Shown here piece by piece: positions 1 to 53,660 of a stretch of DNA of 53,660 bases. Under the pieces are notes generated by a model. It had not been told where the DNA came from and did no database searches. It saw only the letters and a program-made list of their open reading frames with translations. Position 1 is the stretch's first letter, and each line of letters opens with the position of its first letter. This stretch comes from a virus: the IMG/VR virus record IMGVR_UViG_3300025887_000028, positions 1 through 53,660 of that record, one strand, 5' to 3'. The translations under genes were made by a program, and so were the position numbers.

Positions 1-633
1 ATAAGCTTTACCTGAAAAAGTACCACCAGCATCAGCTTCAGCATAAGCACCAACAATCGCATAGTTGCCTGATATTGCAACTGAGTAGCCAAATTGATCG
101 CCAGCACTCGTACTATAAGCATTTGGATTATCCAATGTGTGAACCAATGCACCAGTCGTGACATTGAAGATGTAGGCTTTACCAGAAAAAGTACCACCAG
201 CATCATCTTCATTATAAGCAGCAACAATCGCATAGTTACCAGATATAGAAACTGATATGCCAAAATTATCACTTTGACTCGTGCTATAAGCATTTGGATT
301 GTCTAAAGTATGAACTAGAGCACCAGTCGTGACATTGAAAATATAAGCTTTACCAGAAACAGTACCACCAGCATCATCTTCGGCATAAGCAGCAACAATC
401 GCATAATTACCATCTATTGTAACTGAGGTGCCAAATTGATCGCCAGCACTCGTACTATAAGCATTAGGATTATCCAATGTGTGAACCAATGCACCACCTA
501 CTGTGCTGAAACTTTCAACGAGTGGTATAGTCGCAGTATACTTTTTAGTGCCGTCGGGGAAACCTACGTTACTGATGTTTGTAAGTCTTCTATCGTCATC
601 GATAACGGTTGTATTATTTACTTTTATTGACAT
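1..633 (-). CDS. FG-GAP-repeat virion protein, partial (3' end outside window)
   Basis: The ATG lies at 631-633 on the minus strand and the frame runs open off the left edge, so only about the first 211 residues are seen. A roughly 47-residue N-terminus (MSIKVNNTTVIDDDRR...) is followed by at least three repeats of about 57 residues with the core FGxSVxIxGNYAIVxAY and an acidic EDDAGG loop. This core resembles Pfam FG-GAP_2 blades of integrin-like beta-propellers. It is a paralogue of the next minus-strand gene in both the N-terminus and the repeats, and starts 1 nt after that gene's stop, so translational coupling is likely. Function is inferred: an exposed virion or adhesion protein, expressed late from the minus-strand promoter at 4597-4604. 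Confidence 0.8.
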   Translation of the reverse strand, partial: MSIKVNNTTVIDDDRRLTNISNVGFPDGTKKYTATIPLVESFSTVGGALVHTLDNPNAYSTSAGDQFGTSVTIDGNYAIVAAYAEDDAGGTVSGKAYIFNVTTGALVHTLDNPNAYSTSQSDNFGISVSISGNYAIVAAYNEDDAGGTFSGKAYIFNVTTGALVHTLDNPNAYSTSAGDQFGYSVAISGNYAIVGAYAEADAGGTFSGKAY

Positions 634-3600
634 GTTATTGTACCATTACTAGAAGTTTATCTATGTATGTTTGATCTGTGACTGAGAAGATATAAGCTTT
701 ACCTGAATCACCACCACCAGCATCATCTTCAAAGTAAGCACCTACAATCGCATAGTTGCCAGATATAGAAGCTGAGTACCCAAAACGATCACTCGCACTC
801 GTGCTATAAGCGGTAGGATTATCCAATGTGTGAACCAATGCACCAGTCGTAACATTGAAGATATAAACTTTACCAGAATTAAAACCACCAGCATCATCTT
901 CTCTATAAGCACCTACAATCGCATAATTGCCTGACATAGCAACTGTCGAAGCAAAATTATCACTAGAACTCGTACTATAAGCGGTAGGATTATCTAAAGT
1001 GTGAACTAGAGCGCCAGTCGTAACATTGAAGATATAAGCTTTACCTGAATCACCACCACCTGCATCATCTTCACCAATAGCACCAACAATTGCATAATTA
1101 CCTGATACGGCAACTGGCAAGCCAAAACGATCACTCAAACTCGCACTATAAGCATTAGGATTGTCTAATGTATGAACTAAAGCACTAGTCGTGACATTGT
1201 AGATATAAGCTTTACCAGATTGAAAATCACCAGCATCATCTTCATCAAAAGCACCTACAATCGCATAGTTGCCTGATATTGCAACTGACAAGCCAAAATT
1301 ATCACCAGAACTCGTACTATAAGCATTCGGGTTATCCAATGTGTGAACTAAAGCGCCAGTCGTGACATTGTAGATGTAAGCTTTACCTGAAGTAAGACCA
1401 CCAGCATCATCTTCTCTATAAGCACCTACAATCGCATAGTTATCTGATATAGCAACTGAGATGCCAAAATTATCATTCGCACTCGTACTATAAGCATTTG
1501 GATTATCTATCGTATGAACCAATGCGCCGGTTGTGACATTGAAAATATAAGCTTTACCAGAATCACTGCCACCTGCATCATCTTCAAAGTGAGCACCTAC
1601 AATCGCATAATTGCCTGATATTGCAACTGAGTAGCCAAAGAAATCATTCCCACTCGTGCTATAAGCATTTGGATTGTCAAGAGTATGAACTAAAGCGCCA
1701 GTCGTGACATTGTAGATATAAACTTTACCAGAATTAAAACCACCAGCATCACCTTCTTGATAAGCGCCAGCAATCGCATAGTTATCTGATATTGCAACTG
1801 ACAAGCCAAAGAAATCACTCACACTCGTACTATAAGCATTAGGATTATCAAGAGTACGGGCTAAAGCACCTCCGAACAAAGCAGGTTCTAGCAAAGATTG
1901 CAATGCATCAGTGCTTGGGTTTATACTGCTTGTGCTAGAAAAGTTTATTTTATCTATTTGACTGTATTTGGTAACATCGTCTACTGTGAAGATATAAGCT
2001 TTACTAGAAGTTGTACCACCAGCATCATCTTCGGAGTAAGCAGCAACAATCGCATAGTTACCTGATATTGCAACTGTCCAAGCAAAACTATCACCAGCAC
2101 TCGTACTATAAGCATTAGGATTGTCCAATGTGTGGACTAAAGCACCTGTTGTCACGTCAAAGATATAAGCTTTACCAGAACCAGAGCCACCAGCATCATC
2201 TTCACTATTAGCACCAACAATCGCATAATTACCTGATATAGCAACCGTGTCGCCAAAACTATCACCAGCACTCGTACTATAAGCATTAGGATTGTCCAAT
2301 GTGTGGACTAAAGCACCTGTTGTCACGTCAAAGATATAAGCTTTACTAGAAGAAGTACCACCGGCATCATCTTCATATCTAGCGCCTACAATCGCATAGT
2401 TACCTGATATGGAAACTGAGATACTAAATTGATCACCAGCACTCGTACCATAAGCATTTGGATTATCTAAAGTGTGAACTAGAGCGCCATTCGTGACATT
2501 ATAGATATAAGCTTTACCAGAATCATTACCACCAGTATCATCTTCTTGATCGGCACCAACAATCGCATAGTTACCTGATATAGCAACTGAGTAGCCAAAG
2601 ATATCGCTCGCACTCGTACTATAAGCATTTGGATTGTCTAATGTATGAACTAGAGCACCAGTCGTGACATTGTAGATATAAGCTTTACCAGAAAAAGTAC
2701 CACCAGCATCAGCTTCAGAATAAGCACCTACAATCGCATAGTTGCCTGATATGGCAACTGAGTCGCCAAAACGATCAGTCTGACTCGTACTATAAGCATT
2801 AGGATTGTCAAGAGTATGAACTAAAGCACCAGTCGTGACATTGAAAATATAAGCTTTACCAGAATTTAAACCACCTGCATCATCTTCGTTATACGCACCA
2901 ACAATCGCATAGTTTCCTGACATAGCAACTGAGTAGCCAAAATAATCAGCCTGACTCGTACTATAAGCGGTAGGATTGTCTAATGTATGAAGCAAAGCGC
3001 CAGTCGTGACATTGAAGATATAAGCTTTACCAGAACCAGAGCCACCAGCAGCATCTTCTAAATAAGCACCTACAATCGCATAGTTGCCTGATATTGCAAC
3101 CTCCCAGCCAAAGAGATCGTTCAAACTCGTACTATAAACATTCGGGTTATCTAATGTGTGAACTAAAGCACCTGCAGAGTATTCAATTTCAGTCTCGGTG
3201 TCATAGTACACTTCTCTACCAATGTATGATAATTCTTCACCAGCGAAGATGTAAGCTTTACCAGATTGAATACCACCAGCATCATCTTCTTGATAAGCAC
3301 CTATAATCGCATAATTGCCTGATATTGCAACTGAGTGGCCAAAGAGATCACCAGAACTCGTACCATAAGCATTTGGATTGTCTAATGTATGAACTAAAGA
3401 ACCAGTCGTGACATTGAAGATGTAAGCTTTACCAGAATTAAAACCACCAGCGTCATCTTCAAGATAAGCACCTACAATCGCATAATTACCAGATATAGAA
3501 ACTGAGTACCCAAAATAATCACCAGCACTCGTACCATAAGCATTTGGATTGTCAAGAGTGTGAAGCAAAGCGCCAGTTGTCACATTGAAGATATAAGCTT

Positions 3601-4426
3601 TACCAGAACCAGCGCCACCACCAGCATCATCTTCACCATAAGCACCTACAATCGCATAGTTGTCTGATATGGAAACTGAGGTGCCAAAATCATCAACAGC
3701 ACTCGTACTATAAGCATTAGGATTATCCAATGTGTGAAGCAAAGCGCCAGTCGTGACATTGAAGATATAAGCTTTACCAGAAGTAGTACCACCAGCATCA
3801 TCTTCAAGATAAGTGCCTACAATTGCATAATTACCGGATATCGCAACTGAGTCGCCAAAACGATCACTCAAACTCGTGCTATAAGCATTAGGATTGTCTA
3901 AAGTGTGGACTAATGCACCAGTCCCGACATTGAAAATATAAGCTTTACCAGAATTTAAACCACTAGCATCATCTTCAAAGTAAGCACCAACAATCGCATA
4001 GTTGTCTGATATAGCAACTGACCAGCCAAAACGATCAATATTACTCGTACTATAAGCATTTGGATTGTCAAGAGTATGAACTAAAGCGCCTGTCGTGACA
4101 TTGAAGATATAAGCTTTACCAGAAGTGTTACCACCGGCATCACCTTCAGCATAAGCAGCAACAATCGCATAATTGCCAGATATAGCAACTGAGTTGCCAA
4201 AATAATCACTCGCACTCGTACTATAAGCATTAGGATTGTCTAAAGTATGAACTAGAGCGCCAGTCGTGACATTGTAGATATAAACTTTACCAGAACCAGT
4301 GCCACCAGCATCATCTTCTTCATAAGCACCTACAATCGCATAGTTTCCTGATACAGCAACTGCAGAGCCGAAAAGATCATCTGCACTCGTGCTATAAGCA
4401 TTAGGATTGTCTAACACAGTGGTAAG
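1..4426 (-). repeat. Tandem ~171-bp coding repeats (FG-GAP blades)
   Basis: About 24 copies of a 171-174 bp unit fill the two minus-strand genes (21 in the complete gene, at least 3 in the partial one). Copies are highly similar at nucleotide level, for example recurring plus-strand stretches such as ccaatgtgtgaaccaatgc and gcatagttgcctgatat. Such arrays allow unequal recombination and are prone to collapse in assembly. Confidence 0.9.
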
Positions 4427-4561
4427 AGTAGTATTTCTGAAATCTGGTTCTAAGAAGTCTGCTGACGACTGGGCTGTACCATCAGCGAATCCGACGCTTT
4501 CGACATTCACGAAATTACGACTGTTATCGATAACAGGCGTACCTTTTACTTTAATCGCCAT
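635..4561 (-). CDS. Giant FG-GAP-repeat protein, three predicted seven-bladed beta-propellers
   Basis: This 1308-residue protein has an N-terminal module (about 1-45, MAIKVKGTPVIDNSR...) of a kind seen in phage fibre-like proteins. It then has 21 near-identical repeats of 57-58 residues built on LDNPNAYSTS, DxFGxSVAISGNYAIVGAY, EDDAGG and SGKAYIFNVTTGALV segments. The series is interrupted only after repeats 7 and 14, by non-repeat linkers of roughly 25 and 40 residues. This gives three blocks of exactly seven blades (about 46-440, 464-860 and 899-1300). The core matches the FG-GAP_2 pattern, and seven blades is the usual closed propeller number. There is no signal peptide or membrane segment. 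A late promoter lies just upstream, so a virion surface or receptor-binding role is likely but unproven. Confidence 0.88.
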   Translation of the reverse strand: MAIKVKGTPVIDNSRNFVNVESVGFADGTAQSSADFLEPDFRNTTLTTVLDNPNAYSTSADDLFGSAVAVSGNYAIVGAYEEDDAGGTGSGKVYIYNVTTGALVHTLDNPNAYSTSASDYFGNSVAISGNYAIVAAYAEGDAGGNTSGKAYIFNVTTGALVHTLDNPNAYSTSNIDRFGWSVAISDNYAIVGAYFEDDASGLNSGKAYIFNVGTGALVHTLDNPNAYSTSLSDRFGDSVAISGNYAIVGTYLEDDAGGTTSGKAYIFNVTTGALLHTLDNPNAYSTSAVDDFGTSVSISDNYAIVGAYGEDDAGGGAGSGKAYIFNVTTGALLHTLDNPNAYGTSAGDYFGYSVSISGNYAIVGAYLEDDAGGFNSGKAYIFNVTTGSLVHTLDNPNAYGTSSGDLFGHSVAISGNYAIIGAYQEDDAGGIQSGKAYIFAGEELSYIGREVYYDTETEIEYSAGALVHTLDNPNVYSTSLNDLFGWEVAISGNYAIVGAYLEDAAGGSGSGKAYIFNVTTGALLHTLDNPTAYSTSQADYFGYSVAMSGNYAIVGAYNEDDAGGLNSGKAYIFNVTTGALVHTLDNPNAYSTSQTDRFGDSVAISGNYAIVGAYSEADAGGTFSGKAYIYNVTTGALVHTLDNPNAYSTSASDIFGYSVAISGNYAIVGADQEDDTGGNDSGKAYIYNVTNGALVHTLDNPNAYGTSAGDQFSISVSISGNYAIVGARYEDDAGGTSSSKAYIFDVTTGALVHTLDNPNAYSTSAGDSFGDTVAISGNYAIVGANSEDDAGGSGSGKAYIFDVTTGALVHTLDNPNAYSTSAGDSFAWTVAISGNYAIVAAYSEDDAGGTTSSKAYIFTVDDVTKYSQIDKINFSSTSSINPSTDALQSLLEPALFGGALARTLDNPNAYSTSVSDFFGLSVAISDNYAIAGAYQEGDAGGFNSGKVYIYNVTTGALVHTLDNPNAYSTSGNDFFGYSVAISGNYAIVGAHFEDDAGGSDSGKAYIFNVTTGALVHTIDNPNAYSTSANDNFGISVAISDNYAIVGAYREDDAGGLTSGKAYIYNVTTGALVHTLDNPNAYSTSSGDNFGLSVAISGNYAIVGAFDEDDAGDFQSGKAYIYNVTTSALVHTLDNPNAYSASLSDRFGLPVAVSGNYAIVGAIGEDDAGGGDSGKAYIFNVTTGALVHTLDNPTAYSTSSSDNFASTVAMSGNYAIVGAYREDDAGGFNSGKVYIFNVTTGALVHTLDNPTAYSTSASDRFGYSASISGNYAIVGAYFEDDAGGGDSGKAYIFSVTDQTYIDKLLVMVQ

Positions 4562-4596
4562 CTTCGTTCCTTTTGGTTACTAGGCTCAATTTCTTT

Positions 4597-4604
4597 TATT
4601 TATA
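4597..4604 (-). promoter_or_regulatory. T4-type late promoter (minus strand)
   Basis: The plus-strand TATTTATA reads as TATAAATA on the minus strand, 36 nt upstream of the ATG of the triple-propeller gene. It is the exact late octamer recognised by T4 gp55. Confidence 0.8.
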
Positions 4605-4625
4605 TCATTCGTCATCTATTGATTA

Positions 4626-4633
4626 TATAAATA
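4626..4633 (+). promoter_or_regulatory. T4-type late promoter
   Basis: TATAAATA lies 39 nt upstream of the gene 13 ATG. It is divergent from the minus-strand late promoter at 4597-4604, with 21 bp between the two octamers. Confidence 0.82.
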
Positions 4634-4672
4634 AAGATATAATAGAGTGAATAGTCACAAGAAAGAGGCAAA

Positions 4673-5416
4673 ATGGCACAACCTACTGATAGACATTCCT
4701 TCAAAGAATGGTGTCTTCGTAAACTGGGTAAACCAGTCATCGAAATCAATGTAGACCCCGATCAGGTTGATGATCGTGTTGATGAAGCGCTATCGTACTA
4801 TTGGGACTATCATTTTGATGGTGCAGAAAAGATGTTCCTAAAGCATCAAATCACTGCAGAAGACAAAGAGAATGGTTATATCACAGTACCTGAAAACATC
4901 ATAGGCGTGATCAACATTTTCAATGTATCATCAACTTCGCTATCAACATCAAATATCTTTAGCGCACAGTATCAATTCGCATTGAACAATCTACACGACA
5001 TTGCAAGCTATGACACTGTTCACTTTTATATGGGTATGCAACACATTCAGTTTCTTGAAGAGATTTTGACTGGTGCTCAACCGATTCGATATAACCGTCA
5101 TGTGAACAAATTGTATATTGATACTGATTGGAGCAATTTGACAGAGGGTCAATATATTGTTGCAGAGTGTTATCAGATTATCGACCCAGAAGTGTACAGT
5201 GATGTTTGGAAAGATCGCTGGCTGCAAAATTATGCAACTGCGAAAATCAAATATCAATGGGGTTCGAACTTAACTAAGTTTGAAGGTATGCAGCTTCCCG
5301 GTGGCGTAACATTCAACGGTCAGCAAATTCTATCTGATTCACAGGCAGAGATAGAAAAACTGGAAGAAGATATGGTAAACTCATATTCACTACCTGTCCA
5401 TGATATGATAGGCTAG
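4673..5416 (+). CDS. gp13: Neck protein gp13
   Basis: The 247-residue product looks like the T4-like neck protein gp13, which with gp14 closes the filled head and forms the tail attachment site. Recognition rests on the N-terminal pattern (SFKEWCLRKLGKPVIEINVD, then VDDRVDEALSYYWDYHFDG) and its place directly before genes 14 and 15. It is shorter than T4 gp13 (about 309 residues), as is usual in marine relatives. The ATG follows an AGAGG ribosome site (aagaaagaggcaaaATG). It is the first gene of the late structural operon, served by the promoter at 4626. Confidence 0.85.
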   Translation: MAQPTDRHSFKEWCLRKLGKPVIEINVDPDQVDDRVDEALSYYWDYHFDGAEKMFLKHQITAEDKENGYITVPENIIGVINIFNVSSTSLSTSNIFSAQYQFALNNLHDIASYDTVHFYMGMQHIQFLEEILTGAQPIRYNRHVNKLYIDTDWSNLTEGQYIVAECYQIIDPEVYSDVWKDRWLQNYATAKIKYQWGSNLTKFEGMQLPGGVTFNGQQILSDSQAEIEKLEEDMVNSYSLPVHDMIG

Positions 5417-5428
5417 CCACTTGGTTTA

Positions 5429-5436
5429 TATAAATA
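5429..5436 (+). promoter_or_regulatory. T4-type late promoter
   Basis: TATAAATA sits in the gap between genes 13 and 14, 20 nt upstream of the gene 14 GTG start. Confidence 0.8.
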
Positions 5437-5456
5437 CTCTAGATTAGGATAATACC

Positions 5457-6116
5457 GTGACCAGCAATTTTTACTTCAACAATTTTTCCAACTCTATGGA
5501 ACAACAATTGATCGAGGACCTAATCATCGAATCAATTCGCGTTTATGGACACGATTTGTATTATATCAAAAGAACGCTTGGTGCAAAAGATGAGTTGTTG
5601 AATGAAGACGATCTACCAATTTTCAACGAAGCGCATATGGTAGAAATGTTCATCAAAAATATCGATAGTTTCGAAGGCGAAGGAGATTTTCTCTCTAAGT
5701 TTGGATTGCAGATTAGAGATTCTATCACATTCACGGTTGCAATGAGAACATTCAACTCTGAAGTTGCGATGTATAACGATAACATTCGACCAAAAGAAGG
5801 CGACCTAATATATCTTCCATTAAATAATAAAATATTTGAAATCATGCATGTGGAACATGAAGCAATATTCTATCAAATGGGTCAACTTCAAACATATGAT
5901 CTGCGCTGTGAACTATTCGAATACTCACATCAGCGCTTCGAGACAGGGGTTGACGAGATTGATACGCTATTTGATGCATATGATCTTACAACAGACGAGG
6001 CAATTGCAAACGTCGAATCAGTCGATCTATTGGGTGATAATTGGACAATCGAAGAAGAAGGTGATAACGTGATTGACTTTAGCGTAGAAAATCCATTTGG
6101 GGATGATGATTACTAA
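5457..6116 (+). CDS. gp14: Neck protein gp14
   Basis: This 219-residue protein is in the gp14 position and shows the gp14-like start (NFYFNNFSNSMEQQLIEDLI, then ESIRVYGHDLYYIKR). gp14 joins gp13 in the neck ring that prepares heads for tail joining. The start is GTG after TAGGATAATACC, and no earlier in-frame ATG fits. The C-terminus is acidic (ENPFGDDDY). Its TAA shares a base with the gene 15 ATG, so translation is probably coupled. Confidence 0.85.
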   Translation: MTSNFYFNNFSNSMEQQLIEDLIIESIRVYGHDLYYIKRTLGAKDELLNEDDLPIFNEAHMVEMFIKNIDSFEGEGDFLSKFGLQIRDSITFTVAMRTFNSEVAMYNDNIRPKEGDLIYLPLNNKIFEIMHVEHEAIFYQMGQLQTYDLRCELFEYSHQRFETGVDEIDTLFDAYDLTTDEAIANVESVDLLGDNWTIEEEGDNVIDFSVENPFGDDDY

Positions 6117-6919
6117 TGTTTGGAAATAAATTTTACCGTCAAACGATGAGAAAATACGTGGCTGCTTTCGGCACACTATTCAACGACATTCACATCGACC
6201 GAAGAGACAATACTGGTACAGTAGTTCAGGAAATGAAAATTCCTATTCATTATGGTCCGTTTCAAAAGTTTCTTGCAAAGTTAGAACAGGATCCAAATCT
6301 ATCGGCTCCTGCTATGACGCTTCCGCGCATGTCATTTGAAATTACAGGTATATCTTACGATTCTTCGCGCAAGTTGTCAACACTCAATCGTAACTGTGCG
6401 ATAAATCCCAATGATCCAGATAGCAAAATTACGCAATTCGTTGGAACACCTTACAATATAGAGTTTCAATTGAACGTGATGACAAAGTATAATGAAGATG
6501 GTATGAAAATCGTAGAGCAGATTCTTCCGTTTTTCAATCCAGACTTTACACCAAGACTCGATCTATTTGAAGGATCAGATATGAATGTTAGCGTACCAAT
6601 TGTGTTAACAGGTGTTACGCAAGAGGACACTTATGAAGCTGACTTCGAGACACGCAGAGCATTGATTTGGACATTGACATTCACAATGAAGGGTTATTTC
6701 TTCGGACCGTCTACAAATGTCAAGATAATCAAGTTCAGTGAAGCAAATGTATTCAATAGCATTGACCCAGATGCGCAAGGTCAAACAGTGACGGTGCAAC
6801 CTGGATTAACTTCAAACGGTGAACCGACAACTGATATAAATGAAACTATACCATATGCAGATATAAATCCAGATGATGATTGGGGATATATTGTTAAAAT
6901 TGAGGATTTAAATGGCTGA
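6116..6919 (+). CDS. gp15: Tail sheath stabilizer / completion protein gp15
   Basis: The 267-residue length is close to T4 gp15 (272). The start MFGNKFYRQTMRKYVAAFGT and the segment IPIHYGPFQKFL are typical of gp15, the tail terminator hexamer that caps the sheath and tube and docks to the neck. It begins in the TAATG overlap with gene 14 and overlaps gene 16 by 8 bp. The C-terminal part (about 225-267) is a low-complexity acidic tail. Confidence 0.87.
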   Translation: MFGNKFYRQTMRKYVAAFGTLFNDIHIDRRDNTGTVVQEMKIPIHYGPFQKFLAKLEQDPNLSAPAMTLPRMSFEITGISYDSSRKLSTLNRNCAINPNDPDSKITQFVGTPYNIEFQLNVMTKYNEDGMKIVEQILPFFNPDFTPRLDLFEGSDMNVSVPIVLTGVTQEDTYEADFETRRALIWTLTFTMKGYFFGPSTNVKIIKFSEANVFNSIDPDAQGQTVTVQPGLTSNGEPTTDINETIPYADINPDDDWGYIVKIEDLNG

Positions 6920-7337
6920 TGATATTATAGGCGAATCTCTAGGGCTTGATCCTATGAGCAAGCCTGCATTAGATGGTGAAATAGTAGAGTATGATAACTC
7001 GCCGAAAGAAGTCAAGGCTGAAGAAGACAACAGCGACAATGACTACAAATATGCGAGAGAAAACTTCTATTCAGTAATCGAAACTGGAACGAAAGCACTA
7101 GAGCAAATGTTAGATGTTGCACAAGCATCTGAACACCCTAGAGCTTACGAAGTCGTCTCTACTCTTATGAAAACTCTTGTTGACGCAAACAAAGACCTCG
7201 TAAAGATGAACGAAGATCGCAAGAAATCAAAAGCACCTGAAGAACAAGACCACAAGAGTGTAACAAACAATAATCTATTTGTTGGCTCAACATCAGAGTT
7301 GCAAAAAATGTTGAAAGATTTGAAAGATGACGGATAA
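6912..7337 (+). CDS. gp16: Small terminase subunit gp16
   Basis: This 141-residue protein, mostly charged and helical, lies between genes 15 and 17, the fixed place of the T4 small terminase (164 residues in T4). gp16 recognises replicated concatemer DNA and stimulates the gp17 motor. The central region (about 45-105, with ALEQMLDVAQASEHPRAYEV) is the predicted helical oligomerisation core. A GAGGA ribosome site lies inside the end of gene 15. Assignment rests partly on position. Confidence 0.8.
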   Translation: MADDIIGESLGLDPMSKPALDGEIVEYDNSPKEVKAEEDNSDNDYKYARENFYSVIETGTKALEQMLDVAQASEHPRAYEVVSTLMKTLVDANKDLVKMNEDRKKSKAPEEQDHKSVTNNNLFVGSTSELQKMLKDLKDDG

Positions 7338-7352
7338 CGTATCTTTTGAACA

Positions 7353-8981
7353 TTGGGTGAAATTTTGAATATAGATACTCGTGGGTATAATGGAAATCAA
7401 AATATTAAGGGTAAAGGATCACAGATATCTTTTACCCCTGATATGATTAAAGAATGGTTGAAGTGCGCTGAAGACCCAATATACTTTGCTGAAAAATACA
7501 TCAAAATTGTTCACGTTGATCACGGTCTTATTCCAATTAGACTGTACGATTATCAAAAAGAGATTGCTGAAGCAATCACATTCAATCGTCGCGTAACTGT
7601 AAATACGTCTCGACAGGCTGGTAAAACAACAACTGCTGTTGCAATCATTCTGCATTACGTATTATTCAATGAATATAAGACAGCGGCACTGCTTGCGAAC
7701 AAAGGTGATGCGGCGCGTGAAATTCTCGACAGAATCAAAATCGCATATGAATCTCTTCCAAAATGGATGCAGCAAGGTGTCGTAGAGTGGAATAAAGGTA
7801 CAGTTGAACTTGAGAACGGATGTAAGATCATTGCAACAGCTACATCGTCTTCTGCCATTCGTGGTAAGTCGATTTCGTTTCTTTACATTGATGAGACTGC
7901 ATTTGTTGAAAACTGGGACGAATTCTTTGCATCTGTTTTTCCTACAATCTCATCTGGTAAAACGACAAAAATTCTGTTCACATCTACTCCTAACGGACTA
8001 AATCACTTCTATAAGACATGTGAGAGTGCAAGGGAAGGTAAGAATGGATACATATTCATCGAAGTTCCGTGGTATAAAGTGCCTGGTCGTGATGAAGAGT
8101 GGAAACGTGAAACTCTTGAAGCGATGGACCATGACTACCAAAAGTTTGCACAAGAATTCGAATGTCAGTTCCTCGGCTCATCAGGCACGCTTATTGAAGG
8201 ATCAAAACTCAAAACTCTTGTCATTCGTGATCCAATAGCAGAGAGTGCGAAGATCAAAATGTATGAGAAGCCTGTAAAAGGTCATACATATACAATGACT
8301 GTTGATGTGTCAAGAGGTAAAGGACTTGATTATTCGACTTTCTCAGTCTTCGATATTACATCGATGCCTTACAAACAAGTGTGTACATTTAGAGATAATA
8401 TGATAACTCCAATCGACTTTGCAGAAATCGTATTTAGAGTTGCAAAAAACTTCGAAGACGCGAGTACGCTTATTGAAATAAACGATATCGGCGAACAAGT
8501 GGCTGACACTTTGCATTTTGATCTTGAACATGAGAACGTGCTATTCACTGAATCTGCTGGTCGCTCTGGAAAGAGAATATCAGCAGGTTTCGGTAAAAAT
8601 GTCGATAGAGGTATACGAACTACGAAATCCGTCAAGTCAATCGGATGTAATATTCTAAAGCTGTTGATTGAGCAGGATCAATTGATCATCAATGACTTTG
8701 ATACCATAAAAGAGATGAGCACGTTTTCCAGAAAGGGTGTATCATATGAAGCCGAATCTGGGTCTCATGATGACATGGTAATGACGCTGGTTTTATTTTC
8801 TTGGCTGACAGACCAGACATACTTTAAAGATATGACCGATATTAATACTATGATGAAACTAAGAATGAAATCCGAACAGGAAATGTTCGATGATTTGATA
8901 CCATTTGGCTTCAATTTGAATGATGAATTAGAATCCGATTCCATAGAAATTGTTAGTCCTGGCGATTCATGGATTCTATAA
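7353..8981 (+). CDS. gp17: Large terminase (packaging ATPase/nuclease) gp17
   Basis: The two-domain packaging motor shows a Walker A-like SRQAGKTT (about 86-93), a Walker B plus catalytic Glu FLYIDETAF (about 175-183), motif III TSTPNG, and an RNase H-like nuclease domain opening with TVDVSRGKG and ending near SGSHDDMVM. Length is 542 residues against 610 in T4. The start is unusual: no in-frame ATG precedes the conserved FTPDMIKEWLKCAEDP segment. Candidates are TTG at 7353 or TTG at 7365; the latter has GGGTGA 5 nt upstream and may be the true start. Codon use continues smoothly from gene 16. Confidence 0.95.
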   Translation: MGEILNIDTRGYNGNQNIKGKGSQISFTPDMIKEWLKCAEDPIYFAEKYIKIVHVDHGLIPIRLYDYQKEIAEAITFNRRVTVNTSRQAGKTTTAVAIILHYVLFNEYKTAALLANKGDAAREILDRIKIAYESLPKWMQQGVVEWNKGTVELENGCKIIATATSSSAIRGKSISFLYIDETAFVENWDEFFASVFPTISSGKTTKILFTSTPNGLNHFYKTCESAREGKNGYIFIEVPWYKVPGRDEEWKRETLEAMDHDYQKFAQEFECQFLGSSGTLIEGSKLKTLVIRDPIAESAKIKMYEKPVKGHTYTMTVDVSRGKGLDYSTFSVFDITSMPYKQVCTFRDNMITPIDFAEIVFRVAKNFEDASTLIEINDIGEQVADTLHFDLEHENVLFTESAGRSGKRISAGFGKNVDRGIRTTKSVKSIGCNILKLLIEQDQLIINDFDTIKEMSTFSRKGVSYEAESGSHDDMVMTLVLFSWLTDQTYFKDMTDINTMMKLRMKSEQEMFDDLIPFGFNLNDELESDSIEIVSPGDSWIL

Positions 8982-8997
8982 TGCAATGTCATATTTT

Positions 8998-9005
8998 TAT
9001 AAATA
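8998..9005 (+). promoter_or_regulatory. T4-type late promoter
   Basis: TATAAATA lies 49 nt upstream of the tail sheath ATG, directly after the gene 17 stop. Confidence 0.82.
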
Positions 9006-9054
9006 AACATAGAAATAGTTAAGACGGCTATAAATCATAAAAGGAGAAATGAAC

Positions 9055-10821
9055 ATGGCATTCCAAGTAAGCCCAGGTGTAAATGTTTCTGAGATTGACC
9101 TAACGACAGTCGTACCCGCAGTTGCAACCTCTACAGGTGCTTTTGCAGGTGTGTTTCGTTGGGGACCAGTTGATGAACCTATTCTTATCGATTCAGAGAA
9201 TACACTAGTATCGCGTTTTGGTAAACCTTACGCAAACACAACATGGACAAACGCAGAGTCCTTTTTCACTGCAGCAAACTTTCTAGCATATAGTAATTCA
9301 TTGTTTGTAGTTCGCACAGACAACAGTGCAACAAGAGCAACTCTTGCAGGCGCAGCTTTTGAAGCAAAGCATGTAGGTGCATTGGGCAACTCACTTGAAG
9401 TTCTAGTAACAACAGGTGCTGCTGACGAATATTCAACTTCTGTTGACATCAACGAATTCTTTCTTGACATCACAGTAAGTAGAACGAAAGCATCTTTCGA
9501 CTCAGGTGCGGGTGAACCCGGTGTAGCTCAAGGTGATATCATCGAATTAGAAGATGGTACACGACTTGAAATTTCTGAAATCGAAGGTGACGATATTTCG
9601 TTCACAACAAGATACACAGGTCTAAATAGCGTAGGCTCAGCAACACCAAGCTCAACTTACACAGTAAATAGAATTTGGCGTGGTGCAACTGTAATCGGTT
9701 CTGCTCCTACAAGCGAAAACAACATTCACGTTGTTGTAGTCGATGCTGGTGGCGAATTCACTGGAGTTGCAGGAACAGTTCTTGAAGCTTTCGATAACAT
9801 ATCGACTACACCAGGCGCGAAAAGATTTGATGGATCTTCGAACTACTATGTAGACTTTGTTGAACAGAATTCAAACTATATCAGAACGACCGGTACTACA
9901 CCATTTAGAACATATTCTAGATTAATCAACGCTGTTGACGGTACTGACGAATCTGGTTCATTGAATTCAGCGCTTGCAGCAAGCTTTGACTTGTTTAAGA
10001 ATGCTGACGATATCGATGTTTCATTGATAATGACTGGTCGTGCTAATGCAACAGTATCTGCATACATCATCGATAACATCGTCGAATATAGAAAAGATTG
10101 TGTCGTTTTCGTATCACCAGCATTGACAGACGATACTTCTGCTGATATCGTAGCATTTAGAAATACTCTACCAAGTAGTTCATATGCGTTCATGGACTCT
10201 GGATATAAGTATCAGTACGACAAGTACGGTGACGTGTATCGCTGGATTCCTCTAAATGGCGATATTGCAGGTCTTTGTGCAAGAACTGACGAACTTCGTG
10301 ACCCATGGTTCTCACCAGCAGGTTACAATAGAGGTAACGTAAAAAATGTTGTCAAGCTGAAATTTAATCCAAATAAAGCGCAGCGTGATGCACTATACAG
10401 TGCTGGTGTAAACCCAGTTATCACACAGCCAGGTCAAGGTACTGTATTGTTTGGAGATAAAACGCTTCTAGGAACACCTAGCGCATTTGATCGTATCAAC
10501 GTTCGTCGTCTATTCATCGTGCTCGAAAAAGCAATTTCAAGAGCATCAAAATCGACACTATTTGAATTCAACGATGAATTTACAAGATCACAATTCAAGA
10601 ATCTTGTTGAACCGTTTCTTCGTGATGTTCAAGGTCGCCGTGGTATCTTCGACTTCAAAGTTGTTTGCGATGAAACAAATAACACACCAGAAGTTATTGA
10701 CGCAAATCGTTTCACGGGTGATATCTACATCAAACCAGCACGAGCTATCAACTTCATTCAGTTGAACTTCGTTGCTGTTAGAACTGGTGTAGAATTCGAA
10801 GAAATCGTAGGTCAATTCTAA
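9055..10821 (+). CDS. gp18: Tail sheath protein gp18
   Basis: This is the contractile sheath subunit. The N-terminus MAFQVSPGVNVSEIDLT, followed by TGAFAGVFRWGPV, is the typical sheath opening. The C-terminal RDVQGRRGIFDFKVVCDETN and the closing GVEFEEIVGQF are the conserved sheath end. The 588 residues compare with 659 in T4. Two ATGs are possible (9049, 9055). AGGAG at 9042-9046 is only 2 nt from the first and 8 nt from the second, so 9055 is chosen. It is followed after 22 nt by the tube gene. Confidence 0.95.
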   Translation: MAFQVSPGVNVSEIDLTTVVPAVATSTGAFAGVFRWGPVDEPILIDSENTLVSRFGKPYANTTWTNAESFFTAANFLAYSNSLFVVRTDNSATRATLAGAAFEAKHVGALGNSLEVLVTTGAADEYSTSVDINEFFLDITVSRTKASFDSGAGEPGVAQGDIIELEDGTRLEISEIEGDDISFTTRYTGLNSVGSATPSSTYTVNRIWRGATVIGSAPTSENNIHVVVVDAGGEFTGVAGTVLEAFDNISTTPGAKRFDGSSNYYVDFVEQNSNYIRTTGTTPFRTYSRLINAVDGTDESGSLNSALAASFDLFKNADDIDVSLIMTGRANATVSAYIIDNIVEYRKDCVVFVSPALTDDTSADIVAFRNTLPSSSYAFMDSGYKYQYDKYGDVYRWIPLNGDIAGLCARTDELRDPWFSPAGYNRGNVKNVVKLKFNPNKAQRDALYSAGVNPVITQPGQGTVLFGDKTLLGTPSAFDRINVRRLFIVLEKAISRASKSTLFEFNDEFTRSQFKNLVEPFLRDVQGRRGIFDFKVVCDETNNTPEVIDANRFTGDIYIKPARAINFIQLNFVAVRTGVEFEEIVGQF

Positions 10822-10843
10822 TTAAAGGTAAGGAGTTACAACA

Positions 10844-11398
10844 ATGGCTTTCAATGTAAACGAAATCAAGAGCCAGCTAACTCTTGGAGGCGCTAAGGCA
10901 TCACTTTTTCAGGTTCAAATTCAGAACCCTGTAAACGGTGCAGGCGATCTAAAGACACCATTCATGGTGAAAGCTGCTCAACTTCCAGGCTCAACGCTTG
11001 GTATGATCGAGGTTCCATACTTCGGGCGTAAAATTAAAATTGCTGGTGATAGAACATTCGAAGAGTGGACTGTCACAGTTATCAACGATGAAGACTTTCT
11101 CATTCGCAATGCGATGGAAGAATGGATGGCATCTATAAACTCACATGAGGGTAACATTCGCAATCTAGGCAACGCTTCTCCGTTGCAATATAAATCGCAG
11201 GCTCAAATTACTCAGTATTCCAAAACTGGCGTAGCCCTTCGCGAATATTCCTTTGTAGGACTGTTCCCGACTAATGTTGCACCAATTGAAATGTCTTGGG
11301 AAACTGTTGACGCTATTGAAGAATTCACTGTTACATTCCAATACGACTATTGGAACGTATCTGGTGGAATCACAGGCGGAGCGGCAACTCAAGAGTAA
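10844..11398 (+). CDS. gp19: Tail tube protein gp19
   Basis: This 184-residue protein of the gp19 tube family (T4: 163) follows the sheath gene directly. Visible family features are MVKAAQLPGSTLGMIEVPYFGRKIK in two conserved strands, the FEEWTVTVINDEDFLIRNAMEEW block, and the C-terminal FTVTFQYDYW. It forms the rigid inner tube through which DNA leaves. AAGGAG precedes the ATG. A hairpin follows the gene at 11408-11435. Confidence 0.93.
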   Translation: MAFNVNEIKSQLTLGGAKASLFQVQIQNPVNGAGDLKTPFMVKAAQLPGSTLGMIEVPYFGRKIKIAGDRTFEEWTVTVINDEDFLIRNAMEEWMASINSHEGNIRNLGNASPLQYKSQAQITQYSKTGVALREYSFVGLFPTNVAPIEMSWETVDAIEEFTVTFQYDYWNVSGGITGGAATQE

Positions 11399-11407
11399 TG
11401 CTATATA

Positions 11408-11435
11408 AGAAGGGGCGATTAAAGTTGCCCCTTCT
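11408..11435 (+). terminator. Hairpin after tail tube gene (possible partial terminator)
   Basis: AGAAGGGGC and GCCCCTTCT form a perfect 9-bp stem around a 10-nt loop between genes 19 and 20. No long T tract follows, so it may be a weak terminator or an mRNA stabiliser rather than a full stop. No separate promoter for gene 20 is evident. Confidence 0.55.
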
Positions 11436-11459
11436 ATCAACTTTAAAGGATTATGGTAC

Positions 11460-13167
11460 ATGGCATTGCAGCTATTTGGTTTTGAGATAAAGCGCAAAGA
11501 AGATGAATTAAATAAGAATAAAGTCGTTTCGTTTGTTCAACCAAACGAAGGCGATGGATCTGTGTCTGTAACAACAAACGTACCAGGCTCTGGTGGTACG
11601 ATGAGTAGCATCATAGATTTGGACGGCGTTGCAAAATCAGAAGCAGAGATTGTTCAAAAATATCGCGACATGCTACAACAACCAGAAGTTCAAATGGCAG
11701 TCGATGATGTTGTGAATGAAGCAATCAATATCACATATGATGAAGCGCCTGTGACGTGTGTTACCGACGATATTCCTAACATATCAGACGGTACAAAAAA
11801 GAAAATACGAGACGAGTTCGACAACATTCTAAGAATGCTCGACTTCTCAAACTATGGTTATGACATTTTTCAAAAATGGTATGTCGATGGTAGATTGAAC
11901 TATCATGTGGTAATCGATGAAAAAAATCCTCGCGACGGAGTGCGCGAGTTGAGATATGTTGATCCAAGAAAAATCAGAAAAATTCGTGAGTATGAAAAGG
12001 TAAAGATCGGCGAAGGTCCAAACACATCATATGTTAATAGAATCAAAAATGAATACTACATATACGTTGAAAATGGATTCCTAAACGATAGCAAGAGTAA
12101 AACGTCAACAACTGTCGCAGACTTTCAAGGTGGTATTAGTGGTCTTAGAATTTCCGTTGACTCTATCGTAAACTGTAGCTCCGGCTTACTAAACGAGAAG
12201 AATACTGTTGTTCTATCACACTTACACAAAGCAATCAAACCACTAAATCAACTTCGCATGATGGAAGATGCGTCTGTTGTGTATCGCATATCAAGAGCAC
12301 CAGAGCGCCGTGTATTTTATATTGACGTTGGTAACTTACCTAAAGCGAAAGCTGAGCAATATCTACGTGACATGATGACGAAGCACAAGAATCGTCTTGT
12401 ATATGATGCGAACAGCGGAGAAGTTCGCGATGATCGTAAACATATGTCAATGACAGACGACTTCTGGTTGCCAAGACGCGAAGGTGGCAAAGGTACTGAG
12501 ATTACTACGCTGCCAGGTGGTCAAAATCTAGGTGAAATGGAAGACATCGTGTATTTCCAGAAGAGACTTTACAAAGCATTGAATGTTCCCGTATCAAGAC
12601 TTGAGCAAGACACAGGATTTGCACTTGGTCGTTCATCAGAGATCAGTAGAGACGAAGTAAAGTTTTCTAAATTCATTCGCAGACTTAGAGCAAGATTTTC
12701 TATTCTTTTTGACAAAATACTTGAAAAGCAACTCATTCTCAAGGGTATTATCACTCCAGAGGATTGGGATAAAATTCAAAATACAATTCGATACGACTTT
12801 ATGCTCGATAATCATTTCGAAGAGTTGAAGCAAGCTGAAATATTGCAAAACAGATTGCAGATATTAAGAGATGTTGAAGAGTACACTGGTACATATTATT
12901 CGAAAAAATGGGTTCGTAAAAACATTCTTCAGATGACAGATGATGAAATTGAAGATATGAAAGACGAGATTGAAAAGGAATCTGAAGAAGAACCTTCTGA
13001 AGATGAAGAAGATATGTACAATGAAGTTAAGACAAGCGATAAAGTGATACAAGAATATCCAGTGGAGATTGAAGAGGAGCGCACCTTGTCAGATGAAGAC
13101 AGAAAGCTAATCGAATCTTTCTCAGAAACTATAAATAGACTTGTAACAGATGACGTAGAGGATGATA

Positions 13168-13175
<8 letters not shown>
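11460..13175 (+). CDS. gp20: Portal vertex protein gp20
   Basis: The dodecameric portal through which DNA enters and leaves the head is 571 residues (T4: 524). Diagnostic segments include QPEVQMAVDDVVNEAI near the N-terminus, DGRLNYHVVID, LRYVDPRKIRKI, APERRVFYIDVGNLPK, MTDDFWLPRREGGKGTEI, and the block RLEQDTGFALGRSSEISRDE. The C-terminus is strongly acidic (EEEPSEDEEDMY region and the final VEDDNE). It ends in an ATGAATGA overlap with the collagen-like gene. Confidence 0.96.
13130..13137 (+). promoter_or_regulatory. T4-type late promoter inside the end of gene 20
   Basis: TATAAATA sits in the last codons of gene 20, 30 nt upstream of the collagen-like ATG at 13168. That is the usual late-promoter distance, so it probably serves that gene. 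Confidence 0.6.
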
Positions 13176-14379
<1,204 letters not shown>

Positions 14380-14384
14380 TTGAT

Positions 14385-14855
14385 ATGGAATGTGGTGAAT
14401 GCACCGAATGCTGTGAATTATTGAAAATTGATTCGCGCAAACCTTTACAAGATGATGTGATTGAACAGATAGAGATTTATTCTCCTGCTGGAGATTTGTG
14501 CAATCACTGTGAAAAGAATGTAGGGTGTAAAATACACGAAATGCGCCCTTTGATTTGTAGAACTTTTCAATGTGCTTATACACAACATGAAAATGCGCCT
14601 ATTGAATTACGACCCGATAACTGTGGAGTGATATTTGAAAAACTAGATGATGAATTAGTAGTGGGAACAATTAGACCTAATAGACAAATAACCTCTGCTG
14701 GCATTGGTCAGATAAAGAGTTTCAATAAACAAGGATATTCTGTAGTGCTTACTAAATACGACACTAATGAAGTCAAAGTTTTTGAAAACGCCGAAAAAGA
14801 GCGTAGAGATGTTATGGTCAAGTTTGCAAAGTATAGAAAGATAGCAGATGGCTAA
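14385..14855 (+). CDS. YkgJ-family cysteine-cluster protein
   Basis: The 156-residue protein has the cysteine pattern CGECTECC near the N-terminus, then CNHCEKNVGCKIH and RPLICRTFQC. This matches the YkgJ (UPF0153) putative Zn/Fe-binding cluster. The biochemical role of the family is not settled. The start is ATG 14385, 5 nt after the collagen gene stop; a TTG at 14376 overlapping that stop is an alternative. It overlaps the next gene by 8 bp. Its place between a collagen-like protein and large virion proteins suggests a modification or metal-linked maturation job, which is inference only. Confidence 0.75.
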   Translation: MECGECTECCELLKIDSRKPLQDDVIEQIEIYSPAGDLCNHCEKNVGCKIHEMRPLICRTFQCAYTQHENAPIELRPDNCGVIFEKLDDELVVGTIRPNRQITSAGIGQIKSFNKQGYSVVLTKYDTNEVKVFENAEKERRDVMVKFAKYRKIADG

Positions 14856-17835
14856 TACACCCACAACAGACCTTACAAGCTTATACACAGACAGCGCTAC
14901 AAACTGGGCTGAATTATCAAGCTACACTGCTGGTGCCTCTCCATCTCTTGAAGAAGAAGCGTATCTTCAAGGTCTAAACTGTGTTTCTCAAGCGATTGCT
15001 TCTAACAAAACAGGTGCTGCATCTGGCATTAACTATTCAGCTACTAACCCAGCAGCTTTTGTTGATGGGGGTGATGTATTCTTCTTTTGGTGGCTATTCT
15101 TCTTCCCATCTGCTATCAACGACTATAATGAAACTGTAGGGCAAACTGCTCCTAGTCAAAACAGCCCTGGAACAGCATCAGGATTCTTTATAGGCATCGG
15201 TTCAAGTACAACTAACCACGATTGGTTTGCTGTTGGCGGCGCTGATTACGGGCGTTATCCTTATGGTGGTTGGCAAAACGTAGCAATCGATCCTTTGCGA
15301 GATGCATCATTTACAGATGGCCCACCGGCAGCCTCTACATATAGCAACTTCGGATTTCTACCTAACGTTACTTCTGCTCCTTCTCGTGGTCAGTCACTTG
15401 TTGTTGATGCTATTCGTTGGGGCAGAGGTCTTATCCAATACACAGGTGGATCTCCTGCAGGTACATTTGACGATATTGCTGATACAAATGATACTACTAC
15501 CAATAGATGGGGTTTATTTCAAAGAGCGGTTGGATCATTCATATTTAAAGGCAAATTAGAATTAGGAACCACTGCATCATCGCTATTATTCTCTGCACAA
15601 AACAGAACAATCAATATTGATGATACAAGACAAGTTTATACTAACTTCAACGTAATTGAAGTAAATAATGCTGCCTCAGATATTTCTCTGACAAACATTA
15701 CAATCAATAAACTAAGATATATTGATACTCTTGCATTTGATAATTCTAAAGGTCAGTTTATTGTAAATGACGGCGCTACAGTCATGATTGAAGGCTGTAC
15801 ATTCGCTGACATGGACATATTTACTTTTGGCACAAACTGTGATGTATCTACAACGGCATTCTTGAGATGTGGACAAGTAACACAGGGAAGTGCTCCTATC
15901 ACGTCTTGTGATTTTATCAGTAGTACCGCAGCATCAAGTCTTCTTGCAAATAGTTTAGCAGGTGTTCAAACATGTACATTCCAGAGCGATGGTTCGAACC
16001 ATGCTATTGAATTAACTGCTGTTCCTGCATCATACACGTGGGACCACACTACTACAGGTTACGCAACTGGTTCCCTCGGTATTGAAGGTACTGATTTCAC
16101 CGCCGGATCGACTGGTAACGAAACTCTTTATATCAATGCAACATCTTCTCAAGATATTGTAATTACAATTCCTTCTGGTATCACAACACCAAGTATTAGA
16201 CGCAGTGCAAGCTACACAGGTCAAATTACAGTTCAAGTTCAAGCAAAAACGATTGACGTAAACGTAAAAGATGAAGATGGTGTAAATGTTTCTGGTGCAT
16301 TCGTTTGGTTGAATGATGGTGCCATTACAATCTTTAATGGTACAACAGACGCAAGTGGTAATATACTACAACAGAGCTATAGTGGATCAAATAACACAAC
16401 TCTTCGTGTAAGACAGTTTGGCAAAGAGCCATTCCAAACTACTTTGGGTACAGCAACTGGTTCAGTGTCTCAGCTGGTTACTCTCCTTACAGATGATCAA
16501 CAGGTTGCCGTTCCTACACTAAACAACACTTGGACTATCAACACAACTGCTCAGACTATCACAATGACTTCTGGTCCAACACTTCCGTTCAGTGCTTATA
16601 GTGCGATTGACACGTCACAAGACCTATATGAATCTGTGATGAACACATTTGCTGCTACAGCATTTATGCAATTTACAGTACCGCTTGAATCAGTCACAAG
16701 AACACAGTACAATTTTATCAATGGCTACACATTTGGCGCAAAAGATAATGATTATAAGTTCTTGTATGGCGGTTCGTTTGCTGATGCTGCTAACTCACTA
16801 CTTTGGTCAAACGTTAGAACAATTGGTTCTTTAAGTGGCGGCGGCATCTATATTGTTCAAGGGACAGAATTAGCAGACACTAAACTTACAACTTGGTGGC
16901 CTGACGGAAACATCGATGTTCTCGTGAAGATTCAAGACGGTACATTCATACAGTCTACAGACGAATCTGCAACGGCAGTAGATGGCGCTATTTGGTTATT
17001 TGCAAGAGACTATGGTGATACATACGACCACTTCTTCTCAGACTTATCGGGTGCTGGTCAAAACATTGTTGCTCTTTCGACACTTTCTGATCCAAACAAT
17101 CAAACTGCTTCTGCTACAGTTGGTGCTTATGGAGTCACGATTAGTTCTTTTGGAACAATTTCAAGATCACTAAATGGCACAGACTTCTTCAACTACAGAG
17201 TTGAAGTCAATGGAAATGGTAATACTCTTGCTCAAGTATATGAATATCTAAAGTATGCGACTTCTGAAGATTTCTCCATCACAGTTGATGGAGATGATGG
17301 CTTTGAATATAGAAATGCTGATGAAGCGCTTACTACATTCACTGCAACAGATGTAAAACAAGCCCCATTCGGCACATTTGCCGGTGGTCGTTTCTTCGGT
17401 ACTCAAGGTGTATTCTTGACGAATGTTGTCGGAACAACATTTGAACTTATTGATAATACAGGAACCACACGAACACCACCTCTTACAACAGACTTCCAGA
17501 TTACTGGTCTGAAAGACGGAACTGAAGTAAGACTCTACAATTCAAACACATTTGCAGAAATTGCAGGTGTTGAAGATATGACAGGCGGATCAGGCACAGC
17601 TATTAATGCTTCTGTCGGAGAAGTCTTTATAAGCGGTACTACAGATAGCAATACTTTCAGATTCAATTACAACTTTGTTGACGATTTTGCTAATACTCCT
17701 GTGCCGATTTTCGTCGTTATTATGAATTTGAACTATCAACATATAAGATTGTCGAGTCTTCCTGACTTGTCAATTACGGATCAATCCATTCCTGTTACTC
17801 AGACGATTGATAGAAACTACAATGATCCCGACTAG
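14848..17835 (+). CDS. Large virion/adhesin protein with beta-rich domains
   Basis: This 995-residue protein shows no enzyme motif. An unusual aromatic run, GDVFFFWWLFFFP (about 73-86), lies in the N-terminal domain. Residues about 240-400 are Thr/Asn/Ile-rich with short turns, as in right-handed beta-helices. Residues about 471-555 (NVKDEDGVNVSGAFVWLNDG onward) resemble a carboxypeptidase-regulatory-like beta-sandwich. The C-terminus ends in RNYNDPD, shared with the next protein. It starts inside the end of the cysteine-cluster gene. A tail-fibre or adhesin role is inferred from size, composition and late context. Confidence 0.7.
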   Translation: MANTPTTDLTSLYTDSATNWAELSSYTAGASPSLEEEAYLQGLNCVSQAIASNKTGAASGINYSATNPAAFVDGGDVFFFWWLFFFPSAINDYNETVGQTAPSQNSPGTASGFFIGIGSSTTNHDWFAVGGADYGRYPYGGWQNVAIDPLRDASFTDGPPAASTYSNFGFLPNVTSAPSRGQSLVVDAIRWGRGLIQYTGGSPAGTFDDIADTNDTTTNRWGLFQRAVGSFIFKGKLELGTTASSLLFSAQNRTINIDDTRQVYTNFNVIEVNNAASDISLTNITINKLRYIDTLAFDNSKGQFIVNDGATVMIEGCTFADMDIFTFGTNCDVSTTAFLRCGQVTQGSAPITSCDFISSTAASSLLANSLAGVQTCTFQSDGSNHAIELTAVPASYTWDHTTTGYATGSLGIEGTDFTAGSTGNETLYINATSSQDIVITIPSGITTPSIRRSASYTGQITVQVQAKTIDVNVKDEDGVNVSGAFVWLNDGAITIFNGTTDASGNILQQSYSGSNNTTLRVRQFGKEPFQTTLGTATGSVSQLVTLLTDDQQVAVPTLNNTWTINTTAQTITMTSGPTLPFSAYSAIDTSQDLYESVMNTFAATAFMQFTVPLESVTRTQYNFINGYTFGAKDNDYKFLYGGSFADAANSLLWSNVRTIGSLSGGGIYIVQGTELADTKLTTWWPDGNIDVLVKIQDGTFIQSTDESATAVDGAIWLFARDYGDTYDHFFSDLSGAGQNIVALSTLSDPNNQTASATVGAYGVTISSFGTISRSLNGTDFFNYRVEVNGNGNTLAQVYEYLKYATSEDFSITVDGDDGFEYRNADEALTTFTATDVKQAPFGTFAGGRFFGTQGVFLTNVVGTTFELIDNTGTTRTPPLTTDFQITGLKDGTEVRLYNSNTFAEIAGVEDMTGGSGTAINASVGEVFISGTTDSNTFRFNYNFVDDFANTPVPIFVVIMNLNYQHIRLSSLPDLSITDQSIPVTQTIDRNYNDPD

Positions 17836-17842
17836 TGATTTT

Positions 17843-17850
17843 TATAAATA
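17843..17850 (+). promoter_or_regulatory. T4-type late promoter
   Basis: TATAAATA lies 8 nt after the previous stop and 55 nt upstream of the 784-residue structural protein gene. Confidence 0.82.
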
Positions 17851-17905
17851 GAATAAGAAGTATTGTACTCCATAACAATAAAAATAAAAACTAGGAGAAA
17901 GAAAA

Positions 17906-20260
17906 ATGGCATCAATTCAGCCTAATATCATTGACTTAGATGATCTGTTAATTCAGATTTCTAATATCAACGACAATGGTTCAACAAGCACCACGTTTAC
18001 GACAGCCGCAGCACACGGCATTAGCGTAGGTGACGAAGTCGTAATCAGTAATTGTAGCACAGCTGGATATAACGCTACTGTTGCTGCACAAAGTGCGACA
18101 GTTACGGCGACTGACGTTGACGTAACAGGTACGACATTTACAATTGCTACATCACTAGGAGCACAAAACGCTGCTGGTACTGGTCAAGTAATTGTAGACG
18201 ATGTTGCTGCTAATGACGTATATTTCACACCAGAAATTACAGTAGATGTTGTCAATTCAACATTCACACTCAATCAAGCAGGTAATCTATCTGTTGCTGG
18301 TACTGGTGTGACTGGTCAGGCACTTTACTCGTTCTTCAAAGAGCGTTGGAAAGAAGTTCCTTCAATCACAAAGTATGCATTCCCAATGCTATCAATTACG
18401 AACGAACAGTTCGAATTTCAAAACGGTTGGGCGCCTATTGCTGATGATACCCGTAAGAAAATTCGTACTGCTGGTTGGGCAGAAGTAAGTGCTACTGGTA
18501 TTACTAATCGTAGATACTCAGGTATTATTACTCTGGGTACACTAGGCGACACAGACCAACCCTACTACACACAAGACGACGCATTTACAGCTTCTACTGT
18601 TAATACGACATTTACTGGACAGGTTAACGAAGCTACTCCAATTCTTATGTCTGCTACTGGCACGAACGATATTAACTTTGATAGCACAAGTTCGATTGCT
18701 TCAACTACAACAAACCTAAGCGTTTTCCAGGTCGGCGATGTTATCACGTTCTCGGGTACTGCTTCTGGTACTAACGATGTGACAGTAACAGTTGCAACTG
18801 TTGGTGCGAATGCGCTTACATTTGAAGAAACTACACTCGCAGCAAGTGGTGTTGATTCCGGAACAGTAAGACTAGCAACTGATAGATCAGGTTACTTCTC
18901 TATCTACGTTCGTACACGTGGTAAAACATACGCAGACGCTGCTCTAGGCGACATCGGTGTTACTACAATGACAACCATTGTGTATCGTTTCCCTGTTACT
19001 AACGGAAACGACCTGAACATCAATACTACAGATGATAATGCATTTACTGGCTTGCTAATCACAGCACTATCTGGTAACGGTACAACTACAACTGTTACCG
19101 CTATTGATCACGGTCTGTATGAAGGTGCTCCAATTACCGTCACCAACACAGCAGATTTCACAGCAGGTAACTATACAGTTTCTGGTGTGACAGACGCTAA
19201 TACGTTTACAATCACAAATATATTCAACGGCACAGAGACAATCGGTGGTACAGAAGCTGTACAACTTCAGTATGTTTCCGACATGAGTGTTACGTACTTA
19301 CAGAATCCATCAACTGGATCTGGTAACGTTAGAATTCGTGGTGATTATGATACTGTCGGAACAGTAACATACGCAGTCGGTGACGTTGTTCTTGATGTTG
19401 GCGATAGCGGAGGAAATGGTGCGGATCGCTGGTACTACTTAGATGGCGTAGACGGTAACGTCGGTCACACAAGCATTGCGGCTGATAATGGTGCTAATGC
19501 GGGAACTTGGGTACTATGGTCATCGCTTGCACTCGGTGCGCATGGTGAAAGAGAAATTGCTACTGGTACATATTCAGCATTCTCAACAATCTTCGATCTG
19601 AACTCTGCTGGTACAACAGCAGCGGCTACTAAAGAGATTGCTTACGAATACGCTCAGTATATTCTTCGTGATACAGGTACAATCGACACTGGTACATCAC
19701 GTAACGGTAATATCTCTGATCCGCTTGTTTACTTCATCGGTTCTCAGCTACACACATATGCAGATACTAACTTCACAATTGAATCAATTGTGTTCCCATC
19801 TGCGGTATATGCTGCTGATATTGCTGCAGTTGATAAGAACAGCATTACGTTCCATGATTGGGAAGACAATCTGGTTCTGTTCCCGCTTACAGTTCTTGTT
19901 ACAATCAACTTCAACGATAACTTGGATACAGACTCGTCTTCACAGTTCTATGCTTACTACACAAGTGTTCCATCAGGAGACTTTGGCACGGTAGACGCAG
20001 TTCTTGTGAGAAACGATGCAGACAATCCAGTATTTGGTTCAGCCTTCAGTCAAACTGATCAGAAGTTTGAATTCAACTACGCATATGACGGTGATACAAC
20101 AGGTGGCAGATCACAGTCTACACCAACTCCGATCACAGTTATTGCTATCGGTCTAGAAAAAGCACAGTACGTGGTTGCTTCTGGTACGATTACAACTGCT
20201 GGTGCTACTATCTCGCTCGTTTCGCCGCTAGAAAGAAACTACGACGATCCTGACGGATAA
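17906..20260 (+). CDS. Large beta-rich virion protein with FCCH-like modules
   Basis: This 784-residue protein has at least two modules of the form HGIxxGDxVxIxNxxxxxYN / HGLYEGAPITVTNTADF (about 36-100 and 398-455). A degenerate third (about 245-310) has GDVITFSGTASGTNDVTV. Such modules are common in phage fibre and baseplate-associated proteins and resemble E1 FCCH-type beta-barrels. The C-terminus ERNYDDPDG repeats the tail of the preceding 995-residue protein. A clear TAGGAGA ribosome site is present. Function is unknown; late expression and composition indicate a virion component. Confidence 0.7.
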   Translation: MASIQPNIIDLDDLLIQISNINDNGSTSTTFTTAAAHGISVGDEVVISNCSTAGYNATVAAQSATVTATDVDVTGTTFTIATSLGAQNAAGTGQVIVDDVAANDVYFTPEITVDVVNSTFTLNQAGNLSVAGTGVTGQALYSFFKERWKEVPSITKYAFPMLSITNEQFEFQNGWAPIADDTRKKIRTAGWAEVSATGITNRRYSGIITLGTLGDTDQPYYTQDDAFTASTVNTTFTGQVNEATPILMSATGTNDINFDSTSSIASTTTNLSVFQVGDVITFSGTASGTNDVTVTVATVGANALTFEETTLAASGVDSGTVRLATDRSGYFSIYVRTRGKTYADAALGDIGVTTMTTIVYRFPVTNGNDLNINTTDDNAFTGLLITALSGNGTTTTVTAIDHGLYEGAPITVTNTADFTAGNYTVSGVTDANTFTITNIFNGTETIGGTEAVQLQYVSDMSVTYLQNPSTGSGNVRIRGDYDTVGTVTYAVGDVVLDVGDSGGNGADRWYYLDGVDGNVGHTSIAADNGANAGTWVLWSSLALGAHGEREIATGTYSAFSTIFDLNSAGTTAAATKEIAYEYAQYILRDTGTIDTGTSRNGNISDPLVYFIGSQLHTYADTNFTIESIVFPSAVYAADIAAVDKNSITFHDWEDNLVLFPLTVLVTINFNDNLDTDSSSQFYAYYTSVPSGDFGTVDAVLVRNDADNPVFGSAFSQTDQKFEFNYAYDGDTTGGRSQSTPTPITVIAIGLEKAQYVVASGTITTAGATISLVSPLERNYDDPDG

Positions 20261-20268
20261 TATAAATA
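20261..20268 (+). promoter_or_regulatory. T4-type late promoter
   Basis: TATAAATA begins immediately after the previous TAA. The predicted RNA start is near 20274, placing the hairpin at 20282-20304 at the very 5' end of the transcript. Confidence 0.8.
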
Positions 20269-20281
20269 CAAGTGAATGATA

Positions 20282-20304
20282 GAGAGGGCGACTATCGCCC
20301 TCTC
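20282..20304 (+). promoter_or_regulatory. 5'-leader hairpin
   Basis: GAGAGGGCGA and TCGCCCTCTC form a perfect 10-bp stem with a 3-nt loop. It is followed by AAAAAA rather than T residues, so it is not a normal terminator in the plus direction. It probably protects the late mRNA leader or limits read-through. Confidence 0.6.
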
Positions 20305-20326
20305 AAAAAACTATGAGGTTATAAGT

Positions 20327-20497
20327 ATGACAGATAAAGAAATGAAGAAAAAGCTAGACGAAAGTGTAGACTTCTTTGAGGAGTTTATTAACATCGTTTT
20401 ACCCCAGAATCTAGAGGGTGTAAAACCTATGGATGTAATGCGACACTACAACACCGTTCGTACCGAGCTATCAAAACTCTACGTTGACGTAGACTAA
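20327..20497 (+). CDS. Small conserved-type phage protein, 56 aa
   Basis: The predicted soluble helical protein begins MTDKEMKKKLDESVDFFEEF. GAGG about 10 nt upstream supports ATG 20327; an upstream ATG at 20276 would put the start before the 5' hairpin and is unlikely. No motif is recognised. It stands between two large virion genes on a late transcript, so a small structural or chaperone role is possible. Confidence 0.65.
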   Translation: MTDKEMKKKLDESVDFFEEFINIVLPQNLEGVKPMDVMRHYNTVRTELSKLYVDVD

Positions 20498-20509
20498 TAG
20501 GAGAATCCC

Positions 20510-23026
20510 ATGGCAGGTGAAAGAACGTTCCTTCAGGTTCCACCAGATAGTACAGGTAAGCGTGTGCGTATGACGCACACTGCTGAAGTTTTTTATACTA
20601 ATGGTACTCCCAATTATGATTGGGATATTGGTCAAATGTATACCACACAATTTAGTGATGGTAATCAATACACTATGCATGTTCATGGATTTCATCGCAT
20701 TAGTGCTACATCAGGTCTTCTAGAAGTTCATTACAACAAAGCAGCGAAGTATGACAATCTTAGCCCAAATGTTGGCGCTGATATTATTGATCGCGATGGC
20801 GTAACAAAGGTTGCTGAAGTACAAAGTGTCAGAGATGTTTATATCAACTCTAATCATATTATCGGATATGATAACCCAGAAAACGGCGTAGACGTTGATC
20901 CAACTGGTTCAATGAATGTTCGCTTTGCTGAAGGTCTTCCACAACTTGATGCATTTGGTAAACTAAGAACTTCTGGTGCAAGTATTCTTGGCGACTATAC
21001 ATTTGCTAACAACAACCTACCTAGTGAATTTGCTACAACAAAGTTTGGTAGCGGAAAATCTGTTCACAATGACGATTTACATGCCGCTGAACTAAGAACT
21101 GGTGCAGGTACTGCGACAAAAAACTTTGGACCAGATTCAGATCGTATTCAACTTACGACACATACATATCATCATTATTTCCCAGGTCTGTCTCAAATGT
21201 CAATTATGACTGTTGCTCTAAGCGACCAAGGTCAAACTGGTGTTATGAGAGAATGGGGATACTTTGACGGTCAATATGATGATGATGTTACTGGCACTCC
21301 TAATTATGAACTAGTTACTGGTAACGGTATATTCTTCAGAGTTACAGGCGAAAGTGGTCTACAGTGTGTTATTCGTTCATCTGCTACGGGTGTTGTTACA
21401 GAAACAATTATCAGTAAAGATACGACGACAAAACTTTCAATTGCAAATGGTGTAACAACGACAATTTCAACTTTACCTGATGGTTGGAACGGCGATCCTA
21501 TTGATGGATCAGGTGATAGCCAGAAAGTATTTGATCTAAGAAATGATAACATTTATTGGATGGATATTCAATGGTTAGGTGCTGGACGTGTTCGTTTCGG
21601 AACATATCACAGAGGTCAGCGTATCGTTATTCATGAATATTATCATGACAACAACGGCGGTGTTCCTATCTGTCAGACTGGTTCACTACCACTAAGATAT
21701 TGTCAGCATAATATGAAAAATATTAATGTAGTGTCTGAATCATTAATGAGAGTTTGGTGTGCCTCAGTATTTACAGAAGCAAATCTAGATACAGCTTCAC
21801 TTGGTCGTGGTCAAACAGAATATTTCAAGGCTGTTATTGATCCTGCTAACATGAATGATGTTCAGGGTCTAAATGACGGATTTGGTGATAGACAAATTAC
21901 AACAAAAACAGGTATTACTTCATCTGGTACTACACTTACCGTTCCTAATCTAACGGGTATCAAACCTGGTTGGATTGTAAAGATTGCATCTGGCACGGGT
22001 GTAATGCAAGAAGAAACTCGTGTTGCTGATATCGTAAACTCTACAACAATTGTGGTTGATAAAGCACCAACTACAGCAATTATCAATACAGATGATGTTA
22101 CATTTGAGATGCCCGTCAATGACGAATATTATCTGATTGGTATTCTTGCTCCTAGACCCATCATCAAAGGTGTGAACCACGAAAACAGAACCCTATATCT
22201 ACCACGTTCTGCAAGAGCATATGCATACCATGAAGATGGTGCCGAAGCATTCATAAGTGTTCAGGTTTATATCAATCCAGTTATGTCAGGTGTTACACAA
22301 GCACTACCACTCTATGATGAAACAGAACTGGCAGACTTTGGTGTAGATTCTATATTCTCAAGTGTTGAACCTGGTGATCCTTTCTCGGCTGTTATGGCAT
22401 ACGGTAAAGACGGTATTGATAAAGTAAATCTATTCCGTGAAAGTGGTATTCATGGTCTTGTCACATACTCAGGTGGATACGCTGGACAAGAAGATTTGAG
22501 TGGCGCATTTACTACTCTGCAATCAGCATTCAAGAATCTGGGTGATAGAGGTGGTAACAACCGTTGTCCTATTCTAAAAGTATATCAGTCAAGAACTGCT
22601 GGTGAAGCAACTGTGATTCAAATCAATACACCTCCAACTGGTATTCCATTCTCACTACACAGAGAAGGAAATGCTGTTCAGTTAGATAATATTCCTGGTG
22701 TTATCGGTACCGCCACTGACGGCCAGAATTTATATCTTCGCATGATTGATAATGATAAAGCGGAATTGTATTTTGATAAAACATTCCAAACACCTCTGGA
22801 TACATCGGCAGTAGATAATAGCACAAATAGTAATAGTCTAACATGGCCTGGTAATACAGGCAGTGTTGCAACAGGTGGATTTATTGCATCTGGTTACGGA
22901 CCATATACTTACTTCTCTGTTCTTGCAAAACCGCAGGGTCCTTCAAAGGGTGGTACTGCATATCAGCAACTGCACGGCAAAATTGAAGTAAACTTTTCAC
23001 TGTTCTGGAATGAGATTATTCAGTAA
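20510..23026 (+). CDS. Large virion structural protein (DAFGKLRTS motif)
   Basis: This 838-residue protein has EGLPQLDAFGKLRTS at about 141-155, a motif shared by many phage virion proteins of unknown role. A beta-rich central region, Gly-rich turns and a C-terminal KIEVNFSLFWNEIIQ follow. Residues about 460-545 include an inserted beta module (GITSSGTTLTVPNLTGIKPG). Its stop overlaps the next ATG (TAATG), so the two products are probably made together. It is likely a tail, baseplate or fibre component, but the exact place is unknown. Confidence 0.7.
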   Translation: MAGERTFLQVPPDSTGKRVRMTHTAEVFYTNGTPNYDWDIGQMYTTQFSDGNQYTMHVHGFHRISATSGLLEVHYNKAAKYDNLSPNVGADIIDRDGVTKVAEVQSVRDVYINSNHIIGYDNPENGVDVDPTGSMNVRFAEGLPQLDAFGKLRTSGASILGDYTFANNNLPSEFATTKFGSGKSVHNDDLHAAELRTGAGTATKNFGPDSDRIQLTTHTYHHYFPGLSQMSIMTVALSDQGQTGVMREWGYFDGQYDDDVTGTPNYELVTGNGIFFRVTGESGLQCVIRSSATGVVTETIISKDTTTKLSIANGVTTTISTLPDGWNGDPIDGSGDSQKVFDLRNDNIYWMDIQWLGAGRVRFGTYHRGQRIVIHEYYHDNNGGVPICQTGSLPLRYCQHNMKNINVVSESLMRVWCASVFTEANLDTASLGRGQTEYFKAVIDPANMNDVQGLNDGFGDRQITTKTGITSSGTTLTVPNLTGIKPGWIVKIASGTGVMQEETRVADIVNSTTIVVDKAPTTAIINTDDVTFEMPVNDEYYLIGILAPRPIIKGVNHENRTLYLPRSARAYAYHEDGAEAFISVQVYINPVMSGVTQALPLYDETELADFGVDSIFSSVEPGDPFSAVMAYGKDGIDKVNLFRESGIHGLVTYSGGYAGQEDLSGAFTTLQSAFKNLGDRGGNNRCPILKVYQSRTAGEATVIQINTPPTGIPFSLHREGNAVQLDNIPGVIGTATDGQNLYLRMIDNDKAELYFDKTFQTPLDTSAVDNSTNSNSLTWPGNTGSVATGGFIASGYGPYTYFSVLAKPQGPSKGGTAYQQLHGKIEVNFSLFWNEIIQ

Positions 23027-23631
23027 TGAGTACGGTAGCTTTCAATTACGGAGTATGGTGGCAATGGGAAGATTATCCTAATCAGAAGGTGACTTTTGAT
23101 GGGCCCAATAAAACCATCTTCGTAAATGAAGGCGTCACACAACTTGATGTAAAAGCTGATATATATTCGGCTTACAAAGAGTGGGTTATAAACTCGCCTG
23201 AAAATCCACTTCCTGCAGCATATGTAGAAGCAATTAGTGTTGTTGGTGGTGATCCAATTACAGATACTCAGAGTCTAGGCTCCACATACTTTCTTGAGAG
23301 TGGATGGAGAATTCAACCTTCATCAAGTAAAACGTCTTATACACTAACTGTTGAGGGTAACATCTATACACGTGAAGTTGGCGACACACCATTCTTATTT
23401 GCTGAAGGCGTATCAACATCACTCGTGCGTTCTAATATTGTTGATCTTATTCAAGTTGAAGCAATTGGAGTTAACATCACAGAACAAGATATTGCTGCGA
23501 TTGCGGCTGCATCGGCTACAGCCTCTGCAGGAGAAGTTTGGGACGAAATTATCGATGTGCCTAGAAATCAGAGCGCAAGAGAGAAGCTGCGCAAGATTGC
23601 TACAAAAACACAAGATATCGCATTACGATAA
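23026..23631 (+). CDS. Virion protein partner, 201 aa
   Basis: The 201-residue protein contains LDVKADIYSAYKEWV, VGGDPITD, TYFLESGWRIQPSS and a C-terminal GEVWDEII plus a basic helical end (REKLRKIATKT). I recall this combination from uncharacterised structural proteins of marine phages, but no function is known to me. It is translationally coupled to the 838-residue protein through TAATG, so a complex or attachment role with it is plausible. Confidence 0.65.
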   Translation: MSTVAFNYGVWWQWEDYPNQKVTFDGPNKTIFVNEGVTQLDVKADIYSAYKEWVINSPENPLPAAYVEAISVVGGDPITDTQSLGSTYFLESGWRIQPSSSKTSYTLTVEGNIYTREVGDTPFLFAEGVSTSLVRSNIVDLIQVEAIGVNITEQDIAAIAAASATASAGEVWDEIIDVPRNQSAREKLRKIATKTQDIALR

Positions 23632-23633
23632 TT

Positions 23634-23641
23634 TATAAATA
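23634..23641 (+). promoter_or_regulatory. T4-type late promoter
   Basis: TATAAATA lies 33 nt upstream of the gp67-like ATG and opens the prohead gene group. Confidence 0.82.
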
Positions 23642-23674
23642 ACATATAGAGATAAAATCAAAAGGAGATGGCCA

Positions 23675-23947
23675 ATGTCAATCGAAAAACTAATCAAAAA
23701 CGCCGTTGAAGGTAAAGCAGACGAATTTCAGGAAACATTTGCTGATATCATGAATCAAAAAATGGAAGTTGCTATTAGCTCAAAATATGAATCCATGTTT
23801 GAAGAGGGATATAAGAAAAAAATGAAAGAAGAAGACGAGTCTGACGAAGATGAAGATGAGTCTGACGAAGATGAAGATGAGTCTGACGAAGATGAAGATG
23901 ATGACATGGAAGAAATGGCGCAAAAAAAGTCTTCGAAGGATAAGTAA
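23675..23947 (+). CDS. gp67: Prohead core protein, gp67-like
   Basis: This 90-residue protein has a helical N-terminal half and a very acidic C-terminal half of Glu/Asp/Ser, ending with a short basic KKSSKDK. Size, composition and place just before the gene 68/21/22/23 group match T4 gp67, a prohead core component later cut by the gp21 protease. AAAGGAG precedes the ATG. The acidic stretch is built from three exact 21-bp repeats, so its length may vary between relatives. Confidence 0.78.
   Translation: MSIEKLIKNAVEGKADEFQETFADIMNQKMEVAISSKYESMFEEGYKKKMKEEDESDEDEDESDEDEDESDEDEDDDMEEMAQKKSSKDK
23837..23899 (+). repeat. Three exact 21-bp tandem repeats in gp67-like gene
   Basis: The 21-bp unit gagtctgacgaagatgaaga+t is present three times head to tail (23837, 23858, 23879), encoding ESDEDED three times. 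Confidence 0.93.
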
Positions 23948-23949
23948 TC

Positions 23950-24933
23950 ATGAAATCCCTAAAACAAATCATCAAGGAGACGGTCGCTGAACCAAAATCT
24001 CCTGACGAAAAGCGCTTCAAAGAGCTACACACTAAGAACGTGGATAAGAAAGATTATCCTGTCGATAGTGGTAAATCTGAGAGAGTAACAAAGAAAAAAC
24101 CTCGTAAGGCTGACTATACTGATGGGTCTGATGAAAAGGCTTATGACACTTCATACGAAAGCGTAAGTTTTGAGGATCTTCTTGTTATCGACGAAGATAT
24201 GCTAGAAGAAGCTCTTGAAGACCTTTCTGAAGAGCAACTTGACGAGATCATCAAAACTGCGGTTAAGGCTGTTGGTATTGGAACTTCTGGTGCAAAAGCT
24301 GTTAAGAGTGTTGCGGGTAAAGTCAAGAATAGATTCTCGGCTAGTGGTCGTGCAGATGCGCTAAAGCGCAGGACTGATGCAATTAGAAAAAGAAAAGAAG
24401 ATCAGAACAAGCTTAAAACTGCACGTACAGATTACAATAAAGCTCGTAAAGAAGAAGTAGAACTTGACGAGAACGCATGGGAAGAGATTCCCATGATGGA
24501 AAGACAGTTGAAATTCATCGCATATGCTTCTGAAGAAATGATCGACTATCTTGTAGAGTGCGATACGGATTGTGTGGATCCAGAAGAATGGTTCCAAAAC
24601 AAACTTGCACATATTCATGGTCAGATGAGAACACTTCACGCTTATGTCGAGGGTGATCGTCGCATGGGTGACATGGGTGGCATGTACGAAGAAACTGACC
24701 TTACCGAAAATACTATAAAAGACCTTGAGAAGATTGTCAAGACAAAAAGTCGTGGCGAAATTAAGTTCAAAGACGGCGATTCAATAAAAGTTGATATGCA
24801 GACTGCAAATGTTCTCGTAAAAGTCTATGATGCATTAAACGATCCTAACAAGAAAAAGTTTGAAGATGCTTTAGGTAAAAATGAAACCATGTTCATGAAG
24901 ATGGTAGATTTTGCATGGAGCAAAGTAAAATAA
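23950..24933 (+). CDS. Prohead core-associated protein (gp68 position)
   Basis: This 327-residue charged, mostly helical protein lies where T4 has gene 68 (141 residues). It begins MKSLKQIIKETVAE, short and amphipathic with an I-x-E motif at 8-10, as in proteins cut by the gp21 protease. More LxE-type sites lie inside. A central domain (about 178-240, with RQLKFIAYASEEMIDYL and DPEEWFQNKLAHIH) looks like an autonomous fold. The prohead core role is inferred from position and cleavage-like sites. Confidence 0.6.
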   Translation: MKSLKQIIKETVAEPKSPDEKRFKELHTKNVDKKDYPVDSGKSERVTKKKPRKADYTDGSDEKAYDTSYESVSFEDLLVIDEDMLEEALEDLSEEQLDEIIKTAVKAVGIGTSGAKAVKSVAGKVKNRFSASGRADALKRRTDAIRKRKEDQNKLKTARTDYNKARKEEVELDENAWEEIPMMERQLKFIAYASEEMIDYLVECDTDCVDPEEWFQNKLAHIHGQMRTLHAYVEGDRRMGDMGGMYEETDLTENTIKDLEKIVKTKSRGEIKFKDGDSIKVDMQTANVLVKVYDALNDPNKKKFEDALGKNETMFMKMVDFAWSKVK

Positions 24934-25184
24934 TGCCAAGTATCATCAAACTCAAAGGAACCGAAACGGGTGTTACAAGCGCAACAACGCTCAATAACGC
25001 CCAATTGATTCGCGTATATGCGACAGCAAATTCGTCTATCACCATCACTAACGTTGTAGCTAATACTGCAATAGGTTCTTTCACAGTTCCAGGTGGGCGT
25101 GTCGAATACGTTGAAAAGAGCGCTAATGATACAATCGAGTCTGATGTTGAAGTTCTTTGCACACCAATTTCGTATAACACATAA
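24933..25184 (+). CDS. Small beta-rich protein between gp68 position and gp21
   Basis: The 83-residue protein begins MPSIIKLKGTETGVTSATTL and is predicted all-beta with a Gly/Val/Thr-rich core. The ATG at 24933 overlaps the previous stop (TAATG) and is chosen over the upstream in-frame 24915. A small protein in this place is usual in marine T4-like phages. The function is unknown, and late context suggests a virion decoration. Confidence 0.68.
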   Translation: MPSIIKLKGTETGVTSATTLNNAQLIRVYATANSSITITNVVANTAIGSFTVPGGRVEYVEKSANDTIESDVEVLCTPISYNT

Positions 25185-25198
25185 CAAGGATAGCGAAA

Positions 25199-25876
25199 AT
25201 GAAGTTAATCAAAGAAGTCGTAGAAGACATTCAATATCTAAAAGAATCCAATGAAAATGGCGATAAGAGCTATTTCATCGAAGGCGTTATCATGCAAGGC
25301 GATATTAAAAATCGCAACGGTCGCGTATACCCTAAGCAAACACTTATGCGTGAATTGAAAAGATATAACGAAAATTATGTCGTAAAGAAACGCGCATTTG
25401 GCGAGTTAGGTCATCCACAAGGTCCTACGATCAATCTTGATCGTGCGTCACATATGTTCACTGAACTTCGCGAAGACGGTTCTAATGTTGTAGGTCGTGC
25501 AAAAGTCATGGACACGCCTATGGGAAAGATCGTAAAAAATATCATCGACGAAGGTGGTCAACTAGGAATCTCATCAAGAGGTATGGGTTCACTAAAGAAA
25601 AACAAATCTGGTATCATGGAAGTACAAGATGACTTTATGCTTGCAACTGCAGGCGATATTGTTGCAGATCCTTCTGCACCAGATGCGTTCGTCCAAGGTA
25701 TCATGGAAGGTGTTGAATTCTATTACGATATATCATCCGGAACATGGCAACAACAACAAGCTTTTGAGGAAATTGAAGAAGAGATTCGTCAGACTGCAAA
25801 GCGCAGTTCGAAGGAACTTGAAGAGCAAGCCTCAAGACTTTTTGAGAAATTTATCAAGTCACTCGCAAATACATAA
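25199..25876 (+). CDS. gp21: Prohead core scaffold and protease gp21
   Basis: The maturation protease is 225 residues (T4: 212). It has the herpes-assemblin-type fold signature: GRVYPKQTL near the N-terminus, the histidine in ELGHPQGPTINLDRASH, and the serine segment LGISSRGMGS. It cuts head proteins after (L/I)-x-E. The N-terminal MKLIKEVVEDIQYLKES may be its own removed segment. It lies immediately before the scaffold and capsid genes. Confidence 0.94.
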   Translation: MKLIKEVVEDIQYLKESNENGDKSYFIEGVIMQGDIKNRNGRVYPKQTLMRELKRYNENYVVKKRAFGELGHPQGPTINLDRASHMFTELREDGSNVVGRAKVMDTPMGKIVKNIIDEGGQLGISSRGMGSLKKNKSGIMEVQDDFMLATAGDIVADPSAPDAFVQGIMEGVEFYYDISSGTWQQQQAFEEIEEEIRQTAKRSSKELEEQASRLFEKFIKSLANT

Positions 25877-25880
25877 TTTG

Positions 25881-25888
25881 TATAAATA
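25881..25888 (+). promoter_or_regulatory. T4-type late promoter
   Basis: TATAAATA lies 37 nt upstream of the scaffold gene 22 ATG. Confidence 0.82.
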
Positions 25889-25925
25889 ATGTTAGATTTG
25901 ATACAATCACATAAGGAGCATAACA

Positions 25926-26840
25926 ATGAGTGAAGAACTAGAAAATAAGCTAGACGAAGCGAAAGCAACTGGCGACGATTCGATGTCTGCGGACGCAGTT
26001 GCGCCAGCGGGCGGAGAGCCTAAAAAGCGCAAGGGCGACGTTAAAGCAAAGGTAGATCCAAAGGCTGATGAAATTGAGGATGATGTAAAAACACCTCAAG
26101 GAACAAACAACACTGGTCTTAAAGAATCTGCATTCGAAAGAATTTTCGATGGCGAAGAGCTTTCAGAAGACTTTATGTCAAAAGCTGAAGCAGTATTCGA
26201 AGCAGTCATTAACGAAAAGACTGCAGCTATTGAATCATCTTTGGAAGATAAGTTTGAGAAAGAATTTGTCGAATCAATCGAATCAACTAAGCAGGACATG
26301 ATTGAAAAGGTTGACACATACCTTGATTACGTCATCGAAAGCTGGATGGAAGCAAACGAAGTAGCAGTCGAATCTTCTATCAAAGTTGAAGTTGCTGAGT
26401 CTCTAATTGACAGTCTAAAAGGTCTTGTAGAATCTCACAACATCGATATCGACGATGAGCAAGTTGATGCTATTGCAGAACTTGAAAAGCGTCTTGATGA
26501 ATCTTCAGAAAAGTACAACGAAATTTTTGAAGCACTGATCGAGATCAAAGAAGAGAAAGAGACACTTGAGCGCGAAATCGCTTTTGCTCAAATCTCTGAA
26601 GATTTGACTGACACACAAGCTGATAAGCTAAACGTGCTTGCAGAAGGTATGTCTTGCAACAGCGTTGAAGATTACACTTCAAAACTGAAAGCAATCAAAT
26701 CAAGCTATTTTGTCGAAAATGTAACTGTTGAAACAGGAGCAGAAGTTCTCGAAGAAGAGACCGACGATGAACCAAAAGCAAAGGTTCTTGATGAATCAAT
26801 TGCTAGATATGCACAGATCCTTGATCGTCACGCAAAATAA
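25926..26840 (+). CDS. gp22: Prohead scaffolding core protein gp22
   Basis: This 304-residue, highly charged, coiled-coil protein (T4: 269) lies between the protease and major capsid genes. The N-terminal 60 residues are low complexity. The region about 65-130 (GEELSEDFMSKAEAVFEAVI, then EKFVESIES-like heptads) and the block YLDYVIESWMEANEVAVE are typical of gp22. It contains several LxE sites and is expected to be degraded to peptides by gp21 during head maturation. Confidence 0.92.
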   Translation: MSEELENKLDEAKATGDDSMSADAVAPAGGEPKKRKGDVKAKVDPKADEIEDDVKTPQGTNNTGLKESAFERIFDGEELSEDFMSKAEAVFEAVINEKTAAIESSLEDKFEKEFVESIESTKQDMIEKVDTYLDYVIESWMEANEVAVESSIKVEVAESLIDSLKGLVESHNIDIDDEQVDAIAELEKRLDESSEKYNEIFEALIEIKEEKETLEREIAFAQISEDLTDTQADKLNVLAEGMSCNSVEDYTSKLKAIKSSYFVENVTVETGAEVLEEETDDEPKAKVLDESIARYAQILDRHAK

Positions 26841-26846
26841 GAATTA

Positions 26847-26854
26847 TATAAATA
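26847..26854 (+). promoter_or_regulatory. T4-type late promoter
   Basis: TATAAATA lies 32 nt upstream of the major capsid ATG, giving the capsid gene its own strong late start. Confidence 0.85.
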
Positions 26855-26886
26855 CATATAGTTAATCTCAAATAAGGAGAACGATA

Positions 26887-28149
26887 ATGAGAAACGAAGA
26901 ACTAATGGCAAAGTGGGCTCCTATTCTGGAGCATGAATCACTACCAAACATTGGCGACTCGCATAAGAGAGCGGTTACTGCAACCATTCTTGAGAACACT
27001 GAAGTAGCACTTCGCGAAGGTTCGACATATTCGCCAGCAGCACTTCTAGAAACAGCACCAGCAAACGCAACAGGTAACGGTGTTGAAGGCTACGATCCCG
27101 TACTTATCTCACTTGTTCGTCGTGCTATGCCTAATCTTATCGCATATGACATTGCTGGCGTTCAGCCAATGACAGGCCCAACTGGACTGATCTTTGCAAT
27201 GCGTTCGCGTTACGAAAATCAGGCTGGCGACGAAGCATTCTACAACGAAGCTGACACAGACTTCACAGGTGCAGGTACACACGCTAACAAGCTTGGCGAA
27301 GGTAGCGAGACAACAGGTACAGGCCTTGCGACAGCAACTGCTGAAGCACTTGGTGATGCTGCAAACAATGCATTCCCAGAGATGGCATTCTCAATTGAGA
27401 AAGTTTCTGTGACTGCAAAGAGCCGTGCGCTAAAAGCAGAGTACACAACTGAACTTGCACAGGACCTTAAAGCAATCCACGGTCTTGACGCAGAGACAGA
27501 GCTTGCAAACATGCTTTCAGCAGAACTACTTGCAGAAATCAACCGTGAGGTTGTTCGCACAGTATATTCAAACGCTGTAGCAGGTGCGCAAACAGGTACT
27601 GCAGCACTAGGTACTTTCGACCTTGATGTTGACGCAAACGGTCGCTGGTCAGTAGAGAAGTTCAAAGGCCTTATGTTCCAAATCGAACGTGAAGCTAATG
27701 AAATCGCAAAAGCAACTCGTCGTGGTAAGGGTAACATTCTTATCTGTTCCTCAGACGTAGCGTCTGCGCTTCAAATGGCAGGTATGCTTGATTACACACC
27801 AGCGCTTAACGCAAACAACCTGAACCCAGATGATACTGGCAACACATTCATCGGTGTTCTTAACGGTCGTTTCCGCGTGTACATTGATCCATATGCAGGT
27901 GCTAACTACCTTGTAGTAGGTTACAAAGGCTCAAGCACATTCGACGCAGGTCTCTTCTACTGCCCATACGTACCACTACAGATGGTTCGTGCAGTTGGTG
28001 AGAATAGCTTCCAGTCGAAGCTTGGCTTCAAAACTCGCTACGGCATGGTTGCAAACCCATTCGCTGAAGGTTCAAACGTAGGTGCAGGTCGTCTTCAGGC
28101 TAACACAAACATTTACTACCGCCGCGTGGCAGTAACAAACATCCTATAA
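26887..28149 (+). CDS. gp23: Major capsid protein gp23
   Basis: The 420-residue precursor (T4: 521) has the hallmark VRRAMPNLIAYDIAGVQPMT, followed by GPTGLIFAMRSRY. It ends with NPFAEGSNVGAGRLQANTN. A likely gp21 site is L53-L54-E55 before TAPANATGNG, placing the mature N-terminus about where T4 gp23 is cut relative to the VRRA motif. It is framed by its own late promoter and a strong terminator. Codon use is the most biased in the window (GCA, ATC, AAC), as expected for very high expression. Confidence 0.97.
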   Translation: MRNEELMAKWAPILEHESLPNIGDSHKRAVTATILENTEVALREGSTYSPAALLETAPANATGNGVEGYDPVLISLVRRAMPNLIAYDIAGVQPMTGPTGLIFAMRSRYENQAGDEAFYNEADTDFTGAGTHANKLGEGSETTGTGLATATAEALGDAANNAFPEMAFSIEKVSVTAKSRALKAEYTTELAQDLKAIHGLDAETELANMLSAELLAEINREVVRTVYSNAVAGAQTGTAALGTFDLDVDANGRWSVEKFKGLMFQIEREANEIAKATRRGKGNILICSSDVASALQMAGMLDYTPALNANNLNPDDTGNTFIGVLNGRFRVYIDPYAGANYLVVGYKGSSTFDAGLFYCPYVPLQMVRAVGENSFQSKLGFKTRYGMVANPFAEGSNVGAGRLQANTNIYYRRVAVTNIL

Positions 28150-28176
28150 TAAGACTTAGGTTAACTGAGCTTACTG

Positions 28177-28207
28177 AGAGGGCGTCTTCTGGCGCCCTCT
28201 TTTTTTT
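28177..28207 (+). terminator. Rho-independent terminator after gp23
   Basis: AGAGGGCG and CGCCCTCT form an 8-bp stem with an 8-nt loop, followed by TTTTTTT. It is one of the clearest terminators in the window. Confidence 0.92.
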
Positions 28208-28212
28208 ATTCA

Positions 28213-28220
28213 TATAAATA
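28213..28220 (+). promoter_or_regulatory. T4-type late promoter
   Basis: TATAAATA falls between the gp23 terminator and the tube-family gene, 23 nt before that gene's ATG. Confidence 0.8.
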
Positions 28221-28243
28221 GTATCAATGAATAGGAGAAAACG

Positions 28244-28747
28244 ATGATTGATTGTACTACACTTAGACAGAACTTTTACTCACCAAAGAATTATCGTTTG
28301 GTCATAGATCGTTTACCACATGTCGAGTATTTTGCAACTGAAGTAAACATTCCAGGTCTGACGATAAATCCTGTCACAGAAGGATCACCTTTCAGAACGA
28401 TTTATAGACCAGGAGATAAAGTCGAATTTGGAACTCTTGATATCACATTTCTCATCGACGAAGACTTGAATAATTATCAAGAGATTTTTTCTTGGATGAT
28501 TGGTCTAACATATCCAAACAACTTCTCGCAGTATGCAAATCTTATCGAAGGCGATGGATTGTATTCTGACGCAAGTGTAATCACGCAAAACGCAGCAAAA
28601 ACTTCGAATATTGAATTCAAATTCAATGACATATTCCCAATCTCACTGGGTCAAATAGTAATGAACCAGCAAGAAGAAGATGTTACATATGCGTCTGCCA
28701 CAGTAACATTTCAAGTAAATGAATATACTATAACACCTTTGACTTGA
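28244..28747 (+). CDS. gp19-family tail protein (tube paralogue; gp3 position)
   Basis: The 167-residue protein has the tail-tube family pattern: KNYRLVIDRLPHVEYFATEV, PGLTINPVTEGSPF, then GTLDITFLIDEDLNNYQEIF. It is clearly related to the tube fold but distinct from the gp19 gene. In marine T4-like phages a tail completion protein often sits between gene 23 and uvsY, so it may act as a tube initiator or terminator (gp3/gp54-like). The exact step is uncertain. It is late expressed, while the following uvsY has its own early promoter. Confidence 0.75.
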   Translation: MIDCTTLRQNFYSPKNYRLVIDRLPHVEYFATEVNIPGLTINPVTEGSPFRTIYRPGDKVEFGTLDITFLIDEDLNNYQEIFSWMIGLTYPNNFSQYANLIEGDGLYSDASVITQNAAKTSNIEFKFNDIFPISLGQIVMNQQEEDVTYASATVTFQVNEYTITPLT

Positions 28748-28772
28748 TTCGCAAACACTTTTGTGATATAAT
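28744..28772 (+). promoter_or_regulatory. Sigma70-type early/middle promoter for uvsY-uvsW
   Basis: TTGATT-N17-TATAAT with an upstream TG (extended -10), ending 27 nt before the uvsY ATG. Confidence 0.78.
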
Positions 28773-28799
28773 GATATTATTTTTTTTAATGGAGACGAC

Positions 28800-29237
28800 A
28801 TGAAGCTTGAAGAGATATATGAGATGTGGGCTAAAGATTGTGAAATTGATATGATAAACATATCGAACGAATCAGCCAATATACCAAAACTTCATAACAA
28901 ATACTTCCGCATGTACATGGAGGAAGGTCTACGTCTGAAAAAGCAGAAAACTGATTATAAAAAACTTAGACTTCTCAAAGAGCAATATTACAAGGGCGAC
29001 CTTGATATTGAAGAGTTGAAGGAATATGGTTGGACACCACAACCACTAAAAATTCTTAGACAAGATATCGGGACATATGTTGATGCTGATGATGATATTA
29101 TCAAGCAAACACTCAAAATAGGTATGCAAGAAGCTATCGTAGAATATCTTGAATCGATTATAAAACAGATAACGAATAGAGGTTTTCAACTCAAAACGAT
29201 TGTGGACTGGGAACGCTTTAGAACAGGTGCAATGTAA
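28800..29237 (+). CDS. uvsY: Recombination mediator UvsY
   Basis: This 145-residue protein (T4: 137) has a charged helical profile typical of UvsY (LEEIYEMWAKDCEID, HNKYFRMYMEEGLRLK). It loads the UvsX recombinase onto gp32-coated single-stranded DNA. Identification is supported by the adjacent uvsW and by the uvsX gene elsewhere in the window. The ATG follows TGGAGACGAC, and uvsW starts directly after the stop. Confidence 0.9.
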   Translation: MKLEEIYEMWAKDCEIDMINISNESANIPKLHNKYFRMYMEEGLRLKKQKTDYKKLRLLKEQYYKGDLDIEELKEYGWTPQPLKILRQDIGTYVDADDDIIKQTLKIGMQEAIVEYLESIIKQITNRGFQLKTIVDWERFRTGAM

Positions 29238-30698
29238 ATGGAAAGAGTTGTCGTTGAAAAGGTAGATGAGGTCTACGTTCGTGTCGTCGCAGAACCTGGT
29301 ATCAAGATGGAGATGTCCGCATACTTCGAATTTTTTGTTCCAGGTTACAAGTTTATGCCAAGCTATAAGAACAAAATGTGGGATGGGAAGATCCGGCTTC
29401 TCAACACCATGACTGGTATGATATATGCAGGTCTTGTGGGTTACATTGCAAAATTCTGTAAAACAAGAGACTATGAACTCGTGCTCGGTGAAAATATGGC
29501 ACCACTCGAAACATTTCCGGACACTGCTGGTTACGATCTTGCAGAGCAGTTTAATAGCGCATTCGCACCTCGCGACTATCAAAACGATGCAGTTGTCGAA
29601 GCATTGAATGGCGAAAGAAAGCTTCTGCTGTCGCCAACTGCATCTGGTAAATCTTTCATTATCTATCTGCTTGCTAGATATCATGCTGAAATCTGCAATA
29701 GACGCGTTCTCATTCTTGTTCCTACAACATCACTCGTATCACAGATGGCATCTGACTTCGTTGAATACAATAGAGGTAAACCTCTTGATACACATAAGAT
29801 TATGGCAGGAGTGGATAAGAATGTAGATGCACAATATACAGTATCCACATGGCAGTCTATATACAAGCAAAGAAAAGACTACTTCGATAAGTTCGATGTT
29901 ATTTTTGTTGATGAAGCACATCAAGCTAAAGCCAAATCTATCACGAAGATTCTTGAAAAGATGCCTAACATACGTTATAGATACGGTTTAACTGGGACAC
30001 TAGATGACACTGAAACACATGAACTAGTTCTCACTGGGCTTTTTGGTCCAGTGTATCAAGTTACGCATACAAAGACGTTAATTGAGAACAAAACTCTTGC
30101 TGACTTCAAAATCAAAGCAGTGACACTCGAATATCCTGATGGATTGCGCAAGCTAAATAGTAATAAGTCATATCAAGAAGAGATTGATTGGATCGTTCGT
30201 GATGAAGCAAGAAACAAATTTATTCGTAACTTGGCATGGAGTTTACCAGGAAACACTCTCATACTTTTTCAGTTTGTTGAGAAGCACGGTAAAGTCCTTG
30301 CGCCTATGTTGCAAAGAGAAGACAAGAACGTACATTTCATCCATGGTGGGGTTGGGGCACAAGAGCGGGAGGATGTTCGAGGTACTGTCGAAGACAGTGG
30401 CGACAATATTATTCTTGCAAGTTACGGCACATTTTCTACGGGGGTTAGCATTAAAAGACTTGACAATATCATTTTTGCTAGTCCTTCTAAATCTAAAATC
30501 AGAAATCTACAGTCAATTGGGCGAGTGCTGCGTAAAGGCAACGGTAAAGATAAAGCTGTTCTATATGACATTGTGGACGACTTACAATGGAAGTCAAAAA
30601 AGAACTTTGCAGTTCAACACTTCCTTGAGCGTGTGAAAATCTACTCGAATGAGGGTTTCGAATTTAAGATATATAATGTTAAGATAGGAGATCATTGA
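29238..30698 (+). CDS. uvsW: UvsW-type recombination helicase/ATPase
   Basis: The SF2 helicase is 486 residues (T4 about 500). An N-terminal substrate domain (about 1-100) is followed by a Walker A-like SPTASGKS, motif Ia LVPTTSLVSQM, DEAH motif VDEAHQAK, GLTGTLDD, and motif VI SIGRVLRKG. In T4, UvsW unwinds R-loops and branched DNA and switches replication from origin-dependent to recombination-dependent. It is cotranscribed with uvsY. Confidence 0.94.
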   Translation: MERVVVEKVDEVYVRVVAEPGIKMEMSAYFEFFVPGYKFMPSYKNKMWDGKIRLLNTMTGMIYAGLVGYIAKFCKTRDYELVLGENMAPLETFPDTAGYDLAEQFNSAFAPRDYQNDAVVEALNGERKLLLSPTASGKSFIIYLLARYHAEICNRRVLILVPTTSLVSQMASDFVEYNRGKPLDTHKIMAGVDKNVDAQYTVSTWQSIYKQRKDYFDKFDVIFVDEAHQAKAKSITKILEKMPNIRYRYGLTGTLDDTETHELVLTGLFGPVYQVTHTKTLIENKTLADFKIKAVTLEYPDGLRKLNSNKSYQEEIDWIVRDEARNKFIRNLAWSLPGNTLILFQFVEKHGKVLAPMLQREDKNVHFIHGGVGAQEREDVRGTVEDSGDNIILASYGTFSTGVSIKRLDNIIFASPSKSKIRNLQSIGRVLRKGNGKDKAVLYDIVDDLQWKSKKNFAVQHFLERVKIYSNEGFEFKIYNVKIGDH

Positions 30699-31048
30699 TG
30701 AACCTGTTACACATAAAACTGAAGAACGGTGAAGACATTCTTGCAAAAGATCAGTCTACATCACTTGAAAACGTTGTTGTAGTTGCGATGCCTATCTCTG
30801 TTCACATGGATCCTTTGCACGGCTTCTTTGCTAAATCTTGGATGGTTCTGTCAGATATCGATGTAGTTTCCATCAATAAAAATGACATAATGTTTTGTTA
30901 TCCTGCGTCTCAGCATGGTGTCAACTACTATGAAGAGTTTATGAAGAAGCATATCAGATACGATGATGATATTGAATCTGATGATATCGATGACCTAGAG
31001 AAGATGTTCGAAGCAATGCTAGAATCTAAATCATCTAAAATACACTAA
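30698..31048 (+). CDS. Conserved small protein after uvsW, Sm-like fold predicted
   Basis: The 116-residue protein has an N-terminal half (HIKLKNGEDILAKDQSTSL, then VVVAMPISV) reading like the five-stranded Sm/LSm barrel of nucleic-acid-binding proteins. It has a C-terminal acidic helix (DDDIESDDIDDLEKMFEAML). ATG 30698 is chosen because AGGAG at 30686-30690 is well spaced; a TTG at 30695 is the alternative. It ends the uvsY-uvsW operon. I do not recognise a specific function. Confidence 0.7.
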   Translation: MNLLHIKLKNGEDILAKDQSTSLENVVVVAMPISVHMDPLHGFFAKSWMVLSDIDVVSINKNDIMFCYPASQHGVNYYEEFMKKHIRYDDDIESDDIDDLEKMFEAMLESKSSKIH

Positions 31049-31093
31049 TAGTATTCATATTCGTTATAAGCATTATACACATTCTCAGCACCC

Positions 31094-31121
31094 ATGTCAA
31101 CCATTAATTAGGGGTTGACAT
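31094..31121. promoter_or_regulatory. 9-bp inverted repeat over the -35 of the gene 55 promoter
   Basis: ATGTCAACC and GGTTGACAT are perfect arms with a 10-bp spacer. The right arm contains the TTGACA -35 box of the following promoter, so it is a candidate operator. As RNA it could form a hairpin ending the uvsW operon. Confidence 0.55.
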
Positions 31122-31143
31122 CACATATATTTTGGTATACAAT
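31115..31143 (+). promoter_or_regulatory. Sigma70-type promoter for gene 55
   Basis: TTGACA-N17-TACAAT, ending 19 nt before the chosen gene 55 ATG. The predicted RNA start (about 31150) excludes the longer TTG-initiated reading frame. Confidence 0.78.
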
Positions 31144-31162
31144 GAAAAGAAAAGGATTTGAA

Positions 31163-31687
31163 ATGGCTAAAGCTAAAAGAAATTATGTAAACAACGCTCA
31201 CTTTTTCGATGCTATGGTTGAGTACCGCAAGCTATGCGAAGATGCTGAGAACGGTGGAGACGAACATCCACGAATACCGAACTACATAGGCGAGTGTCTA
31301 TATCAGATAGCGAATCGTCTTGCAACAAAACCTAACTTCTCTGGATATTCATATAAAGAAGAGATGATTAGTGATGGATTAGAAAATGCGATCATGGCAG
31401 TCAAGAACTTTGATCCAGATAAGTCTAAGAATCCATTCGCATACTTCACACAAGTCATCTACTTTGCGTTTCTCAGACGAATCGAAAAAGAGAAGAAGCA
31501 GTTGTACATCAAACACAAGGTTGTTGAAAACTCTGTAATTCATGATACAGCAGTCGATAGATCAGGTGGTGGCGAGAGTAAAGATGGTAGTGCTGCATAC
31601 ATTGACTTGGATAATGATTACATGAGTAACTTTGTTGAAGGATATGAAGCCACTATGCAGAAGAAACGAGATAATGCGAAAAAATGA
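31163..31687 (+). CDS. gp55: Late-transcription sigma factor gp55
   Basis: This 174-residue sigma70-like factor (T4: 185) directs host RNA polymerase to TATAAATA late promoters together with the gp45 clamp. Sigma region 2-like sequence is visible: YKEEMISDGLENAIMAVKNFD, PFAYFTQVIYFAFLRRIEKE. The many TATAAATA sites in this window are its expected targets. Start 31163 (MAKAKRNY) follows AAAAGGATTTGAA. An ATG at 31142 lies in the -10 region and is rejected. Confidence 0.92.
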   Translation: MAKAKRNYVNNAHFFDAMVEYRKLCEDAENGGDEHPRIPNYIGECLYQIANRLATKPNFSGYSYKEEMISDGLENAIMAVKNFDPDKSKNPFAYFTQVIYFAFLRRIEKEKKQLYIKHKVVENSVIHDTAVDRSGGGESKDGSAAYIDLDNDYMSNFVEGYEATMQKKRDNAKK

Positions 31688-31699
31688 TGGAGTATAATT

Positions 31700-31867
31700 A
31701 TGGCGCAACCTTTACCAGTTATTATAGAAGACTTAGTTGCTAAAGTAAGAGATAGTAAGACGCATCCTGAACAGAGGCAGCATTACGCAGGAACTTTGAA
31801 AAATATTATTGATGAAAGCACCAAAGCATATAAGCAATGGGAGCAAGATTGGGTTAATAGACGATAA
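31700..31867 (+). CDS. Small protein between genes 55 and 47, 55 aa
   Basis: A short reading frame begins MAQPLPVIIEDLVAKVRD and ends in a tryptophan-bearing helix (WEQDWVNRR). GATGGAG lies upstream. Its TAA shares one base with the gene 47 ATG (TAATG), which argues for real, coupled translation. It is predicted soluble and helical; no family is recognised. Confidence 0.65.
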   Translation: MAQPLPVIIEDLVAKVRDSKTHPEQRQHYAGTLKNIIDESTKAYKQWEQDWVNRR

Positions 31868-32934
31868 TGAAGATAGCCATTATAACTGACACACACTGGG
31901 GTGCGAGAAATGACAACGCTGCACTTGCACATCACTTTGCAAAATTTTATACCGACGTATTCTTTCCTACCCTAGAAGCTGAAGGTGTAAAGACTATTTT
32001 GCATTTGGGCGATTTAATGGATCGTCGTAAATATGTCAACTATGTTACAGCAAGAAACACTGAAACGTATTTCATCAAACCGTGTTATGACATGGGTATT
32101 GATGTTCATATCATTGCAGGTAATCACGACACATACTACAAGAATACGAACGAAGTCAACAGTCTACGCGAGTTGTACTCGGAAACAAAGTATGATAATT
32201 TAAATCTATATTGGGAAAAGCCGACTGAATTGCATTTCGATGGCTGTGATATTATGCTTGCGCCATGGATTTGCGCAGACAATTCACACGAGACACTTGA
32301 AATATTTCAGAATACCAAGGCGCAAGTTCTTATGGGTCACTTTGAAATCTCTGGCTTTGAGATGATGAAAGGTCACTTGTGTGATCATGGGTTAAGCAAA
32401 TCTATCTTCAAAAAGTTTGACGATGTTTATTCTGGTCACTTTCATCATCCGTCATCGCATGATAACATCACATATCTTGGCGCACCGTATGAGATGAACT
32501 GGTCGGATTATGACGGAAAACGTGGATTTCACATCTTTGATACCAAAACTCGTGAGATGACTTTCTATCAAAATCCACATAGAATCTTTCATAAAATCAT
32601 CTATGATGACACTGACATGACAATCGAAGATGTTGCAGAACTTGACATTTCTCTATTGACAAACACATTCATAAAGGTTATAATCAGAGAGAGAAATAAT
32701 CCATACATCTTTGATTTATTCCTTGACCGATTACAGTCAAGTGATGCTGCTGATATCAAGATTGTTGAAGATCATATGAACTTGGACTTAATCGGTGATG
32801 ACGAGTTGCTTGATGAAGCACAGGACACATTGACTATATTGAAGCAATATGTTGACACTATGAATCTGTCGAGCAATAAGGACAAGGTGAATACGTGCTT
32901 GCGTGAACTATACAGTGAGGCTATAAATCTGTGA
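31867..32934 (+). CDS. gp47: Recombination endonuclease subunit gp47 (SbcD/Mre11-like)
   Basis: This 355-residue metallophosphoesterase has all expected metal motifs: DTHWG (about 8-12), GDLMDRR (about 48-54), GNHDTY (about 82-87) and GHFHHP near residue 195. With gp46 it forms the Mre11/Rad50-type complex that resects DNA ends for recombination-dependent replication and contributes to host DNA breakdown. It overlaps gene 46 by four bases (GTGA). A consensus-quality promoter lies inside the gene at 32656. Confidence 0.95.
   Translation: MKIAIITDTHWGARNDNAALAHHFAKFYTDVFFPTLEAEGVKTILHLGDLMDRRKYVNYVTARNTETYFIKPCYDMGIDVHIIAGNHDTYYKNTNEVNSLRELYSETKYDNLNLYWEKPTELHFDGCDIMLAPWICADNSHETLEIFQNTKAQVLMGHFEISGFEMMKGHLCDHGLSKSIFKKFDDVYSGHFHHPSSHDNITYLGAPYEMNWSDYDGKRGFHIFDTKTREMTFYQNPHRIFHKIIYDDTDMTIEDVAELDISLLTNTFIKVIIRERNNPYIFDLFLDRLQSSDAADIKIVEDHMNLDLIGDDELLDEAQDTLTILKQYVDTMNLSSNKDKVNTCLRELYSEAINL
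32656..32684 (+). promoter_or_regulatory. Consensus sigma70 promoter inside gene 47
   Basis: TTGACA-N17-TATAAT is a perfect match to both hexamers with optimal spacing, about 245 bp upstream of gene 46. It could drive gene 46 and the island behind it. Confidence 0.6.
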
Positions 32935-34640
32935 TACATTTTGATAAGTTATCCTATAAAAATATATTGTCAACAGGCAACGCTTGGACTGAGATTGATC
33001 TGGCAGCCAACAAATCTACGCTGATCGTGGGTGAAAACGGTGCTGGTAAATCGACTATGCTAGATGCAATCTGCTTTGCACTTTATGGTAAACCTTTTCG
33101 CAAGATTAACAAGCCACAGCTAATGAATTCTATCAATCAAAAAGACTTGAAGGTCAAGGTAGAATTTACAACATCTGGTCACAAATATATTGTTCTTAGA
33201 GGTATGAAGCCAGCCATCTTTGAGATATGGCGAGATGGTGAATTGCTTAATCAAGACGCAGCGGCGCGTGACTATCAAGCTTATCTTGAGGAGAATATTC
33301 TTAAATTGAATTTCAAATCTTTCGGACAAGTTGTTGTACTGGGTTCAAGTACATTCGTACCTTTCATGCAGCTACCCGCAAAGTCTAGACGCGATGTTAT
33401 TGAAGATTTGCTTGATATTCAAATCTTTACTGTCATGAACACTCTACTAAAAGAGAAGATTTCTGCGAATAAAGATAATGTCGCGGAAATAAAATATCAA
33501 ATTGACCTGCTCAAAAACAAAATCGAATCTGCTAAGAATCACAACGAATCTATTCGCAAAATCAAAGAAACTGAGGTTTCGCGAATCAAAGATCGTGTGA
33601 AAGAACAGTTAACTATCATTGAAGCAGAGGAGAAGAATATTGAATCTGTTTCTTCAGTGATGGACAATCTCACTGCGCAGATCGGTGACAAATCTTCCGA
33701 GAAAAAGAAGCTAGAAGAGCTTGGTAAGATAGACGATAAATTAGACACGAAGATGCGTCAGATCATGAAGGAAGTGAAGTTCTATGAGAATCATGATAAC
33801 TGTCCAACGTGTAAGCAAGGTATCGAGCACACATTCAAAGAAGATACCAAATCTTCGCATCTGGAAAAGGTCAAAGAAATTGAGTTGGCAAAGGAGCAAA
33901 TTGTCGAGCGAAAGTCGAAGCATATCAATAGACTTAATGTAGTAAGCGATATCGAGGACGAGATTTCTGCGCATCATCTCAGAGTATCTGAGCATAGAGC
34001 GAATGTTAAGTTTGCAAAGAATACGCTATCAAGTATTCGAACAGAGCTTGAAGATGCCCAGAAAGAATTTGAGAGTATTGACACATCTACCATAAATAAT
34101 CTAGAAAGCGATCTAAAGTCTTACCACGCGAATCAAACTGAGTTGTTTGATAGTCGAGAAACTTTGTCACTTGTCAGTTCAATGTTAAAAGATGGTGGCA
34201 TTAAAACGCGAATCATCAAACAGTATATTCCTATCATGAATAAATTGATCAACAAGTATCTTGCTGCTATGGATTTCTTTGTGCAATTTGAATTAGACGA
34301 GAGTTTTAATGAAACAATTAAGAGTCGTTTTCGTGACGAGTTTTCTTACGCTTCTTTCTCCGAAGGAGAGAAATTGCGTATTGACCTTGCCCTACTATTT
34401 ACATGGAGAGCAGTAGCAAAACTTCGTAACTCGGTATCTACTAATCTACTGATCATGGACGAGATTATGGATAGTAGTCTTGACAACACAGGAACAGAAG
34501 AGTTCTTGAAAATTATCAACGAACTTACAGCAGATTCCAACATCTTTATCATCAGTCACAAGGGTGATCAATTGTACGACAAATTCGATAACGTTATCCG
34601 TTTCGAAAAGGTTAAAAATTTTAGTAGAATGGCTACATAG
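32931..34640 (+). CDS. gp46: Recombination endonuclease subunit gp46 (SbcC/Rad50-like)
   Basis: The SMC-type ATPase is 569 residues (T4: 560). Walker A GENGAGKST lies at about 35-43, coiled-coil arms at about 165-420, a zinc hook CPTCKQG near residue 290, a signature-like FSEGEKLRIDLAL, and Walker B LLIMDEIMDSSLD. The start is GTG inside the end of gene 47, so coupling is expected. It is the partner of gp47 in end resection. Confidence 0.95.
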   Translation: MIHFDKLSYKNILSTGNAWTEIDLAANKSTLIVGENGAGKSTMLDAICFALYGKPFRKINKPQLMNSINQKDLKVKVEFTTSGHKYIVLRGMKPAIFEIWRDGELLNQDAAARDYQAYLEENILKLNFKSFGQVVVLGSSTFVPFMQLPAKSRRDVIEDLLDIQIFTVMNTLLKEKISANKDNVAEIKYQIDLLKNKIESAKNHNESIRKIKETEVSRIKDRVKEQLTIIEAEEKNIESVSSVMDNLTAQIGDKSSEKKKLEELGKIDDKLDTKMRQIMKEVKFYENHDNCPTCKQGIEHTFKEDTKSSHLEKVKEIELAKEQIVERKSKHINRLNVVSDIEDEISAHHLRVSEHRANVKFAKNTLSSIRTELEDAQKEFESIDTSTINNLESDLKSYHANQTELFDSRETLSLVSSMLKDGGIKTRIIKQYIPIMNKLINKYLAAMDFFVQFELDESFNETIKSRFRDEFSYASFSEGEKLRIDLALLFTWRAVAKLRNSVSTNLLIMDEIMDSSLDNTGTEEFLKIINELTADSNIFIISHKGDQLYDKFDNVIRFEKVKNFSRMAT

Positions 34641-34649
34641 GAGAGTAAA

Positions 34650-34808
34650 ATGCAAACTGGAAGACTTGCTTCTTTAGAAAGCAAACATAAAGACTTGCAC
34701 AATCGTATTGAAGTTCTTGAGGCTGAGAAGGCACCTGAGAAGTATATTAAGCCTTTGAAAGTTGAAAAACTCATGATAAAGGACGAGATTGAAAAATTGC
34801 ATGTATAA
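34650..34808 (+). CDS. Small DUF465 (YdcH)-like helical protein, 52 aa
   Basis: The reading frame begins MQTGRLASLESKHKDLHNRI and ends PLKVEKLMIKDEIEKLHV. The pattern H-K-D-L-x-x-R-I ... LKxEKLxxKDEI is that of DUF465/YdcH proteins, short antiparallel helical hairpins of unknown role in proteobacteria. TAGGAGAG lies just upstream. It overlaps the next gene by 8 bp and appears to start the accessory operon after gene 46. Confidence 0.7.
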   Translation: MQTGRLASLESKHKDLHNRIEVLEAEKAPEKYIKPLKVEKLMIKDEIEKLHV

Positions 34809-35217
34809 CACTAAGATAGGATTCACATGCTCTGTTTTTGATTTACTCCACGCCGGACACATTGCTATGTTGCGCGAAGCAAAGACGCAGTGCGACTATC
34901 TTATCTGTGGGCTTCAGCTAGACCCGAATATTGATAGACCAGAGAAGAATAGACCGGTTCAGACTGTGGTAGAACGCTATACACAGCTATCAGCCGTCAA
35001 GTATGTTGACGAAATAATTCCGTATGTGACAGAAAAAGACTTGACAGATATGCTTGAAATGTATAGTATAGATGTAAGGATTTTGGGTGACGAATACAAA
35101 GACAAGGACTTCACTGGTCGTGAACTGTGTGATAAACTTGGTATTGACTTGTATTTCAATCGCCGCAACCATAGATTTTCATCAAGTGAATTGAGAAAAA
35201 GAATTTTGGAGAAATAA
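34801..35217 (+). CDS. Cytidylyltransferase-like nucleotidyltransferase (TagD-type)
   Basis: This 138-residue protein has the HxGH signature in GFTCSVFDLLHAGHIAML and the C-terminal motif RRNHRFSSSELRKRI, comparable with the RTxGISTT-type loop of TagD enzymes. Such enzymes make CDP-glycerol or other NDP-activated polyols or sugars from NTP and a phosphate ester. ATG 34801 is chosen; a TTG at 34789 is the alternative. It is followed by a one-base stop-start overlap with the FkbM gene. Substrate unknown; supply of an activated group for DNA or capsid decoration is inferred from the neighbours. Confidence 0.82.
   Translation: MYNTKIGFTCSVFDLLHAGHIAMLREAKTQCDYLICGLQLDPNIDRPEKNRPVQTVVERYTQLSAVKYVDEIIPYVTEKDLTDMLEMYSIDVRILGDEYKDKDFTGRELCDKLGIDLYFNRRNHRFSSSELRKRILEK
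35041..35069 (+). promoter_or_regulatory. Candidate internal sigma70 promoter
   Basis: TTGACA-N17-TAGTAT inside the cytidylyltransferase gene, about 150 bp before the FkbM gene. The -10 is weak. Confidence 0.35.
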
Positions 35218-35960
35218 TGAAATTAAAGAGGCATAATTATACGAAAAATATTTTAGACTTTATAGATGAATCTGAAGACGAATATATTGATTTAGAGTTA
35301 CAAGAGAATAAAGGTATGAAAGCCTATGTCCGACCTGAGACGTCTGATCCATTTGTTCTAAAAGAAGTCTCTTCTGGCGAATATCGCAAACTCAAAATTA
35401 CTCCAGATGATGTAATCGTTGACTTTGGTTTAAATATAGGTATGTTTACAACTTATGCCCTTTTACAAGGCGCAAAAGAGGTTCACTCCTTTGAAGCTGA
35501 AACTGAGAATTTTCAACTTGCTCAGATGAATGTGAAGCTTAACGGAGTTGATGATAGAGCATATCTCCATAATCGTGCTGTTGTTGGGAATGATGATGAA
35601 GAACGCTATTTCTCTATCAATGTAAAGAAAAATAAGGGTGCGCATTCACTTATTGAGAAGCGTGGTCGCGACACCGCCACCGTAAAGTGTATCAACGTCA
35701 ACAAGGTCTTAGAAGAAGTCAAGCCTAGCATTATTAAGATGGATATTGAAGGTGGTGAATATGAGGTCTTGAAATCCATTAAAAACTATGATACAATACA
35801 TCAATTGATATTTGAATTTCACCATGCACATTTGAACGATATTCCAGATCATCTTAAATATAATGAGATTTTGGACTTACTTCGTAAAGAGTTTTCCAAT
35901 GTTGAAGCAAGAGAAGATACAAAAGGCGCATGGGTATGTGTAGTATATTGTTGGAGATAA
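35217..35960 (+). CDS. FkbM-family methyltransferase
   Basis: This 247-residue SAM-dependent methyltransferase has motif I VDFGLNIGMFT (about 68-78), an acidic strand end HSFEAETENFQLA, and the FkbM signature KMDIEGGEYEVL near 175-186. FkbM enzymes typically O-methylate hydroxyls on sugars or related groups. It lies between the cytidylyltransferase and the TAGT-like glycosyltransferase, so its substrate may be the transferred sugar, perhaps on DNA. That link is inference; lipid or capsid glycan targets remain possible. Confidence 0.85.
   Translation: MKLKRHNYTKNILDFIDESEDEYIDLELQENKGMKAYVRPETSDPFVLKEVSSGEYRKLKITPDDVIVDFGLNIGMFTTYALLQGAKEVHSFEAETENFQLAQMNVKLNGVDDRAYLHNRAVVGNDDEERYFSINVKKNKGAHSLIEKRGRDTATVKCINVNKVLEEVKPSIIKMDIEGGEYEVLKSIKNYDTIHQLIFEFHHAHLNDIPDHLKYNEILDLLRKEFSNVEAREDTKGAWVCVVYCWR
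35769..35797 (+). promoter_or_regulatory. Extended -10 promoter upstream of the glycosyltransferase
   Basis: TTGAAA-N17-TACAAT with TG one base before the -10. It lies inside the FkbM gene about 165 bp before the TAGT-like gene. Confidence 0.5.
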
Positions 35961-35961
35961 C

Positions 35962-37467
35962 ATGAATAAAACACCTAAATCAGTTGTTGAAGAGAGCGGC
36001 GAATACGATAACTACCTCGACTTTCAAAAGAGAGTCGAGGACTCGTATAGTGTTGGTCTAGAAAAATTCTTTGGCGAAGAAGTACCAGATGTTCTGTACG
36101 ATCAGACGAAAGCCAAGCGTAAAAATGATGCTTGGAAAGTTGTTTATGTTCACTTCCGTAATATAGACGACCTTGAGGACTTCTGTAAGCGTATAAATCA
36201 AATGTTGGATTACAAGAAGAAAGTGACCTGGTATCCTTTGATTGATAGAGGTGCGACTCTGTTTGACGATGGAGATGAAGGTGAAATTGCAATTGATCGT
36301 ACACTTCTTATTCCTCGTAAGGAAACAAAAGAGAAGTTGCCTACTCTTGGTGAACTCAAGTGGAAGCAACACTGGCATGGTATGCCTGAGTTTGCGCAAG
36401 AGCATAGAGAACCGTTTCGCACCGTTCATGTGAAGTTTCGTAACGAAGAAGACTACCGAGAGTTTTCTCGGAAAATTGACCAAGAACTTACTGATAAGAC
36501 GAAAGCTATCTGGCATCCCAAGCTAGAGATTACAGCGAATCGTCTTCTGCGTTGGGTCGAAGATGGTGAGAGAACTCAAGCAAAACATCCACTCTACATT
36601 ATTTCAAAGACACGCTATGACAGTATGTTCACGTCACGTTCTTTGGCACGTATGCAGATTCCACATTACATTGCGATTGAGCCTCAAGAAGAAGAGCAAT
36701 ACGAAAAGGCACTAGACAACTTTGGTATTCGTGACTATGTAACACTTCTTGTTGCTCCATTCTCCAATCATGGCGATGGTCCAGGTCGTGCAAGAAACTG
36801 GTGTTGGGATCACTCTATCAGCATCGGTGCTAAGTATCACTGGGTCTTTGATGACAACATTAGTGACTTCTATCGTCTCCATGAGAATCAGCGTATTCGC
36901 TTTGAGAGTGGTGCAGGGTTTCGTGCGATGGAAGACTTTGTAGAGAGATTTAAGAATGTTTACATTGCTGGTCCACAGTATCGTTTCTTTATTGCACCAG
37001 ATCAGAAGTATCCTGCATTCGTTGCCAACACCCGTATATATTCTGCTTTGCTTATCAGGAATGATTGTAAGCATCGCTGGCGTGGTCGTTACAATGAAGA
37101 CACTGATATCTGCCTTCGGGTTCTGAAAGATGGCGACTGTACCATTCAGTTCAATGCATTTATGCAAGGCAAAGCTGCAACTCAGACTGTAAAGGGTGGT
37201 AATACCGCTGAGTTCTATCACGCAGAGAACTCGGAGAAGATTGATGATGCCACGAACTACAATGCTGAAGGTACTGTGAACAAATCGCAAATGCTTGTTG
37301 ATATGCACCCAGATGTAGCCCGTCTTGTCTGGCGCTATGGTCGCTGGCACCACTGGGTTGACTATGAACCCTTCAAGAAGAACCAGTTGAAGTATGTTGA
37401 TGGCTTCGAGGTGCCTACTGGCGTAAATAATTACGGAATGCGTCTAGAAACCGATTTTAAGGGTTGA
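35962..37467 (+). CDS. TAGT/GREB1-like glycosyltransferase with duplicated N-terminal domain
   Basis: In this 501-residue protein, residues about 58-105 and 150-195 are two copies of a small domain (VVYVHFRNIDDLEDFCKRIN / VHVKFRNEEDYREFSRKID, each ending near a W-(Y/H)-P). From about 205 on is a GT-A-type domain: GRARNWCWDHS, HWVFDDNISDFYRLHENQ with a DD metal site, RWRGRYNEDTDICLRVLKDG, and a C-terminal WRYGRWHHWVDY. This order fits the TET-associated/GREB1-like glycosyltransferases that decorate modified bases in phage DNA (family link from memory). The base carrying the sugar is not evident here, as no hydroxymethylase is in the window. Confidence 0.8.
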   Translation: MNKTPKSVVEESGEYDNYLDFQKRVEDSYSVGLEKFFGEEVPDVLYDQTKAKRKNDAWKVVYVHFRNIDDLEDFCKRINQMLDYKKKVTWYPLIDRGATLFDDGDEGEIAIDRTLLIPRKETKEKLPTLGELKWKQHWHGMPEFAQEHREPFRTVHVKFRNEEDYREFSRKIDQELTDKTKAIWHPKLEITANRLLRWVEDGERTQAKHPLYIISKTRYDSMFTSRSLARMQIPHYIAIEPQEEEQYEKALDNFGIRDYVTLLVAPFSNHGDGPGRARNWCWDHSISIGAKYHWVFDDNISDFYRLHENQRIRFESGAGFRAMEDFVERFKNVYIAGPQYRFFIAPDQKYPAFVANTRIYSALLIRNDCKHRWRGRYNEDTDICLRVLKDGDCTIQFNAFMQGKAATQTVKGGNTAEFYHAENSEKIDDATNYNAEGTVNKSQMLVDMHPDVARLVWRYGRWHHWVDYEPFKKNQLKYVDGFEVPTGVNNYGMRLETDFKG

Positions 37468-37492
37468 CATTCATGACGAATCACTATACATT
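37464..37492 (+). promoter_or_regulatory. Sigma70-type promoter for the HhH protein
   Basis: TTGACA-N17-TACATT, starting at the stop codon of the glycosyltransferase gene and ending 27 nt before ATG 37520. Confidence 0.68.
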
Positions 37493-37530
37493 CATAATGT
37501 AACAAAGAGAGTGATAGCCATGAATGTCAA
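37464..37530. promoter_or_regulatory. 12-bp perfect inverted repeat linking -35 box and start codon
   Basis: TTGACATTCATG (37464-37475) and CATGAATGTCAA (37519-37530) are exact reverse complements 43 bp apart. One arm is the -35 box, the other covers the ATG of the 37520 gene. Confidence 0.6.
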
Positions 37531-37741
37531 TGTTAGCGGTAATGAACTTCTGAAAATCTTCAACGAGTGCGGTGTTCAAGGCTGGCCTGAGAAGAAAATG
37601 AAGTTCATTCGGCGTGATGTTCGTCAACTGCGGGACTGGTTCCACGATAATGTTATCACTGTTGAAGAAATGCAAAATATTAATGGTTTCGGCAAGAAGC
37701 GGCAGCAATATGTTTTAGAATTTATCAGTGTTTTTTGTTGA
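37520..37741 (+). CDS. Small helix-hairpin-helix protein
   Basis: The 73-residue protein MNVNVSGNELLKIF... has a C-terminal VEEMQNINGFGKKRQQYVLEF, a helix-hairpin-helix type non-specific DNA-binding motif (NGFGKKR turn). ATG 37520 follows AAAGAGAG at 8-9 nt; a GTG at 37511 is the alternative. It has its own promoter, and the inverted repeat across promoter and start could allow self-control. It stands between the glycosyltransferase and the DUF262-HNH nuclease. Its partner is unknown. Confidence 0.72.
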   Translation: MNVNVSGNELLKIFNECGVQGWPEKKMKFIRRDVRQLRDWFHDNVITVEEMQNINGFGKKRQQYVLEFISVFC

Positions 37742-37766
37742 CATACAGCGAATCATGTGCTATATG
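37738..37766 (+). promoter_or_regulatory. Sigma70-type promoter for the DUF262-HNH gene
   Basis: TTGACA-N17-TATATG ends 34 nt before ATG 37801. A 6-bp dyad GACATA/TATGTC overlaps both boxes. Confidence 0.68.
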
Positions 37767-37800
37767 TCTAGTGTGAAATGAAGAAAGTGAGTTATATACT

Positions 37801-39252
37801 ATGAAAAATATGCTAATCAATTCGAACTATCGCAAAATTGACGTTCCTATTCGTGAACTGCTTCTTCGCTACGGCGAGATTGATGTTCAGCCTGTAGGTC
37901 AACGACTAGATACAGAGCCTCAACTTGAGAAATCAAATGATCAATCAAAAGCACAAGGTATCATCAACTCAATTATGATGGGCGTTGACTTAGGTCAGAT
38001 CACAATTCACGAAAAAACTCCAGGCAGCTTTGCTTACGCTGATACTCCTCCTGTAATGGTCGATGGTCAGTGGCAGTTTGAACTGTTAGATCCAACCACC
38101 ACAGCTGGCAGCATGTTTGCTTATGAAAGCGTTGATGGTGGGCACCGTAAACGCTACATCTTCATGTATTTCAACAACAAATTTCGTTGGAATGGGATGT
38201 ACTATAGTGATCTTTCGCCAGAGCAAAAGAAAAAATTTCTTGAAACGAATCTTACATTTTGCATCTATTCAAACTTGTCTATCTATGAAACTGGTTACAT
38301 CTTCCGCTCTTTGAATGAGACTACCGATGTAAATCATCAAGAGATGTTGAACTCGTATGGAGATATTCCAATTGCGAATGCAATTCGTAACACTGTTCGC
38401 CCTGTTCGTGGTGTAAACAACAAAATACACTCTTTCTTTGAGTTTAGCCAAAAAGAAGGCAAAGCAAAGGTGTTCAACGCTATTGCGTTTGATAACAAGC
38501 GCCTTCGTCATGACGAAATGATTGCTCGTGTCTTTTATCGCTACTATGATGGTGGTGGCTTGGGTAAAGCTGATGATGTTGCACTTGAAGAGTTGTACGA
38601 GTCTGATTTGTCACAGAAAGAGGTGGACAAAATCTATGCGAGTGTAAAGAAACTGCTAAACTTTGTTGAAGAAATTTCAACTCAAATAAATCGTTCACTA
38701 GCCAAAAAGATGAACCAAACCGAGTTTAGCTTGTTCTCCCGTATCTGGCTGTATATGGAAGAAGAATTTGAAACTTTCAAAGTCAATGATTATGCAGAGT
38801 TTTATGAAGCTATCTCTACTGCTTATGCTCCATTCACTCTTCCTTATGATAGTCAACCAGCCGAACTTCGTCAGCCTTCTCCATGGGATGCGAACAAAAC
38901 ACGTGGTCAACAGTTCAAAGATGTTTTAGGTTATCACCGTGACCGTGAACCTATCTTTGAGTGCTTGATGTGGCTATTGAAAAGCGTTGATATGGCTTCT
39001 TTGGTAACTCTAAAGGATCCAAAGCGTATCTTTCCACGTGCGTGGCGTGAAGCAAAACTTATTGAACAAGGCTTCAAGTGTGCGATTTCAGGTGAACCAT
39101 TGACAATGGCTGATGCACATGGCGCACACAAAACAGCCCATGCTGAAGGTGGTCTGACTACATACGATAACTTGGCTATGGTTTCAGCTTATCACAATAA
39201 GCGCATGGGCAGCATGACTGTTGAGCAATACACTTCATTGGTAGCAGCATGA
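37801..39252 (+). CDS. DUF262 (GmrS/ParB-like) - HNH nuclease fusion
   Basis: In this 483-residue protein, the N-terminal half has DUF262 landmarks: GIINSIMMGVDLGQITIHEK, the D-G-G-H-R-K-R element comparable with the DGQQR of DUF262, then YIFRSLNETTDVNHQEMLNS. The C-terminus (about 410-480) is HNH-like: CAISGEPLTMADAHGAHKTA, TTYDNLAMVSAYHNKRMGS. DUF262 plus HNH/DUF1524 is the layout of GmrSD, BrxU and SspE nucleases, which sense modified DNA. Here it is phage-borne, with its own early promoter, beside a presumed DNA glycosyltransferase. Target unknown: unmodified host DNA, rival phage DNA, or a non-nuclease role. Confidence 0.75.
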   Translation: MKNMLINSNYRKIDVPIRELLLRYGEIDVQPVGQRLDTEPQLEKSNDQSKAQGIINSIMMGVDLGQITIHEKTPGSFAYADTPPVMVDGQWQFELLDPTTTAGSMFAYESVDGGHRKRYIFMYFNNKFRWNGMYYSDLSPEQKKKFLETNLTFCIYSNLSIYETGYIFRSLNETTDVNHQEMLNSYGDIPIANAIRNTVRPVRGVNNKIHSFFEFSQKEGKAKVFNAIAFDNKRLRHDEMIARVFYRYYDGGGLGKADDVALEELYESDLSQKEVDKIYASVKKLLNFVEEISTQINRSLAKKMNQTEFSLFSRIWLYMEEEFETFKVNDYAEFYEAISTAYAPFTLPYDSQPAELRQPSPWDANKTRGQQFKDVLGYHRDREPIFECLMWLLKSVDMASLVTLKDPKRIFPRAWREAKLIEQGFKCAISGEPLTMADAHGAHKTAHAEGGLTTYDNLAMVSAYHNKRMGSMTVEQYTSLVAA

Positions 39253-39893
39253 AGCCAAACCGTAAAGACTTCATATTTGATATGGAAACACTAGGGGCAA
39301 GGGTTAACTCTTGTCCTGTAGTGGATATGGCCTACACAACATTTGAGTGGGATCGTTTCATCGAAGACCCGTATTCGTTTCAGGAACTTGCAGCGAATGT
39401 GCAGACAGTCAAGCTATCGGTGAAAGATCAATTGGATAACTATGGTTGCAAGTTCACAAAAGAAGATGTTCAATGGTGGGAGAAGCTTCCAAAAGAGGCT
39501 CGTGACAAGCTAAAAATAACGCCAAACGACTTGACAGTTACTGAATTTTGTGATATTATACTTAAATATCTGAGAGAACAAGTCAATATTGATTACTGGT
39601 GGTCGAGAGGTAACACTTTCGATCCAGTTATTCTTGGTAGATTGATGGATGAAACTAACAATGAGTATCTATTTAAAGAGTATTTGAAGTTTTACAAAGT
39701 GAGAGATGTTCGTACCCACATTGATGCAAAGTTCAATTATACCACAAAAAATGGCTTTGTACCAGTACAAGATGATGAAAAGTGGTATAAATACTTTGTA
39801 GCACACGATAGTAGCCATGATGTGGCTGCGGACATAATGAGACTACAAGCCATTCATCGGGCTGAACATGATTTAGAGCAAGTGAGTATATAA
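39249..39893 (+). CDS. dexA: DexA-like 3'-5' exonuclease (DnaQ fold)
   Basis: The 214-residue protein (T4 DexA: 227) shows the DEDD exonuclease motifs: FDMETLG (Exo I, residues about 10-16), RGNTFDPVILGR (Exo II region) and HDSSHDVAADI (Exo III). DexA-type enzymes degrade single-stranded DNA from the 3' end. The start overlaps the DUF262-HNH stop (ATGA), so the two nucleases are made together. Confidence 0.85.
   Translation: MKPNRKDFIFDMETLGARVNSCPVVDMAYTTFEWDRFIEDPYSFQELAANVQTVKLSVKDQLDNYGCKFTKEDVQWWEKLPKEARDKLKITPNDLTVTEFCDIILKYLREQVNIDYWWSRGNTFDPVILGRLMDETNNEYLFKEYLKFYKVRDVRTHIDAKFNYTTKNGFVPVQDDEKWYKYFVAHDSSHDVAADIMRLQAIHRAEHDLEQVSI
39531..39559 (+). promoter_or_regulatory. Sigma70-type promoter inside dexA
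   Basis: TTGACA-N17-TATTAT with TG one base before the -10, inside dexA, about 335 bp before the diphosphohydrolase-like gene. Functional status uncertain. Confidence 0.45.
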
Positions 39894-40321
39894 TGGGTAA
39901 AAAAACTAAGCATCCAGCATCTGAGACTGGAGCAATGCGAGAAGCATTGGGTGTGCCTTATTTCCGACAAGTTCCTCTTGAAGCTGTGGCTGCTGGCGCT
40001 GTATCTTTGGAGTATGGCGCACTCAAGTATGCACATCGCAATTGGGAAAGGGGTCTTCCTTGGCAGCAAATGATCGACAGTCTCAAGCGTCATATTGACG
40101 ACTTCGAGCGCGGGCATGACTACGACAGTGGACCAGACGGTTCTGACCTTCATCAAGTTTGTATGATTATGGCATCTGCTATGATGTTATCTGCGTCAGT
40201 AATTCGAGGCGTAGGTGAAGATGATCGTATGCCTGCCACTGGAGAAGATGCGTTGTCTGCAAAACAATGTGCAAAATGGATGAAAGAACAACTTGATAAT
40301 TCTAGATTGAAGGGTAGTTAA
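39893..40321 (+). CDS. dATP/dGTP diphosphohydrolase-like protein (MazG-type)
   Basis: The 142-residue protein has the core AAGAVSLEYGALKYAHRNWE followed by SLKRHIDDFERGHDYD and SDLHQVCMIMASAMML. This is the pattern of the helical MazG-type domain annotated in phages as dATP/dGTP diphosphohydrolase (N-terminal, DUF5664-like). Such enzymes hydrolyse purine dNTPs and can shape nucleotide pools for base-modified DNA. The start overlaps dexA (TAATG) and the end overlaps the next glycosyltransferase (TAATG). Substrate choice is not readable from sequence. Confidence 0.75.
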   Translation: MGKKTKHPASETGAMREALGVPYFRQVPLEAVAAGAVSLEYGALKYAHRNWERGLPWQQMIDSLKRHIDDFERGHDYDSGPDGSDLHQVCMIMASAMMLSASVIRGVGEDDRMPATGEDALSAKQCAKWMKEQLDNSRLKGS

Positions 40322-41235
40322 TGGATATTGAAATTAGAACAAGCGATTTACAAGATAAGAAGCTGTTCATAGCCACGCCAATGTATGGTGGGCAATGTGC
40401 AGGTATGTTTACAAAAGCGACGAACGATTTAGCTATGGCGTGTACGCGTCATGGCATTGATGTGCGTTTCTACTATCTATTTAATGAAAGTTTGATCACA
40501 CGGGCTCGCAACTACTGTGTTGATGAATTTTTACGATCTGACTGTACACATCTACTTTTTATCGATTCGGATATCGGATTTGATTATAAAGACGTGTTAA
40601 CATTGTTGCATCTTACTGGTACAGATGACTACGATGTTATGACTGGACCTTATCCTAAGAAGACAATTTCGTGGGAGAAAGTTGCTAAAGCTGCCGAGCA
40701 AGGCTTTGCTGACGAGAATCCATTCATGCTGGAGCACTTTGTTGGTGACTATGTTTTCAATCCTGCTGAGGGTATAAAGTCGTTTAAGATCGACGAGCCT
40801 GTTGAAATTCGAGAAGGCGGTACAGGCTTTATGATGATTACCCGTAAAGTATTTGAAAAATATGAAGAGTCATATCCAGACCTCAAATACAAACCCGATC
40901 ATGTACGCACTGAAAATTTCGACGGTACTCGCGAGATCATGGCGTATTTTGACACTATTATTGATCCAGATACAAGACGTTATCTTTCAGAGGACTATAT
41001 GTTTTCGTATAACGTCCGAAAGATGGGTATGAATATTTGGATGTGTCCATGGATGAAGTTGAAGCATGTTGGTTCATACATCTTCGGAGGATCAATTAGC
41101 GCAATGGCAGCTATTAAAGCATCACCAACTGCATCAAAAGAATCTAACAAAAAACATTACTTGCAATCACCTAAAAAAGATGATACAATCAACAGACAGC
41201 AACGTAGGGCTGCAAAGACAAAGAAGGATACTTAA
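40321..41235 (+). CDS. GT-A-type glycosyltransferase
   Basis: This 304-residue protein begins KKLFIATPMYGGQCAG, then ESLITRARNYCVDEFL and a DxD metal motif in HLLFIDSDIGF (about 78-88). GGTGFMMITRKVFEKY and a later RRYLSEDYMFSYNVRKMG with an acidic catalytic-type residue follow. These are features of GT-A (GT2-like) glycosyltransferases. The C-terminal 50 residues are basic and Ser/Lys rich, possibly a DNA- or capsid-contacting tail. It is coupled to the diphosphohydrolase-like gene. DNA or virion protein could be the acceptor. Confidence 0.8.
   Translation: MDIEIRTSDLQDKKLFIATPMYGGQCAGMFTKATNDLAMACTRHGIDVRFYYLFNESLITRARNYCVDEFLRSDCTHLLFIDSDIGFDYKDVLTLLHLTGTDDYDVMTGPYPKKTISWEKVAKAAEQGFADENPFMLEHFVGDYVFNPAEGIKSFKIDEPVEIREGGTGFMMITRKVFEKYEESYPDLKYKPDHVRTENFDGTREIMAYFDTIIDPDTRRYLSEDYMFSYNVRKMGMNIWMCPWMKLKHVGSYIFGGSISAMAAIKASPTASKESNKKHYLQSPKKDDTINRQQRRAAKTKKDT
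41161..41189 (+). promoter_or_regulatory. Extended -10 promoter for gene 45
   Basis: TTGCAA-N17-TACAAT with TG before the -10, inside the end of the glycosyltransferase gene, 48 nt upstream of the sliding clamp ATG. Confidence 0.62.
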
Positions 41236-41237
41236 TA

Positions 41238-41888
41238 ATGAAATTTAGTGACGATACAGTCTCTATCTTGAAGAATTTCTCTGGCATTAACCAGGGTCTA
41301 CTATTCAAGCCAGGTAACACTCTGACAACTATTTCCCCGCAACAAACAGTAATGGCAAGCGCCACTATCTCTGAAACTCTTGATGGACGCGCAGCAGTGT
41401 ACGATCTTTCGCGTTTTCTGTCAACAGTATCACTATTCAATGATAGCGTTGATGTAAAGTTTGGATCTGAGAAGTTTGAGATTCGAGATGATCGCCGTAA
41501 GGTATCATATGTCTACGCGGCTGAAAACATGATTGTTACTCCACCAGAAAAGCAAATGAAATTGCCTAATGCTGATGTTACAGTTGATATCAAATGGATT
41601 GACATTGAAAGTGCTATCAGAGGCGCAGGTGTTCTACAGGTGAGTGATATTGCATTCACAGGCGCCAATGGTAAAATTCTATTGCGGGCTGTTGACTCTA
41701 AAAATTCGACATCAGATACATATGATATCGAAATTTCTGACTATGATGGAGAAGACTTTGAGATGACGATCAAAGTTGATAACCTTAAACTATTGCCAGC
41801 AGATTATACTGTTTCGCTTTCAAAGGCTGGCATCTCACATTTCAAATCGACCAATGTTCAATATTGGATCGCAGTTCAAGCTAACTAA
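41238..41888 (+). CDS. gp45: Sliding clamp gp45
   Basis: The trimeric processivity clamp is 216 residues (T4: 228). Recognisable parts are MKFSDDTVSILKNFSGINQG, AVYDLSRFLSTVSLF and DIAFTGANGKILLRAVDSKN. It tethers gp43 to DNA and also activates late transcription with gp55. The gene begins the clamp/clamp-loader/regA cluster, in the usual T4 order 45-44-62-regA, and has its own promoter at 41161. Confidence 0.95.
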   Translation: MKFSDDTVSILKNFSGINQGLLFKPGNTLTTISPQQTVMASATISETLDGRAAVYDLSRFLSTVSLFNDSVDVKFGSEKFEIRDDRRKVSYVYAAENMIVTPPEKQMKLPNADVTVDIKWIDIESAIRGAGVLQVSDIAFTGANGKILLRAVDSKNSTSDTYDIEISDYDGEDFEMTIKVDNLKLLPADYTVSLSKAGISHFKSTNVQYWIAVQAN

Positions 41889-41897
41889 GGAGATATA

Positions 41898-42134
41898 ATG
41901 GCTGATCAGGAACAAGAAGTCCCTAAAGAGGGTACACAATTGCAGATCGTTGATCTACAAGCGCTACTGCAAGTCGTTGATGTGCTTTCATCACGAGGTG
42001 CAGTTAAACCAGAGGAAATGAGTGCAGTTGGTGCTATTCGCGATAAACTTGCAACATTTCTATCAGAAGTGCCGGCAGCAGCCGCAAATGAAACAGAAGG
42101 CACTGACGAAGACGCTACCGAAGCAGAAGCTTAA
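41898..42134 (+). CDS. Small acidic protein between genes 45 and 44
   Basis: This 78-residue protein has a hydrophobic helical core (LQIVDLQALLQVVDVLSSRG) and an Ala/Glu-rich acidic tail. AAGGAG precedes the ATG. It occupies a spot where marine T4-like phages often carry a small protein. Function unknown; a clamp-associated role is possible by position only. Confidence 0.7.
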   Translation: MADQEQEVPKEGTQLQIVDLQALLQVVDVLSSRGAVKPEEMSAVGAIRDKLATFLSEVPAAAANETEGTDEDATEAEA

Positions 42135-42138
42135 TGTG

Positions 42139-42158
42139 GAGGGGGTGAAAGCCCCCTC
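42139..42158 (+). terminator. GC-rich hairpin after gene 45 unit
   Basis: GAGGGGG and CCCCCTC form a 7-bp stem with a 6-nt loop. The following bases (TCATAACAATATT) are not a clean T tract, so it is probably an attenuator or RNA-stability element lowering expression of the clamp loader relative to the clamp. Confidence 0.55.
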
Positions 42159-42188
42159 TCATAACAATATTATATAATGGAGACTAAT

Positions 42189-43142
42189 ATGGTCAATGAT
42201 GTAAATGATTTTCTATGGGTTCAGAAGCACCGCCCGCAAACTGTTGCCGACACTATTCTACCTGAAAATTTGAAAAAGACGTTTCAGCAATTTGTCGATC
42301 AAGCCAACGTTCCCAATCTAATTCTTTCTGGTAGTGCTGGTGTTGGCAAAACAACTGTTGCCAAAGCAATGCTTGAAGAGATTGGTGCAAACTATATCGT
42401 AATCAACGGCTCTATGGAAGGGCGTAAGATCGATACACTGCGTAATCAAATCGCACAGTTTGCGTCTACTGTTTCTTTTCAAGGTGGGCGTAAATATGTT
42501 ATTCTTGACGAGGCCGATTATCTTAACACTGACTCTGTGCAACCAGCTCTTCGCAACTTCATGGAAGAATTTTCAAGTAACTGTGGCTTCATCTTGACAT
42601 GTAACTTCCGCAATCGTATCATCGAACCTTTGCAGTCCCGTTGTTCCGTTATTGAATTTAGAATTACAAAAGAAGATAAGGCGACTATTGCTTCACAGTT
42701 CTTCAAGCGTGTCATCAGCATTCTAGATGAAGAGGGTGTCGAGTATTCGAAAAAAGCTGTTGCAGAAGTTATTCAGACGTATTTTCCTGACTGGCGCAGA
42801 GTTTTAAACGAATTGCAGCGATATTCTGCCACTGGTCGTATTGATGAAGGTGTACTCGCAAATAAGACAAGCGATAACATGAACAAGTTGATCAAGCTTA
42901 TGAAAGAGAAAAATTTCACCGAGATTCGTAAATGGGTGTCTGAAAACTCTGATATTGATAGCGCGGTGCTATATCGACAATTGTACGACATTCTACCCGA
43001 AAAGCTTGGTAGCGCACCAAGTATTGCAGACGCCATTATCATTCTTGCTGAGTATCAGTATAAAGAGGCATTTGTTGCAAACTCTGAAATCAATCGTGTC
43101 GCTGCTCTTGCTACGCTTATGGTCGAGGCTCAGTGGAAATGA
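42189..43142 (+). CDS. gp44: Clamp loader ATPase subunit gp44
   Basis: The AAA+ clamp loader is 317 residues from the chosen start (T4: 319). WVQKHRPQTVADTILP lies near the N-terminus, with Walker A SGSAGVGKTT (about 47-56), Walker B YVILDEADYL and the sensor-like LTCNFRNRIIEPLQSRC with an arginine finger. ATG 42189 is preferred over 42177, because the GGAGA between them is the ribosome site for the second. It loads gp45 with gp62. Confidence 0.95.
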   Translation: MVNDVNDFLWVQKHRPQTVADTILPENLKKTFQQFVDQANVPNLILSGSAGVGKTTVAKAMLEEIGANYIVINGSMEGRKIDTLRNQIAQFASTVSFQGGRKYVILDEADYLNTDSVQPALRNFMEEFSSNCGFILTCNFRNRIIEPLQSRCSVIEFRITKEDKATIASQFFKRVISILDEEGVEYSKKAVAEVIQTYFPDWRRVLNELQRYSATGRIDEGVLANKTSDNMNKLIKLMKEKNFTEIRKWVSENSDIDSAVLYRQLYDILPEKLGSAPSIADAIIILAEYQYKEAFVANSEINRVAALATLMVEAQWK

Positions 43143-43327
43143 TGGGGTTTTTCAAGAGAAAAAAGTACAAGTGTCTCGTATGTGAGAAGGGTGTTGGTGA
43201 AAGCTCTCCTATAGTTCGATATCGCTATGGTAATGGTGAAACTGGTGAAGCCAGACTTTGTAACAAATGTGCAAATAAATTCGATAAAGTCGAGTTGGAG
43301 GATAATGCAGATGGCTGGAGCGTTTGA
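43139..43327 (+). CDS. Small zinc-ribbon protein between genes 44 and 62
   Basis: The product is 61-62 residues with two CxxC knuckles, CLVCEKG near residue 13 and CNKCANKF near residue 42, spaced like a treble-clef or zinc ribbon, and with basic N-terminal residues. It starts at the ATGATG overlapping the gene 44 stop and overlaps gene 62 by 17 bp, so all three should be translated together. Probably a nucleic-acid or clamp-loader associated factor; no family named. Confidence 0.72.
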   Translation: MMGFFKRKKYKCLVCEKGVGESSPIVRYRYGNGETGEARLCNKCANKFDKVELEDNADGWSV

Positions 43328-43703
43328 TTATGTGAACAATATTCTCTATGGTAAAAAGCCAAACATGATGCGCGATACAGAAAATGATACGCTGGCTGAG
43401 GCTGGCTACGTTGCATGGCAGACTAATTTGGCATTGACTCTGCATCCCGACACAGTTTTGAACGCAAACCTCATGAATCAATATCATCAGCTAAACAATC
43501 GTGCTCAATACGAATTTTATAAATATAGCGTTAGACCTAATAAGCGCGGACGCGTTCCTTGGGTTAAATCGATTGATGATGAAGTGTTGGATATGATTTG
43601 TGAAACGTATTGCTGTAATCGTAATGTTGCGCGTGAATATCTTCCTTTGTTGTCTAATGAGCAATTAAAAACCATGAAAGAACAACAACAAAAGGGTGGT
43701 TAA
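43311..43703 (+). CDS. gp62: Clamp loader small subunit gp62
   Basis: The 130-residue protein MAGAFDYVNNILYGKKPNMM... is the short marine form of gp62 (T4: 187). It is identified by its place between 44 and regA and by the N-terminal FDYVNNILYGK pattern. GGAGG at 43297-43301 is 9 nt before ATG 43311 and only 3 nt before ATG 43305, so 43311 is taken. It stabilises the gp44 ring during clamp loading. Confidence 0.85.
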   Translation: MAGAFDYVNNILYGKKPNMMRDTENDTLAEAGYVAWQTNLALTLHPDTVLNANLMNQYHQLNNRAQYEFYKYSVRPNKRGRVPWVKSIDDEVLDMICETYCCNRNVAREYLPLLSNEQLKTMKEQQQKGG

Positions 43704-44104
43704 TGATGGAAGATATTTTTAAAGGATGTGGCGTTGAAATAGAGTTGCCGGATTCTGAAAGCTTTTTAAAGGTCAAGGAAACATTGACACGGATAGGTAT
43801 TGCCTCCCGTAAAGATAAAAAGCTATACCAGTCATGTCACATCTTGCACAAGCAGGGTAGATATGCTATACTACATTTCAAAGAGCTTTTTATGCTCGAC
43901 GGAAAAATCAATAATTTTACAGACGAAGATAAAGCGCGTAGGAATACAATTGTGAACCTTATCGAAGAGTGGGGTCTGATTGAAGCAGTTGATCCATCGC
44001 AAATTGAAGAACCTATTGCACCTTTGTCGCAGATTAAAGTTCTACCACATCGCGATAAAGGTGAATGGGAATTGGTAGCAAAATACAGTATTGGAAGAAA
44101 ATAA
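43703..44104 (+). CDS. regA: RegA translational repressor
   Basis: The 133-residue protein (T4: 122) carries the conserved FLKVKETLTRIGIASRKDKK, LYQSCHILHKQGRYAILHFK, and closing WELVAKYSIGRK. RegA binds start regions of early mRNAs and reduces their translation, including its own. The start is in TAATGATG, so either ATG 43703 or 43706 could be used. It follows gene 62 as in T4. Confidence 0.95.
   Translation: MMEDIFKGCGVEIELPDSESFLKVKETLTRIGIASRKDKKLYQSCHILHKQGRYAILHFKELFMLDGKINNFTDEDKARRNTIVNLIEEWGLIEAVDPSQIEEPIAPLSQIKVLPHRDKGEWELVAKYSIGRK
43844..43872 (+). promoter_or_regulatory. Candidate extended -10 promoter inside regA
   Basis: TTGCAC-N17-TATACT with TG before the -10, inside regA, about 235 bp before mazG. 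Confidence 0.4.
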
Positions 44105-44107
44105 AAT

Positions 44108-44662
44108 ATGACTCACTTTGATATGGTTCGTGAATTTATGGAAGCGTTCGGGCAAGAGGTAAAAACCTCTCCCGAGTTTCCGACTCAAGGGATTGCAGAT
44201 TTACGATATGAACTTATTGCAGAAGAAGTAAAAGAACTTCTAGAAGGTATGCTTAACTTCGATGTGGTTGAAATTGCAGACGCACTCACAGACATTTTGT
44301 ATGTTGCATATGGCGCTGGTCACGCGTTTGGTGTAGACCTACAGGATCTATGCACTGAAGAGTCTAATACAGAACCGTCTAGTTTTCAGAGTATTCTATC
44401 GGCTACTATGGGTGTAGGTATTTCGATCAGAGCCAAAAGCTTGAATGCAATACAATACACTCTAACTGATTTGATTGGAGCTGTATACAAAATGGGTGAG
44501 GATCGCGAAATTAATTTACATGCTTGCTTCACAGAGGTTCAACGATCTAACATGAGCAAGCTCGGTGAAGACGGTAAGCCCATTCGCCGGGAAGATGGTA
44601 AAATTTTGAAAGGTCCAAATTATTCTGAACCTAACTTGGAATTTGTGCGCAAAGTCGTATAA
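44108..44662 (+). CDS. mazG: MazG-like nucleotide pyrophosphohydrolase
   Basis: The 184-residue protein has the MazG/PRA-PH type core: LRYELIAEEVKELLEGML with the paired EExxEL metal ligands (about 36-46), then VEIADALTDILYVAYGAGHA with the D-x-x-x-D pair. A C-terminal extension has RSNMSKLGEDGKPIRREDGK. MazG-like phage enzymes cut nucleoside triphosphates to monophosphates. It is linked to the regA group and precedes the late hsp20 unit. Confidence 0.85.
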   Translation: MTHFDMVREFMEAFGQEVKTSPEFPTQGIADLRYELIAEEVKELLEGMLNFDVVEIADALTDILYVAYGAGHAFGVDLQDLCTEESNTEPSSFQSILSATMGVGISIRAKSLNAIQYTLTDLIGAVYKMGEDREINLHACFTEVQRSNMSKLGEDGKPIRREDGKILKGPNYSEPNLEFVRKVV

Positions 44663-44665
44663 ATA
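44658..44665 (+). promoter_or_regulatory. T4-type late promoter for hsp20
   Basis: TATAAATA overlaps the last codons of mazG, 56 nt before the hsp20 ATG. Confidence 0.8.
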
Positions 44666-44721
44666 AATGTGAGCGCCGTAATGGGCTCAAAAATCAATCT
44701 TGCTTAATAAGGAGATAACAA

Positions 44722-45180
44722 ATGACTACACGTAGATTCACTTCAGAAAATTTACTAAACGATCCGCTATTCATTGGTTTTGACGGTATTTTCAATAAAC
44801 TAACTCAACCAAATAAATCTGGCGCATCTAATTATCCACCATACAATCTAGTTAAAACAGGCGACTATACATATCTAATCGAACTTGCTGTTGCAGGATT
44901 CGATGAAGATGACTTCGATATTGAACTGCATAACGGTGTGCTATCTATTCGTGCGACTATTGATGGTACAGAAGATCAGGTCGACTATCTACATCGAGGT
45001 ATCGCAGCGCGAAGCTTTGAGCGCAAGTTCACTTTAGCAGATACTGTTGAAGTCGATGGTGTATCTTTACACCAAGGTATGCTCAATGTTAAACTTCGAA
45101 ATATCATTCCTGATGAAAAGAAGCCTAAGAAAATTCAGATTGAGACGCATCGTCTCAGTCAAGAGATGCTCACAGAGTAA
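44722..45180 (+). CDS. hsp20: Small heat-shock protein (Hsp20/IbpA-like)
   Basis: The 152-residue protein has an alpha-crystallin domain (about 38-135): YPPYNLVKTGDYTYLIELAV, AGFDEDDFDIELHNGVLSI, and the closing DGVSLHQGMLNVKLRNIIPD. It holds unfolding proteins without ATP. Hsp20 genes are common in marine T4-like phages. The gene forms a separate late unit with its own promoter and a strong terminator, so it may assist virion assembly or be packaged. Confidence 0.93.
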   Translation: MTTRRFTSENLLNDPLFIGFDGIFNKLTQPNKSGASNYPPYNLVKTGDYTYLIELAVAGFDEDDFDIELHNGVLSIRATIDGTEDQVDYLHRGIAARSFERKFTLADTVEVDGVSLHQGMLNVKLRNIIPDEKKPKKIQIETHRLSQEMLTE

Positions 45181-45204
45181 CGGGTGGTTCCGTAATGAAC
45201 CCGT

Positions 45205-45230
45205 GGGGAGCCACGGTTAGCTCCCCTTTT
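45205..45230 (+). terminator. Rho-independent terminator after hsp20
   Basis: GGGGAGC and GCTCCCC form a 7-bp stem with an 8-nt loop, followed by TTTT. A weaker CGGGT/ACCCG hairpin precedes it at 45181-45203. Confidence 0.9.
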
Positions 45231-45253
45231 AACACACATCACAGGAGACAAAA

Positions 45254-45472
45254 ATGTCAAAGAACCCATTCGAAATCCGTGCAGAAATGCTACAGCTTGC
45301 AAAAGATTACATGGATCAGCAACACAAAATTAACGTAGAATTTACTGAAAAAATGTTAGACGAAGGTAAAAAAACTTTCGAAGAAGTTCAAGACATGTAT
45401 AAGATGTATTCAACTGAAGAACTGATGGAAAAGGCTAAAGAGCTATATTCGTTCGTTTCAGATAAGGGCTAA
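45254..45472 (+). CDS. Small helical protein, 72 aa
   Basis: The protein begins MSKNPFEIRAEMLQLAKDYM and continues with amphipathic helices (MDQQHKINVEFTEKM). The profile resembles small phasin-like or capsid-associated helical proteins, but no family is certain. It has a strong ACAGGAGA ribosome site. It lies between two hairpins (45205 and 45485), so it is probably transcribed by read-through from the hsp20 unit. Confidence 0.75.
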   Translation: MSKNPFEIRAEMLQLAKDYMDQQHKINVEFTEKMLDEGKKTFEEVQDMYKMYSTEELMEKAKELYSFVSDKG

Positions 45473-45484
45473 CAAAAATGCGTT

Positions 45485-45501
45485 GGGCTTCACAAAAGCC
45501 C
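45485..45501 (+). terminator. Hairpin terminator before gene 43
   Basis: GGGCTT and AAGCCC form a 6-bp stem with a 5-nt loop followed by TTCGCTTTGTT. Moderate strength; it separates the hsp20/72-aa unit from the polymerase promoter. Confidence 0.65.
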
Positions 45502-45529
45502 TTCGCTTTGTTACATATGCATAAATCGC

Positions 45530-45558
45530 TTGACAAAAGCGGTCATAGGTTATATACT
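45530..45558 (+). promoter_or_regulatory. Sigma70-type promoter for DNA polymerase
   Basis: TTGACA-N17-TATACT, ending 57 nt upstream of the gene 43 ATG. A CGCTT/AAGCG dyad surrounds the -35. The leader has a short GCAC-GTA-GTGC hairpin (45578-45588) that could take part in translational control. Confidence 0.8.
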
Positions 45559-45615
45559 ACTCGATATGAAGACTTGCGCACGTAGTGCATCACTATAAAA
45601 TGAAATGAGGGTACT

Positions 45616-48135
45616 ATGAGTTTTTACACGTCTGTTCACAGATTTGGTAACAAGATTTTGTTTCGAGGGTATGATAATAAAGGTAATCGTCTTCATAAAA
45701 AAATTGCATTCAAACCCACACTATATCTCCAAACAAGTGATGCTGATACGGATTGGCACGCTCTCGACGGAACACCTGTTAAACCACTGAAACTTGAATC
45801 TATGAGTGAGATTAAAGAACTCTCCGAGACGTATAGTGATGTTGCAAACTTAAAAATATACGGTAACAACAACTGTGCGGTACAGTTCTTACAAGAAGCT
45901 TATCCAGGTAAGATTGATTACAAGTATAGTTTCTTGAATATCGGTAATATCGATATTGAGGTCGCATCTGACGATGGCTTTCCACATCCTGATCAAGCAG
46001 ATCATCCAGTAATCTCCATTGCATATAAGAGTAGTCTAAACAACATATACTATGTTTGGGGTTTGGATGACTATGACCCTTCAAAGTGTGAGCTTGATTT
46101 GAAGGGAGCATTAATTCGATATGTCAAGTGTCAAAGCGAAGGCGAGTTGCTACAGAAGTTTGTTGTTTTCTGGGAGAACAACTATCCAGATATCATCACT
46201 GGTTGGAACATTAGACTATTCGACATTCCATATCTCGTAAATCGTATCAGTAAGATTTGCGGTGAAAAGACGATGAAAGCTTTGTCGCCATGGAATATTG
46301 TCAACTATCGTGCTATCGGCGTCAAAGGTAAATCTCTAGACGCGTATGAAATTTACGGTGTACAGCAAGTTGACTACTATGATCTGTTTACCAAGTTTGC
46401 ATTCTCATATGGCAAGCAAGAATCGTATTCGCTTGATCACATTTCACATGTCGTGCTAGGCGAGAAGAAGTTGTCGTATGAAGAGCACGGTTCTTTGCAC
46501 ACGCTTTATAAAGAAGATCCTCAGAAATTTATTGACTATAACATTCGAGATGTGCAGCTTGTTGACGAGATTGATAAGCAAACAGGTTTGATGGATCTTG
46601 CTGTCACATTGGCTTATAAGGGTGCAGTCAACTATCCAGAAGTTTTTGGTACCACTGGTATCTGGGATAGTATCACATATAGATATCTGTCAGATAGAAA
46701 CATTGCTGTTCCACAAACCGAGTACAAATCTAAGGGTGATTATCCTGGTGGTTATGTGAAAGATCCTCACATCGGTATGCAGCAATGGGTAACTTCTTTC
46801 GATCTGAATTCACTATATCCAAATTTGATTGTTCAGTATAACATGTCTCCAGAGACATTGCTGACTGATCCACTCAATCGACTCATGGGTGGTGTAGATT
46901 ATTATATGAATGAGAACGCGACTTTACCGCAAGAAGCGATTGATATGGACGTCGCTGTTGCTGCAAATGGTACATGTTATCGCAAAGATAAGCGCGGCTT
47001 CATTCCAGAAATCATTATAGGTCTATATGACGAGCGCCGTGTCACAAAAAACAAGATGCTTGAAGTGCAGCAACAGAATGAACAGACGCCAAGCGCTGAT
47101 TTGAAAAGAGAGGCGAATCGTCTCAATAACACGCAGCAGGCTGTCAAGATTTTGCTGAACTCTTTGTATGGTGCTCTGGGCAACCAATATTTCAGATACT
47201 TTGATATTCGCATCGCTGAAGCAATTACACTATCTGGTCAGCTATCAATTAAGTGGGCTGAAAGTGCTATCAATAAGTCGATGAACAAAATCGTAAAAAC
47301 AGACAATGTTGATTATGTTATTGCCATTGACACAGATTCGCTTTATGTTAATATGAAACCGCTTGTAGATCAGATTAAACCGTCTGATCCTGTCAAATTC
47401 TTGGATAAAGCATGTTCGCAGAAATTTGAGCCAATCTTTGCTAAGGCATACGATAAACTATTTCATCATATGAATGCGTATGAGCCGCGCATGGAAATGG
47501 GTCGTGAAGTTATTGCCGATTATGGTGTTTGGACTGGTAAGAAACATTATATCTTGAATGTGCATAACAACGAAGGCGTTCAATATGCTGAGCCAAAGCT
47601 AAAAGTGATGGGACTTGAAGCAGTAAAATCGTCTACTCCGACGATTGTTCGTACTAAGTTTAGAGAAGCTTATAAGCTAATTTTGACTGGTAGCGAGAAA
47701 CAGTTGATCGAATTTGTTGAAAATTTTGAGAAAGAGTTTAAATCTCTACCAGCAGAAGATGTATCATTTCCTCGAGGTATTTCTGATATTGATAAATGGG
47801 TTGATCGTAACGCGCTATACAAGAAGGGTACTCCTATTCATGTTAGAGGCGCTATCTTGTTCAACTCGAAGATGCTTGAGTTGGGTCTGAATAAGTACAT
47901 GGACACGATTAAGAACGGTACAAAGGTGAAGTTCTGTTACTTGAAAACGCCCAATGTCCTTCGGGAAAATGTCATATCTTTTCCACAATATCTACCCAGA
48001 GAAATGGAATTGAATAACTACATCGACTACGATAAACAGTTTGAAAAATCATTTAAGGAACCTCTGCGACTTGTGACTGACTCTATTGGATGGAATTTAG
48101 AGAACGTAGCAACATTGGAAAGTTTCTTCGGATGA
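45616..48135 (+). CDS. gp43: Family B DNA polymerase gp43
   Basis: The replicative polymerase is 839 residues (T4: 898). The exonuclease domain has NIGNIDIEV (Asp113, Glu115), WNIRLFDIPYLVNR and YNIRDVQLVD. The polymerase has motif A SFDLNSLYPNL (Asp396), motif B KILLNSLYGALGN (about 511) and motif C AIDTDSLYVNM (Asp572, Asp574). The gene appears intact, without inteins or introns, and has a GAGGG ribosome site. The promoter at 45530 drives it and probably the following small gene. Confidence 0.97.
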   Translation: MSFYTSVHRFGNKILFRGYDNKGNRLHKKIAFKPTLYLQTSDADTDWHALDGTPVKPLKLESMSEIKELSETYSDVANLKIYGNNNCAVQFLQEAYPGKIDYKYSFLNIGNIDIEVASDDGFPHPDQADHPVISIAYKSSLNNIYYVWGLDDYDPSKCELDLKGALIRYVKCQSEGELLQKFVVFWENNYPDIITGWNIRLFDIPYLVNRISKICGEKTMKALSPWNIVNYRAIGVKGKSLDAYEIYGVQQVDYYDLFTKFAFSYGKQESYSLDHISHVVLGEKKLSYEEHGSLHTLYKEDPQKFIDYNIRDVQLVDEIDKQTGLMDLAVTLAYKGAVNYPEVFGTTGIWDSITYRYLSDRNIAVPQTEYKSKGDYPGGYVKDPHIGMQQWVTSFDLNSLYPNLIVQYNMSPETLLTDPLNRLMGGVDYYMNENATLPQEAIDMDVAVAANGTCYRKDKRGFIPEIIIGLYDERRVTKNKMLEVQQQNEQTPSADLKREANRLNNTQQAVKILLNSLYGALGNQYFRYFDIRIAEAITLSGQLSIKWAESAINKSMNKIVKTDNVDYVIAIDTDSLYVNMKPLVDQIKPSDPVKFLDKACSQKFEPIFAKAYDKLFHHMNAYEPRMEMGREVIADYGVWTGKKHYILNVHNNEGVQYAEPKLKVMGLEAVKSSTPTIVRTKFREAYKLILTGSEKQLIEFVENFEKEFKSLPAEDVSFPRGISDIDKWVDRNALYKKGTPIHVRGAILFNSKMLELGLNKYMDTIKNGTKVKFCYLKTPNVLRENVISFPQYLPREMELNNYIDYDKQFEKSFKEPLRLVTDSIGWNLENVATLESFFG

Positions 48136-48143
48136 AATATACT
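48115..48143 (+). promoter_or_regulatory. Sigma70-type promoter after gene 43
   Basis: TTGGAA-N17-TATACT spans the end of gene 43, with the -10 ending 17 nt before ATG 48161. Confidence 0.6.
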
Positions 48144-48160
48144 ACAATGAGGGGACTAAT

Positions 48161-48427
48161 ATGACTGATGATATTTTTGACTTTGGTTTTACTGCCGTTA
48201 CAGAAGACGATCTAGCCTCTGTTGAAATCTCAAAGAAGATTGCGCAGGAGACAGAAGAAACCGCAAACGATTTGCAGAAACGTTTAGAGAGAATGCATAA
48301 TGCCATTACACCTCTACTCGAAAATTTAAAGAAAAATCCCGAAAAAGAGTATATTTTATGGCCTGATAGGGTGTCAAAAATTGAAGAGTTTCAATCAAAA
48401 TTACTTGACATTTATCAAGGTACATGA
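48161..48427 (+). CDS. Small helical protein between genes 43 and uvsX
   Basis: The 88-residue protein begins MTDDIFDFGFTAVTEDDL and has a long coiled-coil-like helix (about 25-60, ETEETANDLQKRLERMHNAI) and an aromatic patch EYILWPDRV. A protein of this size and place recurs in marine T4-like phages. No enzymatic motif. Its 3' end contains the uvsX promoter. Confidence 0.75.
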   Translation: MTDDIFDFGFTAVTEDDLASVEISKKIAQETEETANDLQKRLERMHNAITPLLENLKKNPEKEYILWPDRVSKIEEFQSKLLDIYQGT

Positions 48428-48433
48428 TATATT
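48405..48433 (+). promoter_or_regulatory. Sigma70-type promoter for uvsX
   Basis: TTGACA-N17-TATATT with TG before the -10, ending 26 nt before the uvsX ATG. A CTTGA/TCAAG dyad overlaps the -35. Confidence 0.8.
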
Positions 48434-48459
48434 AAAGAGATTATAACAAGAGGTAATAC

Positions 48460-49545
48460 ATGTCACTATTAGAAAAACTTATCAAATCGAGTACCATTAA
48501 ATTGACAGCGCCAATTATGGACTCAAAGGTCTTTGGCAAAAAAGACATGGCACCAACATCTGTTCCAATGGTAAACGTAGCGTTATCGGGTCGCGTTGAC
48601 GGTGGCTTGGTGCCTGGCTTGCTTATGCTTGCTGGTCCAAGCAAACACTTCAAATCGGCGTTTGCTTTGCTTATGGCTGCAGCCTATCTGAAAAAGTATG
48701 ATGATGCTATTATTCTGTTTTACGATTCAGAATTTGGTACTCCACAATCATACTTCGAATCTTTTGGCATTGACATGAACCGTGTTATTCACACACCAAT
48801 CAAAGATGTCGAGGAATTGAAGTTTGATATCATGAAGCAACTTGACAACATTGAAAAGAAAGATAACGTTCTTATTCTTATCGATTCTATTGGTAACCTC
48901 GCTTCAAAGAAAGAAGTGGACGATGCTATGGACGGCAAATCAGTTGCTGATATGTCTCGTGCAAAACAGATGAAGTCTCTGTTCCGTATGGTAACACCTC
49001 ACTTGAACCTCAAAGACATTCCTTTGATTGCGGTCAACCATACGTATAAAGAGATCGGTTTGTATCCCAAAGATATCGTGTCTGGCGGTACCGGAGCGTA
49101 CTATTCCGCAGATGCCATTTGGATCATTGGTCGTCAGCAAGAGAAAGATGGTACTGAGATTGCAGGCTATCACTTCGTAATTAATATTGAGAAGTCTCGA
49201 CATGTGCGCGAGAAGTCTAAGATTCCGATCACTGTTACGTTCGACGGTGGCATTGCAAAGTGGTCAGGATTACTTGATGTTGCAGAGAAGGGTGGCTATA
49301 TTCGTAAACCTAAAGTTGGTTGGTACGAGGCTCTTGATCCCGAAACTGGTGAAGTTCTAACTGAGAAGTTGCTACGAGCAAAAGAAATTCTTTCAAGTGG
49401 AGATTTCTGGAAAATGATGTTTGAGAAAACTGATCTTGCATCTTACATCAAAAAGCGTTATACTGTAGGAACAGGCTCACTCTTTACAGAAGAAGTGAGT
49501 GATTCGCCTTTGCCTGCTGATATAGAAGAAAACGATAATCAATAA
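48460..49545 (+). CDS. uvsX: RecA-like recombinase UvsX
   Basis: The strand-exchange protein is 361 residues (T4 about 391). Walker A GPSKHFKS (about 59-66) is the UvsX variant. Walker B lies in NVLILIDSIGNLASKKE, followed by MSRAKQMKSLFRMVTPHLN and VSGGTGAYYSADAIW (L2-type region). It works with UvsY and drives recombination-dependent replication. The acidic C-terminus (SPLPADIEENDNQ) is typical. Gene 41 follows after 14 nt. Confidence 0.95.
   Translation: MSLLEKLIKSSTIKLTAPIMDSKVFGKKDMAPTSVPMVNVALSGRVDGGLVPGLLMLAGPSKHFKSAFALLMAAAYLKKYDDAIILFYDSEFGTPQSYFESFGIDMNRVIHTPIKDVEELKFDIMKQLDNIEKKDNVLILIDSIGNLASKKEVDDAMDGKSVADMSRAKQMKSLFRMVTPHLNLKDIPLIAVNHTYKEIGLYPKDIVSGGTGAYYSADAIWIIGRQQEKDGTEIAGYHFVINIEKSRHVREKSKIPITVTFDGGIAKWSGLLDVAEKGGYIRKPKVGWYEALDPETGEVLTEKLLRAKEILSSGDFWKMMFEKTDLASYIKKRYTVGTGSLFTEEVSDSPLPADIEENDNQ
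49436..49464 (+). promoter_or_regulatory. Candidate promoter for gene 41 inside uvsX
   Basis: TTGCAT-N17-TATACT, about 95 nt upstream of the gene 41 start. Confidence 0.42.
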
Positions 49546-49559
49546 ATCGGAGCATTACG

Positions 49560-50993
49560 TTGATTGAAAGAACTATTCTTGCAAATCTAATGTCGAATGA
49601 CAATTTCACGCGGAAAACGATACCGTTCATTGAACCAGAATATTTCGATGATTATGAAGAACGGCATCTTTTCAATGAAATTAGATCGTACATTGACAAA
49701 TACAATGGGCTTCCTACCAAGGAAGCCCTACACATTACGCTGGGTGAAAATGATAGTTTAACAGAAGATCAGTTTACGAAGGTAAGTAGAATTGTTGACG
49801 AGCTTGAATATGACCCAGCAACTGATATTGACTGGCTTGTAGATAAAGCGGAAAAGTTCTGTCAAGATAAAGCAATATACAATGCCGTCAAGAAATCAAT
49901 TCTTATACTTGACGACCGTGATAAACAATATGACAAAGGCTCTATTCCAGAGTTGTTGTCAGATGCGCTGGGCGTTTCTTTCGACAGCAATATTGGTCAC
50001 GACTTTCTTGATAACTCTCAAGAGCGTTACGACTTTTATCACGCGAAAGAGGATAAGATTGCGTTTGATCTTGAATACTTTAATGAAATCACCAAGGGCG
50101 GTCTATCACGCAAAGCTTTGAGTGTTGCCTTGGCAGGCACAGGCGTTGGTAAAACTCTATTCATGACACATTGTGCATCTGCAAATCTGATGGCAGGCAA
50201 TAACGTGCTATATATTACTATGGAAATGGCAGAAGAGCGTATTGCCGAGCGCATTGATGCTAACCTATTGGACGTTTCACTTGATGATTTACGTATGCTT
50301 ACGCGTGAAGCGTATGATTCGCGAATCGCTCGTGTCAAAACGCGTACAACAGGTAAGTTGATTGTTAAAGAGTATCCTACAGCATCTGCTGGTTCAGCCC
50401 ACTTTAGACATTTGTTGAATGAGCTTAGACTAAAGAAGAACTTCAAACCAGATGTTATCTATATCGACTATCTAAATATCTGTATGAGTTCACGAGTTAA
50501 ATATGGCGCAAACGTGAATTCATATACATTGGTGAAAGCTATCGCAGAAGAATTGCGTGGTCTGGCAGTCGAATTTAATGTGCCTGTTATGACTGCGACA
50601 CAGACAACTCGCTCAGGTTTCTCTAATTCAGATGTTGGTCTAGAAGATACTTCAGAATCTTTTGGTCTACCAGCGACTGCAGACTTCATGTTTGCACTTA
50701 TCTCTACAGAGGACCTCGAAGAGCTTGGGCAACTTATGGTAAAGCAGTTGAAAAATCGTTGGGGTGATGTTGGTGCACCTAAACGATTTGTTGTAGGTAT
50801 CGATAGGTCTAAAATGCGACTCTTCGATGCAGAAGAGTCTGCTCAGCAAGGTATTATGGGTTCACCATCAGGCAATAAAAAGAACAATGATGTTGCACTT
50901 ATGGATGATACAGCATTCGGCGGACGTCTAGAAGACGAAATGCGATCTGGTAGAGGTAAACATAAAAAGAGAAGTTTTGAGGGCGTAGTCTAA
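49560..50993 (+). CDS. gp41: Replicative DNA helicase gp41 (DnaB-like)
   Basis: The hexameric helicase is 477 residues (T4 about 475). The N-terminal domain (about 1-140) is followed by the RecA core with Walker A LAGTGVGKT (about 190-198), an ITMEMAEERIAERID motif, Walker B DVIYIDYLNI, and ATQTTRSGFSNSDVG with the glutamine switch. The start is TTG, since MIERTILANLM aligns with family N-termini and GGAG lies 9 nt before. The end overlaps the next ATG (TAATG). Confidence 0.95.
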   Translation: MIERTILANLMSNDNFTRKTIPFIEPEYFDDYEERHLFNEIRSYIDKYNGLPTKEALHITLGENDSLTEDQFTKVSRIVDELEYDPATDIDWLVDKAEKFCQDKAIYNAVKKSILILDDRDKQYDKGSIPELLSDALGVSFDSNIGHDFLDNSQERYDFYHAKEDKIAFDLEYFNEITKGGLSRKALSVALAGTGVGKTLFMTHCASANLMAGNNVLYITMEMAEERIAERIDANLLDVSLDDLRMLTREAYDSRIARVKTRTTGKLIVKEYPTASAGSAHFRHLLNELRLKKNFKPDVIYIDYLNICMSSRVKYGANVNSYTLVKAIAEELRGLAVEFNVPVMTATQTTRSGFSNSDVGLEDTSESFGLPATADFMFALISTEDLEELGQLMVKQLKNRWGDVGAPKRFVVGIDRSKMRLFDAEESAQQGIMGSPSGNKKNNDVALMDDTAFGGRLEDEMRSGRGKHKKRSFEGVV

Positions 50994-51172
50994 TGTATAC
51001 CGTAAAGGAAAATAATGATACCAGTAAATGGGAAATCTACGAGATCACTACAGATCAGCGTGTACAGAGTTGTAGAACCAAAGACGAAGCAAGGCGATTA
51101 ACGAGATTGTTAAACCTAGGATCAGGCTTCAACGGTTTTACGCCAAGGTTCATCACGGTCGAGTACATTTGA
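50993..51172 (+). CDS. Small protein after gene 41, 59 aa
   Basis: The protein MYTVKENNDTSKWEIYEI... contains RTKDEARRLTRLLNLGSGF, a helix followed by a short beta end FITVEYI. The ATG overlaps the gene 41 stop (TAATG), so it is probably translationally coupled. Small DNA-associated fold possible; family not recognised. The bidirectional terminator follows 16 nt after the stop. Confidence 0.68.
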   Translation: MYTVKENNDTSKWEIYEITTDQRVQSCRTKDEARRLTRLLNLGSGFNGFTPRFITVEYI

Positions 51173-51185
51173 GACATCCACAAAC

Positions 51186-51356
51186 AAAAAGAAAGGTCGT
51201 CCAATAGAACGACCTTTCTTTAAATTTGATCAATGCGCGATGTCGAGAGGAACCCCACCTGCACTAAACGTGCCGCCCCGACTATTCCTTTCGTGATGTT
51301 GAATTTATCTCTGATCACACTTGCCTCTTATGCTATGCATAGCTCCACGCACCCAT
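51186..51356 (-). ncRNA. Putative late minus-strand small RNA
   Basis: A minus-strand late promoter (51362-51369) predicts an RNA start near 51356, and the strong terminator at 51188-51221 would end it, giving about 170 nt. The longest reading frames inside are under 20 codons. The transcript can fold: GTCGGGG (51276-51282) pairs with TCTCGAC (51242-51248) around an inner GCAC/GTGC hairpin (51261-51273), and GTGAT pairs with ATCAC. No tRNA or known riboswitch pattern was found. It fills the 271-nt gene-free stretch between 51172 and 51444. Confidence 0.45.
51188..51221. terminator. Bidirectional terminator
   Basis: AAAGAAAGGTCGT and ACGACCTTTCTTT form a 13-bp perfect stem with an 8-nt loop. 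T-rich sequence follows on the plus side, and AAAAA before the stem gives a T run on the minus strand. It ends the gene 41 operon and the opposing minus-strand transcript. Confidence 0.9.
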
Positions 51357-51361
51357 GACGT

Positions 51362-51369
51362 TATTTATA
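51362..51369 (-). promoter_or_regulatory. T4-type late promoter (minus strand)
   Basis: The plus-strand TATTTATA reads as TATAAATA on the minus strand. No protein gene lies downstream on that strand before the terminator. Confidence 0.65.
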
Positions 51370-51391
51370 CAAATAGAAACCTGGAAACCAC

Positions 51392-51420
51392 TTGACAATG
51401 AACTTTTTTTCAATTATATT
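51392..51420 (+). promoter_or_regulatory. Sigma70-type promoter for the zincin gene group
   Basis: TTGACA-N17-TATATT with an A/T-rich spacer, ending 23 nt before ATG 51444. Confidence 0.8.
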
Positions 51421-51443
51421 GATTTTGTAGCAAAGAGGTGATA

Positions 51444-51845
51444 ATGCTTTACGAAATCGAAGGTATAAGTTCGCATTTTGATGTTGAAGAACTTGATAGC
51501 GTTGTGTTTCATGCTATCAAGTTCCTTTCTATGCCTGAGAATACGCTGCTCACCATTCGCTTCTCTGATGATATCGAGTCAGCTGGATATTGTGATGAAG
51601 TTGACTTGGACGAAGGTATCGTTGAAATTGAACTAAATAATAGTCTTGATTTAAACGAAACTATTATGACAATTTTTCATGAGATGGTGCATTGTCGTCA
51701 AATACTTGAAGGACGACTTGTGCAAGGTAATCCTAGTACGTGGGATGGTATAGAGTATACATGCGACTACATGAATTTACCTTGGGAAATAGAGGCATAT
51801 GCACTAGAAGGAAGAATGTATGAAGAATATCGAGAATCTAGATAA
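51444..51845 (+). CDS. Small zincin-like metallopeptidase
   Basis: This 133-residue protein has the zinc-protease signature HEMVH in IMTIFHEMVHCRQ (about 78-82) and a downstream glutamate-bearing PWEIEAYALEGRM that could supply the third ligand. This is the arrangement of minimal SprT/ImmA-like zincins. The N-terminal half is acidic and beta-rich. ATG 51444 follows AAAGAGGTGATA; a GTG at 51438 is the alternative. Early promoter at 51392. Substrate unknown; it could act on host proteins soon after infection. Confidence 0.75.
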   Translation: MLYEIEGISSHFDVEELDSVVFHAIKFLSMPENTLLTIRFSDDIESAGYCDEVDLDEGIVEIELNNSLDLNETIMTIFHEMVHCRQILEGRLVQGNPSTWDGIEYTCDYMNLPWEIEAYALEGRMYEEYRESR

Positions 51846-52122
51846 AGAATTTATGGACGTCACCGATAGAGATATTGATATGTTGGTACCATGGTTTTTG
51901 ATGGCATCATATGCATATGACGTTCAAGAAGAACCAATTCTGAGTGATGCCACATATGATAAAATGCTTAGGCGAATGATTGATAACTGGGACGATATCA
52001 ACCATCCGAACAAACATTATATACTAAAAGATGATCTTGAAACTGGAAAGTTTCGATGTGAATACCCCAAACGCGTCAAAGACGCTATTAATACTTTGAA
52101 GGACTCTTGCTATGAAAAATAA
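51820..52122 (+). CDS. Small protein resembling the Ia domain of NAD-dependent DNA ligase
   Basis: In this 100-residue protein the segment MASYAYDVQEEPILSDATYD, with KMLRRM after it, matches the pattern Y-x-x-D-x-P-x-x-S-D-x-x-Y-D-x-L of the N-terminal NMN-binding Ia domain of bacterial LigA. No ligase catalytic Lys motif is present, so it is not a ligase by itself. It overlaps the zincin gene by 26 bp and the next gene by 11 bp. Function unknown. Confidence 0.6.
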   Translation: MKNIENLDKEFMDVTDRDIDMLVPWFLMASYAYDVQEEPILSDATYDKMLRRMIDNWDDINHPNKHYILKDDLETGKFRCEYPKRVKDAINTLKDSCYEK

Positions 52123-52276
52123 AACACTCCGAGATGAAATCGTTGATGCACTTGACGAAGCTCGTATACTGGAATGTGCGATGGAACGATTTGATAGAGA
52201 TCGTATGCTATTTGTTGCGCAGAGATTAAGTGGCGCGCCGTACTCATTTATTACAGAAGTATATTCAAAACTTTAA
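52112..52276 (+). CDS. Small helical protein, 54 aa
   Basis: The protein MKNKTLRDEIVDALDEARIL... is helical, with two predicted amphipathic helices and a C-terminal GAPYSFITEVYSKL. It overlaps the previous gene by 11 bp and precedes the next ATG by one base, so it is part of the same tightly packed operon. No family recognised. Confidence 0.62.
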   Translation: MKNKTLRDEIVDALDEARILECAMERFDRDRMLFVAQRLSGAPYSFITEVYSKL

Positions 52277-52277
52277 A

Positions 52278-52607
52278 ATGCCAAAAGCAAAGCAGAGTAA
52301 ACAAGAGAGAGCAGCGCAAGCCAAGAAAGAACACGAAGCATGGCTTGTTTCAATGGGATACAAAGGCGGTAAGTCGCTAAGAGGTAAACATGGTCGTAGA
52401 ATTGGGGTTCATTCTGTTCCTAACTTGCGTGATGGCATACACGAAATGCCAGACACGTCTGATGCTATCTGTAGTAACGGTAGTAAACGAGAGTCCGCAA
52501 AGTATACAGGTACACTCGTCAAAGGTATTGCCACGATGCACAAATCGAACGCAGTTCCTATAACAAGCGGTGAACAAGCAATTGAGATATCGAAAATGAG
52601 GCGCTGA
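52278..52607 (+). CDS. Conserved-type phage protein with GIATMHKSN motif
   Basis: The 109-residue basic protein has an N-terminal Lys/Gln/Glu-rich helix (MPKAKQSKQERAAQAKKEHE), then KYTGTLVKGIATMHKSNAVP near the C-terminus. I recall this closing motif from uncharacterised small proteins in many phages. ATG 52278 is chosen; an upstream in-frame start at 52230 would overlap the previous gene and lacks a ribosome site. Function unknown. It ends in a strong terminator. Confidence 0.75.
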   Translation: MPKAKQSKQERAAQAKKEHEAWLVSMGYKGGKSLRGKHGRRIGVHSVPNLRDGIHEMPDTSDAICSNGSKRESAKYTGTLVKGIATMHKSNAVPITSGEQAIEISKMRR

Positions 52608-52621
52608 TGCGTCTCTTTTTT
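52598..52621 (+). terminator. Rho-independent terminator
   Basis: GAGGCGC and GCGTCTC form a 7-bp stem (one G-T pair) with a 4-nt loop, then TTTTTT. It overlaps the stop region of the 52278 gene and is followed at once by a late promoter. Confidence 0.9.
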
Positions 52622-52625
52622 GTTA

Positions 52626-52633
52626 TATAAATA
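52626..52633 (+). promoter_or_regulatory. T4-type late promoter
   Basis: TATAAATA directly after the terminator and 23 nt upstream of ATG 52657. It switches this strand from early to late expression. Confidence 0.82.
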
Positions 52634-52656
52634 GACGTATGACAAAGGAGAAAAAC

Positions 52657-53586
52657 ATGGCAATGACTTTTAGAGAATTCATGTTGACGGAAAGCACGTT
52701 GACAGAATTAAAAGACTCTATCTCTACAATGGGATATAGAGAAATCAAAGACTTGTCTTCACGTCGTTTTAAGGTTCTTGTTCCTGCTAAAGACCGTATG
52801 AAAGTCGCAGAAAAGATTGTTGATAAACTCGGCGGCAAACTGGCAACGACAGGCACCGATGCAGGCAAACCTGTTATAGAATTTGTCGGAGGTTTGAAAG
52901 TATATATCAAACCTAAACCAGGCAGCGGCGTAGGTGGAACTGCAAAAGAAGATGCACAGCTTTCTTCACTGCAAAAGCAGATACAAGCCGAGCTAGAAAA
53001 AACAAACTTAATGGAGTTGCCAATCATGATTGGTAACAGATACTATAACGTAGCAGGCGCCGCGACAACTTCAGGAACTCCAAAATCTGATTTTCACCTT
53101 CTAAATCTAAAAGGTGAAGAGGTTGTCTGGATATCACATAAAGATGGTTCTAAAGCAAAAGACTTTCAACAATGGGGCGGCATGAGCCCAAGGTCGGAGC
53201 CAGAGATTGCGAATCATATAGAGACGAAAAAGTTTGTCGAAGATGTGAAAGACTTGTTCGGCGACACTATGCCGAGAGCTACGACAGTTAGTAGAAAAGT
53301 TAAAGACGCCAAGCTGGCTGGTATGTCAATTTACGGTAACAAATTTGGCTCTGCGTTAGGTAGACAGAACGTTACACTGTTGTTGCAAGGTCCCGTAAAA
53401 TTAGTTAAAAAGAAAGACCATTATGTATTGACTTCTAACCACACATCTGTTAATGGTGATGTGATGACAGGAGGATATGCGCCAGTATTCATGGCGATAT
53501 ATAAAGGTGATAGAAGTAACTTTGGTGTCAAGGGCGCACGTTTTGCCATACAACCAGCGAATTCCAGAAAGTCAAGAGGCGTATAA
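52657..53586 (+). CDS. Late protein with capsid-targeting-like N-terminus
   Basis: This 309-residue protein begins MAMTFREFMLTE, close to the T4 capsid-targeting sequence (MKTYQEFIAE-type) with an L-x-E gp21 cleavage motif at 10-12. An RRFKVLVPAKDRMKVAEKIV domain (about 35-95) follows. The region about 130-230 has LPIMIGNRYYNVAGA and EEVVWISHKDGSKAKDF, the latter frequent in phage proteins of unknown role. The ATG at 52657 has AAAGGAG; the longer frame from 52639 is less likely. Late expression plus this N-terminus suggests an internal head protein packaged with DNA. Enzymatic activity unknown. Confidence 0.7.
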   Translation: MAMTFREFMLTESTLTELKDSISTMGYREIKDLSSRRFKVLVPAKDRMKVAEKIVDKLGGKLATTGTDAGKPVIEFVGGLKVYIKPKPGSGVGGTAKEDAQLSSLQKQIQAELEKTNLMELPIMIGNRYYNVAGAATTSGTPKSDFHLLNLKGEEVVWISHKDGSKAKDFQQWGGMSPRSEPEIANHIETKKFVEDVKDLFGDTMPRATTVSRKVKDAKLAGMSIYGNKFGSALGRQNVTLLLQGPVKLVKKKDHYVLTSNHTSVNGDVMTGGYAPVFMAIYKGDRSNFGVKGARFAIQPANSRKSRGV

Positions 53587-53660
53587 TGTTAAAATTTTCA
53601 TCGTTTCTAGCAGAAGAGAAGAATACGCACCTTGAGCACCTTGAGGATGCTATCCTCAAC
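53586..53660 (+). CDS. Conserved phage protein with capsid-targeting-like start, partial
   Basis: Only 25 codons are in the window: MLKFSSFLAEEKNTHLEHLE, then DAILN. The start overlaps the previous stop (TAATG). The N-terminus has F-x-x-F-L-A-E with an L-x-E site at 8-10. The KNTHLEHLED segment recalls a family of uncharacterised phage proteins (DUF6267, from memory) whose longer sequence has a KxDG-like motif. The remainder lies outside the window. Confidence 0.6.
   Translation, partial: MLKFSSFLAEEKNTHLEHLEDAILN

Follow-up and report, generated by a model that had tools for sequence, protein, structure and literature searches.

Phage DNA glycosylation, TAGT glycosyltransferases and phage-encoded sugar-nucleotide enzymes are already known. 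In the T-even phages, hydroxymethylcytosine (hmC) is glycosylated by a system that includes gp42, an alpha- and a beta-glycosyltransferase (GT) and, in T6, the TAGT ggt, and the UDP-glucose used for DNA glucosylation is that of the host. Other phages encode a sugar-nucleotide supply that feeds DNA glycosylation, as in RB69, with arabinosyl-hmC in its DNA (PMC6024577), and in the Shewanella phage Thanatos, with deoxypentosyl cytosine and the UDP-xylose pyrophosphorylase TH1_063 (PMC12838424). The Yersinia phage YerA41 has middle-expressed sugar genes and DNA that resists sequencing; a cytidylyltransferase is among these genes, but it is annotated as IspD-type, a different family from the one described below, and neither a TAGT nor an FkbM is reported in the accessible part of that paper (PMC7354516). 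Finally, a 2026 survey found solitary TAGTs in 288 of 753 GT-bearing phage genomes and suggested that they are potentially novel transferases (PMC13216743), leaving unexplained the many phages with a TAGT but without an alpha- or beta-glucosyltransferase.

The DNA analysed here (the window, 53.7 kb, the whole of one virus record) belongs to a marine T4-like myovirus whose DNA polymerase is 51% identical to its best cultured match; no near-identical DNA was found among cultured phages, with only a 1% match. A structural block at 4.7-28.7 kb (terminase, sheath, tube, portal and capsid genes) is followed by uvsY, uvsW, sigma-55, gp47, gp46, an island, gp45, gp44, gp62, regA, gp43, uvsX and gp41, and no Rfam match to an RNA feature was obtained in the window. 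The unit of interest lies at 34650-37467, in the gp46-gp45 gap, inside the replication/recombination gene cluster, and consists of the genes for DUF465, CTP, FkbM and TAGT, all on the + strand and overlapping or a few bases apart. The first-pass annotation had recognised both this tight packing and the three enzyme classes (cytidylyltransferase-like, FkbM and TAGT), and on both it was right, with all family scores of the enzymes well above the cut-offs. The features are as follows:

31867-32934, + strand: gp47, recombination nuclease subunit (PHROG 100, E=3e-105)
32931-34640, + strand: gp46, recombination nuclease subunit (PHROG 77, E=1.5e-174)
34650-34808, + strand: small DUF465 protein of 52 aa, with which the unit opens (PF04325, 28.8 bits, cut-off 25)
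34789-35217, + strand: CTP, HIGH-superfamily nucleotidyltransferase (PF01467, 49.6 bits)
35217-35960, + strand: FkbM SAM-dependent O-methyltransferase, 247 aa (PF05050, TIGR01444)
35962-37467, + strand: TAGT glycosyltransferase, 501 aa, two N-terminal repeats and a GT-A domain (PF20691)
36115-36255, + strand: TAGT N-terminal repeat 1, aa 52-98 (56.3 bits, TAGTn profile built in this analysis)
36361-36561, + strand: TAGT N-terminal repeat 2, aa 134-200 (106.4 bits, TAGTn profile)
36850-36858, + strand: DDN, aa 297-299, GT-A domain motif with a predicted metal/NDP-sugar role (in 107 of 107 TAGT homologues)
37801-39252, + strand: HNH-type nuclease-like protein, 483 aa (weak matches to endonuclease VII and HNH PHROGs at aa 410-479)
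40321-41235, + strand: predicted second GT-A glycosyltransferase, phrog_1574, adjoining gp45 (PHROG 1574, E=3e-65; AF2, Foldseek)

Compared with the T-even system, the unit has in common the T4-like replication cluster, the Pfam family of the TAGT and the 55-47-46-45 neighbourhood, to which the alpha-glucosyltransferase gene a-gt of T4 also maps, but the window lacks gp42 and AGT, its TAGT is of another branch than T6 ggt, and FkbM and a phage nucleotidyltransferase are added. A phage-encoded sugar-nucleotide supply is what it would share with RB69 and Thanatos, whereas the supply here would depend on an RfaE-II/TagD-like protein of the HIGH superfamily, an O-methyltransferase is added, and the modification is a predicted one.

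The reading that we favour, with a probability of about 0.55, is that CTP would join a sugar phosphate and a nucleotide into an NDP-sugar, as its families and neighbours suggest, that TAGT would then transfer the sugar to an acceptor positioned by the duplicated N-terminal domain of this enzyme, and that FkbM, in view of its family and its tight linkage to TAGT, would O-methylate a hydroxyl of the transferred sugar. The sugar would most likely go to the DNA of the phage, onto a hydroxymethylated base or onto a first sugar that such a base already carries, in such a way that the product would be an O-methylated glycosyl base blocking host nucleases. Taken separately, a cassette for sugar-nucleotide formation, transfer and O-methylation appears quite likely, and DNA as its acceptor somewhat less so. 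The first-pass annotation had proposed joint DNA hypermodification by the three enzymes; the pathway of activation, transfer and O-methylation finds support in the FkbM-TAGT and CTP-sugar gene linkages and in the recurrence of the trio, while DNA as the acceptor is only probable, no gp42 having been found.

The CTP gene starts at TTG 34789 or, more likely, at ATG 34801, overlapping DUF465, which is also found between gp46 and CTP in several relatives (L130, L137-L139, L176, L179). Its protein matches CTP_transf_like (PF01467) with 49.6 bits against a cut-off of 21 and PHROG 7878 with E=5e-35, and carries the motif HAGH, of the HxGH type conserved in 121 of 121 homologues. The nearest curated families are rfaE_dom_II (75.8 bits, cut-off 181.5), which is the heptose-1-phosphate adenylyltransferase domain of HldE/RfaE, and TagD (66.9 bits, cut-off 165.4), both scores being far below the equivalog cut-offs, so that CTP could be assigned to neither. 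ECT/TagD proteins were matched in the PDB; TagD was rejected as an assignment for the reason just given and because CTP is slightly closer to RfaE-II.

The neighbourhood of CTP was examined in a comparison set of around 350 fetched loci. When the homologues were clustered at 92% identity, 25 of the 34 resulting lineages had at least one sugar or DNA-glycosylation gene within 5 kb of CTP, with TAGT in 10, phosphomannomutase (PMM) in 10, gp42 in 8, a UDP-glucose/GDP-mannose dehydrogenase-like gene in 7, an epimerase-like gene in 6, AGT in 4, and other glycosyltransferases too. In the loci fetched by means of CTP itself, 39 such genes were counted per 235 kb near CTP versus 7 per 157 kb further off (binomial p=2e-4, the lineages not being independent). 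The order in L179 is gp46-PMM-CTP-x-TAGTn-TAGT-x-epimerase-dehydrogenase, and in L135, a 195-kb relative, it is gp46-CTP-...-kinase-gp42-dCMP deaminase, followed by a T4-type AGT gene (PF11440, E=8e-71); gp42, dCMP deaminase and AGT also adjoin CTP homologues in L142, L161 and L180. In the thymidylate synthase (TS) family, an Asn/Asp position sets the specificity for dUMP or dCMP. The TS-family proteins of the CTP islands with gp42 are orthologues of T4 gp42 (that of L135 is 55% identical) and retain its catalytic Cys; where thymidylate synthase has the Asn, they carry Asp, as T4 gp42 does. These associations, with gp42, dCMP deaminase and AGT on one hand and with PMM, Ugd and epimerase together with TAGT on the other, support the favoured reading. 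CTP is thus more likely a predicted sugar-phosphate nucleotidyltransferase, in such a way that the earlier suggestion of an enzyme activating a small group holds for the nucleotidyltransferase activity, the group being more likely a sugar, as in RfaE-II/HldE-like enzymes.

The FkbM gene shares one base of its ATG with the CTP stop codon. Its protein scores 62.0 bits with PF05050 and 77.8 bits with TIGR01444 (22.7 and 37.7 being the respective cut-offs) and shows the motifs DFGLNIG and KMDIEGGE; among the homologues, the SAM motif was found in 80 of 96 and the K(MIL)D(IV)EG motif in 94 of 96. In 16 of the 18 lineages of homologues with at least 50% identity, FkbM adjoins TAGT or the N-domain of TAGT, whereas none of 33 more distant phage FkbM genes adjoins a TAGT (Fisher p=2e-11, again with lineages that are not independent). 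In L018, L059, L033 and L069, FkbM lies between a separate N-domain gene and a GT-domain gene. Furthermore, in L079, a 4.3-kb contig of another phage type with different upstream genes, a close packing of CTP, N-domain, FkbM and TAGT is seen once more, with around 51% identity, supporting that the trio is a recurring unit. Since the same genes also recur in the gp46-gp45 gap of relatives, the unit in the window is not a random adjacency, and both the FkbM-TAGT linkage and the reappearance of the trio count in favour of our proposal.

Not all relatives carry the complete trio. FkbM and TAGT occur without CTP (L005, L006, L018, L059, L069 and others), CTP and TAGT without FkbM (L007, L130, L138), and many lineages have CTP in other places without TAGT, as between uvsW and 55 or beside uvsX. 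All this would fit a functional pair formed by FkbM and TAGT only, with CTP as a separate module (for NDP-sugar or CDP-alcohol, in another pathway) that shares an insertion hotspot after gp46. We regard this as unlikely, having in mind the enrichment of sugar-nucleotide and DNA-glycosylation genes around CTP, the packing in L079 and the order CTP-X-TAGT, where X is a glycosyltransferase, in L007, L132 and L134. By its predicted gene content, the replication/recombination cluster of marine T4-like phages holds a modular, putative sugar-decoration island, of which the unit in the window is one arrangement.

TAGT matches PF20691 at aa 210-413 with 144.8 bits against a cut-off of 27.5, and PHROG 842 with E=6e-47. 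In the AF2 model (pLDDT 78, pTM 0.78), residues 205-475 adopt a GT-A domain, and all 107 TAGT homologues with a length of 250 aa or more share the DDN and YNED motifs. This family score and fold, together with the gp46-gp45 position in the cluster that holds a-gt in T4, support the favoured reading. Foldseek retrieved GT-A enzymes; of the viral structures, TAGTs matched best, a T-even-type beta-glucosyl-HMC-alpha-glucosyltransferase came at rank 14, and the nearest solved folds were protein or lipid GTs. Against the proposal, T6 ggt, the characterised DNA transferase of the PF20691 family, scored 205 bits with a TAGT2 profile and did not match the profile of the window TAGT, and by these profiles it is placed in a different, sister branch; both types are found near each other in L132, L035, L016 and L021. 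The N-terminal 200 residues of TAGT hold two copies of one small domain (56 and 106 bits) which in other phages is found at the C-terminus of ParB_N proteins whose genes immediately precede TAGT (L039, L042, L068, L074), with a Pfam match to the ParB N-terminal domain in L039 and L042 and a weak one in L068. This ParB-like partner is a further point for the proposal.

In some relatives the slot between CTP and TAGT is filled by a different GT (RXYLT1-like, GT4 or T6-type TAGT2), and glucosyl-hmC is the substrate of the T2/T6 TAGT (PMC13216743). Like T6 ggt, the window TAGT could then put its sugar onto a first one that comes from the phrog_1574 GT-A or from a transferase encoded outside the window, with FkbM as the capping enzyme. 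This would be a version of the main proposal, compatible with it, but we hold it doubtful, since no such first GT adjoins TAGT in the window or in L130, the phrog_1574 gene has the same position in phages with and without TAGT, and a handle would still be needed. Because of this position, phrog_1574 was not adopted as a member of the cassette.

The handle on the base is the weak point of the DNA reading, as no enzyme that could form it was found adjoining a window-type TAGT in any related phage searched. The first-pass annotation had placed the base-handle enzyme outside the window and advised searching for a hydroxymethylase or thymidylate synthase homologue. Indeed, profiles of gp42, AGT, PMM, Ugd and epimerase matched none of the window ORFs, but gp42 was equally missing from the 35 other viral records with a window-type TAGT (0 of 36 counting the window; most are fragments, and two reach 167 kb and 96 kb) and from 5 of 6 cultured TAGT phages (Aeh1, Ah1, 65, POP12, Kuja). 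The matches of the gp42 search in G012, Aeh1 and Ah1 are ordinary thymidylate synthases, and that of G012, ordinary-TS-like and with Asn at the specificity site, was rejected as a hydroxymethylase. In PTm1, a TS-family protein that is divergent has Asp at this position and is a possible candidate for the handle enzyme. A TET/JBP model gave no match in 27 records, mostly fragments, the control being likewise silent, and no C5-MTase was found within the sequence covered by ten small TAGT/FkbM records. In the 167-kb relative, no handle enzyme was recognised among roughly half of its proteins; a ThyX-like protein was seen there. For Aeh1 and 65, both of which carry TAGT, no gene 42 is listed, and T4 relatives without it were inferred to have probably no major cytosine modification (PMC2993671). 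This inference, the absence of gp42 and of a C5-MTase and the lack of PMM in the window all speak against the proposal.

The missing handle could also mean that the target is not DNA, in such a way that TAGT and FkbM would be ordinary tailoring enzymes of a virion or host protein or of a cell-surface glycan, with CTP supplying the sugar nucleotide. Glycans are the usual targets of the FkbM and GT-A families, the solved folds nearest to TAGT point the same way, TAGT in L078 lies beside several genes with glycan-GT-like sequences, and the 167-kb relative has a GDP-sugar/glycan cluster elsewhere in its record. We nevertheless find such a target improbable, given the site of the unit in the replication cluster, the ParB-like domain partner of TAGT and the gp42 and AGT genes adjoining CTP homologues. 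Expression signals argue in the same direction. Of the T4-type late promoter TATAAATA, the window has 17 copies versus 3.05 expected, with 11 in the structural block, most of them just before gene starts, and none between 28,221 and 39,785; in the island of 13 relatives, none was found outside the CTP coding sequence. Late promoters mark the structural genes and are absent from the unit, which argues against a virion-glycan role and favours modification of DNA. By this criterion the island is not a late virion-assembly unit, and predicted early or middle rather than late expression is supported.

Nothing relevant on TAGT with FkbM, or on PMM with a nucleotidyltransferase, was found in the literature on phage DNA modification that was covered (Iyer 2013 and Burke 2021, which may mention them, lie outside it), in agreement with the earlier remark that the trio is not a described pathway. 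As far as the literature searched shows, it is new for a TAGT to be combined with FkbM, with a nucleotidyltransferase of the HIGH type and with a ParB-associated domain. As with the solitary TAGTs of the survey, no alpha-GT was found with that of the window, within its 53.7 kb, and a conserved context of FkbM, CTP, PMM and ParB-like domain, unreported in the accessible portion of that work (PMC13216743), is added here. The island offers a testable context for solitary TAGTs, in which a ParB-associated TAGT is accompanied by an O-methyltransferase and by an activating enzyme, the latter in some cases along with phosphomannomutase and sugar dehydrogenase/epimerase. Should the sugar go to DNA, its O-methylation would give extra protection from type IV restriction and from other nucleases recognising glucosylated DNA, and the phage would not need the UDP-glucose of its host. 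Should it go elsewhere, TAGT could no longer be taken as a sign of DNA modification in a large group of phages. More tentatively, TAGT could act without a gp42-type hydroxymethylase, on another handle or directly on the base and steered by the ParB-associated N-domain, giving an O-methylated glycosyl base from a self-made sugar nucleotide, which would be an undescribed class of hypermodified nucleoside.

Downstream of the unit, the HNH-type nuclease-like protein at 37801-39252 has a PADLOC match to NsnA (E=3.9e-4), and its membership in the cassette is uncertain. In relatives, its slot is taken by other nuclease-like genes.

In several other viral loci, the homologue of CTP, the HIGH-superfamily nucleotidyltransferase of the window cassette, was found next to other enzyme genes, as follows (coordinates of each viral locus):

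L135 9995-16282, also in L142, L161, L180, L190, L194 and L205: gp42-type dCMP hydroxymethylase gene adjoining the CTP homologue, in marine T4-like viral contigs
L016 2609-3310, also in L179, L194 and L205: phosphomannomutase of eukaryotic type, encoded by the phage (PF03332, E=6e-24)
L187 444-1292, L186, and L179 12042-12872: truncated UDP-glucose/GDP-mannose dehydrogenase-like genes adjoining CTP

Most of the gp42-bearing contigs also encode a dCMP deaminase, and part of them carry a T4-type alpha-glucosyltransferase (AGT) or a T6-type TAGT2; these contigs likely belong to marine phages with glycosylated hydroxymethylcytosine. The phosphomannomutase gene adjoins the CTP homologue in all four loci listed. 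As the truncated dehydrogenase-like genes lie beside CTP, frequently with uvsX as a neighbour, a uronic-acid decoration is hinted at.

The window itself contains these further features:

37801-39252: 483-aa protein, HNH-like at its C-terminus and containing the stretch DGGHRKRYI
40321-41235: phrog_1574 protein, listed as of unknown function
4626 to 28213: 11 T4-type late promoters TATAAATA, within the structural block
635-4561, minus strand: 1308-aa large ORF, with weak matches only, to unknown phage families

The slot downstream of the glycosyltransferase TAGT, where the gene for the 483-aa protein lies in the window, is occupied across relatives by varied nuclease-like genes (HNH, ParB-like, GIY-YIG, helicase-like), and is possibly a homing or competitor-exclusion site. 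The phrog_1574 protein carries an LFIDSDIGF motif and its predicted structure models as a GT-A glycosyltransferase; in numerous marine T4-like relatives its gene is a neighbour of gp45, whether or not TAGT is present.

The TATAAATA sequence is strongly enriched in the window (17 observed vs 3.05 expected), and genes start directly downstream of most of the 11 structural-block sites. The large ORF runs counter to every other main gene.
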